A model generated the notes under the pieces. The model searched no databases. It was given only the letters and a program-made list of their open reading frames with translations, and was not told the DNA's origin. Positions 1-64,000 of a stretch of 64,000 bases of DNA are shown here, piece after piece. The position numbers and the translations under genes were made by a program. How positions within the stretch are numbered: position 1 is the first letter of the stretch; the number at the start of each line of letters is the position of its first letter. Origin of the DNA: Tepidanaerobacter syntrophicus (GTDB taxonomy: Bacteria > Bacillota > Thermosediminibacteria > Thermosediminibacterales > Tepidanaerobacteraceae); assembly GCF_001485475.2 (NCBI RefSeq), contig NZ_DF977001.1, positions 1-64,000 of the forward strand, in the 5' to 3' direction.

Positions 1-876
1 CCCGGCAGAGAGATTGATGAAAATGCAAGTCCTCAGTTTATCGGCGGAACCTTCATGCAGCCGGAAGAATACGATCAGCTGATAGAAGATCCTGTAGGAT
101 TTATTGCAGAAACCATACTGCCTAGGGTGTGCACTAATCTGGAGACAAAAAGAAAGGCCATGGCTACATGGGTAAGAGTCGGTATGGAACTTGAGAAAGG
201 CGCTCGTTTAGGCGGTGAAGTCGGCAGAATCTCTGCAGAGTTAGGTTATCCATATATCCCCATGGGCTGGGCATATGCCCCAATGGATATTATCGGAGAC
301 TTTTTAAGAGGCATAAGCAATGCCGCTCTTGATGTTAGAAGATACCCGGATAAGATCAAAAAAGCCGTCGATGCTCTTACAGAACCGGTAATCACGTATG
401 CTTTAGACGCATGTAAGCCGATAAATGCAGAAGTGGCTTTCATACCATTGCATTTAAACGAATACTTATCGCCTAAACTTTATAATGAGTTTTACTGGCC
501 TTCGCTAAAGAAAGTCATTATAAGGCTTTATGAAGAGGGCGTCAAATCAGAGGTATTTTTTGAAGGACATCATGAGCCTCATCTAGAGACCATTTTAGAA
601 CTGCCTAGGGGATGGGGAATAGCATATTTCGAAAAAACTGACGTTGTTAAGGCGAAAGAAGTATTAAAGGATCATACATGTGTAATGGGCGGCCTGCCTA
701 TAAGTTTATTAGTCAGTGCCACGCCGCAAGAAATCGACGAATATGTTAAGACCTTACTCGAAAAAGTAAAACCAGGCGGAGGATTTATATTGGCTCCGGC
801 TGTCGGAACCGCTCCGGCAATTACGCCACCTGAAAACATACATGCCTTAATTAGCGCAGTAGAAAAATACGGTTAA
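1..876 (+). CDS. Uroporphyrinogen decarboxylase-family protein, 5' end outside window
   Basis: The reading frame is open from base 1, so this is the C-terminal ~291 residues of a longer protein; the ATG at 55 is internal. The sequence resembles the URO-D superfamily (HemE, MtaA/MtbA cobalamin:CoM methyltransferases and methylamine-type corrinoid methyltransferases). A His-rich segment EGHHEPH and a downstream HTCVMGGLP resemble the His/Cys zinc-ligand region of the methyltransferase branch, so a corrinoid or thiol methyl transfer role is more likely than haem synthesis; no haem gene is nearby. It is followed after 49 bp by a forward MFS transporter, probably in the same operon. The substrate cannot be told from sequence. 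Confidence 0.8.
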   Translation, partial: PGREIDENASPQFIGGTFMQPEEYDQLIEDPVGFIAETILPRVCTNLETKRKAMATWVRVGMELEKGARLGGEVGRISAELGYPYIPMGWAYAPMDIIGDFLRGISNAALDVRRYPDKIKKAVDALTEPVITYALDACKPINAEVAFIPLHLNEYLSPKLYNEFYWPSLKKVIIRLYEEGVKSEVFFEGHHEPHLETILELPRGWGIAYFEKTDVVKAKEVLKDHTCVMGGLPISLLVSATPQEIDEYVKTLLEKVKPGGGFILAPAVGTAPAITPPENIHALISAVEKYG

Positions 877-925
877 TTTGTGCAAATACTCCAAAAGCTT
901 GTTTAATTGAAGGGGATGAGCCGTT

Positions 926-2311
926 ATGGAAAAAAAGCCACTAAGCAAAGCCGTAAAGACATTCTATGGCATCGGAGATTTTGGTTTTGGTTTGATGGCA
1001 TCAGTTGAACTTTATTTCTTTGTATTTTTCCTGACCAATGTTGCTAAACTTTCATTGCCAACAGTTGCTCTCATCAGTTCGATAACGAGTATCGTAGATG
1101 CAGTGTCATCACCTTTTTACGGAGCTATAATCAGCGGCACTAAGCCTTTAAAGTGGGGACGAAATCGTTCTTGGATATTGATAATGCCTCCGCTTGTCGT
1201 AATCTTTTATATATTCCAATTTAGCAAGATCGGTCCGGAATCAGTAGCCGCACTGATTATCTGCGCCGGTTTTATTCTAAGCCATATCGCATGGAACCTG
1301 CCCTGGGTAGCAAATGTTGCGCTTATTCCGGTACTTGCCAGTGACCCTGATGAAGCAGCATTGCTGGCATCAAGACGTGCTACTTGGACTGCTCTTTCAG
1401 GAATAGTATTCTCTTATACCGGAGCACCCTTGGCAGAGTATTTTGGCAGGGTTACAAACAATGAAGTATTGGGTTACACCATTCTGGCAGGGCTTACAGG
1501 TTTGATTATGATGATCTGTTACTGGATCGTTTTTAAGATAACAGAAGGCTATGAGCCTACGGGAACTGCAGCTCAAGACACAACTCAGGCTCAAAAAGTT
1601 TCACTAGCTGCTATGGTAAAAAGCCTTGTCCAAAATCCACCCCTTATTGTGCTGTTAATATCAGACTTTTTCAGGAACATGGTCCTCTTTGTTATGACAG
1701 CAGCTGCAGCTTATTACTTTACTTATGTAGCACAAAATATGGGACTATTTTCAGCATACTTACTAATAGTATCTATAGCAACTATGATAGGATCATACTT
1801 TGCAGGTTCAGTTGCAAAGAAAATGTCATCGCGGAATGCCACCATCTTTGGTCTGTATGCCTTAGGCATATCGCTTATAATATGTAAATTCGTAGCACTA
1901 AATGTTACTATGTTTTTCATTGTAATAACTATATCTAGTATATTTACAGGAATTCTAACATCAGTAACCGTAAGCTTATATTCTGATGTATCTATTTATG
2001 CTTACTGGAAAACAGGAGAAGACGCATCTCCCTTTGTTATGGGCTTGATGACGGTAGCCTTAAAGCTTGCAGTTATATCCAGAGGAACGGTGATTCCTTT
2101 TGTCTTGGCGTCGGTAGGATTTACCCCGGGAATAGATCCTGCCTCAGCTACTGAAGCACTTAAGATAGGCGTAATAAATGCTTTCCTATTCATACCCGGA
2201 ATCTTTGCATTAATCGGCGCTGTAATACTGCACTTAGGTTATAAGCTGACGCGAGAAAAAGTTATAGAATATCAAAACGAAATAAATAAAAGATTGGCTC
2301 AACAAGCTTAA
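926..2311 (+). CDS. MFS transporter, GPH (glycoside-pentoside-hexuronide) type
   Basis: A 461-residue polytopic membrane protein with about 12 hydrophobic segments. The N-terminus (YGIGDFGFGLM, then a loop with KWGRNRSWIL) resembles the GPH:cation symporter branch of the MFS (MelB/XynB-like). The start is ATG 926 with an AAGGGGATGAG ribosome site. Members carry sugars or small organic solutes with Na+ or H+. Its position behind a URO-D-family methyltransferase suggests uptake of that enzyme's methylated substrate, but this is inference. A strong hairpin terminator follows. Confidence 0.8.
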   Translation: MEKKPLSKAVKTFYGIGDFGFGLMASVELYFFVFFLTNVAKLSLPTVALISSITSIVDAVSSPFYGAIISGTKPLKWGRNRSWILIMPPLVVIFYIFQFSKIGPESVAALIICAGFILSHIAWNLPWVANVALIPVLASDPDEAALLASRRATWTALSGIVFSYTGAPLAEYFGRVTNNEVLGYTILAGLTGLIMMICYWIVFKITEGYEPTGTAAQDTTQAQKVSLAAMVKSLVQNPPLIVLLISDFFRNMVLFVMTAAAAYYFTYVAQNMGLFSAYLLIVSIATMIGSYFAGSVAKKMSSRNATIFGLYALGISLIICKFVALNVTMFFIVITISSIFTGILTSVTVSLYSDVSIYAYWKTGEDASPFVMGLMTVALKLAVISRGTVIPFVLASVGFTPGIDPASATEALKIGVINAFLFIPGIFALIGAVILHLGYKLTREKVIEYQNEINKRLAQQA

Positions 2312-2322
2312 ATAACAAAAGC

Positions 2323-2363
2323 AAAAGAGGTATGCCTTTAATTTAAAGGCATACCTCTTTTTT
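2323..2363. terminator. Bidirectional intrinsic terminator
   Basis: A 16-bp perfect stem (AAAGAGGTATGCCTTT and its complement around a short AT loop) is followed by a T run on the + strand and preceded by an A run. It sits between the convergent MFS gene and the flavin-binding protein gene and can serve both. Confidence 0.9.
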
Positions 2364-2373
2364 CGCTTTAGGA

Positions 2374-2772
2374 CTACACTTGAATTTTTCGTATTTCTTT
2401 GTCAATTTTAAGCACAGATGCTTCGATATTTGTTATATAGAATAGCTCAAAATTCGAACTTTCGGGCGAACCATAAATGGCAGCAAGGCTGGGAGCAACA
2501 GCAAATGCCTGTTTTTTAGCTTCTATGTTCTCGTCAAACACAGCTCTACCGCTTATGCGAACCCACTCATCTTTAGATATCATTGCGCAAATTTCTACGG
2601 CAGGATTCGCCTTAAGCTGCCTATAGACATTTTTGTGATTGCCCGTGCAAAAATACAACTTCCCGTTGTAATTCATGACAAATCCAAACGGGCGAACTTT
2701 AGGTTTATCACCGTCAACAGTTGCCACATAAAATACAGAAGCATCTGTCAGCATTTTTAATAATTCTTCCAT
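2374..2772 (-). CDS. Pyridoxamine 5'-phosphate oxidase-like (split-barrel flavin-binding) protein
   Basis: About 132 residues. The fold signature VFYVATVDGDKPKVRPFGF, followed by GKLYFCTGNHKNVYRQL and a WVRISGRA strand, is typical of small PNPOx-like FMN-binding proteins (COG5015-like). Such proteins reduce or bind flavin or related cofactors; the substrate is unknown. The start chosen is ATG 2772, with AGGGG about 8 nt upstream; a GTG at 2781 lies too close to that site. It is the last gene of a leftward cluster, 28 bp after the activase-related pair. Confidence 0.75.
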   Translation of the reverse strand: MEELLKMLTDASVFYVATVDGDKPKVRPFGFVMNYNGKLYFCTGNHKNVYRQLKANPAVEICAMISKDEWVRISGRAVFDENIEAKKQAFAVAPSLAAIYGSPESSNFELFYITNIEASVLKIDKEIRKIQV

Positions 2773-2800
2773 CTTCCTCACCCCTATTTTTATTTAATTA

Positions 2801-3964
2801 TTACTTATTACTTAATACTTTCTCATTATCAATATCGCTATTTTCATGATATATCTTAGATAAGTAACTGTTATCTTCACTCATTTCCTTTTTTTGATTT
2901 ATCATATCAATAAAGGCTTCAAGTCTTGTTCTGACGCCGGCTTTAGCTGAATGTTCATCTAGCACCAGTGTCATTACTGGAATTGAATAATCTTTCGCGA
3001 CTCGAGGTATTGCGCTTTTTGCAACAATTTCAGGCATGCAGGTAAAAGGCAGAAGATGTATAACACCATCAAAACCATTTTTTGCAAAACTTGCAATTTG
3101 AGCTACGGTTTCTTGGCCGTGGCCACCTATAAAGCGCTTAATATAAGGTTCTGCTAACTTTAACATTTCCTTATAATCTTTTGGCTTTAAAAAGGAAGGA
3201 AAAAGATTTATTCTGACCCAGTCTGTAAGGTAAACGCTTCGATACACTTCGGCGCCGAGACTGTTCAGCTCAGATTCTATGTCTAAGTTTACAAAGGGCT
3301 CCAATACAGTATATATTTCACCTACTATTCCGATTTTGGGGAAGGTTTTATCCTTTATAGTCTCAATGCTGTCAAATGTTTCCAGCATAACTGCTTTATA
3401 TTCATCTAGCTCTGCTTCTTTCTTTATATCCTTTATTTTATGAATTACTTCTTTGTACTTTTTATCGGTCTGACCTTTTATTTTTTCCTTTGGCCTTATT
3501 TGAGACAATTTCATGTCTGCAATATCCAACAGAATGGCCTTTTTCCATGCAATTATAGCTGCCTTTATTATATTTTTTAGTGAATTTTGTTTTCTGTTAG
3601 TAAGCACTCTAATATCACTTACTAACTTTAAAAAATTATTTTTCGGAGGTTCTACTATGACCATTTTAAAATCAAAACCTAAATCTTTTAAAATTTCTCG
3701 CTCTACTTCACCATAATAGCCAAACCTGCAGGGCCCTATTCCACCGGCCATGACAATGGTATCTGCACCGTTTTCAAGGGCTTCAATAAAATTCCCCACA
3801 TTTATTTTAAGTGGAAGGCAAGCAAATTCCGGCGAATGCAGGACACCAAGTTCTAAGGTTCTTTTTGTGCAAAAAGGCGGAACAACTACTTCTGTGCCTA
3901 GGTTTTCAAATAGAGATTCAAGCACAATGTATAAATTACCCATATGAGGAAAAGTCACTTTCAT
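2801..3964 (-). CDS. CoA-dehydratase activase-related protein (second subunit of pair)
   Basis: A 387-residue protein related to the 2-hydroxyglutaryl-CoA dehydratase activase/D-component superfamily (COG3581-like). Conserved cysteines occur in FACLPLKINVGN (near residue 55), GGIGPCRFGYYGEVE (near 75-90) and LPFTCMPEIVAKS (near 300), suitable for Fe-S ligation. The C-terminal DEHSAKAGVRTRLEAFID is shared in form with its upstream partner. ATG 3964 overlaps the partner's stop (ATGA), indicating translational coupling. No ATPase activator (HgdC) or dehydratase subunits are in the window, so the function is open. The tail after residue 360 is charged and divergent. Confidence 0.75.
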   Translation of the reverse strand: MKVTFPHMGNLYIVLESLFENLGTEVVVPPFCTKRTLELGVLHSPEFACLPLKINVGNFIEALENGADTIVMAGGIGPCRFGYYGEVEREILKDLGFDFKMVIVEPPKNNFLKLVSDIRVLTNRKQNSLKNIIKAAIIAWKKAILLDIADMKLSQIRPKEKIKGQTDKKYKEVIHKIKDIKKEAELDEYKAVMLETFDSIETIKDKTFPKIGIVGEIYTVLEPFVNLDIESELNSLGAEVYRSVYLTDWVRINLFPSFLKPKDYKEMLKLAEPYIKRFIGGHGQETVAQIASFAKNGFDGVIHLLPFTCMPEIVAKSAIPRVAKDYSIPVMTLVLDEHSAKAGVRTRLEAFIDMINQKKEMSEDNSYLSKIYHENSDIDNEKVLSNK

Positions 3965-4944
3965 TGAACCTTCCTCCCTTCTAAAACATCCAAAAAAGCC
4001 TCAAGCCTTGTATCAAACCCGGCTTCAGCGGCGTGTTCATCAAGGGTTAGATACAGAAAAGGAATTTTATAGTAACGTTTTATTTTTCTTTCCAAAAGTT
4101 CACCTACAAAAGAATCGGGACCACATCCGAAAGATGCAACATGGATTATTCCATCAAGCTCTCCTTTGTCTAAAAAGTAGAAAGCAGCACCTAACGATCT
4201 TTCCCCTAGTGTCCAGAACATATCTTTTGTCAGTTTCTTGGCCCCTTTTTTGATTTCACTATCTGAAACCATGTCAGTTGTTATAAGATTAATATGCTGT
4301 CTTTTGAGCTTAGCAACAAGGTTCATGCTAAGAAAAGTATCGTATATATTGTAATGGTGCCCCACTAATAAAACTTTCGGATATGAAGCAGTATGTAGCT
4401 CGGATTCCTCTTGTTTTGGAGGTTTAAAATCGATATCCGGCAAGATTTCGCATGGGGCTATTTTGTATGTAGTGATAAATTGTTTATACTTTTTTTGCGC
4501 GCTTGCTGCTTTATGATAGGCCCGCAGCACTTCTGTCTTATTTTTATTAAGAGCATCGCCAATTTGTATTACGTGGTTTTTAATGCCTTTCTTGCTTTTA
4601 TAAAGATTTAATTCGGCATCGATTAACGGCGGTAACTTCGGAATGCTATTTCTTATCATATCCGGCAGCCCTAAAAACTTTGGGCAGAGATATTTTTGCG
4701 GCTCTATGCTTACAATTCTGGGAATAAAAATAGCATCAACCTTATCTGCCAGATCTGCTACATGGCCGTGAAAGCTTTTAATCGGCAGGCATGCATCATC
4801 TACGCATAATGCAACTCCTTTTTTAAGCAGTGCCTCGTTAGTAGAGGATGACAGCACAACCTGCTGACCTAAAGCCTCAAAAAATACCTTCCAAAAAGGG
4901 TAGTATTCATAATAAAACAGTGCTCTGGGTATGCCTATTTTCAT
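3961..4944 (-). CDS. Acyl-CoA dehydratase activase-related protein (DUF2229 family)
   Basis: About 327 residues, matching the DUF2229 pattern: N-terminal KIGIPRALFYYEYYPFWKVF, then CVDDACLPIKSFHGHV with paired cysteines, a PRIVSIEPQKYLCPKFLGLP segment, and a C-terminal SFGCGPDSFVGELL plus DEHAAEAGFDTRLEAFLD. These cysteines are typical Fe-S ligands. The family is often fused to or encoded beside HgdC-type activases. The start is ATG 4944, with AGAGGTG upstream; the TTG just before it is less well placed. The gene is coupled to the next one by a 4-bp overlap. Electron transfer or activation of a radical enzyme is plausible but unproven. Confidence 0.75.
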   Translation of the reverse strand: MKIGIPRALFYYEYYPFWKVFFEALGQQVVLSSSTNEALLKKGVALCVDDACLPIKSFHGHVADLADKVDAIFIPRIVSIEPQKYLCPKFLGLPDMIRNSIPKLPPLIDAELNLYKSKKGIKNHVIQIGDALNKNKTEVLRAYHKAASAQKKYKQFITTYKIAPCEILPDIDFKPPKQEESELHTASYPKVLLVGHHYNIYDTFLSMNLVAKLKRQHINLITTDMVSDSEIKKGAKKLTKDMFWTLGERSLGAAFYFLDKGELDGIIHVASFGCGPDSFVGELLERKIKRYYKIPFLYLTLDEHAAEAGFDTRLEAFLDVLEGRKVQ

Positions 4945-4960
4945 CAATACACCTCTGTTG

Positions 4961-6997
4961 CTAACTTGTTGTTTGGTTTAACCATTTTAAAAAACTTTCT
5001 CGTTTATCAGATGTTATCTCTCCTGATATCACTAAATAATCCATTGCGCGGGTAAGCGCCACATAAAGCAGCCTTTTGGCTTCTTCAATCTCTTTGTTAT
5101 CAAGAAAGTTTTTCAACTCTTGCCACTTCTCTTTATCTTTTTTAATTGCAAGACCGACTTCCGGATCAAATAATATCTCAGAAGATACCGTTGATAAGCT
5201 TTGGCCGCTGTCTGCCAGGATAACTATGGGAAACTCCAATCCCTTTGCCGAATGTATTGTAATAAACTTTACAACATCTTCTTCTTCAGAAACATCCACC
5301 GCCTCCTGATACTCTGAGCCCCAATTCGAAAGTTCTTCTAAAAATTCTCTTAAGGTAAAGCCTTCTTCATCATAAACTGCACATAAATCTAAAAATTGAA
5401 GCAGGCTCTCGGTATCAAGGACATCTTCTAAATCGGTATATAAAAGCTTTGAATCTTTTATAATCTGTTCTGCCAGTTGTTTAATTGTTGCCTTATCTTT
5501 CATTTTAACCCACTTTTGAAATAATTTAAAGGCTTCCTCGGAGTCTATATTCTCATCAAAGATATTACTTAATTTTTTGCCGTTAAGCACATATTCTGCA
5601 ATTTTATCATCATCCACTTTAAGCAAGTGCGAAAGTGCGCCATATATGTTTATATCATCTTTATACTCCACAGCCTTTAATCCCAAAAGAAGATTTTTTA
5701 CTCCATGGCTTTCTTTAAGAGTCCCGACTTCAGCCACATAAAATGGTATATTGCGTGCGCGAAACTCCTCAATATAACAGGAAAGATGGGTTTTTCTCCT
5801 AAAGAGCACGGCAAAATCTCGAAAGGTGGGCTTTCGGTATCCTCCTGTGGTGCTGTCATATACCTTTACAGAATCATCGGACAACATTTCTAGTATCTTA
5901 TCTGCAATAAGTCTTGCTTCCTGCTGCCTCCGCTCTCTCATCAAGCCGCTATTTTGCCCAATAAGGAAACAGATATTTTTTCCATCATGCTGCCTTTTGT
6001 AATTAATCGGTTCATAATTCTCCATGATGTCTTCAAAAGCTTTGTTTACAAACGTTATTATTTTATCGTTACTTCGAAAATTATCTTTTAAACTTAAGGA
6101 CTTTCCATTTTTCTCTAAATCTTTTCTGAGCTTTTCGAAAAGCTCAACACGCGCTCCTCTAAAGCCGTAGATGGATTGTTTTTTGTCTCCCACCACAAAA
6201 AGATTTGTATCTTTGCCTAACAGCCGAAGAATTTTGTCTTGGATAAAGTTCAAATCCTGATATTCATCTACCAAAATAAATTTAAATTTTTGTTGATAGT
6301 TTTTCAAAATTTCCCGATTTTTTTCGAACATATCCAGCGTCTTTTCCAGAATATCTTCATAGTCAAGAACGTGCTGTTTCTCTTTTTTGCTGCCATAAAT
6401 CTTTAAAGATTCTTCAATTAACATCACTATGGTTTTTTCATCTTCACTAATCGCCATTTCAGATAAAGTAGCAATGCTTACACCTTGGTTCTGTATTTTT
6501 ATTATATTTTGATAAAGCTCATCGGATAATTTTCCAAAGCCCATTTCTGAAGTAATCTGAAAAACATTTTTGTTTTCTAATTTTCCTATAACGGCCTCTT
6601 GTATGCTTTCCTTGAGCCACGCATTCCCTTGATACTCCTTTGCTACCTGTGCCTCAGGGTCTATGGAAGCTTCTACCGGATTTTCTTTAAGCAATCGCAA
6701 GCAAAAACTATGTATTGTGCTGATATAAGCAGTTGAAAGCCTGAGTAGGTTTTTAGAGATGCTGTCATTGTATTTTTGCATTTTCATTTCGTATCTGAGC
6801 CGCTCTCTCATTTCAAGAGCTGCTTTATTTGTATATGTTATGGCGGCAATTTCGTCAATACTTGCAAGGCCCTGCTGTAATATATAAATTATGCGGCCCA
6901 CCAGTATTCTAGTTTTGCCGGCACCGGCACCGGCTGTGACTACAAGGCTTTTATCTATTGTTTCGATAGCTTCTTTTTGTAAAGGGGTGTGTCCCAT
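4961..6997 (-). CDS. UvrD/AddA-like DNA helicase, short form without C-terminal nuclease
   Basis: An SF1A helicase of 678 residues. The Q-motif TPLQKEAI and Walker A TAGAGAGKT lie within the first 30 residues; motif II reads ILVDEYQDLN; later motifs include GDKKQSIYGFRGA, TIHSAKGLEFPIVI and LLYVALTRAMDYL close to the C-terminus. Typical AddA is about 1200 residues with a RecB-type nuclease domain, which is absent here. The start is ATG 6997, one base after the AddB-like stop and preceded by GGGAGGAG; an in-frame upstream ATG at 7048 would lie inside the partner gene. Adjacent to an AddB-like nuclease, so probably one subunit of a two-gene recombination-repair helicase-nuclease. Confidence 0.82.
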   Translation of the reverse strand: MGHTPLQKEAIETIDKSLVVTAGAGAGKTRILVGRIIYILQQGLASIDEIAAITYTNKAALEMRERLRYEMKMQKYNDSISKNLLRLSTAYISTIHSFCLRLLKENPVEASIDPEAQVAKEYQGNAWLKESIQEAVIGKLENKNVFQITSEMGFGKLSDELYQNIIKIQNQGVSIATLSEMAISEDEKTIVMLIEESLKIYGSKKEKQHVLDYEDILEKTLDMFEKNREILKNYQQKFKFILVDEYQDLNFIQDKILRLLGKDTNLFVVGDKKQSIYGFRGARVELFEKLRKDLEKNGKSLSLKDNFRSNDKIITFVNKAFEDIMENYEPINYKRQHDGKNICFLIGQNSGLMRERRQQEARLIADKILEMLSDDSVKVYDSTTGGYRKPTFRDFAVLFRRKTHLSCYIEEFRARNIPFYVAEVGTLKESHGVKNLLLGLKAVEYKDDINIYGALSHLLKVDDDKIAEYVLNGKKLSNIFDENIDSEEAFKLFQKWVKMKDKATIKQLAEQIIKDSKLLYTDLEDVLDTESLLQFLDLCAVYDEEGFTLREFLEELSNWGSEYQEAVDVSEEEDVVKFITIHSAKGLEFPIVILADSGQSLSTVSSEILFDPEVGLAIKKDKEKWQELKNFLDNKEIEEAKRLLYVALTRAMDYLVISGEITSDKRESFLKWLNQTTS

Positions 6998-6998
6998 A

Positions 6999-9440
6999 TT
7001 AAAACTCCTCCCAGGGACAAATTTGAGTAAAATCGCAAAAGCTGCCATAGCTTTGTATTTTTGGACATTTTTTTGGTTCTATCGGAAATTTCCCTTCTCT
7101 TATATTGTTTACATAAGCTCTGACTGTGTCTTTGGTTTTTTCCATAACGGTTTCCCATTCTTCTTGTGTTAAAATCCCTTTTTTCTGCCTCTTTGAAATA
7201 AATGGCAGATCTCTATCTCTTACAATAAAGTTATCTATAGCACCTTTTTTAACAGAAACAAAAGCTCCTCCCACTACCGGTTTTTTTAATATATGTTCCG
7301 CAGCCAAGATATATATTGGCATTTGAAGGTTTGTTCCATCTTCCATCTCTTTTATATCCGGTGTTGACCCGCTTTTATAGTCGATTATCAGTAATCTGTG
7401 CTGTGCGTCTTCATCTATCCTGTCAATTTTTCCCGAAAGCAAGATGTCTGGGGCAAAATCCAAGGAAAAATTTTTCTTGGATCCAAAACCAAGCTCAAAA
7501 AGAATCGGTTTAAAGTCTCCTCTTGAGGCTACATACCAGCCGACATAGTTCGTTATGCTTTTTGCAATTTCATTTTTCTCTATTTCAAACAGCAGAGGAT
7601 GCGGAAAACTCTCTTTTACGCCGGAATTTTCCATGACACTTTCTGTAAGAAAGATTATCTCATTTTCGTATTCTTCTAATTTTATGCTTTCAAGGGTATC
7701 TTTATGATTTTTAAAAAATATCTCTAATATTTTATGTATGGCACTGCCCCGTGAAACCGCCGTATATTCTCCTTCTTCATCAGGTGCTGCAAGGCCTATG
7801 ACTCTTGCAAGAAAAAACTTATAAGGACATTCGCCGTACATGTTTAGGGAAGCTGCGCTGAAAGGTTCTTCATGAAATCGCTTGCCTAATATTTTTCTTG
7901 TATTTTCTGAAATAGTTCCTAAAGTTTCACTGAAATTTTTAAATCCGGTAGAAGTATACATATCTTCTAATCTGACATCTTTAACCTCGGCTTTTAAATC
8001 ATAAAGTATATCTTCTATATAGGAAGACATCAGTGAAGATGAGTTATCTTCCAAAACTGCCGGATAAGAAAAGCAGCCTGTAGAACTTGATGCCAGCAAA
8101 AATTTTAAGCAGCGCTGCTCATCCTCAAGATGACTATCTATGGTATCAAAACTGTAACCTATCTCATTGAGTCTTTTCCTCTCATCTTCCTTTATAAGCC
8201 AGTCAGGTCGTAATTCTGCCGGAAAATCTCCTTCTATCATCCCTGCCGCATAAATCTTTTCAAATTTTAGCCCTATTATTTGTTCTAGAGAAAGTATCCG
8301 AATACCTTCTTTATCGGAATCAAAACAGTTGTAGGAATAATTTCTTAAATAGGGTGCAAAAAAATTTATAAATCCTTCAAAATCTGTATATTCTTCTCCT
8401 GCCATTTCCCCTATATCTTCTAATTCATCCAAAAGTTTAATTAGGGCCTGAAATGCCGTAATATCGCGTTTTACAAAATCAGGGTCGTCACTATGAATAT
8501 TGTAAAATCTGTTGGGATATCCATTGTCGGCAAGAAAACTTTTTGATATTTCGGCCCATTTATTGATTTTATGCCGTGAAATATTAGTTTTTAAAAGAAT
8601 TTGTACAAAATAATCTGTTGTTTCTTCTTTTACAAGTCTTAAAAACGCTTTTACGAAAGGATTTTGGATAAGGGGTGCTTTTATATCAAAGTTTAACGAT
8701 AAGTTCGCCTCTTTTGCCGCGTCTTTTAAAAGATATTTATAGGCTTTGGGCTTCGGCAAAACTATGCAGATTTTTTGCGGGGGAATGCCTTCTTCTAAAT
8801 CTCTTAAAATCATTTTTGATATGTATTCAATTTCAATCCTCTTGTTTTGAGCCTTAATGGCATTTACATGTTTCATTTTATGCTCAAGGGGCAAGTTGAC
8901 TATAACCCCTTTATCTACTATAACTTCCAACACTTTTTTCTGTATCGGATAAAGCCTATAAAATCCCCTAAAACATATTTTGTCAAACTGTTCAATATAC
9001 TTTGCTTTACCTGCGTAGTCTGCCGAAATTATTTGGCAATCTTCTAAGTCATATAGAAGGTTTTCGGCAAGAAAATCCTGATATGTTCGGTATATCAAAG
9101 CCAAATCTTTTAGGCGAGGTGAATCCTTCAATATTTTATCAGCAATGTCAGGGGTTATGCCTTGTAATTTCAATTCCATTATTACTTCACTAATGCGCCG
9201 CACATATCCGGGCCTATATTCGCTGAAAAATTTAAATTGATTTTTCTCTTGCAGGCTATGAAAGATACGGCTGATTACTATATCTCTTTTAAAATTCCCG
9301 ATAATATTTTTTGAATCTATAACATCTTTTATAATGTTTCTTATAAACTCTTCATAGAAAATTGCTGCCTCGCCGGCTGTTTGTGCTTGACTTTCTTGTT
9401 CTGCCAAATATGATGTAGGATATACATTAAGTTGTCTCAT
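6999..9440 (-). CDS. AddB-like PD-(D/E)XK nuclease with probable Fe-S cluster
   Basis: An 813-residue protein resembling the ATP-dependent nuclease subunit B/Cas4-RecB nuclease class. The C-terminal half carries SLNMYGECPYKFFLA (first cysteine), GSAIHKILEIFF, a nuclease core GKIDRIDEDAQHRLLIIDYK with the D...DYK catalytic pattern, and QMPIYILA (QxxxY). The extreme C-terminus has three further cysteines (KCPKI, SFCDFTQICPW), giving the AddB-type four-Cys Fe-S staple. The N-terminus lacks a Walker A motif, as in inactive helicase-like AddB domains, and the protein is shorter than typical AddB (~1150). RBS GCGAGGAAAA precedes ATG 9440. Co-transcribed with the helicase. Confidence 0.8.
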   Translation of the reverse strand: MRQLNVYPTSYLAEQESQAQTAGEAAIFYEEFIRNIIKDVIDSKNIIGNFKRDIVISRIFHSLQEKNQFKFFSEYRPGYVRRISEVIMELKLQGITPDIADKILKDSPRLKDLALIYRTYQDFLAENLLYDLEDCQIISADYAGKAKYIEQFDKICFRGFYRLYPIQKKVLEVIVDKGVIVNLPLEHKMKHVNAIKAQNKRIEIEYISKMILRDLEEGIPPQKICIVLPKPKAYKYLLKDAAKEANLSLNFDIKAPLIQNPFVKAFLRLVKEETTDYFVQILLKTNISRHKINKWAEISKSFLADNGYPNRFYNIHSDDPDFVKRDITAFQALIKLLDELEDIGEMAGEEYTDFEGFINFFAPYLRNYSYNCFDSDKEGIRILSLEQIIGLKFEKIYAAGMIEGDFPAELRPDWLIKEDERKRLNEIGYSFDTIDSHLEDEQRCLKFLLASSSTGCFSYPAVLEDNSSSLMSSYIEDILYDLKAEVKDVRLEDMYTSTGFKNFSETLGTISENTRKILGKRFHEEPFSAASLNMYGECPYKFFLARVIGLAAPDEEGEYTAVSRGSAIHKILEIFFKNHKDTLESIKLEEYENEIIFLTESVMENSGVKESFPHPLLFEIEKNEIAKSITNYVGWYVASRGDFKPILFELGFGSKKNFSLDFAPDILLSGKIDRIDEDAQHRLLIIDYKSGSTPDIKEMEDGTNLQMPIYILAAEHILKKPVVGGAFVSVKKGAIDNFIVRDRDLPFISKRQKKGILTQEEWETVMEKTKDTVRAYVNNIREGKFPIEPKKCPKIQSYGSFCDFTQICPWEEF

Positions 9441-9550
9441 AATTTTTCCTCGCTAATATCTTCTTAAAGCTATACATTAAAGAATACCACAATAGTAGAA
9501 TTTTTTCAATTATTTAACTATCTTTTGCAGTTATCGGCTTATAAACAGTA

Positions 9551-9574
9551 GGCCAGCGCTTTTTGGCGCTGGCC
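9551..9574. repeat. GGCCAGCGC palindrome downstream of ftsH
   Basis: A 9-bp perfect stem GGCCAGCGC/GCGCTGGCC with a 6-base loop lies between ftsH and the addB-like gene. It may act as a terminator for leftward ftsH transcription, although the T run is poor (TACTGTTT). A very similar hairpin occurs at 23199-23221, so it may be a dispersed palindrome. Confidence 0.6.
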
Positions 9575-9597
9575 AGTAGTAGAGGTTGTAAGCTAGT

Positions 9598-11397
9598 TTA
9601 TGCGCTTGCAAAAACCTCTAAGAATTCATTTTCCTTTAACTTTTCTTTTTCAAGCAGTGCTTGGGCTACTTTATGAAGTTTGTTGACATTGTCTGACAAA
9701 AGTGACCTAGCTCTGTCATAACAGCTGCTGATAATATTTTTAACTTCTTTGTCGATAGATGCTGCCACTTCTTCGCTGTAGTTTCTGCCTTGTGCAATAT
9801 CTCTTCCCAGAAATACTTCTTCCTGCTTATGGCCCAGTGTCATTGGGCCTATATTTTCGCTCATGCCATACTCCATAACCATTTTTCTTGCAATCTGAGT
9901 TGCCCGCTCTAAATCATTTTGGGCACCGGTGCTTATTTCATTGAGCACTAGCTCTTCTGAAACACGGCCGCCAAGTAAATGGGTTATTTGGTCCATGAGT
10001 TCATTTTTACCCATAAAGAAGCGATCTTCTTTCGGCAAAATCATAGTATATCCGCCTGCTCTGCCCCTAGGCACTATAGATACTTCATGAACCGGGTCTA
10101 CAGTCGGCAGTAAATGTGCCACTACAGCATGTCCCGCCTCATGATAGGCAACCAATCGGCGCTCTCGTTCTGTCATAACTCGGCTTTTCTTTTCCGGCCC
10201 TGCTATTACTCTAGTTATAGCCTCTTCTAGCTCCGGCATTTCTATTTTCTTTTTATTGCGCCTTGCTGAAAGAAGCGCTGCTTCATTCATCAGGTTTTCA
10301 AGATCAGCACCGGTAAATCCGGGCGTCCTTCTGGCCAGTACTGAAAGCTCTACATCTTCTGCTAAAGGCTTGTTTCTTGCATGAACCTTGAGTATTTCTT
10401 CTCTTCCTTTTACATCAGGTCTGTCTACCACAACTTCTCTGTCAAACCTGCCAGGTCTTAAAAGCGCAGGATCTAATATATCGGGGCGGTTAGTAGCAGC
10501 TATAACTATTATGCCCTCATTAATACCGAAACCGTCCATTTCTACAAGCAGCTGGTTTAGCGTCTGTTCTCTTTCATCATGTCCACCGCCAAGACCTGCT
10601 CCTCTTTGGCGGCCCACTGCATCGATTTCATCAATAAATATGATACACGGCGCATTCTTTTTAGCTTGGTCAAACAAGTCCCTGACCCTTGCTGCACCAA
10701 CACCTACAAACATTTCCACAAAGTCCGAGCCGCTTATTGTAAAAAACGGTACCCCGGCTTCCCCTGCTACAGCTCTTGCTAAAAGTGTTTTTCCTGTTCC
10801 CGGAGGGCCTACCAGTAAAACTCCCTTGGGAATGCGCGCCCCCAGCTCTATAAATTTCTTGGGATGTTTTAAAAACTCCACTACTTCTTCTAATTCTTCT
10901 TTTGCTTCATCTACGCCTGCCACATCTTTAAAAGTCACTCTTCTTTTATCGTCTGTATGAAGCTTTGCCTTACTCTTGCCGAAAGACATCACTCGTCCAC
11001 CACCGCCTTGGCTCTGCTGCATTAAGAAATACCATGCGCCAAATATAAATACCATGAGCAGTAGAGGGGACAAAATTTGCGTCCACCAAGGCGTAACAGG
11101 CTTAGGCTCTGAATCCACCGTCAATGCGCCGCTTCCGGCAAGCTTATCTATTTTAGCCATAAAAGTAGTCAGATCAGGAACATAGCTTACAAAATTTCTA
11201 CCATCTTTTAGAGTGCCTTTGATGTTATTTTCTATTATCACTATTTTTTCCACTTCACCTTTGTCAAGGCGTTGAAGTAATTCTGAATATCCTAATCTGA
11301 TCTGAGCTGCTTCCTGGTTAGAATACCATTGGACAACTGATAAAATTAAAATTATTATCAGCAAATAAAAACTTAGACTCCTAAAAAAGTTGTTCAA
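9598..11397 (-). CDS. ftsH: ATP-dependent zinc metalloprotease FtsH
   Basis: A 599-residue membrane AAA+ protease degrading misfolded and regulatory membrane or cytosolic proteins. TM1 spans residues ~7-22 and TM2 ~105-126, with an extracytoplasmic domain between. The AAA domain has Walker A GPPGTGKT (197-204) and Walker [11 protein letters not shown] (~251-260). The Zn-protease motif HEAGH is at 419-423. Length is within the family's normal 600-650. The start is TTG 11397 with AGGGAGGAAAA upstream. The order tilS-hpt-ftsH is the usual Firmicutes arrangement. Confidence 0.97.
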
Positions 11398-11434
11398 AAA
11401 TTTTCCTCCCTTCTTGCACCACTAGACCAAACAC

Positions 11435-11463
11435 ATTTTACCACATAAATTACATTTTTACAA
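11435..11463 (-). promoter_or_regulatory. Candidate sigma-A promoter for ftsH
   Basis: On the minus strand: TTGTAA, 17-nt spacer, TAAAAT, about 35 nt before the ftsH ribosome site. Four of six bases match at -35 and five of six at -10. It would allow ftsH expression independent of hpt. Confidence 0.45.
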
Positions 11464-11512
11464 TTATGCAAAATTTCTAATGCACCTCTTGATAATAATT
11501 TTCTTTATTACT

Positions 11513-12055
11513 TTATCCTTTGTAGATTTCAGGCTTTAACACGCAAATATCTCGTAAATTCCTATATTTTCCGGCATAGTCCAAACCATAGCCCACAACA
11601 AAATCATCCGGAATTTCAAAACCTAAATAATCTATTTTCAAATCAACTTTTCTGCGATTTGGCTTGTCAAGCAGTGTACAGATTTTAAGGCTGGCAGGTT
11701 TACGGGACTTTAAGATTTTATGCATATAGCTTAGAGTCAGCCCTGAATCAACTATATCCTCGACTATTAAGACATCCTTTCCCTCCACGGATTCATCAAG
11801 ATCTTTAAGTATCCTAACGACTCCGGAAGATTCAGTGGATGTTCCATAGCTCGACACCGCCATAAAATCAATTTTTAAAGGCAGCTCTATAGAGCGAATA
11901 AGGTCTGACATGAAAACTACAGCGCCCTTTAGCACCCCTATTACGATAAAATTATCGCTATCCTTATAATCGTTGGTTATTTTTTCTCCCAGTTCCTTTA
12001 CTTTTTCTAAAAGCTGCTCCTCTGTTATTAAAACTTGCTTTACATCATTGAGCAA
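11513..12055 (-). CDS. hpt: Hypoxanthine phosphoribosyltransferase
   Basis: A 180-residue purine salvage enzyme converting hypoxanthine or guanine plus PRPP to IMP or GMP. The PRPP-binding signature VLIVEDIVDSG lies at residues ~95-105, and the YGTSTESSG flexible loop at ~70-78. Length is normal for the family. The start is TTG 12055, preceded by AGGAGG with a 6-nt gap. It lies between tilS and ftsH, the standard Firmicutes order. Confidence 0.96.
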   Translation of the reverse strand: MLNDVKQVLITEEQLLEKVKELGEKITNDYKDSDNFIVIGVLKGAVVFMSDLIRSIELPLKIDFMAVSSYGTSTESSGVVRILKDLDESVEGKDVLIVEDIVDSGLTLSYMHKILKSRKPASLKICTLLDKPNRRKVDLKIDYLGFEIPDDFVVGYGLDYAGKYRNLRDICVLKPEIYKG

Positions 12056-12126
12056 GGCTATCCTCCTATTCGCTGCTTATTTTAAGATTTACAAATCAAT
12101 TAGCATTTATTTTACCACAATGCCTA

Positions 12127-13545
12127 TTACCTATCAAGTATATCAAAATTTCCTTCATTTATTATTCTTAAACGCAAAACTTTTTTTGTTTTGTCATCCA
12201 GTTTAAACCTATCATCAATTCTCATTCCTGCAACCCAAATGATATTACCGCAAGATTCTACTATTGGGATTTTATTTCTCTTTCTTCGAGGAATTTTTTC
12301 ATCAATAAAAAACTCCTTTATTTTTTTAAAACCATCAGCACCTAAAGGTTTAAATTTGTCGCCGGCTCTTCTGTTTCTTACAATCAGATTGCAGTTTCCC
12401 ACTTTATCAAAATCAAGGTATGCGGTGTTTGGGTCAATAGGCATATTAAAATTAGGATCGGGCGGTATAATATCGGCTTCTATCGTAACTCCACTTTCGG
12501 CTATAACAACCTTGCCCGGAACGGAAAGCTCATAAATATAATCAGGAACATCCGTATCTTTGCCGTCAGCATACAGCACAAATCGGCCATATTCTTTAAT
12601 GCCTATAATGCCTTTGGGCAAGTCTATTATTTTGCCTGTTTCGGATTCTTCTATAAATTTAACCAGAAGCGCTGTGTGTTTTTCTTCAAAATCCTTTGTG
12701 TCTCCGGCAATTTTTTCTATTGCAAATCTTGCTACGTAGTATTTTATAGCTTCATGCAAATTTAAAAACTTCCCTATGTTTATTATAACGCAAAAGGGTT
12801 CAAAGTCTAGTACGTCTCTTGAAGCTTTTTGAGCCTCTTCCTTTATAAACGAAAGGTCTCGACGCGCTATTTCGGAAAGGCGGCGAAGGGATTTCCCCAG
12901 ATGAGGACAGTATTTTTGTTCAATCAGAGGCATTAATTCAAGGCGAATACTGTTTCTAAAATAATCAGTCGTAAGATTTGTTGAATCTATTCTAAAAGGG
13001 ATATTATTCTGATTTAGGTATTCTTCGATTTCTTCTCTCGGGATTTCAATAAGGGGTCTTATATAGAAATCTCGAACAGGCTCGATGCCCAGTAGGCCTT
13101 CTAAACCGCTGCCTCTTAAAATATTCATAAGTATAGTCTCTTCATGATCGTCTCTGTTATGGCCGGTAGCTATTTTATCTGCTTTTATTTCACTTCTTAC
13201 ACGTTTAAAAAAATCGTATCTGACACGTCTTGCCGCATCTTCCATAGAAAGTCCCTTGGCTGAGGCATAAGAAGGAACGTCAAGCCTTTCGGTAAAAAGC
13301 TCAATATTCCAGGATTTACATAATTTTTCTACAAACTCTGCATCTTGTCCTGATTCATCGCCTCGTATCATATGATCCAAATGGGCTGCATATACATAAA
13401 TATTAAGTTCTCCTTGGAGTGTGACTAAAAGATGTAAAAGACAGACAGAATCAGGCCCTCCAGATACTCCGGCAATAATCTTGTCTCCTTTTTGAATCAT
13501 ATTGTATTTTTTAAGCGTTGAAAGAAAAATTTCATTTACATTCAT
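12127..13545 (-). CDS. tilS: tRNA(Ile)-lysidine synthetase
   Basis: A 472-residue N-type ATP pyrophosphatase that converts C34 of the CAU-anticodon tRNA-Ile2 to lysidine. The PP-loop SGGPDS is at residues 28-33; GHNRDDHEETILMN follows in the catalytic domain, and the C-terminal TilS domain includes RNRRAGDKFKPLG. Length is typical. RBS AAGGAAG precedes ATG 13545. It is 72 bp upstream of hpt and directly downstream of a tRNA-gene terminator, so it probably has its own promoter or read-through from the tRNAs. Confidence 0.95.
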   Translation of the reverse strand: MNVNEIFLSTLKKYNMIQKGDKIIAGVSGGPDSVCLLHLLVTLQGELNIYVYAAHLDHMIRGDESGQDAEFVEKLCKSWNIELFTERLDVPSYASAKGLSMEDAARRVRYDFFKRVRSEIKADKIATGHNRDDHEETILMNILRGSGLEGLLGIEPVRDFYIRPLIEIPREEIEEYLNQNNIPFRIDSTNLTTDYFRNSIRLELMPLIEQKYCPHLGKSLRRLSEIARRDLSFIKEEAQKASRDVLDFEPFCVIINIGKFLNLHEAIKYYVARFAIEKIAGDTKDFEEKHTALLVKFIEESETGKIIDLPKGIIGIKEYGRFVLYADGKDTDVPDYIYELSVPGKVVIAESGVTIEADIIPPDPNFNMPIDPNTAYLDFDKVGNCNLIVRNRRAGDKFKPLGADGFKKIKEFFIDEKIPRRKRNKIPIVESCGNIIWVAGMRIDDRFKLDDKTKKVLRLRIINEGNFDILDR

Positions 13546-13580
13546 TTTAAGTCTTCCTTAAGATTTTAACATTATTAAAT

Positions 13581-13602
13581 AAAAAAAGCCGCATTTTGCG
13601 AC
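13581..13602 (-). terminator. Intrinsic terminator after tRNA-Glu
   Basis: On the minus strand: a 6-bp stem GTCGCA/TGCGGC with a 3-base loop, followed by seven T. It lies just downstream of tRNA-Glu and before tilS. Confidence 0.75.
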
Positions 13603-13618
13603 TTGTTATTTTGCAGCT

Positions 13619-13693
13619 TGGTGACCCCGAGGGGATTCGAACCCCTGATACCGCCGTGAAAGGGCGATGTCTTAACCACTTGACCACGGGGCC
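13619..13693 (-). tRNA. tRNA-Glu (TTC)
   Basis: Cloverleaf on the minus strand with acceptor GGCCCCG/CGGGGTC, anticodon loop CTTTCAC (TTC), T-loop GGTTCGAATCC and an encoded CCA end. Confidence 0.95.
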
Positions 13694-13697
13694 TTTT

Positions 13698-13774
13698 TGG
13701 TAGCGGCGCAGGGATTTGAACCCCGGACACTGCGGGTATGAACCGCATGCTCTAGCCACCTGAGCTACGCCGCC
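13698..13774 (-). tRNA. tRNA-Met (CAT), elongator
   Basis: Cloverleaf with acceptor GGCGGCG/CGCCGCT, anticodon loop TTCATAC and encoded CCA. The body resembles the Bacillus elongator tRNA-Met, so tRNA-Ile2 (also CAT) is less likely. It is 4 bp from tRNA-Glu, so they are probably co-transcribed. Confidence 0.9.
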
Positions 13775-13795
13775 ATGTAAGATATTTGCATATTT

Positions 13796-13872
<77 letters not shown>

Positions 13873-13950
13873 TCATTTATATAATATCGTAAATGCCAAG
13901 CTATTTTATTTTACAACAAAAAGTCGAATCCGTCAAGCCAAATCGTTTTG

Positions 13951-13979
13951 TTGAAATAGACAGAAATCTCTGCTATAAT
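13951..13979 (+). promoter_or_regulatory. Sigma-A promoter for the glycosyltransferase operon
   Basis: TTGAAA, 17-nt spacer, TATAAT: a near-consensus pair about 95 bp before the glycosyltransferase start. Confidence 0.75.
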
Positions 13980-14074
13980 GAATTATAAAGTCTGATATTG
14001 CTTATCTTTATGAATAATTGTTTCATGGAGCAAGGTGGTATTTTATGGCTTAGAATTTTAAGGAAGTGGTATTA

Positions 14075-15256
14075 ATGAATATCGTTATTTTGAGCACTTA
14101 TCCCCCTAGAGAATGCGGGATAGCTTCTTTCTCTAAGGACCTTAGGGACAATCTTGTATCTATCGATGAAAATGTCAGCATCATCGCCATAACAGACGCA
14201 AAAAATTCCTACGATTATCCCAAAGAGGTTATTTTTGAGGTAAGTCAAGATGAAAAAGAAAGCTTTCGGGAGGCAGCAGATTTTGTAAATCAATCTTCGG
14301 CAGATGTTGTCATAATCCAGCATGAATACGGTATATTCGGAGGCGATGACGGCAGCTATGTCCTTGAATTTGCAAATCATCTTAAAAAACCATTTGTAGT
14401 TACTACTCACACAGTGCTTTTGGAGCCAACTTTTGGTCAAAAAAATGTGCTTTCTCGGTTAGGAGCTGCAGCAAACGGAATTGTGTGTATGACAAAAAGA
14501 TCCGCAAAGCTTTTGAGTAAAGTTTACAGCGTCCCTGAACATAAAATACGCGTAATCCCTCATGGCGTTCCATTTTTTGAACCTAAAGGCAGGGATGAAT
14601 TAAAGCAAAAATACGGATATACCGGAAGAACAATAGTTTCAACCTTTGGCCTTATAGGTCCGGGTAAAGGCATTGAAAATTGCATAAAAGCAATTTCCGA
14701 ACTTGTACCGCATCATCCGGATATTCTTTACTTAGTTCTCGGCAAAACACATCCGAATATTATAAAAAAATATGGGGAATCTTATAGGGCTTCGCTTGTA
14801 AGCTTAGTAGAAGAATTAGGATTAACCGACAATGTAAAATTTATAAATGAATTCCTCTCACTAGATAAGTTGGGAGATTATCTTTACATGACTGATGTGT
14901 ATGTAACGCCATATCCCAACAAAAATCAGGCTGTAAGCGGCACGCTAACTTATGCGGTAGGATGTGGAAGGGCAATAGTATCTACGCCTTATGAATATGC
15001 TCTTGAAATATTGGGCGATGGAAGAGGGCTTATTGCTCAAAATAGTGATGACCCTAAAGAACTTGCTTTTTTAATAGAAAAAATTATTAACGATCCCGCC
15101 TTGAAACAATCCTTGGAAAATAAGGCGCAAGAATTGGGTAAAAAAATGAGTTGGAATAATGTCGCAAAGTTATATAGGAGCTTTTTAGAAGAACTCATCG
15201 CTTTTGCTGATTCCAAGATAAAAGAGGTGGTGTCTGATGAAAGAAGTCTCCTATAA
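14075..15256 (+). CDS. GT4-family glycosyltransferase
   Basis: About 393 residues with a GT-B fold. The N-terminal Rossmann start NIVILSTYPPRECGIASF is typical of GT4 (glycosyltransferase family 1 in Pfam terms). The donor-site region has FGLIGPGKGIE (near residue 195) and a C-terminal VSGTLTYAVGCGRAIVSTPY in place of the usual ExxxxxxxE motif. No signal or TM segment is seen, so it is cytoplasmic. ATG 14075 is preferred because AAGGAA sits about 10 nt upstream; a GTG at 14066 is too close to it. The next gene overlaps it by 20 bp, and the GT/GH130 fusion converges from the other side, suggesting one pathway. Confidence 0.85.
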   Translation: MNIVILSTYPPRECGIASFSKDLRDNLVSIDENVSIIAITDAKNSYDYPKEVIFEVSQDEKESFREAADFVNQSSADVVIIQHEYGIFGGDDGSYVLEFANHLKKPFVVTTHTVLLEPTFGQKNVLSRLGAAANGIVCMTKRSAKLLSKVYSVPEHKIRVIPHGVPFFEPKGRDELKQKYGYTGRTIVSTFGLIGPGKGIENCIKAISELVPHHPDILYLVLGKTHPNIIKKYGESYRASLVSLVEELGLTDNVKFINEFLSLDKLGDYLYMTDVYVTPYPNKNQAVSGTLTYAVGCGRAIVSTPYEYALEILGDGRGLIAQNSDDPKELAFLIEKIINDPALKQSLENKAQELGKKMSWNNVAKLYRSFLEELIAFADSKIKEVVSDERSLL

Positions 15257-16295
15257 ACATTTGGAGAAAATGACGGATAATACCGGAATAATACAATTTG
15301 CAAAATATGATAATCCTATAAAGGAAAGCGGATACACCGTCGATGACAATGCACGGGCTTTGATTGTGGCTTTAAACGCTGATAAAGGCATGAAAGACCT
15401 GGCTAAGATTTACATTGAATTTATAAAAAGTGCTCAAAGGCCTGACGGCACTTTTGCAAATCTAAAGCTGGATGAAAATTTCGTTCCTGACATTGATTCT
15501 GAAGACAGTATTGGAAGGGCTTTTATGGCTTGTTGTTACGCATTCTGTAATAAAAACTCTTCTTCGGAAATTAAAGAAACCGCGCAAGGTATCATCAAAA
15601 AGACCTTACCTGTCATAGAAAACTTTAAAAGTCTGAGAGCCATAGCATATTCTCTTATAGGGCTTGCCTCGCTTTTAGGAAATGGTTTTGAAGATGTGCA
15701 AAGCACAGACGACATTTACAAAATAGCCGGTGATATGGCAGAGCGATTAAACAATGCCTATACAGCAAACCACAGTGATAACTGGCAGTGGTTTGAAGAA
15801 TACTTAACTTACTGCAATGCCGTTTTGCCTCATTCTTTGTTTCTTTATTATGCTGTTTCCGGAGATAAAAAATCCCTTAGGATCGCAGAAGAATCTTTGA
15901 ATTTTTTAACAGATGCCCTTTTTAAAAACGGTTATTTGTCAATTGTAGGAAATCAGGGATGGTGGCAAAAAGACGGCAGTATACCTACCTTTGATCAGCA
16001 GCCTGTTGATGCTGCATCTATCACCCTTGCATGTATTTGTGCTTATTTTGTAAAAGGTAAGAAAGAGCACTTGGATATGGCAAAACTTTCTTACAGATGG
16101 TACTGGGGAAAAAATGTAAATAGCTTGCAAGTATACAATGAAACTTCAGGCGGCTGTCATGATGCATTGACTTCCTGTGGTATAAATATGAATCAAGGAG
16201 CAGAAGCGCTAGTAAGTTTTCTGCTGACTCATCAAATATTGGAAAATATTTTAAACAACAATGCACAAGATACGGCAGAAATACCTGCTGTATAA
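15237..16295 (+). CDS. Alpha/alpha-barrel-like protein associated with glycosyltransferases
   Basis: A 352-residue soluble protein. I do not recognise a characterised family. Repeated helix-pair features such as SGYTVDDNARALIVAL (near residue 23), EDSIGRAFMACCYA (near 90), NWQWFEEYLTYCNAVLPHSL (near 185) and HDALTSCGINMNQGAEA (near 315) suggest a six-hairpin (alpha/alpha) toroid, as found in glycosidases, epimerases and phosphorylase-associated proteins. The start is ATG 15237, inside the end of the GT4 gene with an AAAGAGGTGGTG site. Translational coupling implies it acts with the GT4, perhaps on the same glycan. Asp, Glu and Trp residues in these motifs could form a sugar site. Confidence 0.65.
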   Translation: MKEVSYKHLEKMTDNTGIIQFAKYDNPIKESGYTVDDNARALIVALNADKGMKDLAKIYIEFIKSAQRPDGTFANLKLDENFVPDIDSEDSIGRAFMACCYAFCNKNSSSEIKETAQGIIKKTLPVIENFKSLRAIAYSLIGLASLLGNGFEDVQSTDDIYKIAGDMAERLNNAYTANHSDNWQWFEEYLTYCNAVLPHSLFLYYAVSGDKKSLRIAEESLNFLTDALFKNGYLSIVGNQGWWQKDGSIPTFDQQPVDAASITLACICAYFVKGKKEHLDMAKLSYRWYWGKNVNSLQVYNETSGGCHDALTSCGINMNQGAEALVSFLLTHQILENILNNNAQDTAEIPAV

Positions 16296-16296
16296 A

Positions 16297-16325
16297 AAGA
16301 GAGGGTAGAATCCCTCTCTTTGTTT
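16297..16325. terminator. Bidirectional terminator between convergent genes
   Basis: AAGAGAGGG/CCCTCTCTT stem with a 6-base loop, A-rich before and T-rich after. It separates the forward barrel-protein gene from the leftward GT/GH130 gene. Confidence 0.85.
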
Positions 16326-16326
16326 C

Positions 16327-19300
16327 TTATCTTTTTTCGGTTTTTTGTCTTATTTCATAGGGTATTAAATCCCCAATTTTCCCGAACGCAGCGCAAAGAT
16401 ACGTATCCGCTGCCCCATAATACACTAAAATTTCATCATCTGCTTCCAGTATCTCTCTGTCGCTTACAGGAACTGCACCGCAGGTAAAAACTACATTCGG
16501 AACCCACGATGTTGATTTGTCCCCCACTTCATAATGCATCTGTGGAGAAAGAATAGGGTTTGGAGACCTGTACAGAAGTCTTGACGGATTATCAAGTTCA
16601 ACTAATGCTGCACCCAGCCTGTAGACCAAATTGTCATCGACTCCATGATATATCAGAAGCCACCCGTATTTTGTCTTTATAGGTTGGGCACCTGCACCGA
16701 TTTTCATGGAATCCCACATCATTCCTGTCCGAGGTCCCATAATTATCTTATGCCCGTCTTTCGGCCAGGGAAATTTAAGCTCTTCAGAATATGAAACCCA
16801 TATGCTAGGCTCAATTCTATGATAGAGTATATACTGATCGTTGATTTTTTCGGGAAAGATAACTGCATCTTTATTCCATATATTTGGAAAAGCAAGGCCT
16901 AATCTTTCCCATTTACTAAAATCTCTTTTTAAAAAGTCTGTGATGCCAATACAAGCGGCGGCTATTTGAGCTACTACTCCATCATAAGCGGTATAAAACA
17001 TATAAATTTTGTCTCCCATTATAACTGTCCTGGGATCTTCGCAACCTTTTTTCTCTTGCGGAGTTTGCGGGAAAAAAATAGGTTCCGGAAGTCTTTCTAA
17101 GATATTGCAGCCATCAGATACAGCCATTCCAATCCTAGAAATATTATCATCGCCAAAAGCTCTGTAAAGTATGAATACCTTGTTTTCTATTTTGAGAGCT
17201 GCAGCATTGAGCACATATTTAGACTCCCACGGATGATCATGGATAGGCCGCAATATGGGATTGCCTTCATATCGCACAAGGCTTCCTGCGGGAGGCCAAT
17301 TTTCTATATCTTGAACTACAACAGCATCATTAAAGGGTTTTATTTTTAAAAGGATATTTGCAATATCGTAACTTTCTTTTCCTTCTCCCATAAGTTGAAA
17401 CACTACCTCCATGATTTCTTCTTCACTGTATCCCATGTATTTACATAGTTCTACCAAAAGTTCATTATTGAACCAGTTTCGTTCTACATGAATTGAAAGA
17501 GGTGCTGGTACTCCTTTGCCGCCTTTAAAGCTATAGCTCGCCCAGCTCCATGCTGAGCAAGGTATAAAAGTTCCGTCTTCTAGGGTAAATGAGAGATTGT
17601 ATCCTTCTGCCATTAAGTAGATTGCTTCAGCTTCAGTTTTCATTCCCATATCTTCGAGTTTTTTCCCTAAAATTTTTAATCGTGCTACAAATTCTTTTTG
17701 ATGCCAGTTTTCAAATATATTGTGAGCCGAGAAAATATCTTTGCCGTGGTGTCCTATAATAGAATTAATTACTTTGATACCAAAATTTCTTCGTTCTCTT
17801 GCATATAGCCTCCAGATATAAGCATAGTGTTCCGCTTCTATAGCACTTTTAATTATATGGGTAAAATAAAGAAGTTTTGGATATCTACCCCCCATTCCTT
17901 TTGCAAGCGTTGATATTATAATAACGCCTGTAATTTTATTTAGTGCACTTATATTGCTCATGCTCGCTATATTGGGGAATTTATTTTTACCAACTACAAT
18001 CCTCTCTATTTCCACTTCTTCCATATTATCCGGCCTGAGATTATCCTCCAGCCATAAATTTATCCTGTCTACATAGGCTCTCTCCTCGCTTATAAACGCC
18101 AAAGCCATGGCTTTTCGGGGTGTCACAGCATCTAAAAGTTCCCCTATGCTCGTATAACCCATTGCTACCAAAAGATTCGAAGGAATAAACTCACATAACA
18201 GCTTCTCTAATATTTCTTCTTTTACCGCCATAACTTTGCCGCAAGGCATCATCTCAAACATTTTATCAACTGATTCTTTTGTTCCCTTCAACGTGTGAAG
18301 ATCGCCTGCAAACAGTAAATTTGCGGTTTTTTCAAGTTGTGCTACAAGTTCACTTATCCCTGCAACTATTTCTTTAGAATCAGCATCTCTTGGAATGTGC
18401 AGTTTATTATATATAAAATCGTAAAAAGCAGCAGTGTATTTTTTCTTAATTTCATTAAATATTCCATTCGTCCACACTACTTGTCCGTTTAAACTTGTCA
18501 GTTGCTTCGGAAGCACAATTGGCACACCAGGGATAAATTCTAAATAATCTAATGGCACAATTGGAGGCGCTTTTTCCTCTGATTTACTAACCCAGTTTTT
18601 TGTAAAAGAACTTTTTAATTTTAAAAATGCCTTTGTTTGAGACGTCTCAAAATCTATTATTTTTTTGTAGGCAAGATTTTCTATATCCTCAGGGTTCGCA
18701 TTGTCAAAACGTCTCTTGAAATTATTTATCTGTTTTATGTATCCTGCTACAGCACCTTCATACGCCACCATAAATGCAGATAAAATATCTTCTTTTGATA
18801 TTTCTTCAGAAAAACAATATGCTTCTAAAAAACGATAAGTGAACGTCGCCCACAGTTCCTCATCCAATATAAAACTTTCATAGGAAAGATTATAAACTTC
18901 CTCTGCCGAAGATGCAAGTTCTTTTGGCAGCAGTTTTTTATAAATTAACCCATATTTTTCATAATCAGACTTAAATATGCTTACAAAATCTGTAAATTTA
19001 TAGTATGCTTTTTTCGGCACATCTTCGTTTGCTGTAAATCGCAACAACTTATCAGGAAATTTTAAGATATCATTATGGTTTAACCAATAATCCTGATCAG
19101 CAATGATACATTCCCAAAAAGATCTGGTAATCTCTTTAAACAGAAAAAGTATTTTTTGCATTGACGAAGGAGATAGTGTAGCTCCTAAATCTACCTCGCA
19201 AATTTTTTTATCCCATACCACTGCGCGAGTTACAAGCCAAGGATCTATTCCATATCCGCCTATATAGCTGAGCCAATGGGATGCTTCCATACAGTAATCC

Positions 19301-19902
19301 TCTACAAGGTCATGAGCTATCCCGTATAAACCTGATAAAGGATCATATAGATTATATCCGTATATTGTTTCAAGTAATGGTCTTACCAGCAAAGTACCTG
19401 TGGTATTTTCAAAATAGTGTCTTTTAAATTTTGCAAAAACCGCATCATAGCCTTGGGTAATAGGATATATAAGTTGTTCTATCCAAGAGTGGGAAAATCC
19501 CTCTCCATTTTCACTTACCATATCTGCCTTTAGAATTATGGCATCGGCTTCAAGCTGTTTTGCTATCTCTAAAATGGTCATTATGCTAAAGCCTCTGCCG
19601 TTTATACCCGGATCTAATATAAAGGATATATTTGGCGTTTTTAATTTTGTGCTTCTTATAATTTCTAAGGCATCGCTTCCTGCAGGATCCCCGATGCAAA
19701 CTATTAGTTTTTTTAGGTTTGGAAACGCTTCAAGTCCCTCGTCTACTGTTTTTAAGATAGATTCAATTGTATCTTTTTCATTATAAAATGGAATCCCTAC
19801 AACTAAATCTGCATAACTCATATCTTGCATAGCATTTAGAATTTCGTCTACCTTTTTACGGAATTCATCTCCTTTTTCAACTACATTTTCATTTACGCTC
19901 AA
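16327..19902 (-). CDS. GT-A glycosyltransferase + GH130 phosphorylase-like fusion protein
   Basis: A 1191-residue protein with two recognisable ends. Residues ~30-330 are a GT-A domain (VVGIPFYNEKDTIESIL at ~34-50, a KADM in the DxD position, TGTLLVRPLLETIYG, DPLSGLYG) resembling GT81 glucosyl-3-phosphoglycerate synthases. Residues ~870-1185 are a five-bladed GH130 domain: YEGNPILRP opening, catalytic-type GCEDPR near ~952, and an IGAGAQPIKTKYGWLLIYHG segment. GH130 enzymes phosphorolyse or hydrolyse beta-mannosides. The ~500-residue helical middle (with a GHHGKD motif near ~719) is unassigned. The start is TTG 19902 with GAGG 8 nt upstream. No TM or signal peptide. Convergent with a GT4/barrel operon, so probably in the same glycan pathway. 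Confidence 0.8.
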   Translation of the reverse strand: MSVNENVVEKGDEFRKKVDEILNAMQDMSYADLVVGIPFYNEKDTIESILKTVDEGLEAFPNLKKLIVCIGDPAGSDALEIIRSTKLKTPNISFILDPGINGRGFSIMTILEIAKQLEADAIILKADMVSENGEGFSHSWIEQLIYPITQGYDAVFAKFKRHYFENTTGTLLVRPLLETIYGYNLYDPLSGLYGIAHDLVEDYCMEASHWLSYIGGYGIDPWLVTRAVVWDKKICEVDLGATLSPSSMQKILFLFKEITRSFWECIIADQDYWLNHNDILKFPDKLLRFTANEDVPKKAYYKFTDFVSIFKSDYEKYGLIYKKLLPKELASSAEEVYNLSYESFILDEELWATFTYRFLEAYCFSEEISKEDILSAFMVAYEGAVAGYIKQINNFKRRFDNANPEDIENLAYKKIIDFETSQTKAFLKLKSSFTKNWVSKSEEKAPPIVPLDYLEFIPGVPIVLPKQLTSLNGQVVWTNGIFNEIKKKYTAAFYDFIYNKLHIPRDADSKEIVAGISELVAQLEKTANLLFAGDLHTLKGTKESVDKMFEMMPCGKVMAVKEEILEKLLCEFIPSNLLVAMGYTSIGELLDAVTPRKAMALAFISEERAYVDRINLWLEDNLRPDNMEEVEIERIVVGKNKFPNIASMSNISALNKITGVIIISTLAKGMGGRYPKLLYFTHIIKSAIEAEHYAYIWRLYARERRNFGIKVINSIIGHHGKDIFSAHNIFENWHQKEFVARLKILGKKLEDMGMKTEAEAIYLMAEGYNLSFTLEDGTFIPCSAWSWASYSFKGGKGVPAPLSIHVERNWFNNELLVELCKYMGYSEEEIMEVVFQLMGEGKESYDIANILLKIKPFNDAVVVQDIENWPPAGSLVRYEGNPILRPIHDHPWESKYVLNAAALKIENKVFILYRAFGDDNISRIGMAVSDGCNILERLPEPIFFPQTPQEKKGCEDPRTVIMGDKIYMFYTAYDGVVAQIAAACIGITDFLKRDFSKWERLGLAFPNIWNKDAVIFPEKINDQYILYHRIEPSIWVSYSEELKFPWPKDGHKIIMGPRTGMMWDSMKIGAGAQPIKTKYGWLLIYHGVDDNLVYRLGAALVELDNPSRLLYRSPNPILSPQMHYEVGDKSTSWVPNVVFTCGAVPVSDREILEADDEILVYYGAADTYLCAAFGKIGDLIPYEIRQKTEKR

Positions 19903-20021
19903 ATTGGAAACCTCATTTCTTTTTAGTTATTAATAATATTATTTTAAGAATATCATAAAGTATAAAAAAGATGTATACTTAATATATTGCAAAATTACGA
20001 ATTAAATAGGGGGTAAAAATT

Positions 20022-21215
20022 TTGGGCATAGATTGGCTTTTGGAGGCCGATAAAATAAGTAAGGATATTGTAGCTATCAGAAGATATCTTCACATGAATC
20101 CGGAATTAGGATTTGAGGAGCATCTTACCAGCGAATTTGTAGAAAAAACACTTCATGATATAGGTATTAAAACAAAAAGGGTAGCAGGCACCGGCATTAT
20201 TGGCATTTTAACAGGAAAAGATTTAGGGAAAACGGTTGGGCTAAGAGCAGACATGGATGCCTTACCTTTAAATGATGGAAAGAACGTGGAGTATGCTTCA
20301 AAAGTAAAAGGAAAAATGCACGCCTGCGGTCATGACGCTCATACTGCCGGACTTTTGGGAGCGGCTATGCTTCTGGCAAAGCACCGGGAAAGCTTTATCG
20401 GACAGGTGAAATTCCTTTTTCAGCCTGCAGAAGAAACCACCGGCGGTGCACTGCCTATGATAAAAGAAGGAGCTATGGAAAATCCTAAAGTCAATGCAGT
20501 TTTTGGATTACACTGTAACGCGGGGCTTAATACAGGAAAAATTGGCGTGATTTACGGAAAGGCTTACGCCTCATCAGATATGTTTGATATAAAGATAAAG
20601 GGTAAAAGCTGCCATGGCGCAAGCCCCCAATTCGGAATCGATGCTATAGCAGTAGGAGCTCAGGTAATTAACTGCCTGCAGAGTATTGTAAGTCGCAGTA
20701 TAGATCCACTGGATTCTGCTGTTATAACAGTCGGAAAATTTAATGGCGGTTATCAAAGAAATATTATAGCAGATGCTGCAAATCTTTCAGGAATAATAAG
20801 GACATTAGAGCCTGAGACTCGCAAAAAAATCAGGAATAATTTTGCTAAAATGGTAAATAAGATCTGTGAGGCTTACGGGGCCCAGGCTGATATTAATATA
20901 GTAGAAAGCTATCCCGCCCTTGTAAATGATGACAAAATGGTGGATCTAGTCAGGGCCGCAGCCTCTAAGCTCATTGGAGAGCAAAATGTAGTTGTGGTTT
21001 CTAAACCGGGCATGGGGGTGGAAGACTTTGCGTATTTTCTAAAAGAAGCACCTGGGGCCTTTTTTCAGCTGGGAGTAAGAAACGAAGCAAAAGGAATAGT
21101 GCATCCTGCCCACAGCAACCTGTTCGATATTGATGAAGATGCGCTGCCTCTTGCTTCAGCAGTTTTGGCAAATATAGCTTTTGAATATTTAATGGGAAAT
21201 CTAAACAGAAGTTAG
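20022..21215 (+). CDS. M20-family amidohydrolase (N-acyl-amino acid/hippurate hydrolase type)
   Basis: A 397-residue metallohydrolase. The first metal ligands appear in ADMDALPL (~76-83) and HACGHDAHTAG (~102-112), the catalytic Glu in QPAEETTGG (~137-145), and further ligands in GLHCNAG (~163) and the C-terminal VHPAHSNLFDID. The central lid contains the usual CHGASP motif. Enzymes of this family remove acyl groups from amino acids or peptides. The start is TTG 20022, with AGGGGG upstream; no ATG is nearby. Its stop lies 5 bp from the stop of the convergent dehydrogenase gene. Confidence 0.88.
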   Translation: MGIDWLLEADKISKDIVAIRRYLHMNPELGFEEHLTSEFVEKTLHDIGIKTKRVAGTGIIGILTGKDLGKTVGLRADMDALPLNDGKNVEYASKVKGKMHACGHDAHTAGLLGAAMLLAKHRESFIGQVKFLFQPAEETTGGALPMIKEGAMENPKVNAVFGLHCNAGLNTGKIGVIYGKAYASSDMFDIKIKGKSCHGASPQFGIDAIAVGAQVINCLQSIVSRSIDPLDSAVITVGKFNGGYQRNIIADAANLSGIIRTLEPETRKKIRNNFAKMVNKICEAYGAQADINIVESYPALVNDDKMVDLVRAAASKLIGEQNVVVVSKPGMGVEDFAYFLKEAPGAFFQLGVRNEAKGIVHPAHSNLFDIDEDALPLASAVLANIAFEYLMGNLNRS

Positions 21216-21220
21216 CTCTG

Positions 21221-22099
21221 CTATATGTAATATTTAAAAAGTGCTTGTGTGCCGCTGTCCTCTTCTCCTTTTTCCGCTAATTCTTCATATAGAGAAAGCG
21301 CAAGTTTTAAGCCGGGGGTTTTAAGTCCCATTTCTTCTGCAGATTCTAAGGCAATTTTCATATCTTTGATAAAATGCTTTATGTAAAAACCAGGTCGAAA
21401 ATCTCCATCCAGCATTCTGGGTGCTAAATTGCTCAAAGACCAGCTGCCTGCAGCTCCTGATTCTATACTTTTTAAAACCAGTTTCGGATCAAGGCCTGCC
21501 TTTTTTGCATAAGCCATAGCTTCACAAACTCCTATCATATTAGAGGCAATTGCGATTTGATTACTCATTTTGGTATGCTGGCCTGCCCCGGCTTTTCCCT
21601 GCAGCACTATATTTTTACCCATTGCTTCAAAAATAGGCTTAACTTCTTCAAACGCCTCTCTATCTCCTCCAACCATGATAGAAAGGGTTGCCTCTCTTGC
21701 TCCCACATCCCCACCTGAAACCGGTGCATCTAAGGCATATAAACCCCGTGCTTTAGCCTCTTCATAAATTTCCATGGCAAGTTTCGGACTTGAAGTCGTC
21801 ATATCTATCAAATAAGAGCCTTTTTTCGCATTTTCTATTACTCGACCTTCTCCAAGATATAATTCTCTTACATCTTTGGGATATCCTACCATTGTTATTA
21901 TTACATCGGCTTCCTTTGCAATTTCTGCAGGACTGTCTTTCCATGCTGCGCCAAGTTCAATTAATTCTTGAGCTTTTGATTTTGTCCGGTTATATACTAA
22001 AAGCTCATACCCTGCTTTAATTAAATTTTTTGCCATGCTTTTCCCCATTACGCCTGTTCCTATAAAACCTATTATTGTATTTTCTTTGCTTATCGGCAT
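21221..22099 (-). CDS. Beta-hydroxyacid dehydrogenase (3-hydroxyisobutyrate / tartronate semialdehyde reductase family)
   Basis: A 292-residue NAD(P)-dependent enzyme. Rossmann motif GFIGTGVMGKSMAKNL at ~11-26, substrate-binding motif DAPVSGGDVGA at ~123-133, and catalytic lysine in GAGQHTKMSNQ at ~168-178. This family reduces tartronate semialdehyde, succinate semialdehyde or methylmalonate semialdehyde, or oxidises 3-hydroxyisobutyrate; the exact substrate is not readable. TAAGGAGG precedes ATG 22099. It is transcribed after the TIGR04076 gene with a 19-bp gap. Confidence 0.88.
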   Translation of the reverse strand: MPISKENTIIGFIGTGVMGKSMAKNLIKAGYELLVYNRTKSKAQELIELGAAWKDSPAEIAKEADVIITMVGYPKDVRELYLGEGRVIENAKKGSYLIDMTTSSPKLAMEIYEEAKARGLYALDAPVSGGDVGAREATLSIMVGGDREAFEEVKPIFEAMGKNIVLQGKAGAGQHTKMSNQIAIASNMIGVCEAMAYAKKAGLDPKLVLKSIESGAAGSWSLSNLAPRMLDGDFRPGFYIKHFIKDMKIALESAEEMGLKTPGLKLALSLYEELAEKGEEDSGTQALFKYYI

Positions 22100-22118
22100 A
22101 ATTACAGCCTCCTTATAA

Positions 22119-22442
22119 TTATTTTTTTGACTTATATTTTTCTGCAGGCATTACTTCATAAAGAACTGTGCCACCGGGTGTATAAGGCGGGCCCGGATCC
22201 ACACATTGCCACAGGCGGCCGTCAATTCCAAGTTTTTCAAAGTCAGTTCCCAGACGGCACGCAAAAACTACAGGCATGATATTTGTGAGGGCATAAGCGC
22301 AAATATTATCGGATTTTTCTTTAACAATATTTGCTCCGGAAAAATAAAGTACATCGCCAACTTTTATTCCTGCTGCACAATTTCCTCGAACTTCCCGTAC
22401 AACAGCAATCACGTCGCGAGAAATTTTAGCAACGCTTTCCAC
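22119..22442 (-). CDS. TIGR04076-family small protein
   Basis: About 107 residues. The conserved pattern of the family is visible: a G-C-x-A-G-I-K-V-G-D segment, an ICAYALTNIMPVVFACRLG helix, and a C-terminal WQCVDPGPPYTPGG. Its three cysteines could bind a metal. No function is established for the family. GTG 22442 has GGAG 9 nt upstream; GTG 22451 is the longer option but overlaps the ribosome site. It heads a two-gene unit with the hydroxyacid dehydrogenase. Confidence 0.65.
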   Translation of the reverse strand: MESVAKISRDVIAVVREVRGNCAAGIKVGDVLYFSGANIVKEKSDNICAYALTNIMPVVFACRLGTDFEKLGIDGRLWQCVDPGPPYTPGGTVLYEVMPAEKYKSKK

Positions 22443-22590
22443 CGCCTTCACTCTCCTTTACCAGCAAGTTTTCTTGAGCTATTAGATTTCAAATATATAA
22501 TATCATTGCTTTGGCTATCATATATTCAATTCTATAACTATGTTTAAAATTCCTTCATTGTATTTTATGAAAAAAATTTTTGAAACCCTA

Positions 22591-22619
22591 TTGACAAACT
22601 CTAAAAAATATGTTATATA
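22591..22619 (+). promoter_or_regulatory. Sigma-A promoter of hsp20
   Basis: TTGACA, 17-nt spacer, TATATA. The CIRCE operator starts 11 bp after the -10 hexamer. Confidence 0.85.
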
Positions 22620-22629
22620 AAAAATAGAA

Positions 22630-22656
22630 TTAGCACTCGGGAGTTGAGAGTGCTAA
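22630..22656 (+). promoter_or_regulatory. CIRCE operator (HrcA binding site)
   Basis: Perfect TTAGCACTC, 9-nt spacer, GAGTGCTAA inverted repeat covering the transcription start region of hsp20. This is the known HrcA repressor operator of class I heat-shock genes in Firmicutes; its use on an hsp20 gene is seen in a number of Clostridia. Confidence 0.95.
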
Positions 22657-22688
22657 CAAAAAAATTATAAGTAAAGGAGCTGATGTAT

Positions 22689-23138
22689 ATGGCAGGATTA
22701 GTTCCTTTCAACAGAAGAACACCTGATATTTTAAGTGATCCTTTTGATGATATAACCAATGTGTTAGATGACTTCTTTGCTGATGTGTGGCCCTTCAGAA
22801 GGAGCCTTGTAGCTGATACTTTCAAAATTGACGTTTTAGAAGACGATAAAAACTACTATATTAAAGCAGAACTTCCCGGTGTAAAGAAAGAGGAAGTCAA
22901 TGTAACAGTAGATGAAGGCAGAATCCAGATTTCAGTAAATAAAGAAGAAAACGTAGAAGAGGAAGGCAAGAACTATATCCACAGAGAGAGACGCCAAACC
23001 TCGATGCAGCGCAACATCTTCTTGGCAGATGCTAAAGATGAAGGCGTAGTTGCGAAACTGGAAAACGGTATTTTAACTGTAACCGTTCCTAAGAAAGAGC
23101 AAACAGGAAAAGCAGTGCCAATTGAGATCGAAGGTTAA
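22689..23138 (+). CDS. Hsp20/alpha-crystallin small heat-shock protein
   Basis: About 149 residues. The N-terminus AGLVPFNRRTPD is followed by an alpha-crystallin domain (FKIDVLEDDKNYYIKAELPG to KLENGILTVTVPKKE), ending with the ELENGVLTI-like strand and an IxI-type tail (AVPIEIEG). An ATP-independent holdase chaperone. ATG 22689 lies 9 nt after AAGGAG; ATG 22683 is only 3 nt away and less likely. Expression should be HrcA-repressed through CIRCE, and a terminator directly follows. Confidence 0.95.
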   Translation: MAGLVPFNRRTPDILSDPFDDITNVLDDFFADVWPFRRSLVADTFKIDVLEDDKNYYIKAELPGVKKEEVNVTVDEGRIQISVNKEENVEEEGKNYIHRERRQTSMQRNIFLADAKDEGVVAKLENGILTVTVPKKEQTGKAVPIEIEG

Positions 23139-23145
23139 TACTATA

Positions 23146-23174
23146 AAACCACCCGAAAAACGGGTGGTTTTTTT
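23146..23174. terminator. Bidirectional terminator, hsp20 / rplL
   Basis: AACCACCCG/CGGGTGGTT stem, A5 loop, T7 on the + strand; TTTTATAG follows on the minus strand. It ends hsp20 and may also stop leftward transcription from rplL. Confidence 0.88.
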
Positions 23175-23176
23175 CT

Positions 23177-23274
23177 GCCCTCGATAGAGGCAGTTACCGG
23201 CCAGCGCCTTAGGCGCTGACCTTCTTTATTTATATGTTATTGCTTTTAGTCATGTACCGCCAGCTAACTGGCGG
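23177..23274. repeat. Three successive hairpins between hsp20 and rplL
   Basis: TGCCTC-type stem at 23177-23193, GGCCAGCGCC/GGCGCTGACC at 23199-23221 (similar to 9551-9574) and CCGCCAG/CTGGCGG at 23257-23274. They occupy the position where rpoB would normally follow rplL. They may be leftward terminators or inserted palindromes. Confidence 0.6.
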
Positions 23275-23304
23275 AAGTGAAAGCACCGGCTTACGTAAAT
23301 AGCC

Positions 23305-23682
23305 TTATTTTATTTCTACTGTTGCTCCAACTTCGGCGAGCTTTTCTTTAATCTGCTCGGCTTCTTCTTTGCTAACCTTTTCCTTTACAGGCTTTGGTGC
23401 ATTGTCTACTAAGTCTTTTGCTTCTTTTAAGCCTAATCCTGTGATTTCTCTTACAACCTTTATAACTTTAATCTTCTGATCCCCTGCTGCAGATAAGATT
23501 ACATCAAATTCAGTCTGCTCTGCCTCAGCGGCTTCTGCGGCTCCGCCTGCGGCAGGAGCTGCTGCAGCTGCCACAGGAGCTACTGCTGTCACTCCAAATC
23601 TTTCCTGTAAATCCTTTACAAGTTCTGATAACTCTAGTACTGTCATATTTTCAATAGCAGAAATAATTTCTTCTTTTGTCAT
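23305..23682 (-). CDS. rplL: Ribosomal protein L7/L12
   Basis: 125 residues. N-terminal dimerisation helices ([20 protein letters not shown]), an Ala-rich hinge at ~36-52, and a C-terminal factor-binding domain with the conserved [20 protein letters not shown]. It forms the ribosome stalk with L10. GAGGAAAAATT precedes ATG 23682. It is the last gene of the rpl operon; rpoB does not follow. Confidence 0.97.
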
Positions 23683-23738
23683 TAATTTTTCCTCCTCAAT
23701 TTTACTTAAAATTAGTTTTTATATTTTGATGTGAACCT

Positions 23739-24257
23739 TTAAGAAGCTTTCTTTTCCTCAATAGCTTGCAATGTATAAACCAAATTGCGAAGCGTTCCCT
23801 GTAATACTCCCACAATACCATATAGCGGCGACTGAATTGCGCCGACTGCATTTGCAAGAAGTTGTTCTTTCGGGGGTAGTTTAGCAAGTTCATCAATCAT
23901 TTCCCTGCTAGCAACTTTGCCTTCCACTACACCGGCTTTAATTTCTAATTCCTTATGGGTTTTTGCAAACTCTGTTAGCAGCTTTGCAGGCGCTACCGGA
24001 TCTTCATAACTGAAAGCTACGGCAGTAGGGCCTTCAAGAAAATCATCCAAGCTATAGTCAAAATCTTCAAGAGCGATATGCATTAGCGTATTTTTTGCAA
24101 CTTTATACTCTATGCCCTGCTCCCGAAGCTTACGGCGAAGTTCGGTTATGGCCGCTACATTTAAGCCACGATAATCCGTAAGAATAACAGCTTTTGAACG
24201 ACTAAATTTATCCTTTAATTCTTCTACAGCTTTTATCTTCGATTCTTTTACTGGCAC
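23739..24257 (-). CDS. rplJ: Ribosomal protein L10
   Basis: 172 residues. N-terminal PVKESKIKAVEELKDKFSRS and the conserved VILTDYRGLNVAAITELRRK identify L10, the stalk base that binds 23S rRNA and L7/L12 dimers. The start is GTG 24257, with GGGAGGTG 5 nt upstream and the family-typical length; a longer frame reaching 24341 would begin inside the leader hairpin. Controlled by the L10 leader upstream. Confidence 0.95.
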   Translation of the reverse strand: MPVKESKIKAVEELKDKFSRSKAVILTDYRGLNVAAITELRRKLREQGIEYKVAKNTLMHIALEDFDYSLDDFLEGPTAVAFSYEDPVAPAKLLTEFAKTHKELEIKAGVVEGKVASREMIDELAKLPPKEQLLANAVGAIQSPLYGIVGVLQGTLRNLVYTLQAIEEKKAS

Positions 24258-24306
24258 TGTTTCACCTCCCAACATTTTTACTGCTTTTGCTTTTAACAAA
24301 TTAAAT

Positions 24307-24336
24307 AAAGCCTTTCTGCAGAAACAGAAAGGCTTT
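24307..24336 (-). terminator. Attenuator-like hairpin in the rplJ leader
   Basis: Perfect 12-bp stem AAAGCCTTTCTG/CAGAAAGGCTTT on the minus strand, followed by ATTTAATTTGTT. It lies between the L10-binding leader and rplJ and is likely the attenuator of rplJL expression. Confidence 0.65.
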
Positions 24337-24389
24337 AGCATTTAAACAAATTCATGATTTTGTATGGAACAAAACCATTTTGCTTTAAT

Positions 24390-24440
24390 TGCCTCGGTAG
24401 GAAATTAAGCTTTTATAAGCACCTACTGTCTGCAGCATTT
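24390..24440 (-). ncRNA. Ribosomal protein L10 leader
   Basis: On the minus strand the leader carries the family hallmarks GACAGTAGGTGC and TTAATTTCCTACCGAGGC, which form the kink-turn-containing structure bound by L10(L12)4. It lies between rplA and rplJ as expected and mediates autogenous control. Confidence 0.9.
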
Positions 24441-24464
24441 ATTATTTTTATATTCAATTTAGAT

Positions 24465-25160
24465 TTAAGCCGCTACTTTTTGAGGATTTATTTTTATCCC
24501 GGGTCCCATGGTGCTGGATACAACTATACTTTTGATGTACTGGCCTTTAGCTGAAGCCGGTTTTGCTTTAATTATAGCATCCATTAGAGCATTAAAGTTG
24601 TCTATCAGTTTATCAACCCCAAAAGATTTTTTGCCGATCGGGGCATGTACAATCCCGGTTTTGTCAACTCTAAATTCTATTTTTCCGGCTTTAACCTCTT
24701 TTACGGCTTTTCCTACATCAAAAGTTACTGTACCTGCTTTCGGGTTGGGCATAAGGCCTCTGGGGCCTAAAATCCTTCCTAACTTTCCTACGCTGCCCAT
24801 CATATCAGGTGTTGCAATCGCAACATCGAAATCAAGAAATCCGTTTTCAACTTTTGCAACCAAATCTTCTGCGCCTACATAATCGGCTCCTGCCTCTTCG
24901 GCTTCCTTAATTTTGTCTCCCTTGGCAAATACTAAAACTCTAACGCTTTTGCCGGTTCCATGTGGAAGTGTGACCGTACCTCTCACCTGCTGATCGGCAT
25001 GTCTCGGGTCAACGCCAAGACGGATAGCGACTTCTATAGTTTCATCAAAATTTGCTACTGCTGTCTTTTCTAATAACTCAAATGCTTCTCTTACATCATA
25101 CACTTTTGTTCTATCCACTAATTTTAATGCTTCTAGATATTTTTTGCCATGTTTAGCCAT
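24465..25160 (-). CDS. rplA: Ribosomal protein L1
   Basis: 231 residues. [20 protein letters not shown] at the start, the conserved [18 protein letters not shown] near residue 130, and the C-terminal [20 protein letters not shown] identify L1 of the L1 stalk. GGAGGTACGCTAA precedes ATG 25160. It is 50 bp after rplK. Confidence 0.97.
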
Positions 25161-25210
25161 TTAGCGTACCTCCTTGTGGTAATATCGGAAAAATCCTCCC
25201 ACTAGAAAAT

Positions 25211-25633
25211 TTATTCGACTGTAATGCCCATACTGCGGGCAGTTCCCTCTACCATCCTCATTGCAGCTTCGATGCTGTTAGCGTTAAGATCGACCATTTT
25301 TAACTGGGCTATTTCTTGAACATCTTTCTTGCTGACTTTTCCTACTTTGACTCGATTGGGCTCTCCAGAGCCTTTTTCCACTCCTGCAGCCTTTTTAAGC
25401 AGCACAGAGGCCGGGGGAGTCTTTAAAACAAAAGTAAATGATCTGTCCTGATATACTGAAAGTTCCACAGGTATAATCAAACCGGCTTGGTTTGCTGTTT
25501 TTTCGTTAAATTCTTTACAGAAATTCATTATATTTATACCGGTAGGACCAAGTGCCGGGCCTACTGGTGGGGCTGGCGTTGCTTTACCTGCAGGAATCTG
25601 AAGTTTAACTACGGATACTACTTTTTTTGCCAT
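25211..25633 (-). CDS. rplK: Ribosomal protein L11
   Basis: 140 residues with the hallmark [20 protein letters not shown] near the N-terminus and the rRNA-binding C-terminal domain ([30 protein letters not shown] end). It forms the GTPase-associated centre. ATG 25633 has GGAGG 7 nt upstream; the GTG two codons earlier overlaps the ribosome site. Confidence 0.97.
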
Positions 25634-25658
25634 TGGCACACCTCCTCTAACACAACTG

Positions 25659-26183
25659 TTATAGTTTTTCTATTTGATCAAAACCTAATTCTATAGGTGT
25701 TTCTCTGCCAAACATAGATATGAGCACTTTTACTTTTTGCTTTTCGGGATTTATCTCTATAACGTTTCCAACAAAGTTCTCAAATGGCCCGGACGAGACC
25801 TTAACGCTCTGATTTATGGCAATATCAATTTTATGCTTCGGCTCTTCAATACCCATTTGCTTTAGAATCTGTTTAACTTCAGACTCGTTAAGGGGAATAG
25901 GTTTGCTTCCTGCTCCTACAAATCCCGTAACTCCCGGTGTGTTGCGGACGACATACCAGGAATCATCTGTTACAATCATTTCGACCAGGACATATCCTGG
26001 AAAAATTTTGCGCTGTGTAGTTTTTCGCTTTCCGTTTTTAATTTCTATTTCGTCCTCCATAGGAACAAGAATCCGAAAAATCTTATCCTGCATACCCATG
26101 GATTCAACACGCTTTTCCAGGTTAGTTTTTACTTTATTTTCGTAACCTGAATAAGTATGAATAACGTACCAATTTTTTGACAT
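25659..26183 (-). CDS. nusG: Transcription elongation/antitermination factor NusG
   Basis: 174 residues: NGN domain ([20 protein letters not shown], then FPGYVLVEM) and C-terminal KOW domain ([18 protein letters not shown]). It binds RNA polymerase and couples it with Rho or the ribosome. ATG 26183 is the only reasonable start, but AAGGAGG lies about 19 nt upstream; a GGGC/GCCC mini-hairpin sits between and may shorten the effective gap. Confidence 0.96.
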
Positions 26184-26212
26184 GCTGCCGGGCTGTGCCC
26201 AACCTCCTTCAA

Positions 26213-26419
26213 TTATCGGAGAATAAGTGATAATAATCTATAAAATATATTGTCTGATATCCACAAAAAACCGCTTACGATAACAACAGATATCATAACC
26301 ACAAGAGTATATGTGGTAAGTTCATTTTTGGTGGGCCATGTTACTTTTTTAAGTTCGGACCTTACTTCTCTAAAAAACTTTCCGGTCCGCTTTATAATTC
26401 CCTCCTTAGCCGCTGCCAT
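26213..26419 (-). CDS. secE: Preprotein translocase subunit SecE
   Basis: 68 residues with the SecE signature: amphipathic FFREVRSELKKVTWPTKNEL followed by one TM helix (TLVVMISVVIVSGFLWI). It clamps SecY in the Sec translocon. TAGGAGG precedes ATG 26419. It lies between rpmG and nusG as usual. Confidence 0.96.
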   Translation of the reverse strand: MAAAKEGIIKRTGKFFREVRSELKKVTWPTKNELTTYTLVVMISVVIVSGFLWISDNIFYRLLSLILR

Positions 26420-26439
26420 AAGACAATCCTCCTAGTCAA

Positions 26440-26589
26440 TCATTTAGTTTCCCTGTGCAGTGTATGTTTTCCGCAGCGTCTGCAGTATTTAGTCATTTCC
26501 AATCTATCGGGATCATTCTTTTTATTTTTTTGAGTAAAATAATTTCTTTCCTTGCATTCTGTACATGCTAAAACTATGTTGGTCCTCAA
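26440..26589 (-). CDS. rpmG: Ribosomal protein L33
   Basis: A 49-residue protein starting at TTG 26589 (AGGAGG 10 nt upstream). It reads [18 protein letters not shown], then [17 protein letters not shown], giving the CxxC...CxxC zinc-binding (C+) form of L33. The first gene of the rpmG-secE-nusG-rplKAJL operon. Confidence 0.95.
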
Positions 26590-26683
26590 TGAGTGCGCAC
26601 CTCCTACTCATGTTCGTATATATAGTTTATTCCCAGTCTTTATCTAGTGTGTAAGGATTTTTCGCTTTTTAGTCACTTAAATA

Positions 26684-26712
26684 AATTTATCATAATTGGC
26701 GTATGTTGTCAA
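26684..26712 (-). promoter_or_regulatory. Sigma-A promoter of the rpmG-secE-nusG-rpl operon
   Basis: Minus strand: TTGACA, 17-nt spacer, TAAATT, about 95 bp before rpmG. The -35 is perfect and the -10 matches at four positions. Confidence 0.65.
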
Positions 26713-26760
26713 TAAATTAGATTTTATTTAAAAGATGGATCAAAGATGAGCATATAAATC

Positions 26761-26784
26761 ATTATCATATGATAATCATTGTCG
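26761..26784 (+). promoter_or_regulatory. Fur-family-type palindromic operator
   Basis: ATTATCATATGATAAT is a perfect 16-bp palindrome. The right half extends to TGATAATCATTGTC, close to the Fur/Zur/PerR 7-1-7 pattern (TGATAAT-N-ATTATCA). It lies just upstream of the -35 of the CDF promoter. The regulator is not identified. Confidence 0.6.
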
Positions 26785-26787
26785 CAC

Positions 26788-26816
26788 TTGACTTTCGGGG
26801 TTTTTGATGTTATATT
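26788..26816 (+). promoter_or_regulatory. Sigma-A promoter of the CDF transporter gene
   Basis: TTGACT, 17-nt spacer, TATATT, preceded by a Fur-type palindrome and followed by a ~200-nt leader. Confidence 0.75.
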
Positions 26817-26874
26817 TTCATTATAATGAGAACAGGCTTTTGCCGGGCGCACGGACGCAGCAATTAGAATTTTT

Positions 26875-26901
26875 GCAGGACTCATTCCTGCAAGTTTTTT
26901 T
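26875..26901 (+). terminator. Terminator-like hairpin in the CDF leader
   Basis: GCAGGA/TCCTGC stem with a 5-base loop followed by AAGTTTTTTTT. Located between promoter and gene, it could be an attenuator or riboswitch expression platform. No known riboswitch class was recognised upstream of it. Confidence 0.55.
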
Positions 26902-27017
26902 TACGCCAAATTTTGCCTTTAGCAGGGGAAGGATATTTTTAAAATTAACCAAATTTTGCACTATAAATGAAGATTTTGTACGTTCTTATTTTAACATTTA
27001 CAGGAGGAATACCGCCA

Positions 27018-27965
27018 GTGAATAAAAAAGTTAAAAGCATCAATAATTATTTAATTGCATTATTTTTAAAGGAAAATGATTTTCCTTTAAGAGTAACCGA
27101 TCCGCAGTTAAGGAGAAAGTATGCATACCTTGAGGCATGGGTAAGTATAGTAGGAAATCTGGTTCTGGCCGCTATTAAGATTTTCTTTGGGCTTACCTTA
27201 AATAGTATTTCATTAATGGCGGACGCCATTCATACAGCATCAGATGTATTGACTTCCGTAGTGGTGCTCTTAGGTTTCAAATTTTCCAGTTCCCCGGCCG
27301 ATGAAAAACATCCGTACGGTCATGGCAGAATAGAATCGCTTGCCACTTTATTGATTGCTGCGATGCTGATTGTGGTGGGGGTTCAGTTTGGCCAGACTTC
27401 ATGGAGCCGTTTTATTGCTAACACCCCTGTAAAAGGAAGCTTTATGGTAGCAGGTGTAATGGTAGTCGGAGCTATATTTAAAGAATGGATGGCTCAATTT
27501 TCCGTTGACCTTGGGATGCGAACTAATGCTTCTGCTCTGATGGCAGATGCTATGCACCATAGGACTGACGGTATAGCTTCAATTCTTGTAGCTATTGCCA
27601 TTATCGCTTCTAGATATGGCTATTATAGAGTAGATGCCATATTTGGTCTCGGAGTTTCTGCATTAATTATCTATACCGGCATAAACATAATAGCAGAATC
27701 CGCTTCCAGACTTATAGGAGAAGCTCCTGATGAGGAAATTTTAAAGGTTATCGAAAAATGTGCTCTTTCTATTCCAGGTGTCTGTAGTATTCACAAAGTC
27801 AACGTCCATGACTATGGGGATTATAAGGAAATCTCATTGCACATACAAGTAGAAAAAGATATGCCCCTCATCAAGGCTCATGAGATATCAGAGCAAGTGG
27901 AAAGAGCTATTGAAGCTGAGACAGATTCTAATGTTACTGTTCATATCGAGCCGTTAAGGAGTTAA
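27018..27965 (+). CDS. Cation diffusion facilitator (CDF) metal efflux transporter
   Basis: 315 residues, six TM helices and a C-terminal cytoplasmic domain. TM2 has ADAIHTASDVLTS and TM5 ADAMHHRTDGIAS, giving the HxxxD-HxxxD site typical of Zn2+ (or Co/Cd) CDFs rather than the DxxxD pairs of Mn2+ exporters. The C-terminal domain (SIPGVCSIHKVNVHDYG, ISLHIQVEKDM) is the usual dimer sensor. GTG 27018 follows AGGAGG by 10 nt; the frame extending back to 26967 has no ribosome site. Inserted in opposite orientation between tuf and rpmG. Confidence 0.88.
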   Translation: MNKKVKSINNYLIALFLKENDFPLRVTDPQLRRKYAYLEAWVSIVGNLVLAAIKIFFGLTLNSISLMADAIHTASDVLTSVVVLLGFKFSSSPADEKHPYGHGRIESLATLLIAAMLIVVGVQFGQTSWSRFIANTPVKGSFMVAGVMVVGAIFKEWMAQFSVDLGMRTNASALMADAMHHRTDGIASILVAIAIIASRYGYYRVDAIFGLGVSALIIYTGINIIAESASRLIGEAPDEEILKVIEKCALSIPGVCSIHKVNVHDYGDYKEISLHIQVEKDMPLIKAHEISEQVERAIEAETDSNVTVHIEPLRS

Positions 27966-27978
27966 AAACTAACTAAAA

Positions 27979-28004
27979 AGAAGGGGACCAAGCCCCTTCT
28001 TTAT
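27979..28004. terminator. Bidirectional terminator, CDF gene / tuf
   Basis: AGAAGGGG/CCCCTTCT stem with a 6-base loop, flanked by A-rich and T-rich runs between convergent genes. Confidence 0.85.
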
Positions 28005-28018
28005 TCATATCATATTAT

Positions 28019-29224
28019 TTAGTTCTCGATTACCTCTGTTACTACACCTGCTCCAACTGTTCTTCCACCTTCACGGATAGCAAATCTAAGTCCTGGTTCG
28101 ATGGCTATAGGAGCTATTAGCTCTATGTCCATTACTACGTTGTCTCCGGGCATTACCATCTCTGTGCCTTCAGGAAGCTTGATTGTTCCTGTAACGTCGG
28201 TTGTCCTGAAGTAGAACTGAGGACGATAGCCGTTAAAGAAGGGAGTATGTCTTCCGCCTTCTTCTTTCTTTAGAACATAAACCTGACCTTTAAACTTGGT
28301 GTGGGGTTTAATGCTGCCGGGTTTTGCAAGGACCATTCCTCTTTCAACTTCGTCTCTGTTTATGCCGCGAAGAAGAACTCCTACGTTGTCTCCGGCTTCT
28401 GCGGTATCAAGGAGCTTTCTGAACATCTCAAGGCCTGTTACCACTGTCTTTCTTGTCTCTTCGGCAAGGCCTACGATTTCAACTTCGTCTCCTACCTTAA
28501 CTGTTCCTCTTTCAACTCTTCCTGTTACAACGGTGCCTCTTCCTGTAATGGTAAATACGTCTTCTATAGGCATGAGGAAGGGTTTGTCTACTTCACGCTG
28601 GGGTGTGGGTATATAGGTATCTATGGTATCTATAAGCTCCCATATGGGGCCGCACCACTTGCAGTCTTTTTTGCCGCAGCCGCACTCTAATGCTTTTAAG
28701 GCTGAACCCTTTACTATGGGTATTTCGTCTCCGGGAAATCCGTATTCGGTTAACAGCTCTCTTACTTCCATTTCAACTAATTCTATTAATTCTTCGTCAT
28801 CTACCATGTCGGTCTTGTTTAAAAAGACTACGATGTAGGGGACGCCTACCTGGCGGGCAAGAAGTATATGCTCTCTTGTCTGAGGCATTGGGCCGTCAGC
28901 TGCCGATACTACAAGTATTGCTCCGTCCATCTGGGCTGCGCCTGTTATCATGTTCTTTACATAGTCAGCATGGCCCGGGCAGTCCACGTGGGCATAGTGG
29001 CGTTTTTCTGTTTCATATTCCACGTGGGATATTGCAATCGTTATTCCACGCTCTCTTTCTTCAGGAGCTTTGTCTATATTGCTGTAGTCTACGAAGTTTG
29101 AAAGTCCCGCATCAGATAAAACCTTTGTTATTGCTGCGGTAAGAGTTGTTTTGCCGTGGTCTACGTGACCTATTGTCCCTATATTAATATGGGGCTTTTT
29201 TCTTTCATATTTTTGCTTTGCCAT
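28019..29224 (-). CDS. tuf: Elongation factor Tu
   Basis: 401 residues. G1 [10 protein letters not shown]3 [12 protein letters not shown], and G4 NKTD are present, with standard domains II and III (ending VGAGVVTEV). It delivers aminoacyl-tRNA to the ribosome. [13 protein letters not shown] cysteine-rich insertion in domain I, near residue 190, is an extra feature. ATG 29224 follows TAAGGAGG. It is downstream of tRNA-Thr in a sigH-tRNA-tuf arrangement. Confidence 0.97.
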
Positions 29225-29324
29225 GGTTATCCTCCTTAGATATGTAAATTGCAATTCAAAAGTAATATAAATCGTAGCTTTGTTGATTTTAAAAGCGAAT
29301 TTTCAAATATATTTAATGCAAAAA

Positions 29325-29400
29325 TGGAGCCCACGACCGGGCTTGAACCGGTGACCTCCGCCTTACCAAGGCGACGCTCTGCCTCCTGAGCTACGTGGGC
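29325..29400 (-). tRNA. tRNA-Thr (GGT)
   Basis: Acceptor GCCCACG/CGTGGGC, anticodon loop TTGGTAA, T-loop GGTTCAAGCC, discriminator T and encoded CCA. It lies ~100 bp before tuf. Confidence 0.95.
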
Positions 29401-29405
29401 TTGTT

Positions 29406-29482
<77 letters not shown>

Positions 29483-29616
29483 GCAAGTTGTTTGATATAG
29501 AAAAGAGTCTTAATTATACAATCTATCTAATCCTGCTGCGTCTTTTATTCTAATATAAATTTAGATATTCGTCAAGGTTGAAATGTTTTGCTTATTGTGA
29601 AGCCCTGCAGCCTTTA

Positions 29617-29660
29617 CAAAAAAATATATGCACCTCTAATATATAAGATTCAGAGGGCAT
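29617..29660 (-). terminator. Terminator after tRNA-Gly
   Basis: Minus strand: stem ATGCCCTCT/AGAGG(T)GCAT with one bulge and a 14-nt loop, followed by ATATTTTTTTG. It separates tRNA-Gly from the tRNA-fMet/Thr pair. Confidence 0.7.
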
Positions 29661-29677
29661 ACTCTTTTTTTATATAA

Positions 29678-29754
29678 TGGAGCGGGAAACGGGATTCGAA
29701 CCCGCGACATTCAGCTTGGAAGGCTGACGCTCTAGCCAGCTGAGCTATTCCCGC
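29678..29754 (-). tRNA. tRNA-Gly (TCC)
   Basis: Acceptor GCGGGAA/TTCCCGC, anticodon loop CTTCCAA, T-loop GGTTCGAATCC, encoded CCA. Directly downstream of sigH. Confidence 0.95.
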
Positions 29755-29807
29755 ATATAAGCAATTATAAAGCCGGTTGCTTAGAAACCTTTTGGGCATG
29801 CCAAGAT

Positions 29808-30470
29808 TTAACACATATTTCTTACTTCAAGATACTTCTCTAATTTGCGTTTTACCCGCTGAAGCGCATTGTCAATGGATTTAACATGGCGCTTAAGCTC
29901 GCATGCAATTTCTTGATAAGATTTACCGCCTAAATACGAGACCAATACCTGCCACTCTAGTTTGCTTAAAATCTCGCCCATTTTATCTTCGATTTCTTCA
30001 AACTCTTCTTGGCTTATTATAAGTTCTTCCGGATCAGAAATCTTTACACCTGAAATAATGTCCATCAATGTTCTGTCCGAATCCTCATCATAAAGCGGCT
30101 TGTTAAGTGAGACATAAGAATTCAGCGGAATGTGCTTTTGTCTTGTGGCCGTCTTTATAGCAGTAATTATCTGCCTTGTTACGCAAAGCTCCGCAAAGGC
30201 TCTAAAGGAGGCAAGCCTGTCAGGATTAAAATCTCTGATGGCTTTATACAGTCCGATCATACCTTCTTGTATAATATCTTCACGATCAGCGCCTATTAAG
30301 AAGTATGATCTAGCTTTAGATTTAACAAAGTTTTTATACTTGTTAATGATATATTCAAGTGCCTCATGGTCGCCATTAGTGGCTTCACATACTATATCTT
30401 CATCGGTCATGTCATCAAAAGAAAGACATTCCTCTTTAGGAAGCCCAACATTCAATAAGATCGCCCCCAT
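29808..30470 (-). CDS. sigH: RNA polymerase sigma-H factor
   Basis: 220 residues. The sigma-70 region 2 signature KARSYFLIGADREDIIQEG and MIGLYKAIRDFNPD is characteristic of SigH/Spo0H; the C-terminal region 4 HTH (KSYQEIACELKRHVKSIDNA) follows. It directs early sporulation/competence transcription in Firmicutes. ATG 30470 lacks a strong ribosome site; no better upstream start is seen. Promoter at 30502-30531, immediately beside an IS remnant. Confidence 0.93.
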   Translation of the reverse strand: MGAILLNVGLPKEECLSFDDMTDEDIVCEATNGDHEALEYIINKYKNFVKSKARSYFLIGADREDIIQEGMIGLYKAIRDFNPDRLASFRAFAELCVTRQIITAIKTATRQKHIPLNSYVSLNKPLYDEDSDRTLMDIISGVKISDPEELIISQEEFEEIEDKMGEILSKLEWQVLVSYLGGKSYQEIACELKRHVKSIDNALQRVKRKLEKYLEVRNMC

Positions 30471-30501
30471 GATTTTTTAAAGAGCTTACGCTACAAATGT
30501 T

Positions 30502-30531
30502 ATTATAGCGCATTTTTACTGCATTAGTCAA
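30502..30531 (-). promoter_or_regulatory. Sigma-A promoter of sigH
   Basis: Minus strand: TTGACT, 18-nt spacer, TATAAT, ending ~31 bp before the start codon. The -35 lies only ~5 bp from the broken end of an IS remnant. Confidence 0.75.
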
Positions 30532-30535
30532 GTCT

Positions 30536-30886
30536 TTAGCTTTCATGTTTTTCTATTCCTATCGCATTATCTAAAAGATAAGCTCTTTTGCCTGTACTTT
30601 TGTTCTTGTAGTACCTTCTCTCGTAGTTTACGTCTCCAAAGGGTGTTACGATTGTCCTTTTACAGCCCTTTTGTACCACCTTCCAGTCCTTTCTCTTATC
30701 TTTGTCCTTGTATATCTTTTCATCTAGTTCATTTAGTACATCTTGGCATACATCTTTACCTAGATCGCTTAGTACTTCCTTTAGCTCTTGTTCAAATTCA
30801 GGGTATGTATAGCTCCCATCTAAAAGCTTAAATATTTTTTCTTCTACAAGCAGGAATTTATCCATTACAAGTCGAATTAGTTCCAT
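30536..30886 (-). pseudogene. ISLre2/UPF0236-type transposase, N-terminal fragment
   Basis: 116 residues resembling the N-terminus of ISLre2-family (UPF0236) transposases: VMDKFLLVEEKIFKLLDG, then CKRTIVTPFGDVNYERRYYK and KRAYLLDNAIGIEKHE. Full-length members are ~450 residues, so about three quarters is missing. The frame ends at a stop just inside sigH promoter DNA, showing deletion of the 3' part. Not functional as a transposase. Confidence 0.75.
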
Positions 30887-30945
30887 AAAGACCTCACCTT
30901 TCTATGAGTTTATACTCATCCTGTGGAAAGGATGGTGAGGTCTTT
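30536..30945 (-). mobile_element. Remnant of an ISLre2-type insertion sequence
   Basis: Contains the transposase fragment plus the element's upstream leader, which has a long stem (AGACCTCACC at 30889-30898 paired with GGTGAGGTCT at 30934-30943) followed by a T run on the + strand. The other end of the element is lost at ~30540. Confidence 0.65.
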
Positions 30946-31014
30946 TTTCTACGTCCGAATGAATTTTTCCTGCAAAAAACCTAGAAATATTTTACACTAT
31001 CTTTTAAGATAATA

Positions 31015-31043
31015 TTGACAAAACAAATTTACAAGCTTATACT
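31015..31043 (+). promoter_or_regulatory. Sigma-A promoter of the LacI-family regulator gene
   Basis: TTGACA, 17-nt spacer, TATACT: a near-consensus promoter. The first operator starts 6 bp after the -10. Confidence 0.85.
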
Positions 31044-31048
31044 TAAAA

Positions 31049-31062
31049 TGTAATGGATTACA
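31049..31062 (+). promoter_or_regulatory. LacI-type operator, site 1
   Basis: TGTAATGGATTACA: symmetric TGTAAT/ATTACA arms around a central GG, overlapping the expected transcription start. Confidence 0.75.
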
Positions 31063-31091
31063 TTTTGCTTTTTTATTTTTTTTCTAAAAAG

Positions 31092-31105
31092 TGTAATGGA
31101 TTACA
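31092..31105 (+). promoter_or_regulatory. LacI-type operator, site 2
   Basis: Identical 14-mer TGTAATGGATTACA, 43 bp (about four helical turns) downstream of site 1 and ahead of the regulator's start codon. This spacing suits cooperative binding or looping and autorepression. Confidence 0.75.
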
Positions 31106-31142
31106 TTCAAAATTATTTTATATTAATATTGGTGGAATAAAT

Positions 31143-32156
31143 ATGGTCAAAATAGCAGATGTTGCTAAAGAAGCAAATGTATCTGTAGCAACAGTATCAA
31201 GAGTATTAAATAAAAAAGGGTCAGTAAAACCGGAAACCTGCGAAAGGGTTTATAAAGCCATAGAAAAACTTTCCTTTGAGCCTAATATGTCTGCACGCAA
31301 TCTGAGGCGAAATGAGACGCGGGTAATACTTATAATTGCTCCAAATATAACAAACCCTTATTATGCACATATACTTGCAGGTATCGGCGATGAGGCAGCA
31401 AAACTGGGATACAGTGCGCTTATATATAATACCGCAGGGAATGAGGAGCGGGAAAGAAGCAGCATGGATATGCTAAAAAGAAAACGGGCAGATGGCGCTA
31501 TCCTCCTTGCATGCAATACGGATTCATTATGGGTAGCAGAATACGCGGAAAAATACCCTTTAGTGCATTGCTCTGAATATGTGGAGAAACTTGATGTTCC
31601 AAGGGTTTCTATTGACAACTACAAAGCTGCTGTAGATGTAATGGAATACATTATAGGTCTGGGACATAAAAAAATTGCCACTATAAGCAGCTGCAACAGT
31701 TATATTTCAACTGTTCTCAGGCTGCAAGGCTACAAGGATACACTTAAAAAACATAGTCTTGCGATGAAAAAAAGGTATATTGCATTTGCTGATGCAGAAT
31801 ATTCCTTTAAAAGCGGTAAAACTGCGGCTTTTGACTTACTTAAACAAAAAGACAGACCTACGGCTATTTTTTGCATATCAGATACTATTGCACTAGGCGC
31901 GATTACGGCGGCAAAAGAAATGGGACTTAGGGTGCCTGAAGATGTTACGATTACGGGTTTTGACGATGTAGATTATACTACAATGTTTCATCCCTATATA
32001 ACTACTATCGCTCAGCCTTGCTACGAACTTGGAAGGGAATCTTTTAAGCTTCTGCACGCCTGCATGAGCAATAAAAAGGAAATCGATAAAAAAGTAATAC
32101 TTCCCCATAAATTTATTATTCGCGAATCATCGGCACCAATTTCAACATGCAATTAA
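31143..32156 (+). CDS. LacI/GalR-family transcriptional regulator
   Basis: 337 residues. The N-terminal HTH and hinge (KIADVAKEANVSVATVSRVL ... PNMSARNLRR) precede a periplasmic-binding-like effector domain (from VILIIAPNITNPYYAHILAG). ATG 31143 is used because the HTH begins there; the longer frame from 31053 would run across the second operator. It heads a sugar ABC/oxidoreductase locus and is probably its local repressor; twin operators in its own promoter indicate autoregulation. Confidence 0.9.
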   Translation: MVKIADVAKEANVSVATVSRVLNKKGSVKPETCERVYKAIEKLSFEPNMSARNLRRNETRVILIIAPNITNPYYAHILAGIGDEAAKLGYSALIYNTAGNEERERSSMDMLKRKRADGAILLACNTDSLWVAEYAEKYPLVHCSEYVEKLDVPRVSIDNYKAAVDVMEYIIGLGHKKIATISSCNSYISTVLRLQGYKDTLKKHSLAMKKRYIAFADAEYSFKSGKTAAFDLLKQKDRPTAIFCISDTIALGAITAAKEMGLRVPEDVTITGFDDVDYTTMFHPYITTIAQPCYELGRESFKLLHACMSNKKEIDKKVILPHKFIIRESSAPISTCN

Positions 32157-32210
32157 CTGCTAAAGCATGCAGTTAATTAGTATAAAAATAAATATAAAAG
32201 GGGTGTTTTG

Positions 32211-33200
32211 ATGAAAAAGTTTGTTAGCGTAATTTTAGTTTTAACTTTGGCGTTAGCAGTACTTCTGACAGGCTGCGGCGGCCAGCAGGCAACTAATAGC
32301 AATGAAGAAGGCACACCTAGCGAAAATAGCGGTGGAGGAGAGAAATTCAAGGTTGGTATCTTAGCCCCTGCTGTTACCCACGGTTGGGTTGCAGCTGTTG
32401 CCTATCACGCGGAGGCCCGCGCAAAAGAGTTGTCAGACCAGATCGACTACAAAATTCAGACCAGCAGTAATGCTGAAGAAATGACTGCTCAATTAGATGA
32501 CCTGATGACATGGGGCGCACAGGCTATAGTAGCATTTCCTCAGTGGGAAGGCATGGAAGAACCCATAAAGAAGGCTTTGGATGCCGGAATAAAGGTTGTA
32601 AACTTTGATATCGTAATTGATGTAGACGGTGTTTACAGAGTATCCGGCGACAATGAAGGCATGGGAATTGAAGGCGCCAAGTATATTGCTGACAAAATAG
32701 GCAAAGAGGGAACTGTTGTAGTTTTAGAAGTTCCTACATCCGGTTCAGTATCAGAGCTTAGGAAAAAGGGCTTTATGGAAACAGCGGCGCAAATTGCTCC
32801 CGATTGGAACATACTTACATATGCAACAAAGTTTACTCGGGAAGACGGTTTGAAGGATTTTGCAGATATACTAACCAGCAATCCGAAAATCGATGCCGTG
32901 TTTTCCATGGACGATGAGACTTCCATAGGTGTTCTTCAGGCTATAAGAGAAGCAGGCCGAACCGATATCAAAGTCATTACCGGCGGCGGAGGAATGCAGG
33001 AATATTTCAGAATGATGCCCGAAAATGAAGATATATGGCTTGAATCCGCGCTTTACAGCCCAGCCATGGTAAAAGATGCCATCGATCTTGCTGTAAAATT
33101 ATTAAAGGGTGAAGACGCTCCCGAAGTTACAATTATCCCGACTACTATAGTAGACAGAACAAATTACAAAGATTTCTTAGATCCGAATTCGCCGTATTAA
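32211..33200 (+). CDS. Sugar ABC transporter substrate-binding lipoprotein (ribose type)
   Basis: 329 residues. Signal peptide with lipobox LLTGC (Cys ~22) then a Ser/Asn/Gly linker, then a type I periplasmic-binding domain (KVGILAPAVTHGWVAAVAYH; ADILTSNPKIDAVFSMDDE). The cluster 2/RbsB-type fold points to a pentose, hexose or cyclitol. ATG 32211 is used over TTG 32208. A strong hairpin after the gene likely raises its share of operon mRNA. Confidence 0.9.
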   Translation: MKKFVSVILVLTLALAVLLTGCGGQQATNSNEEGTPSENSGGGEKFKVGILAPAVTHGWVAAVAYHAEARAKELSDQIDYKIQTSSNAEEMTAQLDDLMTWGAQAIVAFPQWEGMEEPIKKALDAGIKVVNFDIVIDVDGVYRVSGDNEGMGIEGAKYIADKIGKEGTVVVLEVPTSGSVSELRKKGFMETAAQIAPDWNILTYATKFTREDGLKDFADILTSNPKIDAVFSMDDETSIGVLQAIREAGRTDIKVITGGGGMQEYFRMMPENEDIWLESALYSPAMVKDAIDLAVKLLKGEDAPEVTIIPTTIVDRTNYKDFLDPNSPY

Positions 33201-33234
33201 ACCAAAAGCATACGTTGATTGAGACAACTAAGAC

Positions 33235-33263
33235 AAAAGGTTATGGCGTCGCCATAACCTTTT
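33235..33263 (+). promoter_or_regulatory. Perfect hairpin between binding-protein and ATPase genes
   Basis: 13-bp perfect stem AAAAGGTTATGGC/GCCATAACCTTTT with a 3-base loop but only a short T run. It probably gives partial termination or protects the 3' end of the binding-protein mRNA. Confidence 0.7.
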
Positions 33264-33289
33264 GCATATAAAAAGATGGATGTGGTTTC

Positions 33290-34777
33290 ATGATAGTTGA
33301 AATGAAAAATATCATAAAATCATTTGGAAGCAATAAAGTGCTAAAAAATGTATCATTTACAATAAAAGGCGGTGAAATATGCGCACTTATAGGTGAGAAC
33401 GGGGCAGGCAAATCAACGCTTATGAATATACTAGGCGGAGTATGCAAGATAGATTCGGGAAAAATATATCTGGACGGCAAAGAAGTAGAATTTGAAAGCC
33501 CTGCAGAATCCCTTAATGCCGGTATAGCATTTATACACCAAGAGCTTAACCTTATAAACGATTTGCCTGTATATGAAAACATGTTTTTAGGCAGAGAGCT
33601 AAAAAACAAACGAGGGACTTTAGATTTAGAAAGAATGGTTTATGAAACAGAAAAAGTTTTCAGGGAAATGAATGTAGACCTAGACCCCAAAATCATGGTT
33701 CGAGATTTAGATACATCCTACAAGCAGATAGTTGAAATATGCAGAGCCATGATGATGAATGCATCGATAATAATAATGGACGAACCTACTACTTCGCTGA
33801 CAGAACCTGAAATAGAACGAGTCTTTAAGATGATGAGGACGCTAAAAGAGCGAGGTGTAGGCATAATCTTTATATCTCATAAATTAAACGAAGTAATGGA
33901 GATATGCGAAAGATACATAGTGCTAAGAGATGGCTGCCTGGTTGCCGAAGGAAATGTAAGCGATGTAACAACTGACGATCTGGCAAGATTTATGGTGGGC
34001 TATGATGTGAGAACCGAGCAATTGTCAAGAAAAAGAAAATTGGGTAAAGAAATTCTTCGCCTGGAAGGGCTTACTCATGAAAAGGCGTACAGAAACATCA
34101 GTTTATCGGTAAGGGCCGGAGAAATCCTCGGCGTAACCGGCCTGCTGGGAGACGGGCGAAGCGAACTTTTTCAATCGGTTTTTGGAGCAGAGAGCATACT
34201 TGACGGAAAGATATTTCTTGAAGGCAAAGAGATTAAAATTTTTAGCACAACCCAAGCCCTTCATATAGGTATTGGATACCTTCCGGGCAATAGAAAAGAA
34301 AACGGAATAATAAAAGACATGAATGTGCTTGAAAATGCATCCATAGTTACATGGCCATTGTTTGCAAAAAGAGGAGTAATCGACTGGCCAAGACATATCA
34401 ACATATTCAACAGGCAAATTAAAGAACTGAGAATAAAACTTGGAAAGATTAGCGACAGCATTAACAGTCTTTCAGGAGGTAACCAGCAAAAGGTTGTACT
34501 TGCAAAGTGGCTGTCGGCAAATCCTAAAGTTCTAGTGCTGGATAATCCTACTCAGGGTGTTGATGTGGGAGCCAAAGAAGATATCTATGACATTATATTA
34601 AATCTTGCAGATGAAAATATTGCCGTAATTGTGCTTTCCAGCGAAGCCCAGGAGATTGTGAGAATATGTGATAGAGCAATCGTAATGTATCATGGAGCAA
34701 TCCAAGGCGAAGTTTTTGGCAAGACAATGAACGAACATGACATAATGCGGCTAGCTACCGGCGGGAGACTGGAATAA
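33290..34777 (+). CDS. Sugar ABC transporter ATP-binding protein (RbsA/MglA type)
   Basis: 495 residues with two tandem ABC domains. The first has GENGAGKST (~36-44) and IIMDEPTTSLTE; the second has a degenerate Walker A (VTGLLGDGRSE) but an intact signature LSGGNQQK and Walker B VLVLDNPTQGVD. This asymmetry is normal for CUT2 ATPases. Start ATG 33290. It energises the RbsC-like permease downstream. Confidence 0.93.
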   Translation: MIVEMKNIIKSFGSNKVLKNVSFTIKGGEICALIGENGAGKSTLMNILGGVCKIDSGKIYLDGKEVEFESPAESLNAGIAFIHQELNLINDLPVYENMFLGRELKNKRGTLDLERMVYETEKVFREMNVDLDPKIMVRDLDTSYKQIVEICRAMMMNASIIIMDEPTTSLTEPEIERVFKMMRTLKERGVGIIFISHKLNEVMEICERYIVLRDGCLVAEGNVSDVTTDDLARFMVGYDVRTEQLSRKRKLGKEILRLEGLTHEKAYRNISLSVRAGEILGVTGLLGDGRSELFQSVFGAESILDGKIFLEGKEIKIFSTTQALHIGIGYLPGNRKENGIIKDMNVLENASIVTWPLFAKRGVIDWPRHINIFNRQIKELRIKLGKISDSINSLSGGNQQKVVLAKWLSANPKVLVLDNPTQGVDVGAKEDIYDIILNLADENIAVIVLSSEAQEIVRICDRAIVMYHGAIQGEVFGKTMNEHDIMRLATGGRLE

Positions 34778-34797
34778 GCAAGAAAGGGGAACAAAAT

Positions 34798-35844
34798 ATG
34801 AGTGATGATACCGGCAGAAAAAGGAAGAGAAGCTTTTTTGAATGGTTCAAATACAGATGGACCGCGGAACCGCTTTTTAGCACCGCCATAGTTCTCTTAC
34901 TCATTATTATATTACAGACATTGGTTTTGGGGTTTGATTATGACTCCATCGGCAGCTGGTTTAGTTCGTGGCTGAACAATTGGATAAATATTTTAAGAAA
35001 TAATGCAGGTATTGGCATAATCTCCCTTGGGATGACATTTGTAATAATTTCGGGAGGCATAGATCTTGCGGTAGGTTCCACGACAGTTGCAATAGGCGCT
35101 GTTATGATGATGCTTATTGACAAAGGGCCAAAGGGCATATTGATAAATATGGGTATAACCGGCATCCCGGCATTTGCGATAGCGATTGTTGCAGGAATCG
35201 TGTTAGGATATTGCCTGGGTACAGGGATTGGGCTATTAATAACCAAAGGCAGGATACCTCCGTTTATCGCAACATTGGGCGCAATGAAGATTTTTAGAAG
35301 TGTTACACAGCATTTTATGCAGGGTTACAATCCAACGGTTCCGAGAGAATTCCTTCAAATTGCAAACATGAAAATAGGAAATTTTATGTTAATGCCTATT
35401 ATATTTTGGCTGGTTATTGCAAGCATACTATATTATGTCTCAAAACGGACGGTGTTTGGACGGCAAGTGATCGCAGTAGGCTCTAATGAAAAAGCAGCTA
35501 AACTTTCAGGCGTTAATGTAGACAAAGTCAAAACAGGCGTATACTCACTTATGGGAATACTTGTGGCGATTTCTGCGATAATTCAGGTGTCACGAATAGG
35601 CTCCATGGACTTTGCAAACGCAGGCAGCGGCTACGAGATGGACGCAATTGCTGCGGCTGTAGTGGGAGGAACGAGCATGAGCGGCGGAAGAGGCACCGTA
35701 TTAGGCACTGTTTTTGGTATGCTGATTATCGCTGTGATGAACAACCTTCTAAATCTTTTTGGAGTACCGCCTTTCTTAAGAGAAGCCTTTAAAGGTCTAA
35801 TAGTTGTTTGCGCGGTGCTTTTACAGAAGAAAGAGAAAGCTTAA
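34798..35844 (+). CDS. Sugar ABC transporter permease (RbsC type)
   Basis: 348 residues, about 8-10 hydrophobic segments, BPD_transp_2 family: GIISLGMTFVIISGGIDLAV near residue 75 and the C-terminal GSGYEMDAIAAAVVGGTS are the hallmark segments. It has a longer cytoplasmic N-terminus (~35 charged residues) than usual. Only one permease gene is present, as expected for a CUT2 homodimer. AAAGGGG precedes ATG 34798. Confidence 0.92.
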   Translation: MSDDTGRKRKRSFFEWFKYRWTAEPLFSTAIVLLLIIILQTLVLGFDYDSIGSWFSSWLNNWINILRNNAGIGIISLGMTFVIISGGIDLAVGSTTVAIGAVMMMLIDKGPKGILINMGITGIPAFAIAIVAGIVLGYCLGTGIGLLITKGRIPPFIATLGAMKIFRSVTQHFMQGYNPTVPREFLQIANMKIGNFMLMPIIFWLVIASILYYVSKRTVFGRQVIAVGSNEKAAKLSGVNVDKVKTGVYSLMGILVAISAIIQVSRIGSMDFANAGSGYEMDAIAAAVVGGTSMSGGRGTVLGTVFGMLIIAVMNNLLNLFGVPPFLREAFKGLIVVCAVLLQKKEKA

Positions 35845-35859
35845 AAGGAGGATAACTTT

Positions 35860-36900
35860 ATGATTAATGTTGGTATTATCGGATGTGGGAAAATTGCTCA
35901 AGTAAGACATATACCTGAATATCTTGATAATAAAAATTGCCGCCTAGTGGGTTTTTACGATAAAAATCCGGACAGAACAAAGGAAATTGCCCAAAAATAT
36001 GGCGGAATAGCTTATGCTTCTTGCGAAGAATTACTTTCAAATCCCACAATAGATGCAGTAAGCGTATGCGTATCAAATAATTTGCATGCCCAGATAACAA
36101 TTGAGGCACTTCGCGCAGGAAAGCATGTGCTTTGTGAAAAACCTATGGCAACAACTCTTGAAGATTGCAAAGCCATGGTTAAAGCAGCTGAGGATGCGGG
36201 CAAAAAACTTCTTATAGGTCACAACCAAAGACTTGCTCCTGCTCACAGAAGGGCAAAAAAGCTGGTAGAAGAAGGATTAATTGGCGATATAATTACCTTC
36301 AAAACTACCTTTGGGCACGGTGGCCCGGAAACGTGGAGCATTGATGCAGGTCCTGATGTGTGGTTTTTTGACAAGAATACCGCGGTTATGGGTGCTATGG
36401 CAGACCTTGGAATTCACAAGACGGATTTGATACAGTTTTTAACCGGTAAAAAAATTGTAGAAACAACGGCAAAACTTGCTACATTAAACAAAAAGACTTC
36501 TGACGGCAAACCTATAAGCGTAGACGATAATGCATTTTGCATATATAAAATGGAAAATGGAATCATCGGAATAATGACGGCAAGTTGGACATATTATGGA
36601 CCAGAGGACAACAGCACCATATTATATGGAACAAAAGGCATTATGAGAATATATGATGATCCTCAGTATGCTATAAAAGTTCTTATGCATGATGGAGAGA
36701 AAATAAATTTCGAAATGGAAGGCATACAGACAAATGAAAAACAAACAAAATCCGGTGTCATAGATTTATTTGTGGACAGCATACTAAATGACAGGGATAC
36801 AGAATTATCTGGAAAAGCCGCGCTAAGTTCTATGAAAGCAGTATTTGCAAGCATAGAATCATCTGAAAAAGGTAAAACCATTACCGTAGATCAAGATTAA
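35860..36900 (+). CDS. Gfo/Idh/MocA-family oxidoreductase (1)
   Basis: 346 residues. N-terminal Rossmann NVGIIGCGKIAQVRHIPEYL and the family motif GKHVLCEKPMA near residue 88-98 (the catalytic-type Lys of EKP), followed by the alpha/beta substrate domain. The family oxidises or reduces hydroxyls of sugars, inositols and their derivatives with NAD(P). AAAAGGAGG precedes ATG 35860, 15 bp from the permease gene. No phosphotransferase is in the cluster, so the substrate is probably unphosphorylated. Confidence 0.9.
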   Translation: MINVGIIGCGKIAQVRHIPEYLDNKNCRLVGFYDKNPDRTKEIAQKYGGIAYASCEELLSNPTIDAVSVCVSNNLHAQITIEALRAGKHVLCEKPMATTLEDCKAMVKAAEDAGKKLLIGHNQRLAPAHRRAKKLVEEGLIGDIITFKTTFGHGGPETWSIDAGPDVWFFDKNTAVMGAMADLGIHKTDLIQFLTGKKIVETTAKLATLNKKTSDGKPISVDDNAFCIYKMENGIIGIMTASWTYYGPEDNSTILYGTKGIMRIYDDPQYAIKVLMHDGEKINFEMEGIQTNEKQTKSGVIDLFVDSILNDRDTELSGKAALSSMKAVFASIESSEKGKTITVDQD

Positions 36901-36946
36901 TTATATCTGATAATATCCAATAAATAAAAGAAAGAAGATGGTATGC

Positions 36947-37861
36947 ATGAAAATGGGATTTGTAAGTGCGATTTTAGCTGATTACAGTTTCGAAAAACTA
37001 ATTGATACTGCAGCCGAACTAGGATTTGAATGTGTTGAAGTTGCATGCTGGCCTAAAGGAACAGCGGAAAGAAGGTATGCCGGCGTCAGCCATATTGATG
37101 TGGACAGCCTTAATGATGAAAAAGCCGCTTACATAAAGGATTATTGCAGAAATAAAAAAGTTCAAATCTCGTCCCTTGCCTTTTATCCTAATACCATCGG
37201 AAATGACTTAGAGATGCGCCGTGCAAATGTTTCTCATCTATACAAAGTAATAGATGCCAGCGCAAAACTTGGGGTTAATATGGTGACAACATTTATAGGA
37301 AGAAATCAGTATAAAAGCGTTGAGGAAAATATAGAACTTTTTAAGGAAGTCTGGCCGCCTATTATAAGCTATGCAGAAAATAAAGGGGTAAAAGTTGCCA
37401 TAGAAAACTGCCCAATGCTTTTTGATGAAAACCAGTGGCCGGGCGGGCAGAACCTTTTTAATTCTCCTAAAATCTGGAGAAAATTGTTTGAAATTATTCC
37501 AAGCGATAATTTCGGTATAAATCTTGATCCAAGTCATTTTATCTGGCAAATGATGGATTACATAAAACCGGTTTATGAATTCCGAGACAAAATTTTTCAT
37601 GTTCACTTCAAAGATATTAAACTGCACCCTGATAAATTAAAAGAAGTGGGGACGCTGGCTTATCCCCTAGATTACATGAGTCCTAAAATCCCGGGTCTTG
37701 GCGATGTAAACTGGGGAGCTTATGTTTCATCTCTCACTGATATAGGATACAATGGATATGCGTGTATAGAAATAGAAGACAGGGCTTTTGAGGAAAACGA
37801 AGAAAGGGTCCTTGCAAGCCTGAAACTTTCAAAGAGGTATTTAGAACAGTTTGTAATCTAG
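36947..37861 (+). CDS. TIM-barrel sugar isomerase/epimerase (1)
   Basis: About 304 residues, AP-endonuclease-2-type TIM barrel (xylose isomerase-like). Metal-ligand pattern: Glu in VAIENCPML (~144), Asp-His in NLDPSHFIW (~185), HVHFKD (~213) and Glu in ACIEIED near the end. Family members isomerise or epimerise ketoses or act as dehydratases/lyases of oxidised sugars (IolE-like). ATG 36947 matches the typical MKxGFVSA start; ATG 36938 is possible, and the ribosome site is weak for both. Confidence 0.85.
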   Translation: MKMGFVSAILADYSFEKLIDTAAELGFECVEVACWPKGTAERRYAGVSHIDVDSLNDEKAAYIKDYCRNKKVQISSLAFYPNTIGNDLEMRRANVSHLYKVIDASAKLGVNMVTTFIGRNQYKSVEENIELFKEVWPPIISYAENKGVKVAIENCPMLFDENQWPGGQNLFNSPKIWRKLFEIIPSDNFGINLDPSHFIWQMMDYIKPVYEFRDKIFHVHFKDIKLHPDKLKEVGTLAYPLDYMSPKIPGLGDVNWGAYVSSLTDIGYNGYACIEIEDRAFEENEERVLASLKLSKRYLEQFVI

Positions 37862-37890
37862 AAATTCAAATTTAAAGGGGGTCTTATGGC

Positions 37891-38706
37891 GTGAAGAGAA
37901 TTATTGCGGTAAATTCAAACACTTATCACGGCTACTCTCTCGATGATGCTATTTCCGGCATAAGCAAGGCTGGTTTCAAGTATATTGAGCTTACAGCAAC
38001 AAAAGGATGGACCGAGCATGTCTTTCCAACAATGACATTTGAAGAGCTCTGCAGAATTAAAGACAGTCTAAAAAAGGCGGAGCTTACGCCGATTTCCATG
38101 AGCGGTCACTGCAACCTTATGGATACAGAACGCCTTAGTGATTTTATTTTAAATATTAAACTTGCATCATTTTTCGGATGCGACTACATTATATCTTCAA
38201 TTGGAGAGGCACATTTAAAAGATAGAACTGAAACTTCCGATGAAGAAGTGGCAAAACACATAAAAGAGATTGTGCCATACCTACAGGAATATAATCTCAA
38301 ACTATGTCTTGAAAACCACGGCAAGCACGGAACAGGAAAACAACTTAAAAAAATTGTAGATTTAGTGGACTCGCCGACAGTCATGATAAATTATGATACT
38401 GCAAATGTTATATATTATGGAAATATTGATCCGGTAGAAGACATAAGTTCATGTATAGATAAAATCGGGCATATTCACCTAAAAGACAAAGCCGGTGCCA
38501 ATAACGAGTGGAATTTTCCTGCAATAGGCAAAGGAAACGTTGATTTTGAAAGGATTATTAGCGAATTAGACAAAGCCAATAACAATTGCCCCCTCAGTAT
38601 AGAAATAGAATTTACAAAGGATGGAGCAAGAAATCTTGGTGAAGTAAATCAAGCAGTAAAGGATTCTTACGATTATCTTAAAAAAATAGGCCTTTTTAGT
38701 GCCTAA
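37891..38706 (+). CDS. TIM-barrel sugar isomerase/epimerase (2)
   Basis: 271 residues, same superfamily as the preceding gene but only distantly similar. Metal-ligand candidates: Glu in CLENHGKHG (~136), Asp in MINYDTAN (~170), HIHLKDK (~195) and Glu in SIEIEFT (~235). GTG 37891 is the start, with AAAGGGGG upstream; the nearby ATG is out of frame with an immediate stop. Pairing of two such barrels with two Gfo/Idh/MocA enzymes suggests alternating oxidation and isomerisation steps. Confidence 0.83.
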   Translation: MKRIIAVNSNTYHGYSLDDAISGISKAGFKYIELTATKGWTEHVFPTMTFEELCRIKDSLKKAELTPISMSGHCNLMDTERLSDFILNIKLASFFGCDYIISSIGEAHLKDRTETSDEEVAKHIKEIVPYLQEYNLKLCLENHGKHGTGKQLKKIVDLVDSPTVMINYDTANVIYYGNIDPVEDISSCIDKIGHIHLKDKAGANNEWNFPAIGKGNVDFERIISELDKANNNCPLSIEIEFTKDGARNLGEVNQAVKDSYDYLKKIGLFSA

Positions 38707-38720
38707 ATGGAGGGAGACCG

Positions 38721-39707
38721 ATGGTCAAGATTGGTATGGTTGGCTTTGGGGGCATAGGAAATGTGCATTATGATAACTACAAAAATATTGACGGATGCAA
38801 AGTTGTCGCAGTAGTATGCAATACTGCACAGGATAAAGAAAAAGCCGCAAAGTTCAATTTAGCTGTATATGATGACATAGCTTCCATGACAGCAAATGAA
38901 CAAATAGATGTGATAGATGTATGCACACCTACTTATCTTCATAAAGAACATGTAGTAGAAAGCTTAAATTGCGGCAAACATGTAATTGTGGAAAAACCAA
39001 TGGCTCTTTGCGCAAAAGATGCTAAAGAAATGTTCGACCTTGCCGCCAAAAAAAATCTTTTGCTTTTTGTAGGTCAAGTCGTGCGTTTTACAAGAGAATC
39101 CGAAATTCTTTATGAAGCCGTAAAAAGCGAAAAATACGGCAAGCCTCTGGACGGCTATTTCATAAGACTTAGCGCTTGCCCTACATGGAGCAAGGGAGGG
39201 TGGCTTTTTGACAGAAAGAAAAGCGGACTTGTGCCCTTTGACTTGCATGTCCATGACTTGGATTTGATTATAAGTATTTTCGGAAAGCCAAGAAACTTTA
39301 CATATACAAGCTGCGGCAGGCCTGATGCCGGATATAAAGAACATTACAGATTCAATTATACACTTGACAATCTAAACGTTACGGCAGAGGCAGCCTGGTT
39401 TAATGCAAATTATCCCTTCAAAGCTGCTTGGCGTGTATATTTTGAAAATGCAGTATTAGAAAACGATGGAAAAAAAGTTACAGTTTATGAGCATGATAAA
39501 GAACCTTTCACTTATAACTTTCAAGAGGATAAAGCGGTAGCCACCGAGATAAACCTGCCTGCCAGCGACATGTTTTACCGTGAGCTTTCACATTTTATAG
39601 AATGTATAGAAAGAGGCGTTCCGTCAGAACGTATCCACCCTGATGAAATCATAGAAGGGATTAAGATTTTAGAAAAAATAACCGAAGAAGAAAAGCCGGC
39701 AGTCTAA
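38721..39707 (+). CDS. Gfo/Idh/MocA-family oxidoreductase (2)
   Basis: 328 residues. Rossmann start KIGMVGFGGIGNVHYDNYKN, family motif GKHVIVEKPMALC near residue 88-98, and a HVHDLDLIISIFG segment with conserved His/Asp near residue 175. It has an NAD(P) dehydrogenase fold acting on sugar-like compounds. ATG 38721, after a GGAGGGAG site, 14 bp from the previous gene. Last gene of the locus, followed by a strong terminator. Confidence 0.9.
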   Translation: MVKIGMVGFGGIGNVHYDNYKNIDGCKVVAVVCNTAQDKEKAAKFNLAVYDDIASMTANEQIDVIDVCTPTYLHKEHVVESLNCGKHVIVEKPMALCAKDAKEMFDLAAKKNLLLFVGQVVRFTRESEILYEAVKSEKYGKPLDGYFIRLSACPTWSKGGWLFDRKKSGLVPFDLHVHDLDLIISIFGKPRNFTYTSCGRPDAGYKEHYRFNYTLDNLNVTAEAAWFNANYPFKAAWRVYFENAVLENDGKKVTVYEHDKEPFTYNFQEDKAVATEINLPASDMFYRELSHFIECIERGVPSERIHPDEIIEGIKILEKITEEEKPAV

Positions 39708-39735
39708 GAACCGCATCTATTCAGGACATACTAGG

Positions 39736-39776
39736 AAGGAGGCGCTCTTTAAAAGAGCGCCTCCTTGTGTGCTTTT
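39736..39776 (+). terminator. Operon terminator
   Basis: Perfect 15-16-bp stem AAGGAGGCGCTCTTT/AAAGAGCGCCTCCTT with a GTGTGC spacer before T6. Confidence 0.85.
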
Positions 39777-39819
39777 TTACTGCTTATTTTTTGCTGTTTA
39801 CTAAATTTACCAGCTGAAT

Positions 39820-40302
39820 CTAGAGCAAGTTGTAAAGCACTTGCGCCATCTCAGCCCTTGTTGCAATGCTTTCGGGAGTTAACAAGCCATCACTTCCGCG
39901 CACCATTCCTGTTTTGGCCAGATATTCCATAGCTTCTTTTGCCCAAGGAGCTACTTTATCGGCATCTCTGAAGCTTTCCAGGGTTGTTCCAGTAGTGCCG
40001 ACAGGCAATTCTCCCAGCTCTTTTAAGGTGTTGTAAAGCAGTGTAAACATTTCCTGTCTTGTAATCGGCCGCTCCGGAGCAAAAAGGTTGCTGCCGATAC
40101 CTTTTGTAATATTAAGGCGTTTAGCTGCTGCCAGATAACCGGTATAGTATGTGCTGCCGGCATCTAGGAAGTTGTCTTTCGGCTGCGCATCGGGTTCTAT
40201 TCCGTATGCCCTCATCAGCATAACTAAATATTGGCTGCGCGTCAGCTGCTCTTGCGGGCTAAAAATTCCCTCCGCGGTTCCTGTGGTTATACCTCTACTC
40301 AT
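39820..40302 (-). pseudogene. SLH-domain protein fragment
   Basis: 160 residues comprising about two and a half S-layer homology repeats (RGITTGTAEGIFSPQEQLTR; KRLNITKGIGSNLFAPERPI; KTGMVRGSDGLLTPESIATR). It begins mid-repeat with no signal peptide, no ribosome site and an in-frame TAA directly before the ATG. Intact SLH proteins have a signal peptide, three full repeats and a large exported domain. I read this as the 3' remnant of a surface-protein gene. Confidence 0.75.
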
Positions 40303-40315
40303 TTATAAGTTATGG

Positions 40316-40343
40316 TTGCAATTTTGACATTATATTATATAAT
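40316..40343 (+). promoter_or_regulatory. Candidate promoter of the phenylacetate-CoA ligase gene
   Basis: TTGCAA, 16-nt spacer, TATAAT, about 80 bp before the start codon. Confidence 0.55.
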
Positions 40344-40421
40344 TTTACTTAACAATTGTTTGCTTAACACAACTGAGAGAGCGTGTTATTAAAGTAAAAT
40401 TTCAAAATAGAGGGGACAGCT

Positions 40422-41720
40422 ATGCACTGGAATAAAACACGAGAATGTATAGACAGAGAGCAGCTTCGTTCATATCAGCTTACAAAACTTAAAGAAACCA
40501 TAGACAGAGTTTACCACAATGTGGAAAGCTACAGGCAGAAAATGCAAGAAATAGGAGTGATTCCTGAAGACATAAAAACTTTAGAGGATATAAGGCTTCT
40601 GCCGTTTACAACAAAACAAGATCTTAGGGACAACTATCCCTACGGCATGTTTGCAGTGCCTATCGAAGAAATAATCAGGATTCACGCTTCATCAGGGACC
40701 ACGGGAAAACCTACAGTGGTAGGCTATACCAGAAGAGATATTTCTAATTGGGCCGAATTAATCGCAAGAAGCCTTGTAATGGGAGGCGGAAAGAGAGATT
40801 CGGTGGTTCAGGTCTCCTATGGATACGGCCTTTTTACCGGCGGTTTAGGATTTCACTATGGAGCAGAAAAATTAGGAGCAGTGGTGCTGCCTACGTCAGG
40901 CGGCAATACTCGCCGGCAGGTTATGCTCATGAAGGATTTAGGTACCGAGATTCTTGCATGCACCCCTTCTTACGCCCTTTGCATCGCCGAAACCTTAGAA
41001 GAAATGGGAATAAAGCAAGAAGAGTTAAAACTCAAGACAGGAATTTTTGGAGCAGAACCTTGGTCTGATAATATGCGCAAAGACCTTGAATCAAAACTTG
41101 GAATAAAAGCACTTGATATTTATGGTCTCAGCGAGGTTATAGGCCCTGGAGTAGCGGCTGAATGTATGGAGCAGAACGGTCTTCACATCGCAGAAGACTT
41201 CTTCATCCCCGAAATAATAGATCCGGTAACAGAAGAACCGCTTCCCGAGGGTGAAAGAGGCGAGCTGGTAATTACAACAATTGATAAAGAAGGCTTGCCG
41301 GTTATTAGGTACAGAACGCGAGATATCACCTCTATTTCATATAAGCCGTGCTCTTGCGGCAGGACTCATGCCCGAATCGAGAAAATCCTAGGCAGAACCG
41401 ACGACATGCTGATTATCAGAGGAGTCAATGTGTTCCCGTCTCAAATTGAAAGTGCCTTAATGGCGGCCGGCGATGCCGAGCCCCACTATTTGATTATAGT
41501 GGATAGAAAGGATAATCTTGATTCTATCGAGGTATGGGTTGAAGTGTCAGAACAGCTTTTTGCCGATGAAGTAAGAAAGCTGGAAGAAGTCAGGAAAAAA
41601 ATTACATCATCTATCTATACAACTTTAGGCATAAATGTAAACGTAAAATTAGTTGAACCGCATACCGTTGAGCGGACAGAAGGCAAATCTAAGCGCGTTA
41701 TCGACAAAAGGAAATTATAA
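40422..41720 (+). CDS. paaK: Phenylacetate-CoA ligase
   Basis: 432 residues, adenylate-forming enzyme. The P-loop-like [16 protein letters not shown] lies near residue 89-104, a [15 protein letters not shown] motif near 236, and [10 protein letters not shown] plus [19 protein letters not shown] in the C-terminal part: the PaaK pattern. It converts an aryl acetate (from aromatic amino-acid fermentation) to the CoA ester with ATP. GAGGGG precedes ATG 40422. Followed by an ACT-domain protein, a common anaerobe pairing, usually with indolepyruvate oxidoreductase, which is not in this window. Confidence 0.93.
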
Positions 41721-41754
41721 GGTACATTACAAGCAAAATGAACGGAGGGGTTAT

Positions 41755-42186
41755 ATGTTTGTAAAACAGATTTCGGTATTCCTAGAAAACAAACCCGGTA
41801 AACTTTCTCAAGTTACGGATATCCTAGAGAAAAATAATATCGATATCAAAGCTATTTCCATAGCAGATACTACTGAATTTGGGATTTTACGGATGATTGT
41901 AGATAAACCCAAAGAGGCAGTTGAGGCAATAAAAGCTGAGAAATTTCCGGTTAGCACAACGGACGTATTGGCAGTTGAGGTAACAGATAAGCCCGGAGGG
42001 TTAAACCGCGCCCTTCAAATTTTAAACGATGCCGGCGTCAGTGTGGAATATCTCTATTCGTTTATTAAGCGAAACGGTGAAAGGGCATTGATACTATTTC
42101 GAGTGGAAGAACCGGAGAGAGCGGTAGAGGTTCTCCAATCAGCGGGAATAAAACTGTATTCAACTGAAGAAATAAATAGTCTATAA
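41755..42186 (+). CDS. Tandem ACT-domain protein
   Basis: 143 residues made of two ACT domains: VKQISVFLENKPGKLSQVTD and, from about residue 72, VLAVEVTDKPGGLNRALQIL. ACT domains bind amino acids as effectors. ATG 41755 follows CGGAGGGG; the longer frame from 41653 overlaps paaK in another frame. Families of this type follow phenylacetate-CoA ligase genes and may be amino-acid-sensing regulators of the ligase. Confidence 0.88.
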   Translation: MFVKQISVFLENKPGKLSQVTDILEKNNIDIKAISIADTTEFGILRMIVDKPKEAVEAIKAEKFPVSTTDVLAVEVTDKPGGLNRALQILNDAGVSVEYLYSFIKRNGERALILFRVEEPERAVEVLQSAGIKLYSTEEINSL

Positions 42187-42194
42187 AAAACAGG

Positions 42195-42219
42195 AGGAGT
42201 GTCAGAATAGGACACTCCT
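42195..42219 (+). terminator. Hairpin after the ACT protein gene
   Basis: AGGAGTGTC/GACACTCCT stem with a 7-base loop; the following TAATAATTT is a weak T tract. Confidence 0.6.
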
Positions 42220-42235
42220 TAATAATTTAAAAAAA

Positions 42236-42264
42236 TTGCACCTGAAAATACTCGATGCTATAAT
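42236..42264 (+). promoter_or_regulatory. Sigma-A promoter of murT-gatD
   Basis: TTGCAC, 17-nt spacer, TATAAT, ~45 bp before the murT start. Confidence 0.7.
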
Positions 42265-42308
42265 TTAAAAAGAGCTTTGTGCGATATACTAAAGGAGGCT
42301 CCAAAACA

Positions 42309-43661
42309 TTGAAAGAAACATTTGCTGTTTTAGCGGGGAAAGCCGCCGTAAATCTTGCAAAGATTGCAGGCCGTCAGGGAACCAGCATAGGCGGAAGGGT
42401 AGCGCTTAAAATAAGTCCCGATATTCTTACTTGGTTTAGCTCAAAGGTAAAAAATGACATAATATTTGTCACAGGCACAAACGGAAAGACATCAACAAAC
42501 AATATGATTTATTCCATAATCCAGGAGGCAGGCTATACTTGTGCTTGCAATAATATCGGCGCAAACATGGAAGTTGGGTTAATATCGGCTTTTATAGACA
42601 GTAGTTCAGTTTTTAAGCTGTCACTGGATTTTGCGTGTATGGAGGTAGATGAAGCATCCTTGCCAAAAGCAGCTGCCTCTACAAAGCCCGACATAATCGT
42701 GTTTACCAATATATTTCCGGATCAGTCAGACAGATATGTAGAAATTGACGCCCTTTTAAATAAGATAAGAGATGGATTAGAAGCATCTCCCGATACCACT
42801 CTTTTAATAAACGCAGACGATCCCTTTCTTGTAAGCATAGGAAATTTACTGCCTAATCCGAAACGGTATTACGGCGTTGAAAAGTGGTTTGACAATATAA
42901 GCGAAGATACGATGGCAGATGCTGTTTTATGTAAAAAATGCGGCAGCATCCTTTCCTATGACTGCCGCTATTATGGACAACTCGGCCGCTACAGCTGCAG
43001 CAAATGCGGTTTTCATAGACCGGCTCCTGATTTCAGCGCAGTCATTGAAAACGAGGAAGGCGTTCAGCTATTTAATATCTTAGATAAAGATAAAAAATCG
43101 ATAATTGCGGTAAAGGCAGATATAAGCGATAGATACACTGTATATAACATGGCGGCTGCCGTATCCTGCGGGCTTCTTATAGGTATAAGGCCTGAAATTA
43201 TAATAAAAGGGCTGCAAAAATACAAGCCTCAGGCAGGCAGAATGGAAGAGTTTTATATTCAAAAACCAATACTGTTGAATCTTGCCAAGAACCCTGTAGG
43301 ATTTAACGAATCAATGAAAACGGTAAGTAAAGACGGAAGGACAAAAACAGTTGCCATTGGAGTAAACGACCTTCCCCAGGACGGACGGGACGTGTCATGG
43401 CTGTGGGATACGGATTTTGAGATACTAAAAAAAATAGACGATACTATAACAAGCTATATATTATTTGGACGCAGAAGATATGATACAGCGCTTAGGCTAA
43501 AGTACGCCGGAATAGACACAAAAAAACTTGTTATTTCGGAAATACTGGACGATGTTGTAAATAATGTTGTAGAAACCAAAAGCGAAATAGCTTATATAAT
43601 ATCCAATTACAGCACCACCTTTGACATCCGAAAGATATTAAAAGAGAGGGATAGCAAATGA
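42309..43661 (+). CDS. murT: Lipid II isoglutaminyl synthase, MurT subunit
   Basis: 450 residues, Mur-ligase-like. The ATP loop VTGTNGKTSTNNM lies at ~55-67. A CxxC...CxxC zinc-ribbon insert (LCKKCGS and CSKCGFHRP) is near 205-235, and the DUF1727 C-terminal domain follows. With GatD it amidates the D-Glu of the stem peptide of lipid II. TTG 42309 is chosen: AAAGGAGG lies 9 nt upstream, and the upstream in-frame ATG has no site. GatD overlaps the stop by 4 bp (ATGA). Confidence 0.93.
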   Translation: MKETFAVLAGKAAVNLAKIAGRQGTSIGGRVALKISPDILTWFSSKVKNDIIFVTGTNGKTSTNNMIYSIIQEAGYTCACNNIGANMEVGLISAFIDSSSVFKLSLDFACMEVDEASLPKAAASTKPDIIVFTNIFPDQSDRYVEIDALLNKIRDGLEASPDTTLLINADDPFLVSIGNLLPNPKRYYGVEKWFDNISEDTMADAVLCKKCGSILSYDCRYYGQLGRYSCSKCGFHRPAPDFSAVIENEEGVQLFNILDKDKKSIIAVKADISDRYTVYNMAAAVSCGLLIGIRPEIIIKGLQKYKPQAGRMEEFYIQKPILLNLAKNPVGFNESMKTVSKDGRTKTVAIGVNDLPQDGRDVSWLWDTDFEILKKIDDTITSYILFGRRRYDTALRLKYAGIDTKKLVISEILDDVVNNVVETKSEIAYIISNYSTTFDIRKILKERDSK

Positions 43662-44389
43662 AGCTTAATATATGCCACTTATACCCTGACCTTATGAATA
43701 TGTACGGAGACAGCGGCAATATGCTTGCCCTTATTAGACGCTGCCAGTGGCGAAACATCTCGGTAGAAGTTAAAGAGCGCAGATTAAATGACAAAGCCGA
43801 AGACTTCAAAAACCAAGACATATTTTTTATAGGTCATGGAGCAAGCAGGCAGCAAAGCATAGTTGCTCAAGATATGAAAAGTATAAAGCCTTATTTGAAG
43901 GAAGCTATCGAAGAAGGCAAAGTGTTTCTTGCCATATGCGGAGGTTACCGCATACTAGGCAGATATCAAGATGCAAATGGCGCAACTTTGGGACTTGAGC
44001 TTTTCAATTTTTATACAGAACAAACGACAGACCACTTTGCAGGCAATATTATAGTAGAAACTGACGAAAATTATAATCTCATCGGCTTCGAAAACCACAT
44101 TGGAAAAACATATCTAAATGGTCTTAAGCCTTTAGGACGAGTAATTTTCGGATTTGGGAATAACGGTGAAGATAAAACAGAAGGCATGCGCTACAAGAAT
44201 ACAATCGGCACATATCTTCACGGCCCCCTCCTTCCCAATAATCCCCGATTATGTGATAAAATAATAGAGGCGGCATTGCGCAATAAATATGGCACTGTTG
44301 AACTTGAAAAACTTGATGATTCGCTGGAGCTTGAAACCCGTAGAAAAATCTTAGAATTAATTGATCCAAAATTTACATCTCTTGCATAA
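43658..44389 (+). CDS. gatD: Lipid II isoglutaminyl synthase, GatD glutamine amidotransferase subunit
   Basis: 243 residues, CobB/CobQ-like class I glutamine amidotransferase. N-terminal YPDLMNMYGDSGNMLALIRR, nucleophile elbow LAICGGYRILG (Cys ~93), and the catalytic His in TYLHGPLLPNNP (~188). It supplies ammonia to MurT for isoglutamine formation. It starts in the ATGA overlap with murT, indicating coupled translation and stoichiometric subunits. Confidence 0.93.
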   Translation: MKLNICHLYPDLMNMYGDSGNMLALIRRCQWRNISVEVKERRLNDKAEDFKNQDIFFIGHGASRQQSIVAQDMKSIKPYLKEAIEEGKVFLAICGGYRILGRYQDANGATLGLELFNFYTEQTTDHFAGNIIVETDENYNLIGFENHIGKTYLNGLKPLGRVIFGFGNNGEDKTEGMRYKNTIGTYLHGPLLPNNPRLCDKIIEAALRNKYGTVELEKLDDSLELETRRKILELIDPKFTSLA

Positions 44390-44411
44390 GATTAAAAAAG
44401 GAGTGAATACT

Positions 44412-44828
44412 ATGCTGACTGAAAAAATAGAAAAGTACTATTCGAAGGAATTTGACTTAAACTGCGCAGAGGCCATGGTTTATTCGGCAAATGAAGAATA
44501 TGGTTTAAACTTAGATAAAAAAGCTCTGAAAATGGCATCAGGCTTTGGAGGCGGTATGGGCATTGAAAGTGTATGCGGTGCCCTGACAGGCGGGATAATG
44601 GTGCTGGGCGTGCTTTTTACAAAAGAAAAAGCTCACGAAAGTGAGCGTGTCAAGACATTAGAAAAAGAATTCTTAAGCCGATATAAGGATAAGATGGGTG
44701 ATATATTGTGCAAACCCCTAAAAGAAAAGCACCATAACGATGAGGTCAGGTGTCTTAATGTTATAAAAGAAGCGGGAGTAATACTGGATGATATAGTTAA
44801 AAGAGAGCTAGGAACTCCTTCTAGATAA
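44412..44828 (+). CDS. C_GCAxxG_C_C family redox protein
   Basis: 138 residues with the family motif: Cys in LNCAEAMVYSANEEYG (~17), GFGGGMGIESVCGALTGG (~47-64), and two further cysteines (DILCKPLK and EVRCLNV). It probably binds a metal or Fe-S centre; no firm function is known. ATG 44412 follows AAAAAGGAG; the frame from 44361 overlaps gatD. Its 3' end overlaps the convergent niacin transporter gene by 21 bp. Confidence 0.88.
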   Translation: MLTEKIEKYYSKEFDLNCAEAMVYSANEEYGLNLDKKALKMASGFGGGMGIESVCGALTGGIMVLGVLFTKEKAHESERVKTLEKEFLSRYKDKMGDILCKPLKEKHHNDEVRCLNVIKEAGVILDDIVKRELGTPSR

Positions 44829-45302
44829 AGACATACTGTTTGAAACAGCTTTATAGAGCACTACGGCTATGGCGCTGTCTGCCAAATGGTGCAGTACGGT
44901 TCCTATACCTACAACCACAAATGCAGTATATAGATCAAAACCGAAAGGAAGCACTATCAAAGATTCTCCTAAAGCATGAATCGGTGTTACGGCAATTAAA
45001 GCCTTGGAGAACGAAAAACCCTTTTTGATTAAATAAGCACCGGCTACTCCGAATGCTACATGGATAAGAGCTCTTGCCGCTATAACAGGTCCCAGCATCA
45101 GCAGGAAACCAAAGGCAGAACCCAACCCCACCATCACAGCTGCCCAAGGGCTAATTAGCATTGCCAGCATCGAGGGTACGTGAGAGGCCAGTGTTGCCGA
45201 AAACGGAGGGATATATACCCTGAGGTAGCCGCCAAAAGCTACCGGTATTAATATTGCCAGTGCTGTCAGTAAAGCACTTATTACAAGATCTCTAGTTTTC
45301 AT
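44808..45302 (-). CDS. niaX: Niacin ECF transporter substrate-binding subunit (NiaX-like)
   Basis: 164 residues, five to six TM helices, start KTRDLVISALLTALAILIPV and a central SMLAMLISPWAAVMVGLGSAFGF typical of ECF S components. The NiaR-type regulator encoded next to it supports niacin as the substrate. It would share an energising ECF module encoded elsewhere. Confidence 0.82.
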   Translation of the reverse strand: MKTRDLVISALLTALAILIPVAFGGYLRVYIPPFSATLASHVPSMLAMLISPWAAVMVGLGSAFGFLLMLGPVIAARALIHVAFGVAGAYLIKKGFSFSKALIAVTPIHALGESLIVLPFGFDLYTAFVVVGIGTVLHHLADSAIAVVLYKAVSNSMSLSRRSS

Positions 45303-45344
45303 TGCACATTTTTTCCTTTCAAAGTATAATAATTGTTAATAACT

Positions 45345-45374
45345 ATTATACTGTATATACACATGACAAGTCAA
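45345..45374 (-). promoter_or_regulatory. Promoter of niaX with candidate NiaR operator
   Basis: Minus strand: TTGACT, 18-nt spacer, TATAAT. The spacer holds the perfect 10-bp palindrome TGTATATACA (45352-45361) and an adjacent GACTTGTCATGTG. A repressor bound here would occlude RNA polymerase; assignment to NiaR is inference from the neighbour. Confidence 0.6.
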
Positions 45375-45390
45375 TAAATTTTAAAAAAAA

Positions 45391-45900
45391 TTATTCTAAA
45401 AGCATCCCTTTTTCCTTTAATAGCTTTTCGGCTTTATTGATGCAGTCCAAGTTAATAGCCTCAATCGTATGAATATGCACCCCGTCTGTAAGCTGCGAGA
45501 GCAAACTTGCTCTATGTTCTTTCACTGCATTTAAAAAATTTTCCACATCCTCGGAAGTAGACAGCATAAGCATGCCTCGAAGTTCGCCATATATAGGATG
45601 CTCAACTATTACATCAATCACTTTACAGCCGCATTCTACAAATGTCAGCAGCTCTTCCCGGGTTAGATCTGCATCATGGCGCACAGCTATTTGTTTGGTA
45701 TAAGGCAGCATCGTGCCCTGCACCATGTACCCTTGAGCAGTTGCGATAATATTATTTCCTGCTGCCCTAAGTATAGCAATATCCTGGACTATGACTTGCC
45801 GCGTAACATTGAAAATCTTTGCAAGTTCACTGCCTGACATAGGTTCCTTGCAAGACTTAAGCAACTCTAAAATTTTATTCCTGCGCTGTTGGGTATTCAT
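45391..45900 (-). CDS. niaR: NiaR-type niacin-responsive transcriptional repressor
   Basis: 169 residues. N-terminal winged HTH (RRNKILELLKSCKEPMSGSE; FNVTRQVIVQDIAILRAAG) and a C-terminal 3H domain with conserved histidines (AVRHDADLTREELL, VEHPIYGELRG, HIHTIEA). The 3H domain binds nicotinic acid with a metal. Located directly upstream of niaX on the same strand, as expected for its regulon. Confidence 0.9.
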   Translation of the reverse strand: MNTQQRRNKILELLKSCKEPMSGSELAKIFNVTRQVIVQDIAILRAAGNNIIATAQGYMVQGTMLPYTKQIAVRHDADLTREELLTFVECGCKVIDVIVEHPIYGELRGMLMLSTSEDVENFLNAVKEHRASLLSQLTDGVHIHTIEAINLDCINKAEKLLKEKGMLLE

Positions 45901-46079
45901 ATTACTAACACCACCCTTACTAATCTGATTTTATTATATCAGTAGTTTACGATACTTTCCACATCGCTACAAATTTTATAACGTGATACAAAGCTTGCTA
46001 TAGAGATTAAAGAGACTTACACTAAAGTCATATATATATATTCTAAGGCATTAAACTATATTATACTAGGAGGTTTGCA

Positions 46080-47069
46080 ATGCTATACATCAAAAACGAA
46101 TCAAACGATCCTTATTTCAACATGGCCCTTGACGAATATGTGGTAAGCAGCCTTGATCCATCAGAGGATTACTTTTATTTTTACCAAAATAAACCCGCCG
46201 TTATAATCGGCAGAAACCAAAACACTATAGAAGAAGTAAATCAGGAATATGTAAATGAAAACAATATTATAGTGGTAAGGCGCATGTCAGGGGGAGGAGC
46301 AGTCTATCATGACCTGGGCAATGTAAATTTTAGCTTTGTGGTAGACTACAAGCCGGAAGACTTCAACAATATAGAAAGATTTGCTAAGGCCATAGTAAAA
46401 GCTCTTGAAAAATTAGGAATAAATGCTGAATTTTCCGGCAGAAATGATATAACAATAGACGGGAAAAAGATATCCGGCAATGCCCAATATATCACCAAAG
46501 GACGAATACTTCACCACGGCACCCTGTTATTTGACTCAGATTTGACGGTTCTCAGCAAAGCATTGAATGTTAAACCTGAAAAAATTCTCTCTAAAGGCGT
46601 AAAATCTGTAAAAAGCAGAGTGACAAATATCAAGGAGTATTTAAAGGACGATATATCGATTCCCACATTTAAAGAAATGCTTCTAAAATATGTTTTTGAG
46701 GTAGAGGGAAGCGAGCTAAATGAATATATACTGACTCCGGAAGATATGAAAAATATCACAAAGCTCAGAGATGAAAAATATGCAACATGGGAATGGAATT
46801 TCGGAAATGCTCCCGAGTTTGATCTTGTGCGTTCCCACCGCTTTGACGGCGGAGAAATCCAAGTTCGCATGAACGTAAGAGATGGTATAATAACAGATAT
46901 CAAATTTTTTGGCGATTTCATGAGTGTCCGCGATATTTCAGAAGTCGAAAAGCAACTTAAAGGACAAAAATTCAAAAACGATGCAATAAAAGCTGCTCTT
47001 TCGAAGTTGAATTTAAAGGACTACTTCGGCTCAATAAGCCTGGAAGAAATAGCAAGTCTGTTTTATTAA
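46080..47069 (+). CDS. lplA: Lipoate-protein ligase
   Basis: 329 residues. The N-terminal YIKNESNDPYFNMALDEYVV, lipoyl-AMP motif RRMSGGGAVYHDLGN (~70-84), and KKISGNAQY (~128) with the catalytic lysine region identify LplA; a C-terminal accessory domain follows. It attaches free lipoate to E2 or GcvH proteins, none of which are in the window. TAGGAGG precedes ATG 46080. Confidence 0.94.
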   Translation: MLYIKNESNDPYFNMALDEYVVSSLDPSEDYFYFYQNKPAVIIGRNQNTIEEVNQEYVNENNIIVVRRMSGGGAVYHDLGNVNFSFVVDYKPEDFNNIERFAKAIVKALEKLGINAEFSGRNDITIDGKKISGNAQYITKGRILHHGTLLFDSDLTVLSKALNVKPEKILSKGVKSVKSRVTNIKEYLKDDISIPTFKEMLLKYVFEVEGSELNEYILTPEDMKNITKLRDEKYATWEWNFGNAPEFDLVRSHRFDGGEIQVRMNVRDGIITDIKFFGDFMSVRDISEVEKQLKGQKFKNDAIKAALSKLNLKDYFGSISLEEIASLFY

Positions 47070-47087
47070 AAGAAAATTTATCTATAA

Positions 47088-47117
47088 TAAAAGGCTTTCT
47101 TAACAGAAGCCTTTTTT
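47088..47117 (+). terminator. Terminator after lplA
   Basis: AAAAGGCTT/AAGCCTTTT stem with a short loop and T6. Confidence 0.85.
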
Positions 47118-47240
47118 AATTATTTTAATTACTTAATTAAAATTTTTATAAAGTAATTAAAAAAGTAGCAGGATTTTCTGTTTATATGTCGAATATATAT
47201 TTAAGATAGTAAAAATTTTAATGAAGTTGGAGAATTTTTT

Positions 47241-48431
47241 ATGGGAGAATTTGATCTAGATAAATTTAAAACAATAGCAACTCCTAACGACTGCTTGGTT
47301 TTAAATACAATAAGACACCAGGGCCCGATATCCCGGGCAGATATTGCAAAAGCGACAAACCTTACGGCTCCTGCCATTACCTATATAACAAACAAACTAC
47401 TGGACTCGGGGATAGTAACAGAGCATACGATAGGACAATCCAGCGGCGGCAGGCGGCCCATTCTCCTTGCAATAAACCCTGACACTTTAAACGTTTTGGT
47501 AATCCATATAAGCTCTAACAGATTAAGAGGCTACCTGGTAGACGGAGAGCTGAACGTGATTTCAGAAAAGGAATACTCCGTCCAGAAGATGGCTAAAGAT
47601 GACATATTAGAACTTATGCTCAGCACAATATTGGATTTAAAAAAAGATGCAAAAACCGACATACTTGGCATCGGCGTTGTAGTTCACGGTCCGGTTCAGT
47701 CTAAAGAAGGCATATCCTTATTTGCGCCAAATCTTGGTTGGAGAAATGTTCCTATAAAATATATCGTTGAAGAAAAAATAGGCCTTCCAACCTTTGTAGA
47801 AAACGACGTAAGAGCCATGGCCATAGGGGAATTTTACTATGGCTCAGCATCCGACATTGAAAATATGGTGTTTTTGAAAGTGGGCTACGGCATAGGTTCT
47901 GCAATATTTATAGATGGTAAGCTTTATCGAGGATGCGGGGACAGTGCCGGAGAAATCGGACACACTACCATAGATGTGGGCGGACCGCTGTGCAGCTGCG
48001 GCAATTATGGCTGTTTAGAAGCTGTGGCATCTGAGAATGCCCTTGTAAAATCAATGATTAAGTCAATTAAGGAAGGAAGGTCCTCCATGGTTCAAGAAAT
48101 GGCAGGAGGAAACCTTGAGGATATAACACCTGAGATGATTTACGAAGCCGCCGAGAAAAACGATAACCTTGCAGGCAGATTCTTGAGGCAGACAGCCCGC
48201 TACCTCGGCATAGGCATAGCAAATGCAATAAATACGTTTAATCCTGAACTCTTGGTAATCGGAGGAGGGATAGTGAAAGCAAAATCCTCCATCGAAAAGA
48301 CAATGCTTGATACAGTAAAAGACCGATGCCTTGAAAACAGCTTTAATCAGTGCAAAATTGAGTTTTCTCAGATGGGTGAAATAGCCACAATAAAAGGAGC
48401 TGCCGATGTTGTTATGACAGCCATCTTTTAA
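47241..48431 (+). CDS. ROK-family transcriptional regulator
   Basis: 396 residues. N-terminal wHTH (RHQGPISRADIAKATNLTAP) plus a ROK sugar-kinase-like domain with the zinc motif CSCGNYGCLEAVA (~252-264) and phosphate loops (FLKVGYGIGSAIFIDG). XylR/NagC-type regulators use this fold to sense sugars. First gene of the galactoside locus and probably its regulator; the start has only a weak TTGGAG site. Confidence 0.9.
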   Translation: MGEFDLDKFKTIATPNDCLVLNTIRHQGPISRADIAKATNLTAPAITYITNKLLDSGIVTEHTIGQSSGGRRPILLAINPDTLNVLVIHISSNRLRGYLVDGELNVISEKEYSVQKMAKDDILELMLSTILDLKKDAKTDILGIGVVVHGPVQSKEGISLFAPNLGWRNVPIKYIVEEKIGLPTFVENDVRAMAIGEFYYGSASDIENMVFLKVGYGIGSAIFIDGKLYRGCGDSAGEIGHTTIDVGGPLCSCGNYGCLEAVASENALVKSMIKSIKEGRSSMVQEMAGGNLEDITPEMIYEAAEKNDNLAGRFLRQTARYLGIGIANAINTFNPELLVIGGGIVKAKSSIEKTMLDTVKDRCLENSFNQCKIEFSQMGEIATIKGAADVVMTAIF

Positions 48432-48450
48432 AAGAAGCGGAGGGAGATAA

Positions 48451-49407
48451 TTGTACTTTATAGGTGTAGACCTTGGAGGAACAAAGATTGCTTCAGCCCT
48501 TGTAAATCAAAAGGGAGAAATTATAACCGAAAATGTTACCGAAACAGAAGCCTCAAAGGGCGCAGATTATGTATTAAATAAGATTAAAAATGAAATAAAA
48601 AAACTTTACGATGCTGCAGGTTCTGTGCCTATCGGGGGAATAGGCCTCGGAATACCCGGCCTTATGGACATAGAAAAAGGCATTTCTATCTTTGCAGGCA
48701 ATTTAGCATGGCAAAATGTGCCGGTAATTGAGGAATTTAAAAAGGATTTTCACACTCCTATTTTCATGGACAATGATGTAAGAGTAGCAACATTAGCAGA
48801 AAAGTATTTTGGAGCAGGTAAAGACGTAAACACCCTTATATGTGTAACACTGGGCACAGGCATAGGCTCCGGCATAATCCTTGATGGCAAGATTTACAGG
48901 GGATATTCTTACAGCGCAGGCGAGATAGGCCATACAACCGTTATAAAAGATGGACTTTATTGCAACTGCGGAAACCGAGGGTGCCTTGAAATGTATGCAT
49001 CAGCCCCCGGGATTGTGCGCCAGATTAAAAGGCATATTATGGAAGGCCACTATACGATTATGACAAAGATGACAGACGGTAATGTAGATAAAATTACAAC
49101 AAAAACCCTTTCAGCAGCATTTGACGAGGGAGATGGTTTGGCACGTCTTGTAATGGAAAATACAGCAGAACTTCTGGGAATCGGTCTTTCTACATACGCA
49201 CAAATTATCAACCCGGAAATGATTGTAATCGGCGGCGGCGTATCGCTTCTAGGCGATAGACTATTTATTCCCTTGCGGAAATATTTTAATGAACATTTAA
49301 TGCAGGCACTAAGAGATAAAATCCCCATTGTACCTGCAAAACTTAAAGATAAAGCCGGTGCCGTAGGCGCCGCGACTCTTGCTATGAAAAACCTGGGTAT
49401 TTTTTAA
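48451..49407 (+). CDS. ROK-family sugar kinase
   Basis: 318 residues. The ATP phosphate-1 motif IGVDLGGTKIASALV is at the N-terminus, then IPGLMD, catalytic Asp in FMDNDVRVATLAE (~107), GTGIGSGIILDG, and zinc motif CNCGNRGCLEM. It lacks the HTH of its neighbour, so is likely catalytic (glucokinase, allokinase or mannokinase type). TTG 48451 follows GGAGGGAG. 19 bp behind the regulator gene. Confidence 0.9.
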   Translation: MYFIGVDLGGTKIASALVNQKGEIITENVTETEASKGADYVLNKIKNEIKKLYDAAGSVPIGGIGLGIPGLMDIEKGISIFAGNLAWQNVPVIEEFKKDFHTPIFMDNDVRVATLAEKYFGAGKDVNTLICVTLGTGIGSGIILDGKIYRGYSYSAGEIGHTTVIKDGLYCNCGNRGCLEMYASAPGIVRQIKRHIMEGHYTIMTKMTDGNVDKITTKTLSAAFDEGDGLARLVMENTAELLGIGLSTYAQIINPEMIVIGGGVSLLGDRLFIPLRKYFNEHLMQALRDKIPIVPAKLKDKAGAVGAATLAMKNLGIF

Positions 49408-49419
49408 AGGAGGCAAAAA

Positions 49420-50265
49420 ATGTTAGTATCTTCAAAAGAAATGTTGAACAAAGCTCGGCAAAATAACTATGCAATAGCTGCTTTTAACATACACAATTTA
49501 GAAACACTAAAAGCAACGGTAGAAGCCGCTGAGGAGGAACGCGCTCCTCTTATACTTCAGACAACTCCCGGCACCTGTGAATATGCCGGAATAGATTATT
49601 TAGTTGCCATGGCTCATACAGCATCAAATAAAGCCGATATTCCCATAGCATTACATTTAGACCACGGAAATTCCCTTGACCTTGCAATAAAATGCATAGA
49701 CGCAGGCTACACATCTGTTATGATCGACGGCTCTATGCTGCCTTTTAATGAAAATGTTTCCTTAGTAAAACAAGTCGTAGAATACGCTCATAAAAAACAA
49801 GTTCAAGTTGAGGCAGAGCTTGGGCATATTTCCGGAGTCGAAGAAAATATTTCATCAAGCCACGAAGTACTCACTGACCCAAAAGAAGCTGCCGAATTCG
49901 TAAATAGAACTGGCGTAGATTCCCTGGCAATTGCCGTAGGCACAGCCCATGGAGTATATAAAGGGAAGCCTGAAATTCACTTCGACATAATTCAAAACAT
50001 TCGTCAGCTTGTGAATGTGCCCCTGGTTTTACACGGTTGCTCCGGCGTGCCTGAAGAAGATGTAAAACAGGCAATAAAATGCGGAATATGCAAAATAAAT
50101 ATCGCAACAGATATTAAAATTGCCTTCGCTGACGAGCTTAAAAAGTTTTTTGTATCACAGCCTGATGAGACAGATCCCCGCAAATATTTTAAACCTGCAA
50201 TAAAAGCAGTAAAAGATGTAGTAAAATCCAAGATTCATATGGCGGAGTCATACAACAAAGCATAA
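49420..50265 (+). CDS. Class II ketose-bisphosphate aldolase
   Basis: 281 residues. Zn ligands in ALHLDHGNSLDLA (~80-90), VEAELGHISG (~134), AVGTAHGVYKGKPE (His ~179) and VLHGCSGVPE (His ~207) match the FbaA/GatY/KbaY family, which cleaves fructose- or tagatose-1,6-bisphosphate to DHAP and GAP. The beta-galactosidase downstream favours a tagatose role, but sequence alone cannot separate them. AAGGAGG precedes ATG 49420. Confidence 0.9.
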   Translation: MLVSSKEMLNKARQNNYAIAAFNIHNLETLKATVEAAEEERAPLILQTTPGTCEYAGIDYLVAMAHTASNKADIPIALHLDHGNSLDLAIKCIDAGYTSVMIDGSMLPFNENVSLVKQVVEYAHKKQVQVEAELGHISGVEENISSSHEVLTDPKEAAEFVNRTGVDSLAIAVGTAHGVYKGKPEIHFDIIQNIRQLVNVPLVLHGCSGVPEEDVKQAIKCGICKINIATDIKIAFADELKKFFVSQPDETDPRKYFKPAIKAVKDVVKSKIHMAESYNKA

Positions 50266-50279
50266 AGGAGGCTTTTGGT

Positions 50280-51353
50280 TTGATAAATTTAGATGATGTA
50301 GAGAAAGTCAGAGAAATAGACAGCATGAATTCACTTTCTGCAACAGAAAATTATGATTTGCAGTTTGAAGAAGCCATAAATATAGCTCAAAATTTCGAAA
50401 TAGATAAGCCTAACCGCATCTTTCAAGAAATCGTAGTGCTGGGCACAGGCGGAGGATCTTCTGTAGCTGCAGGCCTTTTAAAATCCTACTTGTTTGATGA
50501 ACTTAACATTCCGGTAATAATCAATCAAGGCTATAACATACCTGCTTGCGTGGACAAAGATTCATTGGTGCTGGCAATATCTCATTCAGGAAATACAGAA
50601 GAGACATTAAGCGCCTACGAGCAGGCTGTTAAAGCTGGCGCCCACATAGTAGCTGTTACGGCAGGCGGCAAATTAAAAGAGATGTGCCAAAAAGACAACG
50701 TTCCCTGCCTGATTATACCTTACGATATCGGCCATCCTCGCAGGGATATCGGCTATATTTTCGTGCCCATGGTGGTAATACTGAGTAAACTTGGATTAAT
50801 AGAAGATAAAACAGAAGACCTTAAAAGCCTAGTAGACCTATTTGGCGATCTGAAAAATAGATATGGTGCAGATATTCCGACAAAACAAAATGAAGCAAAA
50901 CAAATAGCAGCCGAGCTTTATGGACATATTCCCCTTGTATACGGCTCCCTTGATTATTATGATTCAGTGGCCTGGAGAATAAAAAATCAGTTTGGCGAAA
51001 ATAGCAAACTCATGGCATTTTATAATGTAATACCCAATTTGCATCATGATGAAGCGGTGGGGTGGGATATGCCTGCAGAACTTATCTCCAAGTTTTATCT
51101 GATTTTACTGCGGGACGATGAACTAGACAGCCCTAAAATAAAAAAGCGCAAAGACATAACCGCCGAAATGCTATCTGCCAGAATGGGCAAAGTAAGACAG
51201 GTTTATGCAGAGGGTCCGAATAGACTTTGCCGCATGTTTTCTCTGGTGTATCTGGGAGATTTTATCACTCTCTATGCTCCTATATATCGAGGAGTAGATC
51301 CTACGCCGGTAAATATCATAAACCTATTTAAACAGAAGATGGCGGAATCGTAA
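50280..51353 (+). CDS. SIS-domain sugar-phosphate isomerase (PGI/PMI type)
   Basis: 357 residues with two SIS domains: VVLGTGGGSSVAAGLLKSYL (~49-68), AISHSGNTEETLSAY (~100), and NLHHDEAVGWDMP (~258) with the His/Glu pair used for isomerisation in bifunctional phosphoglucose/phosphomannose isomerases. TTG 50280, with AAAGGAGG upstream, is the start. It would convert a hexose 6-phosphate to a ketose 6-phosphate between the two kinases of the cluster. The next gene follows its stop directly. Confidence 0.85.
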   Translation: MINLDDVEKVREIDSMNSLSATENYDLQFEEAINIAQNFEIDKPNRIFQEIVVLGTGGGSSVAAGLLKSYLFDELNIPVIINQGYNIPACVDKDSLVLAISHSGNTEETLSAYEQAVKAGAHIVAVTAGGKLKEMCQKDNVPCLIIPYDIGHPRRDIGYIFVPMVVILSKLGLIEDKTEDLKSLVDLFGDLKNRYGADIPTKQNEAKQIAAELYGHIPLVYGSLDYYDSVAWRIKNQFGENSKLMAFYNVIPNLHHDEAVGWDMPAELISKFYLILLRDDELDSPKIKKRKDITAEMLSARMGKVRQVYAEGPNRLCRMFSLVYLGDFITLYAPIYRGVDPTPVNIINLFKQKMAES

Positions 51354-52292
51354 ATGATTCTTACAGTGAATTTAAATGCATCAATTGACAAAGCATATAA
51401 GGTTGAAAATTTCAAAATAGGTGCAGTGACAAGAGTAAAAGAGGTAATTCCCACGGCAGGCGGCAAAGGCTTAAATGTGGCAAGAGTGCTGTCTGCATTG
51501 GGGGAAAACGTGAATGTTACCGGATTTACCGGCGGATTTTCCGGAGCATTTATAGAGCAGGAACTAAAAAAAGAAAATATGCCCTTCAATTTTATTCACA
51601 TAAACGGCGAGACTCGATCCTGCATAAATATTATTGATTTGTCATCAAAAATTCATACAGAGCTGTTAGAGCCGGGACCCGATGTAACAGCTCAAGAACT
51701 TGACGAGTTTTTGAAGTTTTATACAAAAGCAGTTAAAAATTCTGATATTATAACGCTTTCCGGAAGCGCTCCAAAAGGTATCAAAGAAGATATATATGCA
51801 AGACTTGTAACTATTGCGAAAGGCGAGCATAAAAAAGTAATCCTTGATACCAGCGGTAAATACTTAGAGATGGGCCTTGCAAGCGGACCTACTTTAATAA
51901 AGCCAAATAAATCAGAGGCGGAAGCACTTTTAGGAAGGCAGCTAAAAGATATAGAGGAGCTTATAGGCGCTGCGAAAGACCTTGCAAAACTTGGACCGGA
52001 AATTTGCGTAATATCTCTGGGAGAAAAGGGTGCGGTAGCAGCAAGCAGGTCATTAAATGAGGCTTATTGGGCGCTTCCACCCAAAATCCAAGTTTCAAAT
52101 ACGGTAGGCTGTGGGGATGCAATGGTAGCAGGCTTTGCAGCGGCGCTTTACAACAACTTGCCCCTTGAAGACTCACTAAAATTTGCAGTTGCGGTTTCTG
52201 CCGCTGCGGCACTGAGCCCAATAACCGGGGGAATTGTAGTAGAAGAAGTCAGCAATATCGAAGAAAAAGTCAAAATCACAAGATTTAAATAG
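51354..52292 (+). CDS. PfkB-family hexose kinase (1-phosphofructokinase/tagatose-6-phosphate kinase type)
   Basis: 312 residues. N-terminal ILTVNLNASIDKAYKVENF, signature 1 GGKGLNVARVLSALGENV (~38) and signature 2 NTVGCGDAMVAGFAAAL (~245, catalytic Asp) place it in the LacC/FruK branch. ATG 51354 begins at the base after the upstream stop, so translation is coupled to the isomerase. With the aldolase it would split a ketose bisphosphate. REP-like repeats lie directly downstream. Confidence 0.88.
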   Translation: MILTVNLNASIDKAYKVENFKIGAVTRVKEVIPTAGGKGLNVARVLSALGENVNVTGFTGGFSGAFIEQELKKENMPFNFIHINGETRSCINIIDLSSKIHTELLEPGPDVTAQELDEFLKFYTKAVKNSDIITLSGSAPKGIKEDIYARLVTIAKGEHKKVILDTSGKYLEMGLASGPTLIKPNKSEAEALLGRQLKDIEELIGAAKDLAKLGPEICVISLGEKGAVAASRSLNEAYWALPPKIQVSNTVGCGDAMVAGFAAALYNNLPLEDSLKFAVAVSAAAALSPITGGIVVEEVSNIEEKVKITRFK

Positions 52293-52294
52293 AG

Positions 52295-52370
52295 AACACA
52301 TGGGGACAGTCCCTCCGTGCTACCTCGGCAGGCTAAAAAACAGAACACATGGGGACAGTCCATCCGTGTT
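52295..52370. repeat. Two REP-like repeats between the PfkB kinase and lacZ genes
   Basis: Copies at 52295-52321 and 52344-52370 share AACACATGGGGACAGTCC at the start and end in GTGYT. The ends are inverted (AACAC/GTGTT) and can fold into an imperfect hairpin. The text between, TACCTCGGCAGGCT, also recurs at the 62.5-kb cluster. Confidence 0.8.
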
Positions 52371-52403
52371 ACCCGAGATTCAAATAATAGAAATGGAGGC
52401 TGA

Positions 52404-55502
<3,099 letters not shown>

Positions 55503-55533
55503 ATCCATTCCTAAGCCAAAGGGAGTTTTGTTG

Positions 55534-56454
55534 ATGAACAACACGATTGAAAAAAGTCAACCTAACAGGCGGCGGCCTAGATTTGTCGGAACAAGATGGA
55601 ATATAAAAACAGCCCCTTATCTATTTTTGCTGCCGACAATAATTGTCTTCTGCGTTTTTATGATATACCCTTTTGTAAGTTCATTTTTTATGAGCTTTCA
55701 GGAGCTTGAGGGCGGCAAATTTGTTTATGTAGGCCTTAAAAACTATATCAGGCTCATGAAAGACTCTATATTTATAACAGCGCTAAAAAATACCACTATT
55801 TACCTCTTAATTCAGGTACCAATAATGCTTGTTCTTGCGCTGGTAATTGCGAATATGCTGAACCAACGATTTTTAAAAGCAAAAGGGTTCTTCAGAGTAT
55901 CGGTTTTTCTTCCTTGTGTTACGGCGCTTGTGGCCTATGCATTAATTTTTAAACTTTTACTAAACACCGAATATGGCCTTGTAAACTATCTGCTGACTAG
56001 TTTAGGCTTCCCGAAGGTTGATTGGCTAAACGGTCCAATAAGCGCAAAGATTTCCCTTATAATTGCCCTTACCTGGAGATGGACAGGCTATAACACGGTC
56101 ATAATGATTGCAGGGCTGCAAAGGATTCCGGAAGAAATTTATGAGGCTGCTGATATAGATGGGGCAAGCAGTTTTCAGAAATTTAAACAAATTACGATTC
56201 CATTAATGAAGCCAATAATTCTATTTTGCGCCATTACTTCTACTATTGGCACCTTACAGCTCTTTGATGAATCTTATATTTTAACCCATGGAGGTCCTGA
56301 TAATGCCACAATAACTGTTGTTCATTACCTTTACAACATGGGCTTTAGGTATCTGAAGTTTGGATATGCGGCTGCCATGAGCTATGTGCTGCTTATAATT
56401 GTAGCAATATTGTCGGCTATACAATTTAAGATTAGCGGGAGTGATGACTTGTGA
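55534..56454 (+). CDS. Sugar ABC transporter permease 1 (CUT1, UgpA/MalF type)
   Basis: 306 residues, six TM helices, EAA loop EEIYEAADIDGASSFQKFKQ near residue 205 that contacts the ATPase. ATG 55534 lies 8 nt after GGGAG; two TTG codons precede it. Forms a heterodimer with the next gene. No ATPase gene is present in the cluster, so a shared MsmK-type ATPase elsewhere is likely. Confidence 0.93.
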   Translation: MNNTIEKSQPNRRRPRFVGTRWNIKTAPYLFLLPTIIVFCVFMIYPFVSSFFMSFQELEGGKFVYVGLKNYIRLMKDSIFITALKNTTIYLLIQVPIMLVLALVIANMLNQRFLKAKGFFRVSVFLPCVTALVAYALIFKLLLNTEYGLVNYLLTSLGFPKVDWLNGPISAKISLIIALTWRWTGYNTVIMIAGLQRIPEEIYEAADIDGASSFQKFKQITIPLMKPIILFCAITSTIGTLQLFDESYILTHGGPDNATITVVHYLYNMGFRYLKFGYAAAMSYVLLIIVAILSAIQFKISGSDDL

Positions 56455-57296
56455 GAAAAAACTTTAAACCGGGAGATGTGACCGGAACAAGATTAATAGT
56501 TTACTATATTGTTCTTATTTTAGTTGCATTCGTGTCACTGTTCCCATTTTATGTTATGTTTGTATCTTCTACACTTTCCACAAGTCAAATACTCAACATT
56601 CCACCGCACTTGAGTTTCGGTAATCAGCTGCTTGAAAACTTTAAAAATCTTTCTGAAAAAATCAATATTAGCAGAGTGATTTTTAATTCCCTATTTATTG
56701 CAATAACCTATACACTCCTTACACTGCTTCTCGATTCCATGGCCGGCTATGCTCTTGCCAAATATGAGTTTAAAGGCAAATCCATAATTTTTGGAATAAT
56801 TATTTCCACATTAATGGTGCCTTCTCAAGTGACCCTTGTACCAATGTTTATTATGATGAATAAAATAGGATGGCAAAACACTTACTGGGCCATTATATTT
56901 CCGGCTCTCGCCAATGCCTTTGGAATATTTTTGATGAGACAAAACATGACTTCATTCCCGACAGCTTTGATAGAGGCGGCGCGCATAGATGGCTGCAGCG
57001 AATTTGGGATCTTTTTTCAAATAGTTATGCCTAATATGAAGCCTGCCTTAGGAGCTTTGGGAATATACAACTTCATGTCTCAGTGGGGAAACTTTATGTG
57101 GCCGTTGATAATTCTCGCAACTAAGGATATGTACACTCTTCCTGTGGCTTTGGCTTCTCTTGAAGGCTTAATGTATAAGGACTACGGGATGATGATGTTG
57201 GGTTCCACAATATCTACCATTCCTATCATAATAATATTTTTGATTTTCCAAAGGCAGTTTGTTTCAGGCCTTATTGGCGGTTCAATAAAAGAGTAA
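56451..57296 (+). CDS. Sugar ABC transporter permease 2 (CUT1, UgpE/MalG type)
   Basis: 281 residues, six TM helices, EAA loop TALIEAARIDGCSEFGIFFQ near residue 170. GTG 56451 overlaps the stop of permease 1 by 4 bp, coupling the two subunits. The hydrophobic N-terminus and the end FIFQRQFVSGL-like tail are typical of MalG partners. Confidence 0.93.
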   Translation: MRKNFKPGDVTGTRLIVYYIVLILVAFVSLFPFYVMFVSSTLSTSQILNIPPHLSFGNQLLENFKNLSEKINISRVIFNSLFIAITYTLLTLLLDSMAGYALAKYEFKGKSIIFGIIISTLMVPSQVTLVPMFIMMNKIGWQNTYWAIIFPALANAFGIFLMRQNMTSFPTALIEAARIDGCSEFGIFFQIVMPNMKPALGALGIYNFMSQWGNFMWPLIILATKDMYTLPVALASLEGLMYKDYGMMMLGSTISTIPIIIIFLIFQRQFVSGLIGGSIKE

Positions 57297-57316
57297 AAAA
57301 TACAAGGGAGGAAAAA

Positions 57317-58630
57317 ATGATGTTTAAAAAAGTCACGATTCTTGCAGTAGTTTTGTGTATGGTGTTTGCTATGGCCGGCTGCGGCAGTAAGCCTGCTGAA
57401 AACAGCACTGAGGCTCCAAAAGAAGATACTTCTGCCCAAGGTGAAAAACCTAAACTCTCAGGAGAGCTGACGGTATGGAGCTGGGATGTAGCTGCCAAAG
57501 CGCTTCAAGAAGCAGCGGTAAATTTTAACAAGATTTATCCCGATGTAAAGATAACGGTAGAGGACTTAGGAACAGATCAAGTGTACGACAAAATGACTAC
57601 AGGCCTTGTGGCAAACGTAGGTCTGCCTGATGTAGTAACCATTGAAGGCGAACGTGTTGCAAGTTTTGCCGGAAAATTTCCGGAAGGCTTTGTAGATCTC
57701 ACTGATGCGATTAAAACAGATGATTTTCTACCTGTTAAAATCTCAGAATGCAAGTCAAACGGAAAACTTGTTGCATTTCCTTGGGATGCCGGTCCGGCCA
57801 CGGTTTATTATAGGACCGACCTGTTTGAAAAAGCAGGCATAAAAGCAGAAGATATAAAAACATGGGACGATTTTATAGCTGCCGGAAAGGTAATGAACGA
57901 AAAAGTGGGAGTAAAAATGGTGCCTCTTGCAGCATCTAGAAATGCCAATCTTTTTGGCATGATTTTGAATCAGCTCGGTTCATATTTCTTTGATGCCGAG
58001 GGCAATACAACACTGAATACCGATGCTGCGATAAAAGCCATGTCGATTATTCAAAAAATGTATGACGAAGGAATAACTTATGATAATACAGACTGGGATG
58101 GTCTTGTTTCGGCTACCCAAAGCGGTAAAATTGCAACAGTGCCCTCTGCTGTCTGGTGGGCAGGCACACTAATGGATGAAGTGCCGGATCTTTCCGGCAA
58201 GTGGGCAGTAATGAGACTGCCAAAAGTAGGGAATGAAGGTGTTCAAGCAGCGGTTTATGGAGGTTCTAATGTTATGATACCTGCAGCTACCCAAAACCGT
58301 GAAGCAGCCGTGGAATTTGTAAAATTTGCTATGACAGATATGGATACCCAGATTACAGCATTTACCAAATACGGCCTGTTCCCTTCGTATATACCAACAT
58401 ATGACGATCCTGCATTTGACCAAGAAGTAGAATATTTTGGCGGGCAAAAGATTTGGAAATTCTTTGCAGAAGTAGCCAAAGAAATTCCCGAGCTCTACTA
58501 TACAGAAGATTTTCCAGAGGTATATTCACGTGTAATAGATGCCCAGGCAAAAGTTACATTAAAACATGCAGAAGTTAAAGCAACGCTTGACGCACTCCAA
58601 AAAGACATAACTAATATGTTGGGCAAATAA
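57317..58630 (+). CDS. Sugar ABC transporter substrate-binding lipoprotein (CUT1)
   Basis: 437 residues. Signal peptide with lipobox AMAGC (Cys ~21), followed by an acidic linker and a MalE/UgpB-type binding domain (GELTVWSWDVAAKALQEAAV; FPWDAGPATVYYRTDLFEKA). It would capture the galactoside for the two permeases. GGGAGG precedes ATG 57317, with ATG 57320 as an equal alternative. A terminator hairpin follows. Confidence 0.92.
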   Translation: MMFKKVTILAVVLCMVFAMAGCGSKPAENSTEAPKEDTSAQGEKPKLSGELTVWSWDVAAKALQEAAVNFNKIYPDVKITVEDLGTDQVYDKMTTGLVANVGLPDVVTIEGERVASFAGKFPEGFVDLTDAIKTDDFLPVKISECKSNGKLVAFPWDAGPATVYYRTDLFEKAGIKAEDIKTWDDFIAAGKVMNEKVGVKMVPLAASRNANLFGMILNQLGSYFFDAEGNTTLNTDAAIKAMSIIQKMYDEGITYDNTDWDGLVSATQSGKIATVPSAVWWAGTLMDEVPDLSGKWAVMRLPKVGNEGVQAAVYGGSNVMIPAATQNREAAVEFVKFAMTDMDTQITAFTKYGLFPSYIPTYDDPAFDQEVEYFGGQKIWKFFAEVAKEIPELYYTEDFPEVYSRVIDAQAKVTLKHAEVKATLDALQKDITNMLGK

Positions 58631-58641
58631 ACTTATTTCGC

Positions 58642-58675
58642 AAGGGGCGTGCCTAACAGGCTATGCCCCTTTTTA
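58642..58675 (+). terminator. Terminator between the ABC binding-protein and GcvPA-like genes
   Basis: AAGGGGC/GCCCCTT outer stem with an inner GCC/GGC stem and a T5 tail. It separates the transporter operon from the GcvP-like genes, which may be read through or have their own weak promoter. Confidence 0.8.
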
Positions 58676-58703
58676 AACTCATTTGAAGCAAGGAGGCTTT
58701 TGT

Positions 58704-60098
58704 ATGGCAAAAAAACCATTTATCCATCCTTATATTCCCAATTCTGTTCCTGGAATAAAGGCCGAGATGATGAAGGAAATAGGGATACAAGATATTGATG
58801 AGCTTTATTCGGAAATACCTGATGCACTAAAATTTAAGTCAAAACTAAATCTTCCGGATCCAATACTTTCAGAATGTGAGCTTGAACAGCATGTAAGCAA
58901 AATATTAGATAAAAACAGCACATCAAGAGAATATTTGAGTTTCTTAGGCGCAGGCTGCTACGACCATTACGTGCCTGCAGTGTGTGATGAAATAAATCGC
59001 AGACCTGAATTTTTGACTGCATATGCTGGCGAACCCTACGAAGATCATGGACGTTTTCAGGCGCTGTTTGAATATGAAAGCATGATGGCAGAGTTGTTAG
59101 ATATGGATGTAGTAAATGTGCCAACTTATGATTGGAACCAGGCTGCATCTACAGCAATCAGAATGGCTCAGCGAATCACCGGCCGCAATGAAGCTGTAGT
59201 CGTAAAGACGATTAATCCTGATAGGCTTTTGACAATAAAAAACTACTGCCACCCTGCAGTAAAAATTATTATTGCAGATTTTGACAAGAAAACAGGACTT
59301 GCCGACCTTGAAGATTTAAGAAAGAAGATATCTTCGAATACAGCTGCCGTTTATTTTGAAAATCCCTCTTTTTTAGGCGTCCTTGAAGAACAATGCAACG
59401 AAATATCCGAACTTGCAAAACAAAATGGCGCACTGACCATCGTAGGCGTTGATCCTATATCTCTTGGAGTAATTGCTCCGCCATCGAATTACGGAGCCGA
59501 TATAGTTTGCGGTGATGTGCAATCACTTGGGATACATATGAATTACGGAGGAGGGTTTGCAGGTTTTATTGCAACTCGCGATGAAGAAAAATTCGTTTCC
59601 CAATATCCTTCAAGGCTATTTGGCGTTACCACCACAGTAGTTCCCGGCGAATTAGGATTTGGAGATGTATTTTATGATAGGACATCTTTTGCAAAACGAG
59701 AGCAGGGAAAGGAATTTGTCGGAACAGCATCAGCTCTTTGGGGTATTACAGCAGGAGTTTATCTTGCGCTAATGGGGCCGAAGGGGATGGAGGATATAGG
59801 AAAGACAATTCTTCAAAAGTCTTATTATGGAGCAAAAGAACTGGCAAAAGTCAAAAATATAAACTCTCCGTATTTATCGTCTGCTTTTTTCAGGGAATTT
59901 GTTGTAAACTTTGATGATACAGGTAAAACCGTGGAAGAAATCAATAAAATGCTGCTTGAAAAAGGAATTTTTGGCGGAAAAGACTTGTCTCAAACCTTTC
60001 CCGAACTAGGTCAAAGCGCTCTTTTCTGTATTACAGAAAGGCATACGGCTTCAGACATCCATAAACTTGTAAAAAGTATAGAAAGCATTTTGAAATAA
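58704..60098 (+). CDS. GcvPA-like PLP-fold protein, divergent paralogue
   Basis: 464 residues, related to the N-terminal half of glycine decarboxylase P-protein. Shared features: PYIPNSVPGIKAEMMKEIGI, YLSFLGAGCYDHYVPAV (~77-93), and AGVYLALMGPKGM. Differences: the usual NASMYDGATA-type segment reads NVPTYDWNQAAS, the GGP of the LSFGGP segment reads NYGGGFAGF, and the conserved SN(I/L)CTNQ is replaced by FVGTASALWG. No GcvT or GcvH is nearby, so a different amino compound is likely. ATG 58704 follows AAGGAGG. Pairs with the next gene. Confidence 0.75.
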   Translation: MAKKPFIHPYIPNSVPGIKAEMMKEIGIQDIDELYSEIPDALKFKSKLNLPDPILSECELEQHVSKILDKNSTSREYLSFLGAGCYDHYVPAVCDEINRRPEFLTAYAGEPYEDHGRFQALFEYESMMAELLDMDVVNVPTYDWNQAASTAIRMAQRITGRNEAVVVKTINPDRLLTIKNYCHPAVKIIIADFDKKTGLADLEDLRKKISSNTAAVYFENPSFLGVLEEQCNEISELAKQNGALTIVGVDPISLGVIAPPSNYGADIVCGDVQSLGIHMNYGGGFAGFIATRDEEKFVSQYPSRLFGVTTTVVPGELGFGDVFYDRTSFAKREQGKEFVGTASALWGITAGVYLALMGPKGMEDIGKTILQKSYYGAKELAKVKNINSPYLSSAFFREFVVNFDDTGKTVEEINKMLLEKGIFGGKDLSQTFPELGQSALFCITERHTASDIHKLVKSIESILK

Positions 60099-60119
60099 CT
60101 TAAGAGGAAGTGATAATGT

Positions 60120-61682
60120 ATGAGCGAGAAAAAGTCGCTTTTAAGAAAAGGCTTTCATCAGGCAAAATGGGATGAACCGGTAATTTTCGAGCTTAGCACA
60201 AAAGGCGAGCGCGGTATATATGTTCCGCAAGCAGAAGAAGAAATTTCAAATGCTGTTGGGGATAGCCTTGATTTAATACCTAAAAACCTGCGAAGAAAGA
60301 CGCCGCCGAATCTTCCCGAAATGTCTCAAGCAAAGGTTCTGCGCCACTATTTGAGGCTTTCTCAAGAAGTGTTGGGTGCTGATGTAAATATCGAAATAGG
60401 ACAAGGCACATGCACAATCAAATACAGCCCCAAAATAAACGAAAAGTTTGCATCTTCCCCTAAAATAACAGAACTTCATCCCTTGCAGCCTGAAAGCACA
60501 GTTCAAGGCGTTCTCGAAATAATGCATAAAACTGATACCTTTCTAAGAGAAATATCAGGTCTTGACAGATTTACTTTCCAGCCGGGAGGCGGCTCTCAGG
60601 CAATTTTTGCTATTGCATCTATGATTCGAGCATATCATGAATCCCGGGGTGAGGGGGATACGAGAAATGAAATCATAACCACAATTTTTTCGCATCCTTC
60701 AAATGCAGCCGCCGCAGCAGTAAAGGGATTTAAAGTTATAACGCTCCACCCTGACAAGGACGGCTATCCAGATATTGAAGAACTGAAAAAGGTAGTGTCG
60801 AATCGGACGGCAGGTCTTATGATTACAAATCCTGAGGACACCGGAATATATAATCCCAGAATCGCTGAATTTACCAGTATTGTCCATGAAGTGGGAGGAT
60901 TATGCAGTTATGACCAGGCAAATGCCAATGGAATATTGGGGATTACTCGGGCAAAAGAAGCAGGTTTTGATTTTTGTTTCTTTAACCTGCACAAGACATT
61001 TTCATCGCCCCATGGATGTGGCGGGCCCGGTGTAGGGGCATTGGGTGTTGTCAAAAAGTTAGAGAGCTTTTTACCGGCGCCTATAGTGGATTTTGATGGT
61101 GAAAAGTACTTCTTAAATTACAATTTAGAGCACAGCATAGGGAAAATACGCTCATTTTATGGGACAATTCCTGCTGTTATAAGAGCGTATGCATGGATAA
61201 TGAGTCTAGGCGATGAAGGTTTAAAAGAAGTTGCAAAGATAGCAGTATTAAACAGTAATTATTTATGCAAAAAGATTAAGGAAATAAAGGGAGTATCTAT
61301 TCCCTATGCCCTGGGCAAATATAGATTTGAGCAGGTCAGATACAGTTGGGAGCCTCTTACAAAAGAAACAGGCGTCACAACAGAGGATATTCAACGGCGC
61401 ATGTGCGATTTTGGGCTTCACTACTGGACGAGCCATCATCCGTGGATTGTTCCTGAGCCTTTTACCTTAGAACCTACTGAATCTGCCTCGAAAGACGACC
61501 TTGATGAATATTTGGAAGCTCTTAGGGAAATTGCTAAAGAGGCTTATGAGAATCCCGAAAAGGTGAAAAATGCTCCTTACAACAGCTGTGTTCATAAAAT
61601 TAATACAGAACCGTTGGATGATCCTAAAAAATGGGGCATAACATGGCGGTCGCATCTAAAGAAAATAAAAGGCGAAAAATAA
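60120..61682 (+). CDS. GcvPB-like PLP enzyme, divergent paralogue
   Basis: 520 residues, related to the catalytic half of P-protein. The PLP lysine is kept in FNLHKTFSSPHG (Lys ~292), and Asp in YDQANANG (~265; canonical YDGANLN). The canonical DS(A/S)HGTNPAS loop is replaced by TIFSHPSNAAAAA (~188-200). The C-terminal WIVPEPFTLEPTES and the KNAPYNSCVHK tail follow the family plan; the N-terminus is longer than usual. It is presumed to form an alpha2beta2 complex with the upstream subunit. The altered active-site loop argues against simple glycine decarboxylation. ATG 60120 with an AAGAGGAAG site. Confidence 0.75.
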   Translation: MSEKKSLLRKGFHQAKWDEPVIFELSTKGERGIYVPQAEEEISNAVGDSLDLIPKNLRRKTPPNLPEMSQAKVLRHYLRLSQEVLGADVNIEIGQGTCTIKYSPKINEKFASSPKITELHPLQPESTVQGVLEIMHKTDTFLREISGLDRFTFQPGGGSQAIFAIASMIRAYHESRGEGDTRNEIITTIFSHPSNAAAAAVKGFKVITLHPDKDGYPDIEELKKVVSNRTAGLMITNPEDTGIYNPRIAEFTSIVHEVGGLCSYDQANANGILGITRAKEAGFDFCFFNLHKTFSSPHGCGGPGVGALGVVKKLESFLPAPIVDFDGEKYFLNYNLEHSIGKIRSFYGTIPAVIRAYAWIMSLGDEGLKEVAKIAVLNSNYLCKKIKEIKGVSIPYALGKYRFEQVRYSWEPLTKETGVTTEDIQRRMCDFGLHYWTSHHPWIVPEPFTLEPTESASKDDLDEYLEALREIAKEAYENPEKVKNAPYNSCVHKINTEPLDDPKKWGITWRSHLKKIKGEK

Positions 61683-61706
61683 CTTAAAGCAGTGGGAGGA
61701 AGCTTT

Positions 61707-62489
61707 ATGGATGTAAATAAAAATATACTAGCTCTTGATGGAAAAACAGCTGTTGTTACTGGGGCTGCGTCAGGGATAGGTTTTGCTTCGGCAAAGACAT
61801 TGGCTGAGTTTGGTGCTGAAGTATTTTTACTTGATATAAATGAAGATGCCGGAGAAAAAGCGGCTGCAGAGATTTCACAAAGCGGCTGCAAAGCTCATTT
61901 TCTAAAGTGCGATATTACCTCCGGCCAAAGTTGCCAAAAGGTGGTAGAGGAAATACAAAAAAGAAGCGGCCATATTGATATTCTACACAATAATGCGGGA
62001 ATTATTATCAGAAAGAATGTCGTTGAACTGGAAGAAAATGAATGGGACAAGAGTATAGATGTGTGTCTGAAGGGAGTGTATCTGCTTTCGAAGTATGTAA
62101 TTCCTGTAATGGCGGCAGGTGGTGGAGGAAGCATTATTAACACAGGCTCGGGCTGGGGACTTAAAGGGGGCGACAATGCCGCCGCATACTGCGCTGCAAA
62201 GGGCGGCGTTGTAAACTTAACACGTGCCATGGCGATAGATCACGGTCCTCAGAACATTAGAGTAAATTGTGTCTGTCCGGGAGACATTGATACTCCCATG
62301 CTAAGAAGCGAGGCAAGACAGCTCGGAATCCCTGAAGATGAAATGATAAAGTCATCTGCCGTTACAAGACCACTGTTAAAAGTAGGAACACCCCTTGATA
62401 TAGCTTATGCAGTCCTTTTTCTTGCCAGCGAAATGTCTTCCTACGTAACTGGAAGCGTCTTAGTAGCAGACGGCGGTGGCCTTGCATAA
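61707..62489 (+). CDS. Short-chain dehydrogenase/reductase
   Basis: 260 residues. Cofactor motif VVTGAASGIGFASAK (~16-30), an Asp after beta2 (LLDINEDAG) suggesting NAD(H), the NNAG motif (LHNNAGIII), and catalytic Tyr/Lys in AAYCAAKGG, with Ser in INTGSGWG. The C-terminal YVTGSVLVADGGG is typical of classical SDRs. ATG 61707 lies after GGGAGG; the GTG at 61692 is within the ribosome site. 24 bp behind the GcvPB-like gene, so probably it oxidises or reduces that pair's substrate or product. Confidence 0.9.
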   Translation: MDVNKNILALDGKTAVVTGAASGIGFASAKTLAEFGAEVFLLDINEDAGEKAAAEISQSGCKAHFLKCDITSGQSCQKVVEEIQKRSGHIDILHNNAGIIIRKNVVELEENEWDKSIDVCLKGVYLLSKYVIPVMAAGGGGSIINTGSGWGLKGGDNAAAYCAAKGGVVNLTRAMAIDHGPQNIRVNCVCPGDIDTPMLRSEARQLGIPEDEMIKSSAVTRPLLKVGTPLDIAYAVLFLASEMSSYVTGSVLVADGGGLA

Positions 62490-62490
62490 A

Positions 62491-62760
62491 AACACATGGG
62501 GACAGTCCCTCCGTGTTAATTGATCTACCCAAAACACATGGGGACAGTCCCTCCGTGTTACCTCGGCAGGCTGGGAAACACAAGGGAAACAGGAACACAT
62601 GGGGACAGTCCCTCCGTGTTAATTTCTCTTCCTTTGGAATAGCAGAGAAAGAATAGCTTTATTTTAAAACATGCACAGGAACACATGGGGACAGTCCCTC
62701 CGTGCTAATTTCTCTTCATTTGGAATAGCAAAGAAAGAATAGCTTTATTTTAAAACATGA
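62491..62760. repeat. Cluster of four REP-like repeats with an 86-bp tandem duplication
   Basis: Copies start at 62491, 62533, 62594 and 62680; each is ~27 bp, opening AACACATGGGGACAGTCC and ending GTGTT (GTGCT in the last). From 62594 the unit repeats with an 86-bp period, including the AATTTCTCTTC...TTTAAAACATG flank, for about 1.9 copies. The same family occurs at 52295-52370. No coding sequence lies in 62490-62957. Confidence 0.85.
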
Positions 62761-62893
62761 GCCCGGGTTTTAAAAGAACACAAAAGAACCGTCCGAGACC
62801 ACTGAAAAAGTCCCCCCCATAAAAGAAATCTGATTCTAAAATTAAACACAAGAAAATGATTAAAAGCCTTGAAATGTCTGGCTTTAAGGTACC

Positions 62894-62954
62894 AAAAACC
62901 CCTTATTCATGGTATAATATAAGTATGATCAAATACCAATCAAAAGGGGTTTTT
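62894..62954 (+). promoter_or_regulatory. Inverted repeat around the transposase -10 region
   Basis: AAAAACCCCTT (62894-62904) and AAGGGGTTTTT (62944-62954) are perfect complements, 39 bp apart. A TATAAT (62913-62918) lies between them, and the right arm includes the transposase ribosome site. In longer transcripts from outside, the stem would hide the ribosome site. Confidence 0.55.
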
Positions 62955-62957
62955 CTA

Positions 62958-64000
62958 ATGCTTCGACTTAAGCCAAAGCAACTGAGTTTTCATTCATTGC
63001 TGTACGACAAAATTCCGGAAAATCACATACTAAAAAGGATAGATTCAGTGGTTGATTTTTCTTTTATCAACGAACTGCTAAAAGGCAGCTATTGCAAAGA
63101 GTTTGGCCGTCCTGCAAAAGAACCGGAAATGATGTGCAAGCTGCTTTTCTTGCAGCATCTATATAACCTTTCGGATGAAAGAGTAATAGAGGAAGCAAGC
63201 TTAAACCTTGCCTACCTGTATTTTTTAGGCCTCAATCCTGAAGATGCCCTTCCGGATAAAAGCCTGCTTTCAAAATTCAGGACCCATCGCTTGGAGGAAT
63301 CAACCTTAGACGAAATCATAACAGAAATCGTAAGACAATGTGTAGAAAAGGGAATCATAGAAGGAGGCAGCGTAAGCATAGATACTACCCATATACAAGC
63401 AAATACCATTAAAAAAACCCCTGAACGGTTAATGAAACATTTAGGAAAAAAGATCATTAAAACATATACAGAGGAAACGGGAAAAACCTTAGAAGATATA
63501 CCCGAAGCGCCGGCCTACAAGGAAATTGAAGATCATAAAGAGGCTAAGGCCGAAATGAAAGAATACTTAGAGACTGTAATAGATAAAGTAAACGAAAATA
63601 TATCCGCAAATGAACAAAAGACCAAGGAAGCAATAAACAAAGCTAAGGAAATATTAGACGACCCTAAGTTTATAAATCAAAAAGGAGTGCGTTCGCTAAT
63701 AGACGAAGACGCAAGAGTCGGCTATAAAAGTAAAAACCATAATTATTTCGGCTATAAAACCGAGTTTGCCATGACAACGGATGAACGCATCATCACTTGC
63801 GTAAGAACAGCGAACGGAGCATATACCGACGGAAACCACACAAAAGAAATGCTTGAACAAACAAAAAAAGCCGGCATAAGGATTGATGAAGTTTATGCAG
63901 ATAAAGCGTATTTTAGAAAACCCATACTGGATGATATAAAAGAAATAAATGCAAAAGCCTATATACCTGTAAGCGAATCAGTCTATAGAATCGATGAAAG
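62958..64000 (+). CDS. IS1182-family transposase, 3' end outside window
   Basis: The frame is open from ATG 62958 to the window end (~347 residues). It starts MLRLKPKQLSFHSLLYDKIP and continues with the DUF772-type N-terminal domain (EFGRPAKEPEMMCKLLFLQH; NLSDERVIEEASLNLAYLYF), then the first catalytic Asp in VSIDTTHIQAN and the second in VYADKAYF. The third DDE residue should lie beyond the window. The charged coiled-coil insertion (~165-235) is normal in IS1182 members. AAAAGGGG precedes the start. Confidence 0.9.
   Translation, partial: MLRLKPKQLSFHSLLYDKIPENHILKRIDSVVDFSFINELLKGSYCKEFGRPAKEPEMMCKLLFLQHLYNLSDERVIEEASLNLAYLYFLGLNPEDALPDKSLLSKFRTHRLEESTLDEIITEIVRQCVEKGIIEGGSVSIDTTHIQANTIKKTPERLMKHLGKKIIKTYTEETGKTLEDIPEAPAYKEIEDHKEAKAEMKEYLETVIDKVNENISANEQKTKEAINKAKEILDDPKFINQKGVRSLIDEDARVGYKSKNHNYFGYKTEFAMTTDERIITCVRTANGAYTDGNHTKEMLEQTKKAGIRIDEVYADKAYFRKPILDDIKEINAKAYIPVSESVYRIDE

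Follow-up and report, generated by a model that had tools for sequence, protein, structure and literature searches.

A mannosylglycerate-synthase-like/GH130 fusion protein and two partner genes in Tepidanaerobacter syntrophicus: a candidate intracellular beta-1,2-mannoside module

Near the start of contig NZ_DF977001.1 of the thermophilic anaerobe Tepidanaerobacter syntrophicus, a 1191-residue protein with a glycosyltransferase (GT)-like domain and a phosphorylase-like domain on one chain converges on a pair of overlapping genes, raising the question of which glycan the three products might make or turn over, and whether they do so together. The window, that is, the whole stretch of DNA analysed, comprises 64,000 nucleotides, and the locus contains the following features.

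13951..13979, plus strand: candidate sigma-70-type promoter of the GT4–BAR pair, TTGAAA-17-TATAAT with extended -10 (consensus scan)
14075..15256, plus strand: GT4 glycosyltransferase, 393 residues (open reading frame; ATG start with a GGAAG-type ribosome site in front)
15237..16295, plus strand: (alpha/alpha)-barrel protein, BAR, 352 residues (open reading frame; 20-nucleotide overlap with GT4)
16296..16321, plus strand: likely terminator, a hairpin of 10-bp stem lying between the converging transcripts (terminator scan and sequence)
16327..19902, minus strand: fusion of GT78-like, orphan middle and GH130 domains, 1191 residues (open reading frame with TTG start; AF2 model)
16345..17292, minus strand: GH130 five-bladed propeller of the beta-1,2-mannoside phosphorylase type, residues 871–1186 (PF04041, 7fip, 9fj8)
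16870..16872, minus strand: K1011, in the place of the beta-1,2-specificity lysine (NKDA/NKD motif; invariant in 71 sequences)
17035..17037, minus strand: D956, in the place of the putative GH130 catalytic acid (E955-D956; invariant in 71 sequences)
17299..18582, minus strand: orphan middle domain, residues 441–868 (conserved; no Pfam family)
18598..19806, minus strand: mannosylglycerate-synthase-like GT-A glycosyltransferase with helical C-terminal part, residues 33–435 (2bo7 fold match and profile alignment)
19522..19530, minus strand: K125-A-D127, in place of D100-A-D102 (DXD) of mannosylglycerate synthase (alignment with the verified synthase sequence)

The open reading frames confirm the layout described in an earlier sequence-only reading, namely a GT4 gene, an overlapping barrel gene and a convergent gene for the 1191-residue protein. 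The putative promoter matches 11 of 12 consensus positions and is the best in the region, in a scan whose total number of hits equals the shuffled level. Hydropathy gave no membrane span or signal peptide in the locus proteins, BAR included.

The fusion is a real protein family and not a chance joining, because full-length relatives, with 37–69% identity across about 1190 residues, occur in dozens of genomes. It is present in 38 of 299 genomes of the phylum, and every full-length relative found carries the GT domain and GH130 on one chain. The AF2 model of the 1191-residue protein has a pLDDT of 90.4 and a pTM of 0.84.

The C-terminal domain is the most readily identified. PF04041 matches residues 896–1178 with 172.3 bits against a cut-off of 26 (E-value 1.6e-50), bearing out the complete-looking GH130 domain noticed earlier; 7fip is a sequence match at 2.4e-60, and the five-bladed propeller superimposes on 9fj8 with Z 42.0 and an r.m.s.d. 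of 1.4 Å over 287 aligned residues. By both sequence and fold, its nearest relatives are beta-1,2-mannobiose and oligomannan phosphorylases (Teth514_1788/1789). The acid motif E955-D956, counterpart of Glu141-Asp142 of BT3780 (PMC4599007), is present, so that the Asp on which the shared-pathway idea partly hinged is in place; it is invariant in 71 relatives together with N899, R914, K1011, H1028, R1029, H1086 and D1166, and K1067 is found in 69 of the 71. By motif and spacing, N899, R914, E955, D956 and D1166 correspond to N74, R89, E141, D142 and D363 of BT3780 (PMC4599007). K1011, corresponding to Lys199 of BT3780, lies in an NKDA motif as in Teth514_1788 and Teth514_1789 (NKD in Uhgb_MS). 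The domain has the basic phosphate-binding residues and not the paired Glu of GH130 hydrolases: H1028, R1029, K1067 and H1086 line up with basic positions in two phosphorylases that have been characterised, the comparison being with these enzymes and not directly with BT3780.

The N-terminal domain had been labelled GT81-like, which is only roughly right. Residues 33–435, a larger domain than had been noted, match mannosylglycerate synthase (MGS, GT78; 2bo7) over the GT-A fold and the C-terminal helical part with Z 33.6, 3.0 Å and 352 aligned residues at 14–16% identity, and a profile alignment with MGS gives the same register. Foldseek scored MGS at 2.2e-11 versus 4.7e-7 for GpgS (GT81), and the NCBIfam GpgS model matched the fusion at an E-value of 0.24. 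Relative to the Rhodothermus marinus enzyme, the window protein keeps E11, R131, D192 and the second Asp of the DXD motif and has a basic residue where K76 stands, but it does not keep D100, T139 or H217. K125-A-D127 stands in place of the Asp-X-Asp motif, S244 in place of the metal-binding His, and G169 in place of Thr139, which contacts the acceptor carboxylate. Among relatives, D127 is retained in 45 of 50, with position 125 occupied by E (19), A (17), S (6) or K (3); His217 is mostly lost across the fusion family, and most members have G, A, S or N at the Thr139 position, whereas stand-alone cousins of the GT domain retain the first DXD Asp, His217 and Thr139. E42, R103, D127, R161 (aligned with MGS R131) and D220 are strongly retained, and the distant members in rows F40 and F45 have EAD and the His. 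Since the first DXD Asp, His217 and Thr139 are missing, the domain may be inactive or act on other substrates, and the competence implied for it by the sequence-only reading is unsupported as written.

Between the two enzyme-like domains, the stretch put earlier at some 500 unassigned residues does exist, at a size of about 430 (441–868), since the GT domain spans about 33–435. Pfam gave no family for it, and a PDB profile search returned chance matches only (E ≥ 0.28). Structure comparison of the fusion brought no match to this part either, an absence that does not speak for a new fold. It is found only within fusion reading frames (38 of 299 genomes), with conserved residues such as E455, P458, G672, W785, G795, P799 and E807, and its mean column identity is 55% versus 41% for the GT domain.

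The first of the facing genes belongs to GT4 by PF00534 (4.7e-16; 59.3 bits, cut-off 26.4) and PF13439 (35.8 bits, cut-off 28.5), and its best PDB sequence relative is 3oka, a GDP-mannose-dependent alpha-(1-6)-phosphatidylinositol monomannoside mannosyltransferase (1.1e-7). For BAR itself, no family of Pfam or NCBIfam scored above its cut-off. The guess that it is an alpha/alpha-barrel proved correct: its AF2 model (mean pLDDT 93.1) best matches Yersinia pestis YPO2471 (7tem; Z 38.9, 2.3 Å, 326 aligned), also a profile match at 1.3e-15, and AGE epimerases and GH76 follow at Z of about 24–29. YPO2471 is annotated as a putative exported protein, in contrast to BAR with its lack of a signal peptide, and no paper on it was found in the literature searched. 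An AGE epimerase role was rejected for want of the catalytic His pair: in an alignment of 46 BAR sequences, no His stands at an invariant or almost invariant position. The GH76 model PF03663 matches 5 of the 46 weakly, and the GH76 DD pair would be expected at about the site of E89-D90 of BAR, an approximate placement that does not rest on coordinates.

The three genes are conserved together. BAR occurs in 33 of the 38 fusion genomes versus 35 of 261 others (p = 8e-20), and 66 of 68 BAR genomes also have a GH130 or fusion match. GT4 and BAR are often adjacent in relatives, adjoin the fusion in several arrangements and are joined into one gene in at least 8 of 72 scored loci, with a natural GT4–BAR fusion in Pelotomaculum-type loci (L087); both sister Tepidanaerobacter genomes hold two complete paralogous sets with matching divergence. 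In 21 of the 72 loci neither gene lies near the fusion, some of these being at contig ends and some having full flanks (L080, L122, L142). Joint conservation, joint duplication and partial fusion thus leave the suggested shared pathway standing. Of 80 loci, 42 have a gene for mannose-1-phosphate guanylyltransferase or phosphomannomutase no more than 10 kb away, the neighbours including ManC (39), PMM (35) and a GT4–PMI fusion (18), and operons lacking the fusion run GH130, mannose-1-phosphate guanylyltransferase-like, GT4, BAR and in some cases PMM. ManC-like and PMM-like genes also occur in the genome of the window, neither of them adjoining the locus. The link to mannose, offered originally as inference, gains support from these neighbours in relatives, from the beta-1,2 Lys and from the MGS-like fold.

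The giant enzyme and the two genes found alongside it across many relatives suggest that mannose chains are made and recycled inside the cell by a pathway not recognised before. The reading preferred here, with a probability of roughly 0.55, is that the locus is an intracellular module for beta-1,2-mannoside synthesis and recycling that works on GDP-mannose and mannose 1-phosphate. The GH130 domain would reversibly exchange phosphate and beta-1,2-linked mannose (chain plus phosphate giving a shorter chain and alpha-mannose 1-phosphate); the GT domain of the GDP-mannose type that shares its chain, probably together with GT4, would start or build the mannoside from GDP-mannose; BAR, a near-constant companion of GH130 genes, would trim or remodel the glycan; and ManC, whose gene lies away from the locus here and beside it in many relatives, would return the released mannose 1-phosphate to GDP-mannose. 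The fold and residues of GH130, the fold of the GT domain, the linkage of the genes and the presence of GDP-mannose genes are observed; the direction of flux, the parts given to GT4 and BAR and the nature of the product are the conjectural elements of this scheme. Counting against it are the residues lost from the GT domain, the distance of ManC and PMM from the locus in this genome and the loci with neither GT4 nor BAR nearby. The earlier interpretation is partly supported: the GH130 acid, the co-conservation and the mannose link find support, and the GT81 label, the size of the unassigned stretch and the implied competence of the GT-A domain are unsupported as written.

The GT domain could instead be a degenerate pseudo-enzyme that binds a nucleotide sugar and serves to regulate or anchor GH130, leaving GT4, GH130 and BAR as the catalysts. 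Loss of the first DXD Asp and His217 while the second Asp, E42, R103 and D220 are kept would suit this, as would the lower conservation of the domain relative to the middle one; the strong retention of R161 along with D127, R103, D220 and E42, and the distant members with EAD and His, argue against it, and it is considered unlikely. A compatible-solute pathway, in which GDP-mannose and a small acid are combined by the GT78-like domain into an anion resembling mannosylglycerate, to be capped or recycled by GH130, draws on MGS being the top fold match and on the R161–R131 alignment. Several of the fusion hosts are thermophiles, judged by genus, which fits such a role, but mesophilic syntrophs are also among them. 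The Thr139 and His217 positions are altered in most of the family, and MGS makes alpha-mannosides whereas GH130 acts on beta-mannosides; this pathway is judged improbable. A search of six genomes for MGS gave no match but, run without a positive control, is uninformative.

Equally improbable is salvage only, whereby imported beta-1,2-oligomannan would be phosphorolysed, its mannose 1-phosphate feeding GDP-mannose synthesis, and the glycosyltransferases would serve an unrelated glycan. Chiku et al. proposed salvage for Thermoanaerobacter (PMC4264767), where a GH130 pair, a guanylyltransferase, a GT4 and an ABC importer share a cluster (PMC4264767). Here, no importer was found among the window neighbours at 11000–23000, and none was recognised among the recurrent neighbour families read in relatives (part of the clusters annotated); moreover, no full-length relative was found in which GH130 is separate from the GT domain.

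The beta-1,2-mannoside module also invites comparison with the Leishmania mannogen enzymes (GT108, MTP), GH130-related five-bladed propellers that turn over beta-1,2-mannan via alpha-Man-1-P or GDP-Man (PMC8950772). Against the window's GH130 domain, 6q50 and 6q4y score Z 23.1 and 22.4; the Leishmania enzymes are single-domain and eukaryotic, whereas the window domain is clearly GH130 (9fj8, Z 42). Tentatively, and with more doubt than confidence, the fusion might be a bacterial counterpart of that system, with a beta-1,2-mannan phosphorylase and a builder dependent on GDP-mannose on one chain, a previously undescribed domain family coupling the two, and would replace glycogen in a group of anaerobes with many syntrophs among them. 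For glycogen synthase in the window's own genome, a GlgA search gave only sub-threshold GT4 matches (GlgC, GlgB and glycogen phosphorylase were outside the search), which favours the preferred reading; counting against that reading, one search of the open literature on Tepidanaerobacter and mannan found no account of a beta-mannan. If the preferred reading is right, a cycle based on mannose, for storage or as solute, would be conserved in anaerobic bacteria, many of them syntrophs of methane-forming communities, and BAR and the middle domain of about 430 residues, both uncharacterised families, would find a home. Synthase-like and phosphorylase domains on one chain could also serve as a beta-mannoside catalyst.

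The module is perhaps best read as a rebuilt version of the Teth514_1785–1789 part of the Thermoanaerobacter sp. X-514 cluster Teth514_1785–1796, which encodes GH130 (1788/1789), a guanylyltransferase (1787), a GT4 (1786) and a hypothetical protein (1785) (PMC4264767). The two share a beta-1,2-type GH130, GDP-mannose supply and a GT4, but in X-514 the GH130 proteins stand alone and an ABC importer lies in the cluster, whereas in the window GH130 is fused to the GT78-like and orphan domains and the neighbourhood has no importer. In Thermoanaerobacter the natural role of the GH130 beta-1,2-mannoside phosphorylases is so far only a proposal, and the preferred reading, if right, would give these enzymes a testable physiological role. 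A genome with a GH130 pair 82–84% identical to Teth514_1788/1789 has guanylyltransferase-like, GT4 and BAR genes elsewhere in that order, and by this gene order Teth514_1785 may be BAR.

The locus comprises a 1191-residue fusion protein and, facing it, overlapping genes for a GT4 glycosyltransferase (393 residues) and an (α/α)-barrel protein (BAR). The open reading frames (ORFs) were found where the sequence-only reading had placed the three genes:

14075–15256, + strand, ORF for GT4
15237–16295, + strand, ORF for BAR (352 residues), overlapping GT4 by 20 nt
16327–19902, − strand, ORF for the fusion (1191 residues), converging on GT4/BAR
Fusion residues 871–1186, C-terminus, GH130 domain (family search)

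The 31-bp gap between BAR and the fusion contains a hairpin, a terminator-like sequence. Genes for tRNA-Glu and two tRNA-Met (13619–13872, − strand) lie immediately upstream of GT4.

The fusion is a genuine, conserved protein, present in 38 of the 299 genomes sampled from the phylum. An alignment-query scan of named genomes yielded 80 fusion loci, 72 with long ORFs (>1,100 residues), in Tepidanaerobacter, Thermosediminibacter, Fervidicola, Syntrophomonas, Pelotomaculum, Syntrophaceticus, Thermosyntropha and Mahella, and further in Chloroflexi/Dehalococcoidia, Deltaproteobacteria, one Bipolaricaulota and one Euryarchaeota MAG. The genome harbouring the window measures 2.43 Mb and has a relative in the same genus, Tepidanaerobacter sp. 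EBM-38.

The GH130 domain is closest, in sequence and fold (Z 42.0 and 41.7), to the β-1,2-mannobiose and β-1,2-oligomannan phosphorylases of Thermoanaerobacter. Its acid motif, E955-D956, and mannose-binding residues show no variation in 71 members, and the basic residues that align with those of the two phosphorylases are invariant except K1067, which differs in two. K1011, likewise invariant in the 71, occupies the place of a lysine that Cuskin et al. connect to β-1,2 linkages (PMC4599007). Together these residues argue strongly that the domain should be an active β-1,2-mannoside phosphorylase. A second, stand-alone GH130 is the first gene of the operon in nine Pelotomaculum-type loci (L085, L086, L087, L089, L090, L092, L099, L109 and L145); there Arg-Asn replaces the Lys-Asp of the β-1,2 motif (read in 6 of 9), so the stand-alone and fused enzymes may cut different linkages. 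At L164:6273-7343, an in-frame TGA breaks a GH130 gene adjoining GT4-BAR into two ORFs, which may reflect decay or a sequencing error.

The N-terminal domain had been taken as GT81-like; structure comparison places it closer to mannosylglycerate synthase (MGS) of Rhodothermus marinus. In the AlphaFold2 model of the fusion (mean pLDDT 90.4, pTM 0.84), residues 33–435, including a helical extension, match MGS (2bo7) with Z 33.6 over 352 residues at 3.0 Å and 14% identity (VIA-align). A pairwise profile alignment with the MGS sequence, identical to 2bo4, has the same register but is weak (E 0.0017 for a single comparison, probability 16%), and the modelled fold is therefore the main evidence. MGS residues E11, R131, D102 and D192 are retained as E42, R161, D127 and D220, and the position of K76 is held by R103; D100, H217 and T139, by contrast, are replaced by K125, S244 and G169. 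The domain thus has an MGS-like fold but, on the residues tested, falls outside GT78, and its activity may be changed or lost. The MGS residues compared are those discussed in PMC2581804. In other genomes, stand-alone MGS-like glycosyltransferases of about 440 residues (L156:7311-8696, L157:852-2153 and L158:2868-4190) have Thr, DSD and His intact, with no GH130 or BAR adjoining in the stretches read.

The middle domain (residues 441–868) has no Pfam family and no PDB sequence match (best E 0.28), and is better conserved than the glycosyltransferase domain (mean column identity 55% versus 41%). Across the 299 genomes it was seen only within fusion ORFs, save for shorter ORFs at contig ends.

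The top match of the BAR model (mean pLDDT 93.1) is the uncharacterised Yersinia pestis protein YPO2471 (7tem; Z 38.9, profile E 1.3e-15), followed by cellobiose epimerases and GH76 mannanases (Z about 24–29). An AGE epimerase was ruled out because no His is conserved; the invariant acids D36, D37, D90, D253, D309 and E323 suggest a glycosidase-type enzyme.

BAR occurs in 33 of 38 fusion-bearing genomes versus 35 of 261 fusion-free ones (Fisher 8e-20), and among the 68 genomes with BAR, 66 also match GH130 or the fusion (p 1e-34), both values ignoring relatedness of genomes; the two exceptions are incomplete (78% and 81%). Beside the fusion, GT4 and BAR take several arrangements: opposed, co-directional or fused. 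Among 72 loci, the pair lies downstream and opposed in at least 26, upstream as a single GT4-BAR ORF in at least 8, upstream and co-directional in at least 4 and otherwise in at least 1, lower bounds because a few pairs missing a start codon were scored among the loci with one partner (12) or none (21, several truncated). In sister Tepidanaerobacter genomes the complete set is present twice, and within each set the three members have diverged in parallel (fusion/GT4/BAR about 69/70/65% and 49/56/52% identical to those of the window). Over 34 loci, the pairwise identities for one protein track those for the other two (correlations of 0.76 to 0.86), a pattern that shared species history by itself could also produce.

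Beyond the observed folds, residues and gene linkage, we infer flux, product and the roles of GT4 and BAR as follows. GDP-mannose would be made from mannose 1-phosphate; the MGS-like domain, GT4 or both would transfer mannose onto a starter; GH130 would reversibly lengthen or shorten β-1,2-mannosides with mannose 1-phosphate/phosphate; and BAR would remodel them. Such a cycle would be closed, conserving glycosidic-bond energy during breakdown. No glycogen synthase scored above cut-off in the window genome, which fits, weakly, a substitute reserve.

Within 10 kb of the fusion, 42 of 80 loci carry mannose-1-phosphate guanylyltransferase (ManC, 39) or phosphomannomutase (PMM, 35), and 18 carry GT4 joined to a mannose-6-phosphate isomerase (PMI) cupin. 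This GT4–cupin (type II) fusion is seen at L106:13522-14877 and 22 more loci of the neighbour cluster. ManC-like and PMM-like genes of the window genome lie away from the locus. Fusion-free genomes have operons of GH130, guanylyltransferase-like (best NCBIfam match, under its cut-off), GT4 and BAR genes, at times with PMM; in one, a 1097-residue ORF (L160:9251-12541) joins ManC, PMI cupin and PMM, nearly the whole GDP-mannose route in one chain.

GH130 together with GDP-mannose genes is a kind of system already known from Thermoanaerobacter. A genome with 82–84% homologues of Teth514_1788/1789 has guanylyltransferase-like–GT4–BAR at a second place, in agreement with the published order Teth514_1787-1786-1785 (PMC4264767). 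Searches of the open-access literature found no paper describing the fusion; as far as could be checked, it is new, as are its orphan middle domain and the association with BAR. A further observation, covering L165:5392-7335 and GH5-like genes in 8 of the 80 loci, is a glycosidase that weakly matches GH42 and recurs near the fusion; a relative adjoins the GH130 pair in a genome of the Thermoanaerobacter type, at the place taken by a GH5 gene in the published cluster (PMC4264767).
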